Positions 1 to 32,656 of a DNA stretch of 32,656 nt are shown here, piece by piece. The notes beneath the pieces are model-generated. The model saw only the letters and a program-made list of their open reading frames with translations, had not been told where the DNA came from and did not search any database. Numbering within the stretch: position 1 is the first letter of the stretch; each line of letters opens with the position of its first letter. The stretch covers positions 1-32,656 of the forward strand of contig JAURNI010000025.1 of the NCBI GenBank assembly GCA_030830305.1, read 5' to 3'. The position numbers and the translations under genes were made by a program. The DNA comes from Alphaproteobacteria bacterium. GTDB taxonomy: Bacteria; Pseudomonadota; Alphaproteobacteria; Rickettsiales; Deianiraeaceae.

Positions 1-284
1 GCTTGTATACTATTAGTGTTGACTGTTTGCATATCTTTAAATGCATTAATTCCACCGGCAAGTTTGTCCATTCTGTTATCAATTTGTGTAATGATGTCAT
101 TATGTTCGCCTTTGATTATTGGACCTTCCCAACCACCAAACAAGCCTTTTGAACCTTGCTGTTGTATTCCTTGAAAAAGCTGATCTGGACTCATTCCGCT
201 TTTTCCACCACCACTTTGCGATGCTGAAGCTTGTGGTTGCATAGCTGCTAATTGAGTACCGATATCAGGTTCGTTAGATGACAT
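1..284 (-). CDS. Hypothetical protein, N-terminal part (runs off the left edge)
   Basis: Open minus-strand frame from ATG at 284 to the window edge: MSSNEPDIGTQLAAMQPQASASQSGGGKSGMSPDQLFQGIQQQGSKGLFGGWEGPIIKGEHNDIITQIDNRMDKLAGGINAFKDMQTVNTNSIQ... Not in the ORF track because it has no stop within the window. No family recognised. Confidence 0.6.
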   Translation of the reverse strand, partial: MSSNEPDIGTQLAAMQPQASASQSGGGKSGMSPDQLFQGIQQQGSKGLFGGWEGPIIKGEHNDIITQIDNRMDKLAGGINAFKDMQTVNTNSIQ

Positions 285-379
285 ACCAGAACATAAACTT
301 AATAAGAAATGTCTTAAATAAAACATTTGATTTTTCAAGTAAAATTATTTTTTGTGGTCTGTAACTAACTAATTTTGGC

Positions 380-1123
380 ATGGAAAAGAATAGCTTTGTG
401 CATGGGGATATTGCATTTCTTTGCATTAACGAACAGGTACTATTTGGCGTGAAATCTGATAATAACCTTGAAATTCTTGCTAAAACTCTTGCTACAAAGG
501 GTAGGTATATTTGTGAGGCTAGGTTTATTCCCAATATTCCTTCAAAAATTATAGAAAATATAAAAGAACTGAAAGAAAAATATCATATTGTTATTATTTC
601 AGGTAGTGTTGGTATTACTCATGATTGCCATATGGCAGAATGTGTTTCAACTGTTTTTAATTGTGAGATTGAAGAAAATAATGATGCTAAAGAAATGCTT
701 TGTGAGCATTTGAATATTAGTGGCATTAAATATACCGATGTATACAAAAAAGCGGTATGTATTCCAAAAAATTCCGTTATTATCCCAAATAAAATTAATG
801 GTATTGCAGGGTTTTGGTACGCAAATGTTTTTGCTCTTGTTTCAAGAGTTGATGTTTTTAAAGTAATGACTGAGTGGGTTGCAATTGAATTGTGTTCTTG
901 GTACAAATATGTTTTACAGAGCATTCATACAGATCTTCCAATTTCGCAATTTTGGGAAAAATTATGGTTGATTTCTTTGAATCATGGGCATGTAAAAATT
1001 GGTGTTGAAGATATTGATGATGATAATTCTAAAATTGTTTTGCGTTCAATGGATTTTAAAACTTTAGAAACCTGTGCGTTGGATATTGAAGATATGCTGA
1101 GTTTTTTAAAAGAAAACACTTGA
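380..1123 (+). CDS. Divergent molybdopterin-binding (MoCF/CinA N-terminal-like) domain protein
   Basis: 247 aa; INEQVLFG..SDNN..ILAKTLATKG and VIISGSVGITHDCHMAECV resemble the COG1058/MoaB-like motif (NxxxLxGxxxDTN ... GGxGPTxDDxTAE). Confidence 0.7.
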   Translation: MEKNSFVHGDIAFLCINEQVLFGVKSDNNLEILAKTLATKGRYICEARFIPNIPSKIIENIKELKEKYHIVIISGSVGITHDCHMAECVSTVFNCEIEENNDAKEMLCEHLNISGIKYTDVYKKAVCIPKNSVIIPNKINGIAGFWYANVFALVSRVDVFKVMTEWVAIELCSWYKYVLQSIHTDLPISQFWEKLWLISLNHGHVKIGVEDIDDDNSKIVLRSMDFKTLETCALDIEDMLSFLKENT

Positions 1124-1201
1124 TTTTTCCACTATGCTTGCTTGTGTTCTTTTGGAATATACTCAAAAAGTAAAAGCATTTCTACAAAGTTCATTAATAA
1201 T

Positions 1202-4200
1202 ATGGAAAAACCAAAATGGTGGGAAGTTAAAAAAAGGAAGATTTATAAGTCTCAACAAGAGGTTGATGAATTTGATGATATATCTTTAGATAATGAAGAA
1301 AATTTTACTGATGACAACACCAATGACAGTAATTCACAAACGGAAGAAAGTAGTGTGGAAACCGAAAACATAAATATTGATGATGACCTTGACGATTTAA
1401 CAGATATCTCCCATGATTACCTTGGTAAGGAAAATATTGATGAAAGCGGTAATATCAATAATGAGGATTTGTCACCTAAAAATTCTCCTGAAGGCTTGAA
1501 TAACAAACAAGAGACACATTCAGATTTATCAGAATTTGATTTAGGTGAGTTTGAAAAAATACCGAGTGATGTCAAAAATGAAAAAAATATACCGGCAAAA
1601 ATTGCAACGACCGTTTCCAAGCAATCAACTTTAAGTGAAGATTTAAAAATTGAAGAATTTGATTTGGGCGAGGTAACTCTTAATAATGTTGATGTAAAAA
1701 ACTCGTTTGAAAATGGTGGAATTGTGAATGAAGAAATTCCTACAACTACACAATACGATGATAATCAACAAAAAAATGGACACAATCATAGTTTTGAACT
1801 TGGAGATTTTGACGATCTTCATAATGGTATAAGTAATGGAGATCACGAAAACGATATTTTTTCCGGAATAGAGAATGGCACAATGGAAAATAAAGAAGGT
1901 GAAAATCTTGTAAATGATGAAGATCTTGATCTACAACTTGATGATGAAGACGCAAATCTTGATGCTTTAGAAAGTACTAACAAAAAGGAAAGTACACACA
2001 AACCTACAAGTAGAGAAGTTGAAAAAATGTTATATGATGGCATTAAAGCAAAACCAAACTTCAGTGAACCTACCGATGAAGATACATTTGCGAAACATAA
2101 AACTAATTTGCGTGAGTATATAATTCATCATAAAACAAAAGTAATTATATTTTTGTCAGGCTTTGTTTCGTTGATGTTGTTGCTGTATATTGGCAATATT
2201 GGCATTACAACACACTCTTTACCAGATTTTTCAAATGATAGAATTAAAATTACCAAAGCAGATTCTGTAAATATTAAATATAGTCTTGGTGAGACTATGT
2301 CATTCAAAAATGCGAAGATGGAGTTTTTATTAAATGACGGGTCTGCGGTAAATATTGAGGGAGATTTTACAATTTCTGCGAGTATTTTTGCAATGATTTC
2401 AAAATCTATTACAAATGCGCATCTGAATATTAAGAAAGCAACCGTGACAGTTATTCAGGGAAAAAGTCAAAGGTCTATTCAAAGTATTATTATGCAGATA
2501 ATTGATACAGGTACATCTTTTGATGGTGTTTTTGCGGATATCAAACTTTTAGATACAAAAGTAAATATTTTAAATGAAGAAAATGTAGTAACGGATTCTT
2601 TTACATTTAGTGATTTTACATTCCAAAAAGTGCTGGAAAAAACTGTAGCAATTGGTATTGTTAAAATTAATGAACATAAAATTGATATAAGTTATACCGA
2701 TTACAACACAGATCCATCTATAAGAGTTTCACCTGCGGTGCAAAATAATAACTTTAATCTTTCGGTAAAATCTCATGTTTTTGAGTTTTCAATTATTGGA
2801 ATGAAGCAATCATACGGTACGGTTTCAAAAGAAAACAGAATTAATGGCGTTATGGAATTTGTGGTGAGAAATCCGTCGCAATTTGTTTCTTTGGTGTCTC
2901 ATTTAAAATCATTTCCAAAGTTCTTGATTAATCTTCCGCAATTTTCTGTTAAGGGTGATTTTGAGTATTCATCTCTTGGAAATCTTTTGAATATTCAAAA
3001 TGGAAAGATAAACTTTTTAAATTCTCTTGGTGATTTTGAACTGTCAACAACGGAGGCAAGTAAAAAGTACAAAGCAACTGTAAAATTTGATTCATTTTCC
3101 TTTGAACAAATTGCTAATTATGTTAGATCTTTTAATGTTGTAATGCAAGGTTCAGATCAAACTACAACGCAGTATGATGGTACAAAATATGAAGACGGCA
3201 TAAACTTATTTTCCCTTGTAGGTGACGGAAAAGAATTTGAACTTGAGCTTTTTACAAATCATGTAGCGTCTAATCAAAATATATACTTTTCTGATATTAA
3301 ATCTTCGATTAGTATCGATAATAATGAAGTAAAAATTAACTCGTTTAATATGAAATCCGGTGAAGAATTGGAATATAATATGAAAGGAAAATTTACAAAT
3401 TTAAACAAATATAATCCATATGGTATTTTTTCTTTTGCAATAAACGGTAAAACAAACACTGAAACTCAGAAAATTACACAAAGTATTGTGAACTTTTTTA
3501 CTCGTTTACCTATAAATAAACAGTTGGAAGGCCAGCAAACTGATATCACATTTGATATTATTCTTAAATCTTCTTCTATCATATTTCATAATATTTTACT
3601 CCGTGTTGAAAATATTATTTCGATAGATGGTAATATACAGTTTACTCAGAATTTTCCTTTGAAAGGGTCACTGGTGTTTTCAGAATTTAGAGATATTACA
3701 TTCAATGATGTTAATTTAAAGGATTTTAATCTTGAAGTCTTTCGCTTTAAACAAGGCAGTACTTTGTTTCAGGAAATAATACAAAACAAAAGCAAATATT
3801 CTGACTACCTATATTCATTTAATAATTCTATTATTTCAGGTAACATCATCAAAAACGCTACTATTGGAATAGTGGCACAAAATGGTAATATTCAAACACA
3901 AATTAATATAGATTCGGAAAAATACAAGCTATATAATAGCTCAATTATTGATGTTAGTGGTCAAAATCCTTCATTTAACATGAATACTATTTTAACAAAT
4001 ATTACAGATTTTAAGGAATTAAAAACAAACTTAAGTGAATTTTTCCAAAAACAATATATCTTCATTCCTTCGTTTGAAAAGTTTAATGGTTATATTAATT
4101 TAATTATAAAAGATTCCATCTTATTTGGACAAACTATTCCAATGTTTGTAATGCGTGGAATAATGAATGATGGTATTGTACAATTTCCGGAAAACAAATT

Positions 4201-4897
4201 CTCTGCAATAGAAAGTGATGTGCCGGTTATTTCAGGTAAGATTGGGGGTAAAATAGAACTATCAAGAAACATTCCGTTATTTAATTTACAATTATCATTT
4301 CTTAATATCCCAACAAGGGAGTTTCAGAAAATTCTGCCAATATCTTATGAATTTGATGGAACGGTATCGGGTGGAGGAGGATTTGTTTTTTCTGGATTAT
4401 CCTATGCAGAGTTTCTTAATTCTATACAAACAAAAGCAAAGTTTGTTTTACAAAAAACGAAAATTCCACGACTTAACCTAAACTTTCTTGCGCAGAATTT
4501 GCTTAAAACACATGGAAATAAACTTTTTGAACTTGATAAACAACACATTGAAGACAATTTGAATATAAACAACGAAACCGAATACAATGTAATATTCTCT
4601 ATTTCCGGTGGAAATAAAAAGTTTGTTATCGATTCATGTAATATTAAAACAGCTTATACCGGTGGTGTGTGTGCTGGAAATATCAGTGTTATGCAAAATG
4701 ACAATATTTTTGTTGAAATTGTTTCAAAATTTGCAATTCCGGCTTTGGATATTAATAACGACCTTAAAGATATTATGAAGCTTTATGTTTCGAATAAAAC
4801 AACATACGATTCCTCAAAACAAGAAAATGAATTCACGACGGATCTTGCGCAGGTATATCAATATATTAACTACCGCAGGGCAACTTTTGGAATATAG
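1202..4897 (+). CDS. Large AsmA/YhdP-like (DUF3971-type) membrane-anchored protein with an acidic cytoplasmic N-terminus
   Basis: ORF 1142-4897; likely start at ATG 1202 (MEKPKWWEVKKRK). Acidic Asn/Asp/Glu-rich N-terminus, one TM (KVIIFLSGFVSLMLLLYIGNIGI), then a long beta-rich repetitive region. Family call is by overall architecture. Confidence 0.6.
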   Translation: MEKPKWWEVKKRKIYKSQQEVDEFDDISLDNEENFTDDNTNDSNSQTEESSVETENINIDDDLDDLTDISHDYLGKENIDESGNINNEDLSPKNSPEGLNNKQETHSDLSEFDLGEFEKIPSDVKNEKNIPAKIATTVSKQSTLSEDLKIEEFDLGEVTLNNVDVKNSFENGGIVNEEIPTTTQYDDNQQKNGHNHSFELGDFDDLHNGISNGDHENDIFSGIENGTMENKEGENLVNDEDLDLQLDDEDANLDALESTNKKESTHKPTSREVEKMLYDGIKAKPNFSEPTDEDTFAKHKTNLREYIIHHKTKVIIFLSGFVSLMLLLYIGNIGITTHSLPDFSNDRIKITKADSVNIKYSLGETMSFKNAKMEFLLNDGSAVNIEGDFTISASIFAMISKSITNAHLNIKKATVTVIQGKSQRSIQSIIMQIIDTGTSFDGVFADIKLLDTKVNILNEENVVTDSFTFSDFTFQKVLEKTVAIGIVKINEHKIDISYTDYNTDPSIRVSPAVQNNNFNLSVKSHVFEFSIIGMKQSYGTVSKENRINGVMEFVVRNPSQFVSLVSHLKSFPKFLINLPQFSVKGDFEYSSLGNLLNIQNGKINFLNSLGDFELSTTEASKKYKATVKFDSFSFEQIANYVRSFNVVMQGSDQTTTQYDGTKYEDGINLFSLVGDGKEFELELFTNHVASNQNIYFSDIKSSISIDNNEVKINSFNMKSGEELEYNMKGKFTNLNKYNPYGIFSFAINGKTNTETQKITQSIVNFFTRLPINKQLEGQQTDITFDIILKSSSIIFHNILLRVENIISIDGNIQFTQNFPLKGSLVFSEFRDITFNDVNLKDFNLEVFRFKQGSTLFQEIIQNKSKYSDYLYSFNNSIISGNIIKNATIGIVAQNGNIQTQINIDSEKYKLYNSSIIDVSGQNPSFNMNTILTNITDFKELKTNLSEFFQKQYIFIPSFEKFNGYINLIIKDSILFGQTIPMFVMRGIMNDGIVQFPENKFSAIESDVPVISGKIGGKIELSRNIPLFNLQLSFLNIPTREFQKILPISYEFDGTVSGGGGFVFSGLSYAEFLNSIQTKAKFVLQKTKIPRLNLNFLAQNLLKTHGNKLFELDKQHIEDNLNINNETEYNVIFSISGGNKKFVIDSCNIKTAYTGGVCAGNISVMQNDNIFVEIVSKFAIPALDINNDLKDIMKLYVSNKTTYDSSKQENEFTTDLAQVYQYINYRRATFGI

Positions 4898-4900
4898 GAT

Positions 4901-5095
4901 ATGTCAAAGAAAAAAATCACTCTAGAGGAGAAAATCCTTAAACTTGAAGAATTGGCAAGCAAAGTTGAAAATGGTGAGTTATCAATTAACGAGATAATAA
5001 CCGTACACAAAGAAAGTACAAGATTAATTAATGAATGTAAGGAAGAAATTCTGCAAATTGAAAATGAAATAATAAATAATAATACAAAAAAATGA
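4901..5095 (+). CDS. xseB: Exodeoxyribonuclease VII small subunit
   Basis: 64 aa, ITLEEKILKLEELASKVENGELSINEIITVHKESTRLINECKEEI: typical XseB helical hairpin. Confidence 0.85.
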   Translation: MSKKKITLEEKILKLEELASKVENGELSINEIITVHKESTRLINECKEEILQIENEIINNNTKK

Positions 5096-5364
5096 AAGTT
5101 GAATGCATTGGTCTGATTGGTGGCTTTTTTACAACATTCTGTTTTGTTCCACAAGTTTGGAAAACGGTAAAAACAAACAACACAAAAGGTATTTCTTTGA
5201 TTTATTTTGGAATGGTTAATATTGGTATTACACTGTGGTTTGTGTATGGAGTTGCGAAAAATGATATAGCAATTATCCTTGCTAATTTTTTTAGCTTGAT
5301 TTTTGCTTTTGTAATTTTCTCTTATAAACTAAGAAATGTTATTTGTGGTAAGGAAAATATATGA
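5092..5364 (+). CDS. SemiSWEET-type PQ-loop transporter
   Basis: 90 aa, three TM segments, PQ motif (FVPQVWKTVKTNNTKGISL..F); 4-nt ATGA overlaps with both neighbours. Confidence 0.85.
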   Translation: MKVECIGLIGGFFTTFCFVPQVWKTVKTNNTKGISLIYFGMVNIGITLWFVYGVAKNDIAIILANFFSLIFAFVIFSYKLRNVICGKENI

Positions 5365-7874
5365 AATCTTACAGCCATATTCGTAACCGGTTTACAGAAT
5401 TTTTTTCAAGAAATGAACATGCTGTTGTACAATCTTCCCCTCTTGTGCCCGAGGACTCAACTCTTCTTTTTACAAATTCGGGAATGGTGCAATTTAAAGA
5501 TTACTTCGCCGGAAAACTGGAAAGCCCAAATTTAAGAGCCACAACCATACAAAAATGTGTACGTGCAGGCGGAAAACATAACGACCTTGACAATGTCGGT
5601 TACACAAATCGCCATCATACTTTTTTTGAAATGCTCGGAAATTTTTCTTTTGGGGACTATTTCAAAGAAGAAGCAATATTTTTTGCATGGAATTTTTTAA
5701 CGAAAGAACTTGGAATTGATAAATCAAAGCTGTATGTAACAGTCTATCATACAGATAATGAAGCCCACAAAATTTGGCAAAAACACATTGATGCAAGTAG
5801 AATTATTCGCATCAATACAAACGATAACTTTTGGCAGGTTGGAAATATTGGCCCGTGTGGCCCATGTTCTGAAATTTTTTATGATTACGGTGCAGATGTT
5901 TCCGGTGGTCTTCCAGGTTCGTCGGAGCAAGACGGCGCAAGGTTCACGGAAATTTGGAATTTGGTTTTCATGCAAAATTTTATTCATGAAGATGGCAGAA
6001 TTACAGACCTACCGAAAAAAAATATAGACACAGGTATGGGTTTGGAGAGGCTTGCCTCGGTTTTGGAAGGAACAGTGGATAACTACTCCACAAGTTTGTT
6101 CAAAGAATTAATTACAAGTATTAGTGATATTACAAGAATTGAGCCGTCAAAAAACTTATTTACAGCTGGTGGGAATATTTCGCTTTTTTCCCAAAACGAT
6201 ATTACTCTGCGTATTTTGGCAGATCATATCCGTTCCATTTCATTTTTAATTGCAGATGGTATACTTCCAAGTAATGAGGGCAGGGGGTATGTTCTTCGTA
6301 GAATTATTCGCCGTGCGTTGAAATCTGCGTATTTTGCGGGTGTGGATTTTTCATTTTTACCAAAACTTGCTGGGGAGTTGATTACTCAAATGGGGCAAAA
6401 TTATTCAGAATTGAATCAAGCAAGGGATTTGATTTTAAGTCAAGCTAAAAGTGAAGAGGAAAAATTTATGGAGCTTCTTCCGCGGGGTCTCAAAGTTTTA
6501 GAAAAAGAAATTAATGGTAATATTAAAAATGATGTGCTAAACGGTGTGTTTGCCTTCAAACTTTATGATACCTATGGGTTTCCGCTTGATATTACCCTTG
6601 AAATGGCAAAAAAATATGGTGTGAAAAAAATTGATGAAAAAGCATTTGATGAGGAAATGAACACTCAACAAGAACGCAGTAAAAAAAGTTGGAAGGGCAC
6701 TCATGAAGATGAAATTGAGGAGCTTAAAAAAGCTATTTCAATTTTACCAAAAACGAAATTTTTGGGTTACGAGCAAACAAAATGTACGGCAAAGGTTTTA
6801 TACTCCAAAAACGGTTATGCAGTTTTTGATAAAACTGTTTTTTATGCAGAGTCTGGTGGACAAGTTGCGGATACTGGATTTGCAACACATATTGATGTAC
6901 TTGATGTACAAAACATTGATGGACGATTTGTGCATAAAATGAGTGAAGATATTCCATTTAACGAAATTGATTTACAAGTTAATGAAAGTAGGCGTAGGAA
7001 AATTTCAGCAAACCACACGGCAACGCATTTACTTCATTATGTTTTAAGGGAAAAGTATGGGCAGGCACTGGTACAAAAGGGTTCTTTGGTTAAGGAAGAC
7101 GGTTTCCGTTTTGATTTCTCACACTCTAAGCTGCTTTCCTTACAGGAAATTCATGAGGTTGAACTGGCAGTGAATGAACTTATTGCAAAAAATTTATTAA
7201 CTCAAACAGAATTTTGTTCAAAGGAAGAAGCAACAACAAAAGGAGCAATGGCACTTTTTGGTGAAAAGTATGGCAGTACTGTGCGTGTTGTTTCTGCTGG
7301 AAAAAGTGTGGAATTATGTGGTGGTATTCATGTAAATCAAACTGGAGATATTGGATTTTTTAAAATTACAACACAAGAGGCAGTAGCCTCCGGTGTTCGA
7401 AGAATTGAAGCAAAAACAGGGGTTGAAGCGGTTAAGTTTGTTCAGGATTTTGAAGTTCAAACCGCAGAAATTAAAACCAAATTTAAAATGTCCTCTTCTG
7501 TAATGGATTTTATTCTTAACAAAGATGAAGAGCTAAAAAAACTCAAGCAAGAAATGCAAAGTTTGAATTTAAAAGTTGCGGTTTCTGTTGAGCCATTGAA
7601 ATGCAAAATTTTATACAAGGAAGCAATATTTAAAATTTTAGAAAACTTTTCGGGGGATATTCGCCAAGTTGCAAATTCTTTAAATGGAGCAATTAAGATT
7701 GTTTTTAATCAAAAAGAGGAAAGTTTTAATTTATGTGTGCTTGCAGAAAAAAATGCTAAGGAAATTGCAATGGAACTGCAACGCATACTTGGACTTGAAA
7801 TGAAGTTTGGTGGTAATGATACATTTGTTTCCGGTGGTGGAAATGGTATTGTTGATGTGAAGAAATTTAAATAA
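5361..7874 (+). CDS. alaS: Alanine--tRNA ligase
   Basis: 837 aa; RAGGKHNDLDNVGYTNRHHTFFEMLGNFSFGDYFK, ILADHIRSISFLIADGILPSNEGRGYVLRRIIRRA, HTATHLLHYVLR, CGGIHV. Confidence 0.97.
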   Translation: MKSYSHIRNRFTEFFSRNEHAVVQSSPLVPEDSTLLFTNSGMVQFKDYFAGKLESPNLRATTIQKCVRAGGKHNDLDNVGYTNRHHTFFEMLGNFSFGDYFKEEAIFFAWNFLTKELGIDKSKLYVTVYHTDNEAHKIWQKHIDASRIIRINTNDNFWQVGNIGPCGPCSEIFYDYGADVSGGLPGSSEQDGARFTEIWNLVFMQNFIHEDGRITDLPKKNIDTGMGLERLASVLEGTVDNYSTSLFKELITSISDITRIEPSKNLFTAGGNISLFSQNDITLRILADHIRSISFLIADGILPSNEGRGYVLRRIIRRALKSAYFAGVDFSFLPKLAGELITQMGQNYSELNQARDLILSQAKSEEEKFMELLPRGLKVLEKEINGNIKNDVLNGVFAFKLYDTYGFPLDITLEMAKKYGVKKIDEKAFDEEMNTQQERSKKSWKGTHEDEIEELKKAISILPKTKFLGYEQTKCTAKVLYSKNGYAVFDKTVFYAESGGQVADTGFATHIDVLDVQNIDGRFVHKMSEDIPFNEIDLQVNESRRRKISANHTATHLLHYVLREKYGQALVQKGSLVKEDGFRFDFSHSKLLSLQEIHEVELAVNELIAKNLLTQTEFCSKEEATTKGAMALFGEKYGSTVRVVSAGKSVELCGGIHVNQTGDIGFFKITTQEAVASGVRRIEAKTGVEAVKFVQDFEVQTAEIKTKFKMSSSVMDFILNKDEELKKLKQEMQSLNLKVAVSVEPLKCKILYKEAIFKILENFSGDIRQVANSLNGAIKIVFNQKEESFNLCVLAEKNAKEIAMELQRILGLEMKFGGNDTFVSGGGNGIVDVKKFK

Positions 7875-8853
7875 ACATTTTCAATATCTTATAAAATGCT
7901 GTAATTATATATAAGTGAATAATGTATATTTTTAAGCTGTTTTTTCCAAGAAATTCTAACAATTTTGGTTTAAATTTATATTTTTGTATTGTATTTAAAA
8001 TAAGTAAAAAAGCAGATATATAAATACATAAAAACAAAATTGTTGGTGGGTATTTTGACAAATCAAAAAATAATATGATTGCAATAAGGGGATTTGAACT
8101 GCTTTCTAATGGGTTTTGATTGAAAAACGGTATATCAAAAAACCTTAATGTAATTCCTAAAAATAATAAAGTGCATGAAATAACGGTTATTTTGTGTGTA
8201 TTAATTTCTTTTGTGATAGAATAAAACTGCCCAAGAAAAAAACCTACTCCAATAACTCCGCACCACGAAAGAATGGGAAATGTGGTACGGATCATGATTT
8301 TTTCATTAAATAACCAAAAAATTGTTTTTTCATGAAGAATGGCAAATAAAAATGATGGAAAAAACTGCCGAACTATATTTCCGTAAATGTTAAGAGTAGC
8401 ATCAAGAAGTATTAGTATTAAAGAAAAGAGAAGAATTTGCTTTGGTGTCAGCCTTCCAACTAAAAATGAAAGTAAAATTAAACCGCAGCCGATTGCAAAA
8501 ATTACCTGTAAGAAAATTTTATACGGTATAATGGAAAAGCTCCAACCAAATGTTATAATGGTTAACTCAAGGAATATCAAAATAAATCCTCTTTTGAAAA
8601 GATGTTTTCTGAAGGTTTTAATATCATAATATGATTGACGAAAATAAACCGACATTCCACATAAAATAATAAAACCTGGTGCGCACAGGTGCGAAAGTGT
8701 TCGTATAATAAGAAAAAATAAGTTTATATTTTCAATATTTTGAATTGGTGATGTTATAACTGGAATAAAAGGTGAAAGGTGTATAATGTGTTCAATAATC
8801 ATTATTAAAATTACCAGTCCTCTGGTGATATCAATTGAAGATACCCTATTCAT
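7867..8853 (-). CDS. DUF1624 / heparan-alpha-glucosaminide N-acetyltransferase-like integral membrane protein
   Basis: 328 aa, many TM segments; N-terminus MNRVSSIDITRGLVILIMIIEH matches the family pattern (R..siDx.RGl.i..Mi.vH). Confidence 0.75.
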   Translation of the reverse strand: MNRVSSIDITRGLVILIMIIEHIIHLSPFIPVITSPIQNIENINLFFLIIRTLSHLCAPGFIILCGMSVYFRQSYYDIKTFRKHLFKRGFILIFLELTIITFGWSFSIIPYKIFLQVIFAIGCGLILLSFLVGRLTPKQILLFSLILILLDATLNIYGNIVRQFFPSFLFAILHEKTIFWLFNEKIMIRTTFPILSWCGVIGVGFFLGQFYSITKEINTHKITVISCTLLFLGITLRFFDIPFFNQNPLESSSNPLIAIILFFDLSKYPPTILFLCIYISAFLLILNTIQKYKFKPKLLEFLGKNSLKIYIIHLYIITAFYKILKMFI

Positions 8854-8919
8854 TAAGTTTAAAAAATGATAATTATTCTCTATAATTAAAAATCAATTAT
8901 CAAAAATCAATAGTTATTT

Positions 8920-9483
8920 TTATAATATTCCCTTTACACCCCACATATTATGTTGAGGACTTGTCATATTCATCATTCCTGCACCCATACCGCCAAATGT
9001 TTCGGAACCGCTTTCCATTTGAAACCATGGGGAATCATTATTTGCGTAAGGGTCTTCGTATTGAGTATTCCACCAGAAACTGTCTGTCATTCTTTCTCTA
9101 AGAATGTTATCATCATTCGGTTTCATTCTGTTTGAATAGAACGGTCTTGGGAAGTCTTTTACAAGCCAACCTTCACCTTGCATTTGGCTTAAATACATTT
9201 GGCAATACCTGTTACCCAACTTCCACGCGTTGGCGTAAGTTTTGATGTTCATGTATTCTGTTTTAATTTGTGCTTTATTTTTCATTCTTACAACATCGTT
9301 ACCATAAACTGTAAGCCCTGTATCACAGCCGTCTTTAAAACCCATTCTGTAAAGTGGTGAACCATCTGTTGGTATTTTTGGGTAGAATAATGGTGTTCCA
9401 AGGCTGCATGCTGTGAGTAAATCCGAAAAACATACAAGCCAAACAAAAAGAATGGCGTGCTTTATGATGCCCTTCTTTGCCAT
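8920..9483 (-). CDS. Small lipoprotein, tandem paralog A, with Gly/Met-rich C-terminal extension
   Basis: Signal plus lipobox LLTAC; GSPLYRMGFKDGCDTG...YANAWKLGNRYCQMYL shared with four neighbours; extra ~80 aa C-terminal tail. Confidence 0.8.
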   Translation of the reverse strand: MAKKGIIKHAILFVWLVCFSDLLTACSLGTPLFYPKIPTDGSPLYRMGFKDGCDTGLTVYGNDVVRMKNKAQIKTEYMNIKTYANAWKLGNRYCQMYLSQMQGEGWLVKDFPRPFYSNRMKPNDDNILRERMTDSFWWNTQYEDPYANNDSPWFQMESGSETFGGMGAGMMNMTSPQHNMWGVKGIL

Positions 9484-9764
9484 GATGCAATGTAAAATCT
9501 ACAATGGTTAAACGCCATATGCCACGCTTCGTTATAAGCGTCATCTTCAATAAAATCCGGTTTAAATGTAAAAGAGTTAATCCATTTGTAGTGTGTGTCT
9601 CCTGAAACTTTGAACCCTGTTTGGCAACCGTCTCTCCAACCCATTCTGAATGTTGGTGTTCCTTCGGGAGCGAAGTCTTGAAATCCACGAGCATAGTTAA
9701 GCGGTCTATAAAACCCTGCACAAGAACACAAAAACATAAACCCTAATGCAAATATTATTTTCAT
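9462..9764 (-). CDS. Small lipoprotein, tandem paralog B
   Basis: Lipobox FLCSC; GTPTFRMGWRDGCQTG...YNEAWHMAFNHCRFYI. Confidence 0.8.
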   Translation of the reverse strand: MKIIFALGFMFLCSCAGFYRPLNYARGFQDFAPEGTPTFRMGWRDGCQTGFKVSGDTHYKWINSFTFKPDFIEDDAYNEAWHMAFNHCRFYIASWQRRAS

Positions 9765-9765
9765 A

Positions 9766-10098
9766 TTAAATCACCCTTTTTCCATACCAGTTAAAGTTAT
9801 GTTGTAGTAAATATGATGTACAGTATCTATAAGCATCATTCCAAGCAAGGCTATATTCCGTACTGCTAATCGTCAACTCTTCATTTTTCGTGAACTCAAA
9901 AAAATTTTTATAAAGATGATTCGCTGTTGCTCCACCGGCGGTTTCACAACCATCTTGCCAACCTTTGATATACTCCGGTGAGTAATCCATTTCCCCGTTT
10001 GGTTTTGCAGGAGGGTGATCAAACATCCATCTTTTCCATATTGGAACATTTTTGTCACATGCTGCAAAAAGCAAAAATAATAAAATAAAGTATTTCAT
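9766..10098 (-). CDS. Small lipoprotein, tandem paralog C
   Basis: Lipobox LFAAC with Asp at +2; YSPEYIKGWQDGCETA...YSLAWNDAYRYCTSYL. Confidence 0.8.
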   Translation of the reverse strand: MKYFILLFLLFAACDKNVPIWKRWMFDHPPAKPNGEMDYSPEYIKGWQDGCETAGGATANHLYKNFFEFTKNEELTISSTEYSLAWNDAYRYCTSYLLQHNFNWYGKRVI

Positions 10099-10418
10099 AC
10101 AGTGTTCATTAACAAAGAAAACATATGATAAACGCAGTAGTTGTAAGCATCATTCCATGCGGTTTTGTATCTTTCATTTTCATTCCAAAGTTGCCCATTA
10201 ATGTAGTATCTGTGAGTTCCGGTCATTAAATTTGCTGTTGTATTTACCCCGGAAAGTCCAGATTCACACCCGTGTTGCCAACCAAGTCTGAATTGCGGTG
10301 TTCCAGGTGGCGGATTAATATTTAACGAAAAAGGCCTTGTTGGTGTAATATACCTACCATTCAAAACTGTGCAGGAATTCATTAAACCCAAAATTAACAT
10401 AAATCTTATAAAAAACAT
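10095..10418 (-). CDS. Small lipoprotein, tandem paralog D
   Basis: Lipobox LMNSC; GTPQFRLGWQHGCESG...YKTAWNDAYNYCVYHM; 4-nt overlap with C. Confidence 0.8.
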   Translation of the reverse strand: MFFIRFMLILGLMNSCTVLNGRYITPTRPFSLNINPPPGTPQFRLGWQHGCESGLSGVNTTANLMTGTHRYYINGQLWNENERYKTAWNDAYNYCVYHMFSLLMNTV

Positions 10419-10424
10419 AATACA

Positions 10425-10757
10425 TTAAAAACCAATAACAGAGTTGGCTGCCGTTCCACAATAGCTAAAACCATCACCATAACCTTTTTTATATTGTGCA
10501 TCGGCAAGTGCTCTGTCTGAATTATAATATTGTCCATATCCTGTTGCTCTTATTTCATGAAGCCTATGTGCACCGTATCCGCTTAAACCCATGCCGTCGT
10601 TGCATCCGCCACGAAAACCCGAACTGTATGAGTTATCATCTTGCGGAATATTTTTTTTAAAATGCCAGATTCGTGGAGTGTACCATTTCCATCTACCGTC
10701 CTCTCCGGTAAGACTGCATGCTGAAAGCAATATTATTATTAATAAAATTTTTATCAT
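10425..10757 (-). CDS. Small lipoprotein, tandem paralog E (promoter-proximal, most divergent)
   Basis: Lipobox LLSAC; YSSGFRGGCNDGMG...YKKGYGDGFSYCGTA. Confidence 0.8.
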   Translation of the reverse strand: MIKILLIIILLSACSLTGEDGRWKWYTPRIWHFKKNIPQDDNSYSSGFRGGCNDGMGLSGYGAHRLHEIRATGYGQYYNSDRALADAQYKKGYGDGFSYCGTAANSVIGF

Positions 10758-10779
10758 TTGACATGTACTATATCAATAT

Positions 10780-10808
10780 ATTATAGCACATTTTTTTGGC
10801 TGTGTCAA
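10780..10808 (-). promoter_or_regulatory. Perfect sigma70-type promoter for the lipoprotein operon
   Basis: Minus strand: TTGACA (10808-10803), 17-nt spacer CAGCCAAAAAAATGTGC, TATAAT (10785-10780); first ATG at 10757. Confidence 0.85.
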
Positions 10809-10819
10809 TATTTATGGAG

Positions 10820-11614
10820 TTACACTACAAACGGTGCAAGACCTTTTGAATGCTCCATTGTTTGAGATTTGCGAATGAAATCAATAATCATTTGTGTAAA
10901 GTGTCCGTTACCAACGGCATTAATTTTATTTTCAATTGCATCTTCTTTTTCTAAAATTTCAAAACACCTTGTGATTTCCTGAATATTTTCTTTTGTAAAG
11001 CCTTTGCGTTTTAGTCCAATAATGTTTACGCCACGAATACCTGCATAAACGGAATTTGTACATGGTGTTACCAATGCAAATGGAATGATATTTTCTTTTA
11101 CACCAACCATTCCGCCAACCATTGAATATGAACCAATTCTTACGAACTGATGTACTGCGGAATTTCCACCAATAATAACATAATCTTCAACAACAACATG
11201 TCCACCAAGAGGAACATTGTTTGCAATTGTACAATTATTACCGATTGTGGCATCGTGTCCAACATGGGAGGATATCATTAACATGTTGTTATTACCGATT
11301 TTTGTAAGACCCCCGCCGTGTTTTGTTCCGGGGTTGATTGTAACATACTCACGAATAATGTTGTTGTTGCCAATTTCAAGGTATGTTACTTCATTGTGGA
11401 ATTTGTAATCTTGTGGTTTGGAACCAATAGATGCAAATGGGAAAATTTCGCAATTTTCACCAATAGTTGTATTTCCTTCAATGCAAACATGTGAATGTAA
11501 AACAGTATTTTTACCAATAAAAACATTTCCTTTTAAAATGCAATATGGACCAATATGAACGCCTTCTGCAAGTTTAACGCTGTTTTCTATAATTGCAGTA
11601 TTGTGAATTTCCAT
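10820..11614 (-). CDS. lpxA: Acyl-ACP--UDP-N-acetylglucosamine O-acyltransferase
   Basis: 264 aa; left-handed beta-helix hexapeptides; NNVPLGGHVVVEDYVIIGGNSAVHQFVRIGSYSMVGG; C-terminal helical domain. Confidence 0.95.
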   Translation of the reverse strand: MEIHNTAIIENSVKLAEGVHIGPYCILKGNVFIGKNTVLHSHVCIEGNTTIGENCEIFPFASIGSKPQDYKFHNEVTYLEIGNNNIIREYVTINPGTKHGGGLTKIGNNNMLMISSHVGHDATIGNNCTIANNVPLGGHVVVEDYVIIGGNSAVHQFVRIGSYSMVGGMVGVKENIIPFALVTPCTNSVYAGIRGVNIIGLKRKGFTKENIQEITRCFEILEKEDAIENKINAVGNGHFTQMIIDFIRKSQTMEHSKGLAPFVV

Positions 11615-11651
11615 AATCTTTTTTAGATATGCTAAAAATTTGTTTGGAAAA

Positions 11652-11688
11652 TGTCAAGATTATTCATTAATAGGTAATAATCTTGACA
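11652..11688. promoter_or_regulatory. 13-bp perfect inverted repeat with an 11-nt loop (operator or terminator-like)
   Basis: tgtcaagattatt (11652-11664) / aataatcttgaca (11676-11688), between the end of the RHH-like gene and the start of lpxA. Confidence 0.6.
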
Positions 11689-11701
11689 AACATTCCTTGT
11701 G

Positions 11702-12094
11702 TTATATGAATATTTTATGACGAATGTATTCTGATAGGGTATAAAACTTATGTTTGCGTTGTTCAGATTTCAGCAAAATGATGTCGTTTTCTGTGAAGCA
11801 TATGACGACTCTTTTGGTAATTTGTAATTGAGGTCTTCCGTATTTTTTGGTGTTTATTGTGTGTTCCTGTGGTTTTTCTTTGGTTTTTGTTGAAGTGGTG
11901 GTTTTGTTAAATTTTGCTTTTTCTTGTTGAAATTGCTGGTATTCTTTTAGGAGTTCTTCTCTTTGTTTGTTTAATTGTTCTTCTTTTTCTTGAATTGCTT
12001 CGTACTTTTCGTTGGCGTCTTTTGCAGTTTCTTGAATGCTTTTTTTTAAATCTTTGAGCTGTTTTTCTTTGGTTTCGTATGTTTCGTGTGTCAT
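11702..12094 (-). CDS. Coiled-coil protein with C-terminal ribbon-helix-helix-like domain (MobC-like?)
   Basis: 130 aa; charged heptad-like N-terminal ~70 aa, then KRVVICFTENDIILLKSEQRKHKFYTLSEYIRHKIF, resembling RHH DNA-binding domains of MobC/relaxosome-type proteins. Weak homology call. Confidence 0.5.
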   Translation of the reverse strand: MTHETYETKEKQLKDLKKSIQETAKDANEKYEAIQEKEEQLNKQREELLKEYQQFQQEKAKFNKTTTSTKTKEKPQEHTINTKKYGRPQLQITKRVVICFTENDIILLKSEQRKHKFYTLSEYIRHKIFI

Positions 12095-12201
12095 GGTGGT
12101 GGTAAAAAATTGTTTTTATATGTTGTTTGTGTATGGTGTGTTTTGTTTAAGGAAGCATATTTTAAAATTTTTTACGAATAAAAAAATGGTAAAATTTGAT
12201 T

Positions 12202-12275
12202 AAAAATTTGTGTGAAAAATATGCAAATATGTGAAAAATTTGTGTGCGGAAGTGTAATAATATGCACAAATTTTT
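12202..12275. repeat. Iterated AAAAATTTGTG boxes (two direct, one inverted)
   Basis: aaaaatttgtgtg at 12202-12214 and 12234-12246; inverted cacaaattttt at 12265-12275; starts 31-32 nt apart. Confidence 0.6.
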
Positions 12276-12300
12276 ACAATCCAATTTCCAACAAAAACAG

Positions 12301-12329
12301 TTGACATTACTAAAATTGCTAAATATTTT
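12301..12329 (+). promoter_or_regulatory. Putative sigma70 promoter upstream of the biotin carboxylase gene
   Basis: TTGACA 12301-12306, 17-nt spacer, TATTTT 12324-12329; ATG at 12352. Confidence 0.5.
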
Positions 12330-12351
12330 TGTGCAAAATTGAGTATATTTC

Positions 12352-14361
12352 ATGAAAAAAATTTCAAAAATACTTATTGCTAATCGTGGAGAAATAGCCG
12401 TTCGTGCAATTAAAACATGTAAAAAACTTGGAATTAAAACAGTTGCAGTATATTCCGATGTTGATGCATCTTTCCCATTTGTCAGACTTTCCGATGAAAA
12501 TTATCACATTGGTTTGCCTATTGCTAAAGATAGCTACCTTAATATTGATAAAATCATTTCAGTTGCAAAACAATCTGGTGCAGATGCTGTATACCCGGGA
12601 TACGGTTTTCTTTCCGAAAATGCAGAATTTATTGCATCATTAAATAAAGAAGGAATTGGTTTTGTTGGTCCAAATGCACAAGCTGTGCGTGCAATGGGGG
12701 ATAAAATCACCTCAAAAAATATTGCAAAAAAAGCGGGTGTTAATACAATTCCCGGATGTCAGGATGTCATTAAAGATGCTGATCATGCCATAAAAGTTGC
12801 AAATGAAATAGGGTATCCTGTAATTTTAAAAGCATCTGCAGGTGGCGGTGGAAAGGGTATTAGAGTTGTATATCATGAAAATGAAGTTGCGCGTGCGTTT
12901 TCATCTGTTACAAATGAAGGTGAAAAATCTTTTGGTGACGGTAGAATATTTATTGAAAAATTTATTGAAAACCCAAGACATATTGAAATTCAAATTATTG
13001 CAGATAAACACGGCAATGTTGTGTGTTTAGGTGAAAGAGAATGTTCAATTCAACGAAATAATCAAAAAGTTTTGGAGGAAGCCCCAAGTTCTTTTATGAT
13101 ACCTCAAGTACGTGAAGAAATGTATAAACAGTCAATCAAGCTTGCAAAAGAAGTAGGGTACGATTCTGCCGGAACATTGGAATTTATTATGGATGCAAAC
13201 CATAATTTCTACTTTTTGGAAATGAATACTCGTCTTCAGGTTGAACACCCTGTTACAGAATACATTACGGGTCTTGATCTTATTGAGCAAATGATATTTT
13301 CTGCTGAAGGACGTAAACTTGAATTTACACAAGAGGATATCAAGCTTGATGGGTGGGCGATAGAATCTCGTATATGTGCAGAGGATCCTTCAAAAAACTT
13401 TCTGCCGTCAATTGGTAGAATTTCTACATATATTACACCAAAAGAAACAACAAATATTAGAATTGACAGTGGAATTCGTGAGGGGCTTTCCATTACACCT
13501 TACTATGACTCCATGATTGCAAAACTTATTACATATGGTAAAACCAGAGAAGAAGCCCGACTTAAAATGATTGAAGCGTTAAATCAGTTTATTATTGACG
13601 GACTTGATAACAACATAACATTTCTACAATCAATTTATGTAAATCCGAAATTCATTTCTGGGGATATTTCAACCGCATTTATTAAAAATGAATACAAAAA
13701 CGGTTTTACTGGCACAGGAGAATTAACCCCTGAAATTACAAAACTTTTTGGTTTTGCATCTTGCATAGTTCACTTGGAAAATAATCGCAAGCTTGAAGGT
13801 CTTTCTGAGAAAATCTTTCAAACAAAGCAAACTAGAACAACAATCACAAATTTTATCATGTTTATTGATGATTCTCGTGTGTCTGTAAAGCTGCTTTCAC
13901 AAGATGGTACTCGCTTGCATGTTGAAATTGATAATCAAAAATACGAATTCACATATTCATATAAAATTGGTTCAAGGTTAATGAAGATATATTTAGATGA
14001 CCTCTATTATATCAAAATTAAAAACAAAAAATCCAGTTTTACTTTGGAATATAACGGTGTAAAAAAAGAGGTTATCTTGCGTAACGCAAGAACTGCCGCT
14101 CTTTATGAAATTTGCGTGAATAATAAAACCGACAGCTCATTTCAAAAAGATTTTGAATGTCCACTTACAGGGCTTGTTGTTGGAGTGCATGTTAATGAGG
14201 GAGATGTTGTAAAATCAGGAACATTACTTATGACTATTGAGGCCATGAAAATGGAAAACGCTTTCTATGCAGAATTTGATGCTGTTGTTGAAAAAATTCT
14301 TGTTAAGCCAACGCAAACTGTTAATATGGGTGAAGTTTTGTTACAATTTAAACCACTCTAG
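12352..14361 (+). CDS. pccA: Acetyl/propionyl-CoA carboxylase biotin carboxylase subunit with fused BCCP domain
   Basis: 669 aa; KILIANRGEIAVRAIKTCKKLGI, ASAGGGGKGIR, EMNTRLQVEHPVTE, C-terminal biotinyl site EAMKMEN. Confidence 0.85.
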   Translation: MKKISKILIANRGEIAVRAIKTCKKLGIKTVAVYSDVDASFPFVRLSDENYHIGLPIAKDSYLNIDKIISVAKQSGADAVYPGYGFLSENAEFIASLNKEGIGFVGPNAQAVRAMGDKITSKNIAKKAGVNTIPGCQDVIKDADHAIKVANEIGYPVILKASAGGGGKGIRVVYHENEVARAFSSVTNEGEKSFGDGRIFIEKFIENPRHIEIQIIADKHGNVVCLGERECSIQRNNQKVLEEAPSSFMIPQVREEMYKQSIKLAKEVGYDSAGTLEFIMDANHNFYFLEMNTRLQVEHPVTEYITGLDLIEQMIFSAEGRKLEFTQEDIKLDGWAIESRICAEDPSKNFLPSIGRISTYITPKETTNIRIDSGIREGLSITPYYDSMIAKLITYGKTREEARLKMIEALNQFIIDGLDNNITFLQSIYVNPKFISGDISTAFIKNEYKNGFTGTGELTPEITKLFGFASCIVHLENNRKLEGLSEKIFQTKQTRTTITNFIMFIDDSRVSVKLLSQDGTRLHVEIDNQKYEFTYSYKIGSRLMKIYLDDLYYIKIKNKKSSFTLEYNGVKKEVILRNARTAALYEICVNNKTDSSFQKDFECPLTGLVVGVHVNEGDVVKSGTLLMTIEAMKMENAFYAEFDAVVEKILVKPTQTVNMGEVLLQFKPL

Positions 14362-14434
14362 AGGGTGAAGTCCAATTAATACTTGACATTTAATTTTCCT
14401 TACGTTAACAAGCAACCAATGTAAGCTGTTTTTT

Positions 14435-15004
14435 ATGCAACAAAATCCATTTAGAAGTCTTAAGCAACAGGTTGAAAAACAAGAATTACCAGCAGAAGAG
14501 ATGAGGGCACGGTTTGAGACATTCATTACAAACCGTAAAAGGGTTACACGCCTTGCTTTTGTTCAGTCTTTATTTTTATATCAACAATTAAAGGATAACG
14601 GTGAAATAGAAGGTAAAACTCCGCAAACAATCGGGCGTTATATTCTTAGTACAATGGTGTATTTTTATAAAGCAATTTTTTATGCAGACCGTTACGGTAC
14701 TACGCGTAAAACACAAAAACTGGACGAAAAATTCCTGCATTCTGTTATACAGAACACAATTGAGTCCATGCCGGCAATTGATACAACAATCCAAAGATTC
14801 CTAAAAACTCCTTGGAAGATCGAAACACTGGACAATACCGTTGCTGCCATTCTTCGTGCTGGAACATACGAATTGCTTTTTAACGCAAAAGTTGAATCAA
14901 AAATTGTAACAAGTGAATACACAAACTTAACGCATGCATTTTTTGATGGTCCTGAAATTGGTTTTGTTAATGCAATATTGGATAAAATCTCTCATAATCT
15001 ATAA
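14435..15004 (+). CDS. nusB: Transcription antitermination factor NusB
   Basis: 189 aa; RLAFVQSLFLYQQ ... VAAILRAGTYELLFNAKVESKIVTSEYTNLTHAFF...GFVNAILDKI. Confidence 0.85.
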   Translation: MQQNPFRSLKQQVEKQELPAEEMRARFETFITNRKRVTRLAFVQSLFLYQQLKDNGEIEGKTPQTIGRYILSTMVYFYKAIFYADRYGTTRKTQKLDEKFLHSVIQNTIESMPAIDTTIQRFLKTPWKIETLDNTVAAILRAGTYELLFNAKVESKIVTSEYTNLTHAFFDGPEIGFVNAILDKISHNL

Positions 15005-15005
15005 G

Positions 15006-15797
15006 ATGATTTTGTTTTTTTTGTTACTTAGTTCTATTGTATATGCACAACAAGTACAGTATAACGAGGGTGGTTTTTATACCGAAGAAATAAGAAACGA
15101 CTCGGCAGTTATTATTCGTGAACCTTATGGTTTTAATAGATTATACAAAAACGAAGAACCGTTACAAGTACGGCAGCAAATTAATACACATTCTCAATCT
15201 TTTTTAATACACGCTGCACTTGGTGCACATTACATTCATAGTCCGTCTAAGAATTATACAGATGGTGGAATTGAAACAAATTTAATTTCCAAATCTTATA
15301 CTCATGCAATTGCGCCAATTGGAGCAGAAGTAATGTTACCGATTTCCAATCGATTTCATTTTTTTTTAGGTGGAAGCTATTATTTTAATCCGTTTTCAAA
15401 TAGTTCAGATCTTGCAAGCACAGGAGTTCAAGTTTTTAATGCAAAAACAAAATATCTTCTTTATGGTAAGGCTTCATATTCATTTACGGATATTTTTTCT
15501 TTATATATTATTGGTGGTATGAGTGGTATGGAAATATCAGTTTATAACGACATCACAAACGCATTAATTGCAACATCACAAGTAAGTGTTCCATCAATGG
15601 GTTTTGGATTTTCCTGGCATACATCAAAAAATGTTTCAATGTTTATTGATGGCATATATTCACCAATCGGTGTTATTGAAACAGGATATAAAGGTACTGA
15701 CTCAAGAATCATTGCAATTTCACAACGAAAATATAATTCTTTTCAAGGCAGGATAGGCTTAATGCTTAATTTTTCCAATTTGATAAAGACAAGATGA
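15006..15797 (+). CDS. Outer-membrane beta-barrel-like protein
   Basis: Likely start ATG 15006 with signal peptide MILFFLLLSSIVYA; alternating aromatic beta-strands (GAEVMLPISNRFHFFLGGSYYF; KASYSFTDIFSLYIIGGMSG; GRIGLMLNF). Confidence 0.6.
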   Translation: MILFFLLLSSIVYAQQVQYNEGGFYTEEIRNDSAVIIREPYGFNRLYKNEEPLQVRQQINTHSQSFLIHAALGAHYIHSPSKNYTDGGIETNLISKSYTHAIAPIGAEVMLPISNRFHFFLGGSYYFNPFSNSSDLASTGVQVFNAKTKYLLYGKASYSFTDIFSLYIIGGMSGMEISVYNDITNALIATSQVSVPSMGFGFSWHTSKNVSMFIDGIYSPIGVIETGYKGTDSRIIAISQRKYNSFQGRIGLMLNFSNLIKTR

Positions 15798-16762
15798 ATG
15801 AAATAATAAAACTTCAGAATACATTCTATCCAACACCATTGCTTGAAATTCAAATAATTTATAAAGAAAAAAAGTATATAATTTATGGTAAATATGAGGC
15901 TATCGGTTTCTCAGGATCTATAAAAGGAAGAATGATTCTTCATGCAATAAAAAAAGCTTACGAAAATGGCATGCTTAAAAAAGGTGATACTATTATCGAA
16001 GTAACATCCGGTAATACCGGAATTGCTATTGCAACAATCGGAGCAAAATTAGGACATCCCGTGGAAATTATTATGCCTGATTGGCTAAGCCCCGAAAGAT
16101 ATACAATGATGGAAATCCTCGGTGCAAAAATCACAAAAGTTTCAAGGTGTAACGGTGGCTTTTTCAAGTCTCTTGAAATTGCAAAAGAAAGGGCATTAAA
16201 AGGAGGTTTTTATTTTATGCAATTTGAGAACAAATACAATACCGATGCTCATTACCAAACAACCGCACCTGAAATATTTTCCGTTCTTAGAGAAAAGAAT
16301 AAATCTTTACCATCAGCATTTATTGCAGGAATGGGTAGTGGTGGAACGGTGATGGGTGTGAAACAATATTGTGTTGAAAATAATATTCAATGTTCATGCA
16401 ATCCGCTTGAACCTGCAAGTTCACCGATTTTAACAGGTGAAGGTGGAAAACTTCATAAAATTCAAGGAATTAACGATAACTTTATTCCAAAAATATTTGA
16501 TATTTCATTTGTTGATGAACCGGTATCTGTGGAAGATGACCATGCAATTTTTGTTGCTCAAGAAATTAACAAAAAAGGTTTTTCTGTTGGTATTTCAAGT
16601 GGAGCAAATTTATTTGGTACAGTCAAAGTTTTAGAAAAAAACCAAAAAGAAATTGGTGTAACAATCCTTTGTGATTCCTCCTTATTATACCTTTCAACAG
16701 ACATTACCAAGGTAATCGACCCAATACCAAATTTTGAAATTATCTCAATTAATCCTGTTTAA
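15794..16762 (+). CDS. Cysteine synthase / PLP-dependent beta-replacing enzyme family
   Basis: 322 aa; GFSGSIKGR (catalytic-Lys region), EVTSGNTGIAIA, GMGSGGTVMGVKQY, HKIQGINDNFIPKIFD, GISSGANLFG. Confidence 0.8.
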   Translation: MNEIIKLQNTFYPTPLLEIQIIYKEKKYIIYGKYEAIGFSGSIKGRMILHAIKKAYENGMLKKGDTIIEVTSGNTGIAIATIGAKLGHPVEIIMPDWLSPERYTMMEILGAKITKVSRCNGGFFKSLEIAKERALKGGFYFMQFENKYNTDAHYQTTAPEIFSVLREKNKSLPSAFIAGMGSGGTVMGVKQYCVENNIQCSCNPLEPASSPILTGEGGKLHKIQGINDNFIPKIFDISFVDEPVSVEDDHAIFVAQEINKKGFSVGISSGANLFGTVKVLEKNQKEIGVTILCDSSLLYLSTDITKVIDPIPNFEIISINPV

Positions 16763-18159
16763 GAACTTGCTTTCACAGTTGCTGCAATTTTTTGAACACA
16801 TTCCTCATATTCTTTTTCAGGAATTGAGTCATATACTACTCCTGCACCAACTTGGGTATAAAGCATTCCGTTTTGTATTAAACTTGAACGAAGAACTATA
16901 CATGTTTGTAAAATACCGGAAGAGATATACCCAACTGTACCTGCGTAAAAATCTCTGCTAACGGTTTCAAGTTCAGAAATTATCTGCATTGCACGAATTT
17001 TTGGTGCACCGGAAAGCGTTCCTGCGGGCAAACCTGATTTTAAAACATCAACCATGGAGACGCTGTTGCTTTTTTTACCCTTAACCGTTGAACTTATGTG
17101 CATAACATGTGAATATTTTTCAATTTCCATTTGTTTTTCAACATAAACCTCGCTACCTACTCTGCCGACATCATTTCTACCAAGGTCAAGCAACATTAAG
17201 TGCTCTGCAATTTCTTTTTGATTCCCAAGCAGAGCTTTTGCATTTTCCTCATCTTCTTCTTCGTTTATACCTCTTTTAATTGTTCCAGCAAGTGGGCGAA
17301 GTGTAATTTCATTATTTTTACAGTTTATAAGAATTTCCGGGCTTGCTCCGATTAAATTAAATCTTTCTCCATTTTCAATGGTAGAAAAATAGAACATATA
17401 AGGTGAAGGGTTTATTTCTTTTAGATTTTGGTAAAAATCCAGAGGATGCTTTGTGTAAGTTTTATAAAATCTAATAGAAGGTACAATTTGGAAAATATCA
17501 CCTTTTTTAATATATTCAATAGATTTTTCAACCATTTTACAGTAGTCTTCTTTTGTGGTATTAGAATAAAACCCCACATTTTCATGAAAATGTGGGGTTT
17601 GATGTTTTGTGTTTTCAAGTGGTATGTGCGAAACCTGCTCCTTAATTGCATTTTTAATGAACGTATAAATTTCTTCAATATTATGCGTTTCACCTTCATT
17701 GTAAATTGATGCAATACTAACAACGCTGTTGTTGTTATCAATAATAATTAAATTTTTTGGAAGAAACATGAAGCCATCAGGAATTAGTTGTGAATTACCA
17801 CAGTTAATTGATGGTTCAATTTCTCTTACAGCATTATATGAAATATAACCAAATAATGCACCGACCATTGGGAAATCAGGATTTATTAAATACGAAATTT
17901 CTTTAATTATGTATTCTAAATTTTTTAGGGTTTGTGAACCGGATATTTCAAAGTGAGAATCAAATGCAAAAATTGAATATTGACCCCTTTTTTCTGAATG
18001 TACTGCTGATTCCAAAAAACAGAAAGTCCTGCCTTGTTTTTCAAGATGAGGAATTATCTTGCATGGAATTTCTTCAATAATGCATGGGAAGTCCTGATAT
18101 TTATAACTTATAGTTTTTACTTGAAATTGTTTGAAATTTAAAGATTCCATTTTATTCAA
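16759..18159 (-). CDS. trpE: Anthranilate synthase component I
   Basis: 466 aa; FLESAV (LLES-like feedback element), SNTTKEDYCKMVEKSIEYIKKGDIFQIV, NPSPYMFYF, LRPLAGTIKRG, LDLGRNDVGRV, LPAGTLSGAPKIRAMQII. Confidence 0.85.
   Translation of the reverse strand: MNKMESLNFKQFQVKTISYKYQDFPCIIEEIPCKIIPHLEKQGRTFCFLESAVHSEKRGQYSIFAFDSHFEISGSQTLKNLEYIIKEISYLINPDFPMVGALFGYISYNAVREIEPSINCGNSQLIPDGFMFLPKNLIIIDNNNSVVSIASIYNEGETHNIEEIYTFIKNAIKEQVSHIPLENTKHQTPHFHENVGFYSNTTKEDYCKMVEKSIEYIKKGDIFQIVPSIRFYKTYTKHPLDFYQNLKEINPSPYMFYFSTIENGERFNLIGASPEILINCKNNEITLRPLAGTIKRGINEEEDEENAKALLGNQKEIAEHLMLLDLGRNDVGRVGSEVYVEKQMEIEKYSHVMHISSTVKGKKSNSVSMVDVLKSGLPAGTLSGAPKIRAMQIISELETVSRDFYAGTVGYISSGILQTCIVLRSSLIQNGMLYTQVGAGVVYDSIPEKEYEECVQKIAATVKASS
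17569..17600. repeat. Perfect 32-bp palindrome within trpE
   Basis: aaaccccacattttcatgaaaatgtggggttt equals its own reverse complement; in-frame in TrpE as ..QTPHFHENVGF.. Confidence 0.95.
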
Positions 18160-18188
18160 AGAATATATAGGTCAATTTTCAAATTATA

Positions 18189-19538
18189 ATGCGGGAAAAA
18201 TCAAGTAAAAAACTTGTTAAAACGAATATTCACTGTGTAATTTTGGCAGCAGGAATGGGAACAAGAATGAAATCATCAAAAAGTAAAGTTTTGCATAAAG
18301 TTTCCGGAAAGCCAATGGTTGAAATTGTTCTAGAACTTGCAAGAAAAATTAGTAACAAAATTACTGTTATTGTATCAAAAGAAAATATACAAGATATATC
18401 ATTATTTTTACAAAACGACGAAAAAGCTATAATTCAAGAAGAGCGACTTGGAACAGCACACGCTGTTTTAACAGCAAAGGAGGAAATAGAAAAATCAGGT
18501 GCAGAAAAAATATTAGTACTGTATGCAGACACCCCTCTTGTACAGATACAAACCCTTGAAGAAATATTAAATCAAAATAACACGGTAACATTTCTTGGTT
18601 TTAAAGAGCAAGACATAACCAATAGATACGGAAGATTAATCACAAGCGGTAATTCACTTCTTGAAATTATTGAATATAAAGATGCTTCTTCTTCCCAAAA
18701 ACAAATTACTTTGTGTAATTCTGGTGTTGTGTGTGCGGAAAAATCATTTCTACTTGAAGCATTGCAGAAACTTAAGCCCTCCAAAGTTACAGGGGAGTAT
18801 TATCTTACCGATATTGCTCTTCTTGCAAACGAAGATAAAAAAACTTGCGGGTTTGTACTGTGCGAGAAATCGGAAGTACTCGGTGTAAATTCAAGACAAG
18901 ATTTATCCGTTGTTGATGCAATTATGCAAGAAAGAATAAAAAATCATCATATGCAAAACGGAGTAACATTTTTACTTCCTCAAACAACTTATATTTACTT
19001 AGGTGCACAAATTGCTCAAGACGTGATTATTGAGCCAAATTGTTTTATTGGGTCAGAAGTAAAAATTATGGAAAATGCAGAAATTCGTGCGTCTAGTTAT
19101 TTAGAGGGTTGTACAATACATTCAAACGTAACAATTGGTCCTTTTGCAAGAATTCGCTCAAATACAGAGCTTCATTCAGGTTCAAGAATTGGTAATTTTG
19201 TGGAAGTAAAAAATTCTATAATTGGTGAAAGCTCTAAGGCGAATCATCTTGCATACATTGGAGACTGCAACATAGAACAAAATTGTAATATTGGGGCCGG
19301 AACAGTTTTTTGCAATTATAACGGTTTTCAAAAATTTCGTAGTACTGTTGGAAAGGATTGCTTTATTGGTTCAAATTCAACAGTTATCTCCCCTGTTGAG
19401 ATATCCAAAGGTACAATTGTTGGTGCAGGGTCTGTAATCACAAAATCAACACAAGAAAATTCACTTGTAGTTGCACGAGCAACTCAAACAGAAATTCTAA
19501 ATGGAGGAGAAAAATTCCGCAAAAAACATAAAAAGTAG
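18189..19538 (+). CDS. glmU: Bifunctional UDP-GlcNAc pyrophosphorylase / glucosamine-1-P acetyltransferase
   Basis: 449 aa; VILAAGMGTRMKSSKSKVLHKVSGKPM, ERLGTAHAV, beta-helix C-terminus with GNFVEVKNS...ANHLAYIGD...GAGTVFCNYNG. Confidence 0.95.
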   Translation: MREKSSKKLVKTNIHCVILAAGMGTRMKSSKSKVLHKVSGKPMVEIVLELARKISNKITVIVSKENIQDISLFLQNDEKAIIQEERLGTAHAVLTAKEEIEKSGAEKILVLYADTPLVQIQTLEEILNQNNTVTFLGFKEQDITNRYGRLITSGNSLLEIIEYKDASSSQKQITLCNSGVVCAEKSFLLEALQKLKPSKVTGEYYLTDIALLANEDKKTCGFVLCEKSEVLGVNSRQDLSVVDAIMQERIKNHHMQNGVTFLLPQTTYIYLGAQIAQDVIIEPNCFIGSEVKIMENAEIRASSYLEGCTIHSNVTIGPFARIRSNTELHSGSRIGNFVEVKNSIIGESSKANHLAYIGDCNIEQNCNIGAGTVFCNYNGFQKFRSTVGKDCFIGSNSTVISPVEISKGTIVGAGSVITKSTQENSLVVARATQTEILNGGEKFRKKHKK

Positions 19539-19568
19539 ACATAGTGTGGCGCTGTAAGTGTCAAGCAA

Positions 19569-19610
19569 TTTTTCTTTAAAAATTAAAATTTTTTTCTTTA
19601 AAAATTAAAA
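19569..19610. repeat. 20-bp direct repeat (x2) upstream of dnaA
   Basis: tttttctttaaaaattaaaa at 19569-19588 and 19591-19610. Confidence 0.85.
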
Positions 19611-19699
19611 CTTTGTTTTATCAAAATATTTGAAATTTATATTTTTTTAGTTTTTCCTAAAAATAGCTCTTTTGTTAACTTAATGTTAGAAATATTGCA

Positions 19700-21058
19700 A
19701 TGCAACAGAGTCTTATTTGTGAAAACACAAAACAAAACACAGAAGCTTTTTTGGAACACTTAAAATCTACACTTAAAAATTACTTTAGTCCTTTGCATCA
19801 TTCTTGGGTTGAATCTCTTTCCGTTATTTCACATACTGAAAATGAAATTAATGTTGCAGTTTCACAGCAGTCATTCCTTGAAACAATCAATCGTAATCAG
19901 CAAAAATTTGAACAAATATTTTTTAGAGAATACGAATCTTTCTTTAATACAAGAAATGTACTTACAATTGTTGTAGAATCGAGCTCTCCCGCTATTATGC
20001 ATGAGGTTTCATCATCAGGGTCTTTTAAAAAACCTACACATCTTGAACCAAAGTTTACATTTCAGACTTTTATCACAACCAATGAAAACATTTTTACAAG
20101 AATGAATGTTGAATCTGTTGCTAATAAAATTAAAGAAGGGCAAAATGGCAACTTTGTGTGTATTACCGGTACAATCGGTAATGGAAAAACACATCTTTTA
20201 CAATCCATTGGAAATGCTGTAGAAAAACACACAAGTGTTCAATATATGACATCAGAGCGCTTTATGTTTCTTTATACAAAAGCTGTGGCACAAAAAAATC
20301 TTATCCAGTTTCGTGAAGCAATTACTGAAGCAAAGTTGTTATTAATTGATGATATTCATTTTATTTTAGCAAAAGATGGTACAATGAAGGAGCTTGCGTC
20401 TACAATTAGATATATTCTTTCATTTGGCGGAAATATTGCAATAACATCAGCAACATCTTTGCATGCAATGCAAGGCCTTGCAAAAGATATTCAAGATACA
20501 TTTTCAAAAGCAAATGTTATAAACATTGAAAACCCAAGCATGCAATTGCGTTATGAAATTCTTGAATATAAAAACCGTGCCTTTGGTTATAATGTTTCTC
20601 AAGAAGTTTTAACAATGCTCGCAGATAAAATATCCTCCAATATTCGTGACCTTGAAACTACTTTTGATAAAATCATCCTGCATGGTAAAATTTTGAATAA
20701 TATCATTGATGTTAACGCTGCTAAAATGATTTTAAAAGAAATTTTTCCAAGTACGGCGTTTAAATCCGTTTCAATTAAAACAATCATTGAAAATATTTGC
20801 AATTTTTACGGTATAAAAAAAGAAGACATTATTTCGCAGTCTCGTTTGAAAGAATTTGTTGTTGCGCGCCAGATGGGAATGTATCTTGCAATGGAAATGA
20901 CAAATGAAACATCTAAAAAAATTGGCTTTGAATTTGGTGGAAGAACGCACTCAACTGTGATTCATGCTTATAAAGTAATCAAAGAAGAGTGTGACAATCA
21001 CAATACAGAAGTAATAAAAAACATTGAATTATTAAAAGTACAGATTTACGGATCATAA
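19700..21058 (+). CDS. dnaA: Chromosomal replication initiator DnaA, divergent
   Basis: 452 aa; Walker A GTIGNGKTHLLQSIGN, Walker B LLLIDDIHF, sensor II SNIRDLE, domain IV ARQMGMYLAMEMTNETSKKIGFEFGGRTHSTVIHAY. Confidence 0.9.
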   Translation: MQQSLICENTKQNTEAFLEHLKSTLKNYFSPLHHSWVESLSVISHTENEINVAVSQQSFLETINRNQQKFEQIFFREYESFFNTRNVLTIVVESSSPAIMHEVSSSGSFKKPTHLEPKFTFQTFITTNENIFTRMNVESVANKIKEGQNGNFVCITGTIGNGKTHLLQSIGNAVEKHTSVQYMTSERFMFLYTKAVAQKNLIQFREAITEAKLLLIDDIHFILAKDGTMKELASTIRYILSFGGNIAITSATSLHAMQGLAKDIQDTFSKANVINIENPSMQLRYEILEYKNRAFGYNVSQEVLTMLADKISSNIRDLETTFDKIILHGKILNNIIDVNAAKMILKEIFPSTAFKSVSIKTIIENICNFYGIKKEDIISQSRLKEFVVARQMGMYLAMEMTNETSKKIGFEFGGRTHSTVIHAYKVIKEECDNHNTEVIKNIELLKVQIYGS

Positions 21059-21115
21059 AAAAGCTTGACTTTTGCCCGTTTTAGTCTAATTAAAAGACAA
21101 TTAAATCAAAATTTA

Positions 21116-21784
21116 ATGGATATAATACTTTTCGCTATTGTTGCGATTTTTCTAGTTTGGAAGTTGCGTTCAGCATTAAATAAAGAACAATCGTTTTTAA
21201 AAAATAATAACACCAACTCGCAGAGTACTCAAACATCTAAGACTATTTTTTTACAAAATGTGAAAGTTTTGAATGTTAGCAAGACATCTCAAAGTAAAAA
21301 AAATCAACCAAGTGAAGTTGATGCACTTTTTGAGACCGAAAAACTTCATCTTGATGAATCTTTATATGAATCTTACAGAGCCATGCTGAATTTGTATCCT
21401 AATTTACGAATTTCATTAATAAAAGATGTTTCCGCAACTATTTACGAAGAACTTTTGCGTGCACTTGAGACAAAAAATCCTACTTTTTTTTCTTTTTTAC
21501 CGGAAAAAGAATTGTATTTAAATCTTAAAAAAAAGATAGAAGAATTTTATTATAATATTCACCTTTCTAAAATTGAAAGTATTACAATTAAAAAAATTGA
21601 TTGTTTATCCAAGGTGGTCAATATTGTTGTTGAAATTATTTCTAAGCAACTGGTTTATAAAGAAAATGAAGAAGGAAATGTTGTTGATGGTTCGAAATCA
21701 ATACCTGTAAATGTTGTTGAGACTCTGGAAATATCTTATTCTACATCCGGGGGGAATGTATGGACTTTAAAAAGTATTGTGTAG
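21116..21784 (+). CDS. Tim44-like domain protein
   Basis: N-terminal MDIILFAIVAIFLVWKLRSALN plus C-terminal Tim44-like fold region; ORF 21065-21784, likely start ATG 21116. Confidence 0.75.
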   Translation: MDIILFAIVAIFLVWKLRSALNKEQSFLKNNNTNSQSTQTSKTIFLQNVKVLNVSKTSQSKKNQPSEVDALFETEKLHLDESLYESYRAMLNLYPNLRISLIKDVSATIYEELLRALETKNPTFFSFLPEKELYLNLKKKIEEFYYNIHLSKIESITIKKIDCLSKVVNIVVEIISKQLVYKENEEGNVVDGSKSIPVNVVETLEISYSTSGGNVWTLKSIV

Positions 21785-22543
21785 TTTGTCAAAAATTTCG
21801 ATAAACTCCGTAACACTAATATCCTCTGGTCTTTTGTTTCTTATAGTTGAGTCTTTGTCCAAGTTTTGGAAAATGCTCCCCATCATTTTTCGTTTAAAAC
21901 AAAAAGTCTTTTGTAAGAAATTCCAAAATTCCGAAAGATTAATGTCATGATTTTTTGGAGTAATTTTTACTACTGCAGAAAATACATTTGGAGCTGGTGC
22001 AAACGCCGACGAAGGAACATCGCAAATGTATTCAATAGTGCAAAAACTTTGAAAAAAAACTCCAAGTTGGTGATAATTCTCGTTTTGAGGCTTTCCTAAA
22101 ATTTTCATAACCACATCTTTCTGAAGCATGATAGTCATACTTTTTATTGATGATAAAACTTCAATTCCAAGTTTTACAGTTAATTTTGTACCAATGTTGT
22201 ACGGTAAGTTTGAAATAATAATAGTATTGTTATTTATTATTGATGCAAAATCAAAATTCATGGCGTCTGCATGTAAAAATGTTCCAATGTCGAACCGTTG
22301 CTTAAGGTACTGAACAAGTTCACTATCTTTTTCAATTCCAAGAAAGTTAGAGGTTTTTTGTAAAATCTGAAATGTTAAACTACCAAGCCCGGGGCCAATT
22401 TCAATTGTCTGTGTATCTTTATTAATACCGGAACTTTCAATAATTTTATTGATAATATCTTCATTTTTTAAAAAATTCTGACCAAGGTTCTTATTTGCGA
22501 CTTTTTTACCATTTAAATTAACAAATTTTAGGAATTCTTGCAT
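21767..22543 (-). CDS. rsmA: 16S rRNA (adenine1518-N6/adenine1519-N6)-dimethyltransferase
   Basis: 258 aa; KNLGQNFLKNEDIINKIIE, EIGPGLGSLTFQIL, IISNLPYNIGTKLTVKL. Confidence 0.95.
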   Translation of the reverse strand: MQEFLKFVNLNGKKVANKNLGQNFLKNEDIINKIIESSGINKDTQTIEIGPGLGSLTFQILQKTSNFLGIEKDSELVQYLKQRFDIGTFLHADAMNFDFASIINNNTIIISNLPYNIGTKLTVKLGIEVLSSIKSMTIMLQKDVVMKILGKPQNENYHQLGVFFQSFCTIEYICDVPSSAFAPAPNVFSAVVKITPKNHDINLSEFWNFLQKTFCFKRKMMGSIFQNLDKDSTIRNKRPEDISVTEFIEIFDKLHNTF

Positions 22544-23187
22544 TTTTTTTGGTAAAAATTCTTACTTAATGTAAATTCTAAGTTTTTAATAGCCACAGAA
22601 CGCACATCTTCAATAGTTGTTTTTATTCCGATAGATTCCATTGAACATACACCAAACTCTGCAATTCCACATGGTATAATGCCATTAAATTTTGATAGAT
22701 CCGTGAAAACATTTAAAGCAAAACCATGCATTGTTACACCTTTTGAAAACTTTACTCCAATGGCAGCAATTTTTTCTTCTCCATTTTTGGTTTGAACCCA
22801 AATGCCGATTCGGTCTTTTCTTTTTTCTCCAATAATTTTAAATTCTGCAAGAGTTTTGATGATTATATCCTCTAAAGAGTCCACGAAGCAACGAACATCT
22901 GGTAAGCCACATGCTCGTTTTTTAAGATTACATACTAAATAACAAATTAATTGTCCTTTTCCGTGATATGTAAATTTTCCACCTCTTTTTGTTCGAAAAA
23001 CGGGTATAGTTTGTGAATTTATTAGTTCATTTTCTTTTGCACTAATTCCTGCGGTGTAGACATCTTCATGTTCCAAAAACCAAGCTAGTTCAGGTTTTTC
23101 TTCAAGAAGAACCTGTGAGTGTCTTTCCTCCATTTCTTGTAATGCAATTGAATATTCAACTGGTTGCTTGCTAATTTTAATTTCCAT
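22528..23187 (-). CDS. lipB: Lipoyl(octanoyl) transferase
   Basis: Likely start MEIKISKQPVEY at 23187; RGGKFTYHGKGQLICY, KIAAIGVKFSKGVTMHGFALNV, GIIPCGI catalytic Cys. Confidence 0.93.
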   Translation of the reverse strand: MEIKISKQPVEYSIALQEMEERHSQVLLEEKPELAWFLEHEDVYTAGISAKENELINSQTIPVFRTKRGGKFTYHGKGQLICYLVCNLKKRACGLPDVRCFVDSLEDIIIKTLAEFKIIGEKRKDRIGIWVQTKNGEEKIAAIGVKFSKGVTMHGFALNVFTDLSKFNGIIPCGIAEFGVCSMESIGIKTTIEDVRSVAIKNLEFTLSKNFYQKKCKNS

Positions 23188-23188
23188 T

Positions 23189-24154
23189 TTAGTACTTAAA
23201 CACAACACCACCCCATGTAAGCCCACCACCGAGAGCTTCCAGAATTATTAAATCTCCTTCTTTAAACTTTGATTTTTCCTCCCATATTGCAAGAGGAATA
23301 GTTGCAGATGATGTATTTGCATGTTTTTGGATTGTCTTTATAAATTTTTCTTCGGGAATTTCCATTCTTTTGGCAATGGCGTCCAAAATTCTTGCATTTG
23401 CTTGGTGCGGTACGATGAAATCAATTTCTTCTTTTATAATCCCGGTCTTTTTCATCAATTCTTCAATTGATGCATGCATTTTTGAAACAGCATGTTTGAA
23501 TACATCTTGCCCTTGCATTGTTAAAAATCCGCTTCCTTTTTGTGAAACTCCGCCTGTCGTTTTAAGAATTTCAGTGTATGTACCATCTGAATGTAAGGAA
23601 GTAGTAATGATGCCACTTTTTTCATTACTTGATTCCTCTACAATACATGAACCTGCACCATCGCCGAAAAGAACGCATGTTGTGCGGTCGGTAAAATCTA
23701 AAATACGGGAAAGGGTATCGGCACCAACAACTAAAATTGATTTTGCAATCCCAGTATTAATGTGTGAATATGCATTTGCAATAGCAAAAATAAAACCAGC
23801 ACAGACTGCTTGAATATCAAATGCGAAATTTGAAGTTATGCCTTTTTCCTGAAGTTTTCTTTGTAAAATACAAGCAGTTGACGGAAAGGTAAGATCCGGT
23901 GTTGTTGTTGCAACAATAATACCATCAATATGATTTCTTCCTTTTAAGGAAATTAATGAAGCATTGAGTGCTAAGTCTGAAGTGTATTCATCATCTTTAG
24001 CAAAAAACCTTTGGGTGATTCCTGTGCGTTGTACAATCCATTCATCACTTGTTTCCACAAACTGTGACATATCCTCGTTAGTGAATTTCCTTGATGGTAA
24101 ATACCCGCCCCAAGAGGAAATTTTAACATTCGAAAGTTTAATTTTTTTATGCAT
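23189..24154 (-). CDS. fabH: Beta-ketoacyl-ACP synthase III
   Basis: 321 aa; DIQAVCAGFIFAI, FGDGAGSCIVEES, VPHQANARILD, HANTSSATIPLA. Confidence 0.95.
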   Translation of the reverse strand: MHKKIKLSNVKISSWGGYLPSRKFTNEDMSQFVETSDEWIVQRTGITQRFFAKDDEYTSDLALNASLISLKGRNHIDGIIVATTTPDLTFPSTACILQRKLQEKGITSNFAFDIQAVCAGFIFAIANAYSHINTGIAKSILVVGADTLSRILDFTDRTTCVLFGDGAGSCIVEESSNEKSGIITTSLHSDGTYTEILKTTGGVSQKGSGFLTMQGQDVFKHAVSKMHASIEELMKKTGIIKEEIDFIVPHQANARILDAIAKRMEIPEEKFIKTIQKHANTSSATIPLAIWEEKSKFKEGDLIILEALGGGLTWGGVVFKY

Positions 24155-24194
24155 TCTTGCAAATTAATTTCTTTAAATTTATTCATAGTAAAAG

Positions 24195-24947
24195 TTGAAA
24201 ATACAAGTGGAAAATTTAGAAAACAAAATAAACAAGAAAGCATTTTTGGATAAAAAATCAACATTTGAACATTTGAAAGATCTCAAAAACCTGGTATTAC
24301 ATTCATTTTTAATTGTTTGTTTTTGTTTTTGTTTTTGTTATTATTTCTCTTCTAATATAATTTTTTGTACACAAAAAGCATTTTTGCCAAATAATCAACA
24401 GATATACTATTTTTCAGTGTTTGAGCCATTTTTTCTGAAAATAAAAATTGGATTCATTTGTGGATTAATGGTTTCAATTCCATTCTTTTTTACAAGAATG
24501 GCAATTTATTTATCACCAACCGTTTCAAATAGGCTTTATTTAATATTGTATTTACTGGTTGGTTGTATATTTTTTTATTTTGGAATTTTTCTGTCTATTG
24601 TGTTTTTTATTCCGGAGGTTGTGAAAATAATGCTAAAAACCGGTGAAAGCTTTATCCCGTTCGTACTTAATGCAAATTCATTTTTTGGTATGATAATACT
24701 TTTAACATTTGTGTGTGGTATAATTTTTGAAGTTCCTCTTATAATGTTTATGTTACTTAAGTTTGAAATACTAACGGTGGAAAAACTTAAAAAATTTCGT
24801 AAATTCTACCTTGTATTAAGTTTTATTTTAGGTGCTGCATTAACGCCACCTGATATCTTTAGTCAAATTGTTGTTGCAGTTTTGCTTATTTTGCTATTTG
24901 AAATTACACTATTTTGTTTTTCTTTATGCAAAGATACAAAGGAATAA
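24195..24947 (+). CDS. tatC: Sec-independent translocase TatC, divergent
   Basis: 250 aa, ~6 TM; SVFEPFFLKIKIGFICGLMVSIPF, FEVPLIMFMLLKFEILTVEKLKKFRKFY, GAALTPPDIFSQIVVAVLLILLFEI. Confidence 0.9.
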   Translation: MKIQVENLENKINKKAFLDKKSTFEHLKDLKNLVLHSFLIVCFCFCFCYYFSSNIIFCTQKAFLPNNQQIYYFSVFEPFFLKIKIGFICGLMVSIPFFFTRMAIYLSPTVSNRLYLILYLLVGCIFFYFGIFLSIVFFIPEVVKIMLKTGESFIPFVLNANSFFGMIILLTFVCGIIFEVPLIMFMLLKFEILTVEKLKKFRKFYLVLSFILGAALTPPDIFSQIVVAVLLILLFEITLFCFSLCKDTKE

Positions 24948-25675
24948 TTGAATATTGTGGAACAAATTATTTTGGAATGCAACGTCAAGACGGACTTAAA
25001 ACCATACAAGGAGTTATAGAAAACGCACTTGAAAAATTTACGGGAGGAGTTGTCAAGGAAATTGATTATTGTGGTAGAACCGATGCCGGCGTACATGCAT
25101 TTGAGCAAGTCATTCACTTTGATGTTCCAACTACAAGAAATGACGACCAAATTCTAAAGGGCATAAATTTTTTTTTAAATATTGCCAATGAGGAAGTTGT
25201 TTTAAAAAAGTTAGAAAAAGTTGAAAATAATTTTCATGCAAGATTTTCCTGTAAGGGGAGGGAGTATAAATATTATATTTATAACTCACCAACAAAAAGC
25301 CCAATCTTTGTAGGAAGAATGCACCATGTTTCACAAAAACTTGATGTTTCAAAAATGCAAAAAGCAGCAAAATTACTAGTTGGGGAGCACGATTTTTCTT
25401 CTTTTCGTGGAAAGGATTGTCAGGCTTTGAGCCCCATAAAAACTGTTGACTTTATTAAAATTACGCAAATTTCTCAAGAAATTTTAGAAATCCATGTTGG
25501 TGCAAAGTCTTTTCTTTACAGAATGGTGCGAAACATTACAGGTTTGTTAATTTCAATTGGTACAGGGAAGTTAGGTATTGAAGATATTGAATATATTTTT
25601 GAGAAAAAAGATATCTCTGTATTGCCATATACTGCACCTGCGTGTGGATTATATTTCTTTAAGGCTTGGTATTAG
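24926..25675 (+). CDS. truA: tRNA pseudouridine(38-40) synthase
   Basis: Likely start MQRYKGIIEYCGTNYFG; CGRTDAGVHAFEQVIHFDV, FLYRMVRNITG. Confidence 0.95.
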   Translation: MQRYKGIIEYCGTNYFGMQRQDGLKTIQGVIENALEKFTGGVVKEIDYCGRTDAGVHAFEQVIHFDVPTTRNDDQILKGINFFLNIANEEVVLKKLEKVENNFHARFSCKGREYKYYIYNSPTKSPIFVGRMHHVSQKLDVSKMQKAAKLLVGEHDFSSFRGKDCQALSPIKTVDFIKITQISQEILEIHVGAKSFLYRMVRNITGLLISIGTGKLGIEDIEYIFEKKDISVLPYTAPACGLYFFKAWY

Positions 25676-25680
25676 GATCC

Positions 25681-25709
25681 GTTCCATTTTAGCGGAAACA
25701 GAATGGAGC
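25681..25709. terminator. Hairpin in the convergent truA/gyrB gap
   Basis: GTTCCATTTT-agcggaaac-AGAATGGAGC, 10-bp stem with two G.T wobbles; lies in the 34-nt gap between the two stops; no clear U-tract. Confidence 0.4.
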
Positions 25710-28067
<2,358 letters not shown>

Positions 28068-28133
28068 TCATAAATAATTATAACAGTAGATTCAAAACCA
28101 TTAATTGTTTGATGTCAAGAAAATTGAAATATA

Positions 28134-28991
28134 CTAAACCTTTTTGTATTCCTTAAATATTAATAATAAAATTGCGAATGTAATAATAATTACTCCAATA
28201 ATGGTATATATTGTTATATGGGCATTAAAAAAGTTTACATCAACAAATATTATCATAATAAATTTGATGAATTCCATCATTTGTACAAAATATCCCTTTC
28301 CATGTTTAAATGCAAGAAATGTAAATAAATTACCAATTGAATTCAAAAAACCGATTGCAAGAAAATACCCCGTAAAAGACCAGTCAACACTTTTAAAAAA
28401 TTTCATGCTGAAAAAAATGGTAGTTATTGTTGTTAAAGAAATATACCAATAAAGAGCAATATACGTTGAAACACTAGATTTTCCAATATTTTTTTGAAAA
28501 ACAGCACAAACTGCCCAAAGAAAAACGCAAATGATACCTAAATTATGATAATAACTCCATTCTGCAAAAGTTGGTTGAAGAATAATTAAAACTGCAATAA
28601 GGCATAAAATTTTTGATACCCACACAATTGTTGGAATTTCTTCTTTGCAAAAGAATTTTAGCATTAAATTTGCAATAAACGGTAAAAGGAATGCAAACGT
28701 CATTGCGATGTGTGTGTCAATGTTAATATAAACAATTGGCCAGATTATCATTGAAATTCCACCAAAAAAACCAAGTAAAAGGTTCATTTTATGTGGAACA
28801 TTAATATAAAAAAGCCTATAATTTTTTATTAAATGAAAGATGATAAATGGTATAAATGCAATCAAACCAAAAGTGTTTCTTATAAAACCGGCAGATGACG
28901 GTAAAATTACACCATGAATTGATAAAACTTTAAATGCAATTACTACAAAAACATTAATCAACGCCGCTAAAACATTATAAAGTATTACCAT
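28134..28991 (-). CDS. EamA/DMT-superfamily transporter
   Basis: 285 aa, ~10 TM, EamA-like two-halves architecture. Confidence 0.75.
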   Translation of the reverse strand: MVILYNVLAALINVFVVIAFKVLSIHGVILPSSAGFIRNTFGLIAFIPFIIFHLIKNYRLFYINVPHKMNLLLGFFGGISMIIWPIVYINIDTHIAMTFAFLLPFIANLMLKFFCKEEIPTIVWVSKILCLIAVLIILQPTFAEWSYYHNLGIICVFLWAVCAVFQKNIGKSSVSTYIALYWYISLTTITTIFFSMKFFKSVDWSFTGYFLAIGFLNSIGNLFTFLAFKHGKGYFVQMMEFIKFIMIIFVDVNFFNAHITIYTIIGVIIITFAILLLIFKEYKKV

Positions 28992-29019
28992 AAAATGAAA
29001 AAGCGGATAATACAGATTA

Positions 29020-31281
29020 TTACAAAGCTAACGAAAGTGCAGCAAGATTCGTAAGTGTGTTAATATCGGAGTGATATCTGACAATTTGTACCGATTTATT
29101 AAAACCATAGAGTATTGGTCCAATTACGAATGCGTCATTTGCAGATTCAAGCAAATTCATTGCAATGTGTGATGCAGTTAAATTTGGAGTAATTAATATA
29201 TTTGCAGGTTTTGTCAATCTGTTGAATGGATAATGCTCACGAGGGTTTTCCGAAAGTGCAACATCAACCATCATTTCTCCATCGTATTCAAACGAAACAC
29301 ATTGTGAATCAAGAATTTTTATTGTTTCATGAATTTTATCATTATCAAGGCCAGATCTTGATCCGAAGTTTGAATATGAAACAAAAGCTACCCTTGGGGT
29401 ATAGCCAAATGCTTCAACTTTTTTTGCTGTTTGAACGGCAATTTGTGCAAGTTGTTTTGGAGTTGGGTTTTCATTGATTGCGGTATCTGAAATGAAAATT
29501 GTACGATTTCCAATGACAACACCAGATGTAGCAAAAAGAGTTTCATTTTCTTTTTTTGAAATCACCCTTGAGATATCGTTTAAAGATTTTTGATATCCAC
29601 GAGTAAAACCTGTTAAAAGAGAATCCGCATGACCTACTTCCAACATTGCCGCTGCAAAGTGGTTTCTGTCTGTTTTAATTAAACGCTCACAGTCTCTACG
29701 AAGAAAACCTTTTCTTGAGAGTTTCTCAAAAAGGATATCTATATACATTTCCACATGAGGCGAATTTGCTGCATTTGCGATTGTAATATTTTTTGAATCA
29801 AGTCCCGCACTTTTCATAACAGATTCAACTTTATCTACTCTGCCAACAAGAATTGGCTCAGCATATCCTTCATTTTTTACAGAAAGTGCAACTTTAATAA
29901 TTTCAAGCTCTTCACCTTCAGCAAAAATAATTTTTTTCTTAATATCACTTTTTGCAAGATTATTATAAATAGATTGCATCGTGCTAATTGTTGGATTTCT
30001 AAAGGAATGCAACTGAGACTTATATTCTCTAAAGTTTGTAATATGTTTTTGAGCAACGCCGGAGTCCATTGCAGCTTTTGCAACAGCGGCAGAAACTTCT
30101 GCGATAAGGCGTGGGTCAAATGGTGTTGGAATTATGTAAGAACGCCCAAATTCAAGTTTACGCCCAGGGTAGGCACGAAGTACTTCTGTTGGCACTGATT
30201 CCTTAGCAAGATTTGCAATTGCACGAGCAGCTGCAATTTTCATTTCCTCATTAATATCTGTGGCATTAACATCAAGAGCACCACGGAAAATATAAGGAAA
30301 ACCCATAACATTGTTTACTTGATTCGGGTAATCACTGCGTCCGGTTGCGACAATGGCGTCAGGCCTTGCGCTTGTTGCGTCTTCCGGAAGGATTTCAGGA
30401 TCAGGATTTGCCATAGCAAAAATTACCGGATCTTTTGCCATTTTCGTAATCATTTCTTTTGTAAGAGCACCTTTAACTGAAAGACCTAAAAATACATCTG
30501 CACCATCAAGAGCTTCCGTTAATGTTCTTGCTTTTGTTTCAACAGCATATTTTTCTTTTAGCTCTGTCATTTTTTCGGTTCTGCCTTTGTAAATGACGCC
30601 GTTAGAATCACACGCAATTACATTTTTAGGGTTAACACCTGCAGTTATTAACAGATTTAAACAGGCAATTCCTGCAGCACCTGGACCGTTAAGTACAACT
30701 TTTAAATTTTCAAATTTTTTACCGATAATCTCGCAAGCATTCATTAGACCAGCAAGACATATTATTGCTGTTCCGTGTTGGTCATCATGGAATACAGGAA
30801 CATTTAGTCTTTTTTTAAGCTCTTTTTCAATTTCAAAACAATCAGGAGAAGCAATATCCTCAAGATTAATACCACCCCACGAGTTCCCAATTCTGGCAAT
30901 AGTTTCAATTAATTTGTCTTTATCATATTCTTCAACTTCAATATCGATACTGTCTATGTTTGCAAATCGTTTAAAAAGAACCGATTTACCCTCCATTACA
31001 GGTTTTGATGCAGCAGCACCTAAGTTTCCAAGTCCTAAAACTGCAGTACCGTTAGAAATTACTGCAATCATATTTCCCTTTGATGTATATTTATAAGATG
31101 TTGTAGGATCTTGTTGAATTTCTAAGCAAGGGTATGCAACCCCAGGTGAGTAAGCTAATGAAAGGTCTCTTGCTGTTACCAAGTTTTTTGTTGGTGAAAT
31201 AGCAATTTTACCGGGTTTTGGGAATTCATGAAAATTTAGAGCCTCTTCTTTTGTAACTTGCACTCTCCCGTTTTTAGACAT
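29020..31281 (-). CDS. maeB: NADP-dependent malic enzyme with C-terminal phosphotransacetylase-like domain (MaeB type)
   Basis: ORF to 31317, likely start MSKNGRVQVTKEEALNFHE; SLAYSPGVAYPCLEI, GTAVLGLGNLGAAASKPVMEGKSVLFKRFA, HDDQHGTAII; C-terminal PTA-like half. Confidence 0.93.
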   Translation of the reverse strand: MSKNGRVQVTKEEALNFHEFPKPGKIAISPTKNLVTARDLSLAYSPGVAYPCLEIQQDPTTSYKYTSKGNMIAVISNGTAVLGLGNLGAAASKPVMEGKSVLFKRFANIDSIDIEVEEYDKDKLIETIARIGNSWGGINLEDIASPDCFEIEKELKKRLNVPVFHDDQHGTAIICLAGLMNACEIIGKKFENLKVVLNGPGAAGIACLNLLITAGVNPKNVIACDSNGVIYKGRTEKMTELKEKYAVETKARTLTEALDGADVFLGLSVKGALTKEMITKMAKDPVIFAMANPDPEILPEDATSARPDAIVATGRSDYPNQVNNVMGFPYIFRGALDVNATDINEEMKIAAARAIANLAKESVPTEVLRAYPGRKLEFGRSYIIPTPFDPRLIAEVSAAVAKAAMDSGVAQKHITNFREYKSQLHSFRNPTISTMQSIYNNLAKSDIKKKIIFAEGEELEIIKVALSVKNEGYAEPILVGRVDKVESVMKSAGLDSKNITIANAANSPHVEMYIDILFEKLSRKGFLRRDCERLIKTDRNHFAAAMLEVGHADSLLTGFTRGYQKSLNDISRVISKKENETLFATSGVVIGNRTIFISDTAINENPTPKQLAQIAVQTAKKVEAFGYTPRVAFVSYSNFGSRSGLDNDKIHETIKILDSQCVSFEYDGEMMVDVALSENPREHYPFNRLTKPANILITPNLTASHIAMNLLESANDAFVIGPILYGFNKSVQIVRYHSDINTLTNLAALSLAL

Positions 31282-31416
31282 ACTACACGCAAAATGGTTT
31301 TTACACATTTTAAGCAAATTGAAAAACTGTATGTCAAGTTTTTTTTAAGAAATAATAAAAAATACTTGAAAAATAAAAAATAGAGTTTTACCCGCCATAT
31401 TATTTTATACATTTTC

Positions 31417-32174
31417 ATGGAAAAACAAGAATATAAACCAGCTTTTGAAATTAAAGACCTCTTTGAGGCATCTGTGCATTATGGTCACAAAACAGCTTTC
31501 TGGAATCCAAAAATGAAACCATATATTTACGGTGAAGCAGATGGGATATATATTATTGATCTTGTAAAAACTTATCACAATTTAAACAGAGCTCTTTCAG
31601 AGTTGTATCACCTTGGAAGACAAAACAAAAGAATATTATTCGTTGGTACGAAACCACAGTGTTCTAAGCTTGTGAAAAAATATGCAATTGAATGTGGTCA
31701 GTATTATATTAACCACAGATGGCTTGGTGGTACTCTGACGAACTGGAAAACAATTGCCTCGTCAATTAAAACTCTTGAAGACTACGAAAGAAAAATCCGT
31801 GAAGAGTCCACAAAATATACAAAAAATGAGCTTATAGGTATGACTCGTAATATGGAAAAACTTGAAAAAAACATTGGTGGAATTCGCCAATTAAATGGAA
31901 AACCTGATGCAATTTTTGTCATTGATGCTCAACATGAAAGTATAGCAATTGCAGAAGCAAATAAAATGAATATTCACACAATTGCTGTTGTTGACACAAA
32001 CACAAATCCGCAGGTGTAGATCTTGTAATTCCTGGTAATGATGATTCAACAAAAGCTTCTGAACTGTATTTAAGATTGGCGTCTGAAGCAATTTTAAGGG
32101 GAATTCAAGATGGAATGAAATCAACAGGTGTTGACATTTCTGCATATATCAAAAAACCTAAAGCGAAATCTTAA
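31417..32174 (+). CDS. rpsB: 30S ribosomal protein S2, interrupted by a single-nt frameshift
   Basis: Frame 1 (31417-32019) ends ...[11 protein letters not shown]; conserved continuation [53 protein letters not shown] is in the -1 frame to 32174. Confidence 0.9.
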
Positions 32175-32193
32175 TAAGGTATTTAATAAAGAT

Positions 32194-32656
32194 ATGTATC
32201 CTGTTCCTATTCCTTTTGAAGAAAAACTTTCTTTTGAGTATACTTCTGTTGGTTTGCAAGGGTCAGACATCTTCAAGCCGGATACGGAGTATAATAAAAC
32301 TGGTGTAACAGTTCGTGGTAAGTGTGGTCTTCCCCAAATGACAGAACCTCAAGTTGTAAAGCATTTTACTCGCCTTTCAACTCAAAATTTTTCAATTGAT
32401 GCAAATTTTTATCCGTTAGGATCTTGCACAATGAAATATAACCCAAAATTAAATGAGAAGACGGCACGATTGCCCGGTTTTGCCTCCTTACATCCAATGC
32501 AATCTGAAAAATCAACACAAGGTGCATTACGTTTAATTTACACTCTTAAAAAATGGCTTTGCGAGTTAACAGGCCTTTACGATGCAACACTGAACCCTGC
32601 GGCCGGTGCCCATGGTGAATTTGCGGGTATTATGTGTATAAAAAAATATTTTGAAA
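32194..32656 (+). CDS. gcvPB: Glycine dehydrogenase (decarboxylating) subunit 2, N-terminal part (runs off the right edge)
   Basis: MYPVPIPFEEKLSFEYTSVGLQGSDIF...LPQMTEPQVVKHFTRLSTQNFSIDANFYPLGSCTMKYNPKLNEKTARLPGFASLHP...NPAAGAHGEFAG; open to the window end. Confidence 0.92.
   Translation, partial: MYPVPIPFEEKLSFEYTSVGLQGSDIFKPDTEYNKTGVTVRGKCGLPQMTEPQVVKHFTRLSTQNFSIDANFYPLGSCTMKYNPKLNEKTARLPGFASLHPMQSEKSTQGALRLIYTLKKWLCELTGLYDATLNPAAGAHGEFAGIMCIKKYFE

What the first reader, a model, noticed from the sequence alone, without database searches (positions are those of the whole stretch)
8920..10757. Five-gene tandem array of coupled paralogous small lipoproteins with a G[FW]xxGC...YC motif
Five consecutive minus-strand genes each have a lipobox and a short mature domain with the pattern [P/x]x[FY]xxG[FW]xxGCx[TSD][GA] ... 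YxxxWxxxxxYC (paralog E has Y-x-x-G-Y), giving two conserved cysteines besides the lipid Cys. Neighbours overlap by 4 or 22 nt or are 1-6 nt apart. C and D share near-identical DNA over the AWNDAY[RN]YC block (aagcatcattcca on the plus strand), consistent with tandem duplication. I do not recognise the family. Five diverged copies in an otherwise compact genome suggest a heteromeric envelope or secretion-associated complex, or a diversifying surface set.
Basis: partly seen in the sequence, partly recalled or inferred. Interest (0 to 1): 0.65.

Follow-up and report, generated by a model that had tools for sequence, protein, structure and literature searches.

The report
Conserved five-lipoprotein operon in Rickettsiales
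Five small lipid-anchored proteins in this window form an ancient set of five different parts that many Rickettsiales carry together, that lineages able to import ATP and nucleotides from a host lack, and that matches no described protein family.

Summary
The five minus-strand lipoprotein genes at 8920-10757 are real and homologous. They match no Pfam, NCBIfam, PDB-sequence or PDB-fold entry. The host is a Rickettsiales genome. They are not recent duplicates. In about 30 arrays across the order the unit is five genes. Leave-one-out profiles assign 125 of 140 genes to their own slot (chance 28). One array is rotated, one swaps two genes, one fuses slots 2 and 3, and one genome has scattered all five classes and kept them. 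Both mature-domain cysteines are present in 224 of 225 members; the exception lost both, so a disulfide is likely. AlphaFold gives a confident helical hairpin; slot 5 adds a disordered tail. Genes are under purifying selection where testable and tightly coupled; here they follow a perfect extended -10 sigma-70 promoter. Of 54 relatives, 27 carry the family and 22 carry the nucleotide translocase Tlc; one has both, but a tree gives only three independent contrasts. Single-copy homologues occur in other Alphaproteobacteria. Best reading: a five-part hetero-oligomeric envelope lipoprotein complex dispensed with in nucleotide-parasitic lineages. Physical assembly is inferred. The type IV secretion link, the 'diversifying surface set' and recent tandem duplication are not supported.

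The parts
10425..10757 (-). Gene E = slot 1 lipoprotein, 110 aa; slot signature ..IP.(D/G)D(D/N)SYS.GF..GCN.. and Y..G..DG..YC
   Evidence: (slot-1 clade of 18 rows, 98/96)
10095..10418 (-). Gene D = slot 2 lipoprotein, 107 aa; PPPGTPQFRLGWQHGCESGL
   Evidence: sister to slot 2 of G047 (46% identity)
9766..10098 (-). Gene C = slot 3 lipoprotein, 110 aa; GWQDGCETAGGATANHLYK..; AlphaFold helical hairpin pLDDT 89, C51 in helix 41-58 and C93 in helix 80-104
   Evidence: (slot-3 clade of 19 rows, 99/98)
9462..9764 (-). Gene B = slot 4 lipoprotein, 100 aa
   Evidence: 51% identical to slot 4 of G047
8920..9483 (-). Gene A = slot 5 lipoprotein, 187 aa: same hairpin (helices 43-60 and 81-103) plus an ~84-residue C-terminal tail predicted disordered (pLDDT mostly below 50)
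   Evidence: 59% identical to slot 5 of G047 over 82 columns
10780..10808 (-). Perfect extended -10 sigma-70 promoter TTGACA-N17-TATAAT (12 of 12, TG before -10), 22 nt upstream of the ATG of gene E, between lpxA and the array
   Evidence: no 12/12 in about 2,900 shuffled upstreams; the slot 1-3 array L094 of G040 has one too
7867..8853 (-). Possible accessory: HGSNAT_cat / acyltransferase-3 membrane protein directly downstream; an HGSNAT_cat protein also lies directly downstream of the sister array in G047
   Evidence: only 2 of about 30 arrays, so not an obligatory part

Best explanation
The array is a strongly promoted, translationally coupled operon for five non-redundant subunits of one envelope assembly. 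Shown: each protein is a predicted lipoprotein with a helical-hairpin domain; its two cysteines are conserved or lost together, so they probably form a disulfide between helices; five distinct orthologous slots are inherited as a set across the Rickettsiales and persist when the operon is rotated, partly fused or scattered. Inferred: after lipidation the five sit on the periplasmic or outer face of the envelope and assemble in fixed ratio into a hetero-oligomer (a pseudo-fivefold ring is the simplest geometry), with the slot-5 tail reaching a partner such as peptidoglycan or an outer-membrane protein. Inferred: the assembly serves cells that make their own nucleotides and face an exterior, and it is dispensable once a lineage imports nucleotides from a host cell, which would explain its absence where Tlc is present. 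The window carries a second, type-2 copy of the cassette; the genome's native copy is on contig C55.
For: Unit of five: arrays of five genes in order in 27 of 30 loci laid out, one of four cut by a contig end, one of three, and one with two slots merged in one ORF; among relatives at least 90% complete the counts are 0, 1, 5, 10 or 13, besides the window's own 8, where the second array meets a contig end. Slot identity: 125/140 leave-one-out. Set retained when order changes: L097 is a 5-1-2-3-4 rotation and L082 swaps slots 4 and 5; G011 scatters six genes covering all five slot classes. Rosetta-stone fusion of slots 2 and 3 in G048 with a single lipid anchor (L076:8898-9584). Cys pair 224/225 with one double loss. 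Structure. Purifying selection dN/dS 0.11-0.24 for four slots, G002 versus G003. Median spacing 3 nt, 88 of 97 gaps at most 20 nt. Promoter. Stand-alone: no recurrent neighbour beyond a few housekeeping genes. Tlc: 26 family+/Tlc-, 21 family-/Tlc+, 1 both (a remote Tlc hit of 69.5 bits), 6 neither; raw Fisher p 2e-8, including a split inside the window's own family f1. Tlc as marker of nucleotide dependence: PMC10847448. An Athabascaceae MAG, UBA6187, from a basal family inferred not to be intracellular, has an array.
Against: The phylogeny-corrected Tlc anticorrelation rests on three contrasts only, all in the predicted direction, so it cannot reach significance. Single-copy members in other lineages show that the fold can work alone. 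Asp at +2 of the mature C protein would mean inner-membrane retention by the E. coli Lol rule. In G007 slot 1 was not found and slot 4 is doubled. One array (L094) has only slots 1-3, and L098 is too diverged for its slots to be assigned cleanly. dN/dS rests on one pair of genomes and short genes.
Confidence: 0.55

Rival explanations
1. Five lipoproteins of one fold that work separately, each with its own ligand or partner (for example envelope homeostasis, scavenging or adhesion), kept together only for co-regulation.
For: Single-copy homologues work alone in other Alphaproteobacteria and in other Rickettsiales; in G007 and G011 the genes are scattered.
Against: The unit of five, retention of all five classes in G011 after dispersal, slot 2-3 fusion and near-zero spacing fit interdependence better.
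Confidence: 0.22
2. VirB7-like accessory lipoproteins of the Rickettsiales type IV secretion system, one for each of its VirB6 paralogues.
For: Rickettsiales carry several VirB6 paralogues (PMC2653234 and PMC7648143, abstracts); VirB7 is a small lipoprotein; the PDB profile search lists the lipoprotein TrwH at E 0.44.
Against: VirB6 is found in 51 of 54 relatives whether or not they carry the lipoproteins; arrays never lie in a recurrent neighbourhood; the TrwH match covers only the N-terminal signal peptide and lipobox stretch of the profile (positions 8-39).
Confidence: 0.08
3. A diversifying surface or antigen-like set produced by recent tandem duplication.
For: Tandem paralogues and high divergence between slots.
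Against: Slots are orthologous across families, dN/dS 0.11-0.24, no gene conversion signal (longest shared DNA between C and D 14 nt).
Confidence: 0.04
4. A horizontally spread second cassette (type 2) acting as a strain-specific envelope or competition module alongside the native array.
For: The type-2 clade (window, G047, L089, L092, L094) is supported 100/100 and four of its five hosts also carry another array; it was not found in the three same-genus genomes, although the window contig is native by gyrB.
Against: Same-genus genomes are incomplete; elevated GC3 is shared by the native arrays, so composition does not show transfer; slot logic is the same as in type 1.
Confidence: 0.11

Closest known systems
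Unnamed single-copy lipoprotein of other Alphaproteobacteria and of one family outside the class (f199; organism names hidden by the tool)
   Same: Lipobox, GY.DGC ... Y..GW..G...C, one conserved Cys pair; profile-profile probability 98%, E 3e-14 to 7e-14
   Different: Usually one gene per genome with varied neighbours; no five-slot set (one genome, G166, has its own six-gene expansion)
DUF2799 / E. coli YfiL (PF10973)
   Same: Small lipoproteins with a G..DG..G ... Y..G...G...YC pattern
   Different: No Pfam match from any member tested; hhalign probability 2% (Rickettsiales set) and 34% over 14 columns (alphaproteobacterial set); cysteine positions differ; single genes
RvhB6a-e, the tandem VirB6 paralogues of Rickettsiales T4SS (PMC2653234, PMC7648143)
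   Same: Order-wide tandem set of ancient paralogues (architecture only)
   Different: Polytopic membrane proteins of a T4SS; unrelated sequence; present whether or not the lipoproteins are
Alvin_2107 family globule sulfur oxidation protein (NF049856)
   Same: Shares a short GY..G motif with single-copy homologues (best E 2.5e-5, below the curated cut-off)
   Different: Match of about 18 residues, score 24.6 against a cut-off of 60; no match from the window's own proteins

Membership tests
Alphaproteobacterial GxxDGC...YxxGWxxGxxxC single-copy lipoprotein (unnamed) | Profile-level sequence homology over the mature domain | tested here: met
   hhalign 98% both ways; genome search hits E 1e-5 to 1e-15 in other Alphaproteobacteria
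Alphaproteobacterial GxxDGC...YxxGWxxGxxxC single-copy lipoprotein (unnamed) | Lipobox plus one conserved mature Cys pair | tested here: met
   both Cys in 224 of 225 scorable members; lipobox-like Cys in all five window proteins by reading
DUF2799 (PF10973, YfiL) | Match to the Pfam model | tested here: not met
   no match among the window proteins at E up to 10 or 113 members at E up to 1
DUF2799 (PF10973, YfiL) | Profile-profile homology | tested here: not met
   2% and 34% probability over 14-15 columns
VirB7 / T4SS accessory lipoprotein | Encoded with T4SS genes | tested here: not met
   no recurrent neighbour in 30 loci; neighbour proteins were clustered, not all named
VirB7 / T4SS accessory lipoprotein | Phyletic co-occurrence specific to T4SS carriers | tested here: not met
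   VirB6 in 51 of 54 relatives regardless
VirB7 / T4SS accessory lipoprotein | Contact with the VirB9/VirB10 core | not testable with these tools
   needs multimer prediction or pull-down
Hetero-oligomeric lipoprotein complex (as a way of working) | Non-redundant subunits inherited as a set | tested here: met
Hetero-oligomeric lipoprotein complex (as a way of working) | Physical association of the subunits | not testable with these tools
   only indirect: slot 2-3 fusion in G048

The most novel reading that the evidence does not exclude
An unrecognised envelope machine of the Rickettsiales: a pseudo-fivefold ring or tether built from five ancient lipoprotein paralogues, present early in the order, duplicated as whole cassettes, and lost in each lineage that turned to importing host nucleotides, so that its loss marks the change to energy parasitism.
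Probability: 0.3. Interest if true: 0.82.

Novelty: new variant of a known kind. Interest (0 to 1): 0.62.

Why it matters
How Rickettsiales moved from living outside cells to living inside them is an open question, argued mostly from metabolism and known secretion systems. A five-part envelope module that is widespread in the order but missing from lineages with nucleotide translocases gives a concrete, testable component of the cell surface that is absent after that transition. It also defines a protein family that Pfam, NCBIfam and the PDB do not hold, with a clean natural design (one fold, five slots kept together) for studying how paralogues become locked into one assembly.

Tried and rejected
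Pfam and NCBIfam on the window proteins, on 113 members (Pfam) and on single-copy homologues: only lipobox-level or sub-threshold matches. PDB by profile and by fold, viral folds: nothing. Viral contigs and plasmids: no relative, so no sign of a phage or plasmid origin. DUF2799/YfiL as a parent family: rejected. VirB6/T4SS link: uninformative because T4SS genes are nearly universal. Contig contamination: rejected, gyrB on the contig is single-copy and 84-86% identical to same-genus genomes. Horizontal transfer from base composition: the array has GC3 0.33 against 0.20-0.27 for neighbouring genes, but the native arrays are raised too. High expression from codon choice: mixed (genes A and B and two of three C55 genes are high, gene C average), so left as a hint. 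Empty site in same-genus genomes: flanking genes are rearranged, so no clean empty site. Papers: a search for such a cluster found none, and the two Rickettsiales evolution papers (PMC9352585, PMC10847448) do not mention lipoproteins (counts).

Full report
OBSERVATION. In reading order E, D, C, B, A they are spaced +6, -4, +1 and -22 nt. Each protein has a signal peptide, a lipobox-like Cys, then GxxxGC and Y...YC. Using B as query finds three of the other four and a second set on contig C55 of the same 1.18 Mb genome; a profile of all five finds the whole array and three genes on C55 before the contig ends.

WHOSE GENOME. A pattern scan with slot-3 orthologues returned named MAGs, nine of the 23 loci recorded as Rickettsiales and the others as Alphaproteobacteria or Proteobacteria; many are the same contigs as relatives that the genome search places in the window's own order. 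gyrB on the window contig is single-copy and 84-86% identical to same-genus genomes, so the contig is native.

THE UNIT IS FIVE. Among 54 relatives, 27 carry the family. The better genomes hold 0, 1, 5, 10 or 13 copies; the window's own genome holds 8 because its second array is cut by a contig end. Of 30 loci laid out, 27 have five genes (in L102 the first is displaced), L076 has five domains in four ORFs, L099 is cut, and L094 has three. A profile for each slot, built without the tested genome, assigns 125 of 140 genes to their own slot (chance 28). The exceptions are informative: L097 is an exact rotation (5-1-2-3-4), L082 swaps slots 4 and 5, and in G048 slots 2 and 3 are fused in one ORF with one lipid anchor (L076:8898-9584). 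In G011 the genes lie on separate contigs, yet classify as slots 1, 2, 3, 4, 4 and 5 with a reference from the nearest arrays; G007 has 2, 3, 4, 4 and 5. With a reference from all arrays some of these calls are less certain. A tree of single domains gives supported clades for slot 1 (18 rows, 98/96) and slot 3 (19 rows, 99/98) although it has few columns. So the paralogues separated early in the order and are kept as a set; they are not recent duplicates. The 14-nt identity of C and D lies on conserved codons and is not evidence of duplication.

THE PROTEIN. Both mature cysteines are present in 224 of 225 scorable members and the one exception has lost both, as expected for a disulfide. AlphaFold on window C with 113 sequences gives pLDDT 89: C51 sits in helix 41-58 and C93 in helix 80-104. 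Window A has the same hairpin at high confidence and a tail of about 84 residues that is predicted disordered. Nothing similar was found in PDB by sequence or fold.

EXPRESSION AND SELECTION. A perfect TTGACA-N17-TATAAT with TG before the -10 lies at 10808-10780, 22 nt before gene E; shuffled upstream regions never reach 12 of 12, and L094 has a 12 of 12 site too, without the TG. Most other arrays have only ordinary matches. dN/dS between G002 and G003 is 0.11-0.24 for the four slots available. Median spacing over 97 gaps is 3 nt. Codon choice hints at high expression but is mixed.

TYPES OF ARRAY. Concatenated slots put the window array in a type-2 clade (100/100) with G047, L089, L092 and L094; the genome's own C55 array belongs with the same-genus arrays. 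Type 2 was not found in three incomplete same-genus genomes. It may be horizontally acquired, but its composition does not show this, since native arrays are also GC3-rich. No neighbour recurs across arrays except a few housekeeping genes; an HGSNAT-like acyltransferase follows the array in the window and in G047 only.

WIDER FAMILY. Single-copy homologues occur in scattered other Alphaproteobacteria (24 genomes outside the order in a sample of 289) and in one family outside the class. hhalign confirms homology at 98%. No library names them. DUF2799 (E. coli YfiL) looks alike by motif but fails the profile test.

WHO LACKS IT. The nucleotide translocase Tlc (PF03219) is found in 22 of 54 relatives. 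Set: 26 family without Tlc, 21 Tlc without family, 6 neither, and one both, G040, whose Tlc-like match is remote (69.5 bits). The split runs through the window's own family f1. The raw test gives p 2e-8, but a gyrB tree allows only three independent contrasts, all in the same direction, so this is a strong lead, not a proof. Castelli et al. (PMC10847448) treat tlc gain as the mark of nucleotide dependence, gained several times. VirB6 shows no such pattern.

HOW IT MOST LIKELY WORKS. Shown: five predicted lipoproteins with one hairpin fold, a linked cysteine pair, fixed slots, joint retention, tight coupling, and a consensus promoter in this genome. Inferred: lipidated subunits assemble in fixed ratio into a hetero-oligomer at the envelope, with the slot-5 tail contacting a partner; function matters to cells that do not live on host nucleotides. 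Independent action of the five is the main rival.

VERDICT. A real, ancient, undescribed five-part set. Function and assembly need experiments. I rate it a new variant of a known kind because complexes built from ancient paralogues are known in general, although this protein family and this five-slot lipoprotein set matched nothing described.

Noticed in passing
window 7867-8853 (-); L060:10972-12096 (+): An HGSNAT_cat membrane acyltransferase lies directly downstream of the array both here and in the sister array of G047, though the two genomes belong to different families.
   Followed up: partly
window 10780-10808 (-): Perfect 12/12 extended -10 sigma-70 promoter directly before the array, in a short lpxA-array gap.
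   Followed up: yes
54 relatives: Near-complete mutual exclusion between this lipoprotein family and the Tlc nucleotide translocase, also inside one family.
   Followed up: partly
L114:1350-3171 (-), genome G166: Independent tandem expansion (six members) of the same lipoprotein family in a non-Rickettsiales alphaproteobacterium.
   Followed up: no
L076:8898-9584 (-), genome G048: In-frame fusion of slots 2 and 3 in one ORF with a single lipidation site.
   Followed up: partly
L102:2804-9567: Slot 1 is separated from slots 2-5 by four genes and lies on the opposite strand; its near relative L100 has the intact array beside the same four genes, which suggests an inversion.
   Followed up: no
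window 11702-12094 (-): 130-aa coiled-coil protein with a possible ribbon-helix-helix-like C-terminus and the highest C-ending codon fraction (0.70) of 100 genes sampled from this genome.
   Followed up: no
window 1142-4897 (+): 1251-aa protein with an N-terminal acidic region and one transmembrane segment, AsmA-like to the eye, but no Pfam match up to E 0.1.
   Followed up: no
L215:7280-10612 (+), own genome contig C74: 1111-aa ORF that begins with a type IV prepilin-like signal (GVTIIEMTIVIALLSII), an unusually large pilin-like protein.
   Followed up: no
window 16759-18159 (-): Anthranilate synthase-like gene (reading of the ORF) in a 1.18 Mb Rickettsiales genome, which with the lack of Tlc suggests a Deianiraeaceae-like lifestyle; the family was not confirmed.
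   Followed up: no
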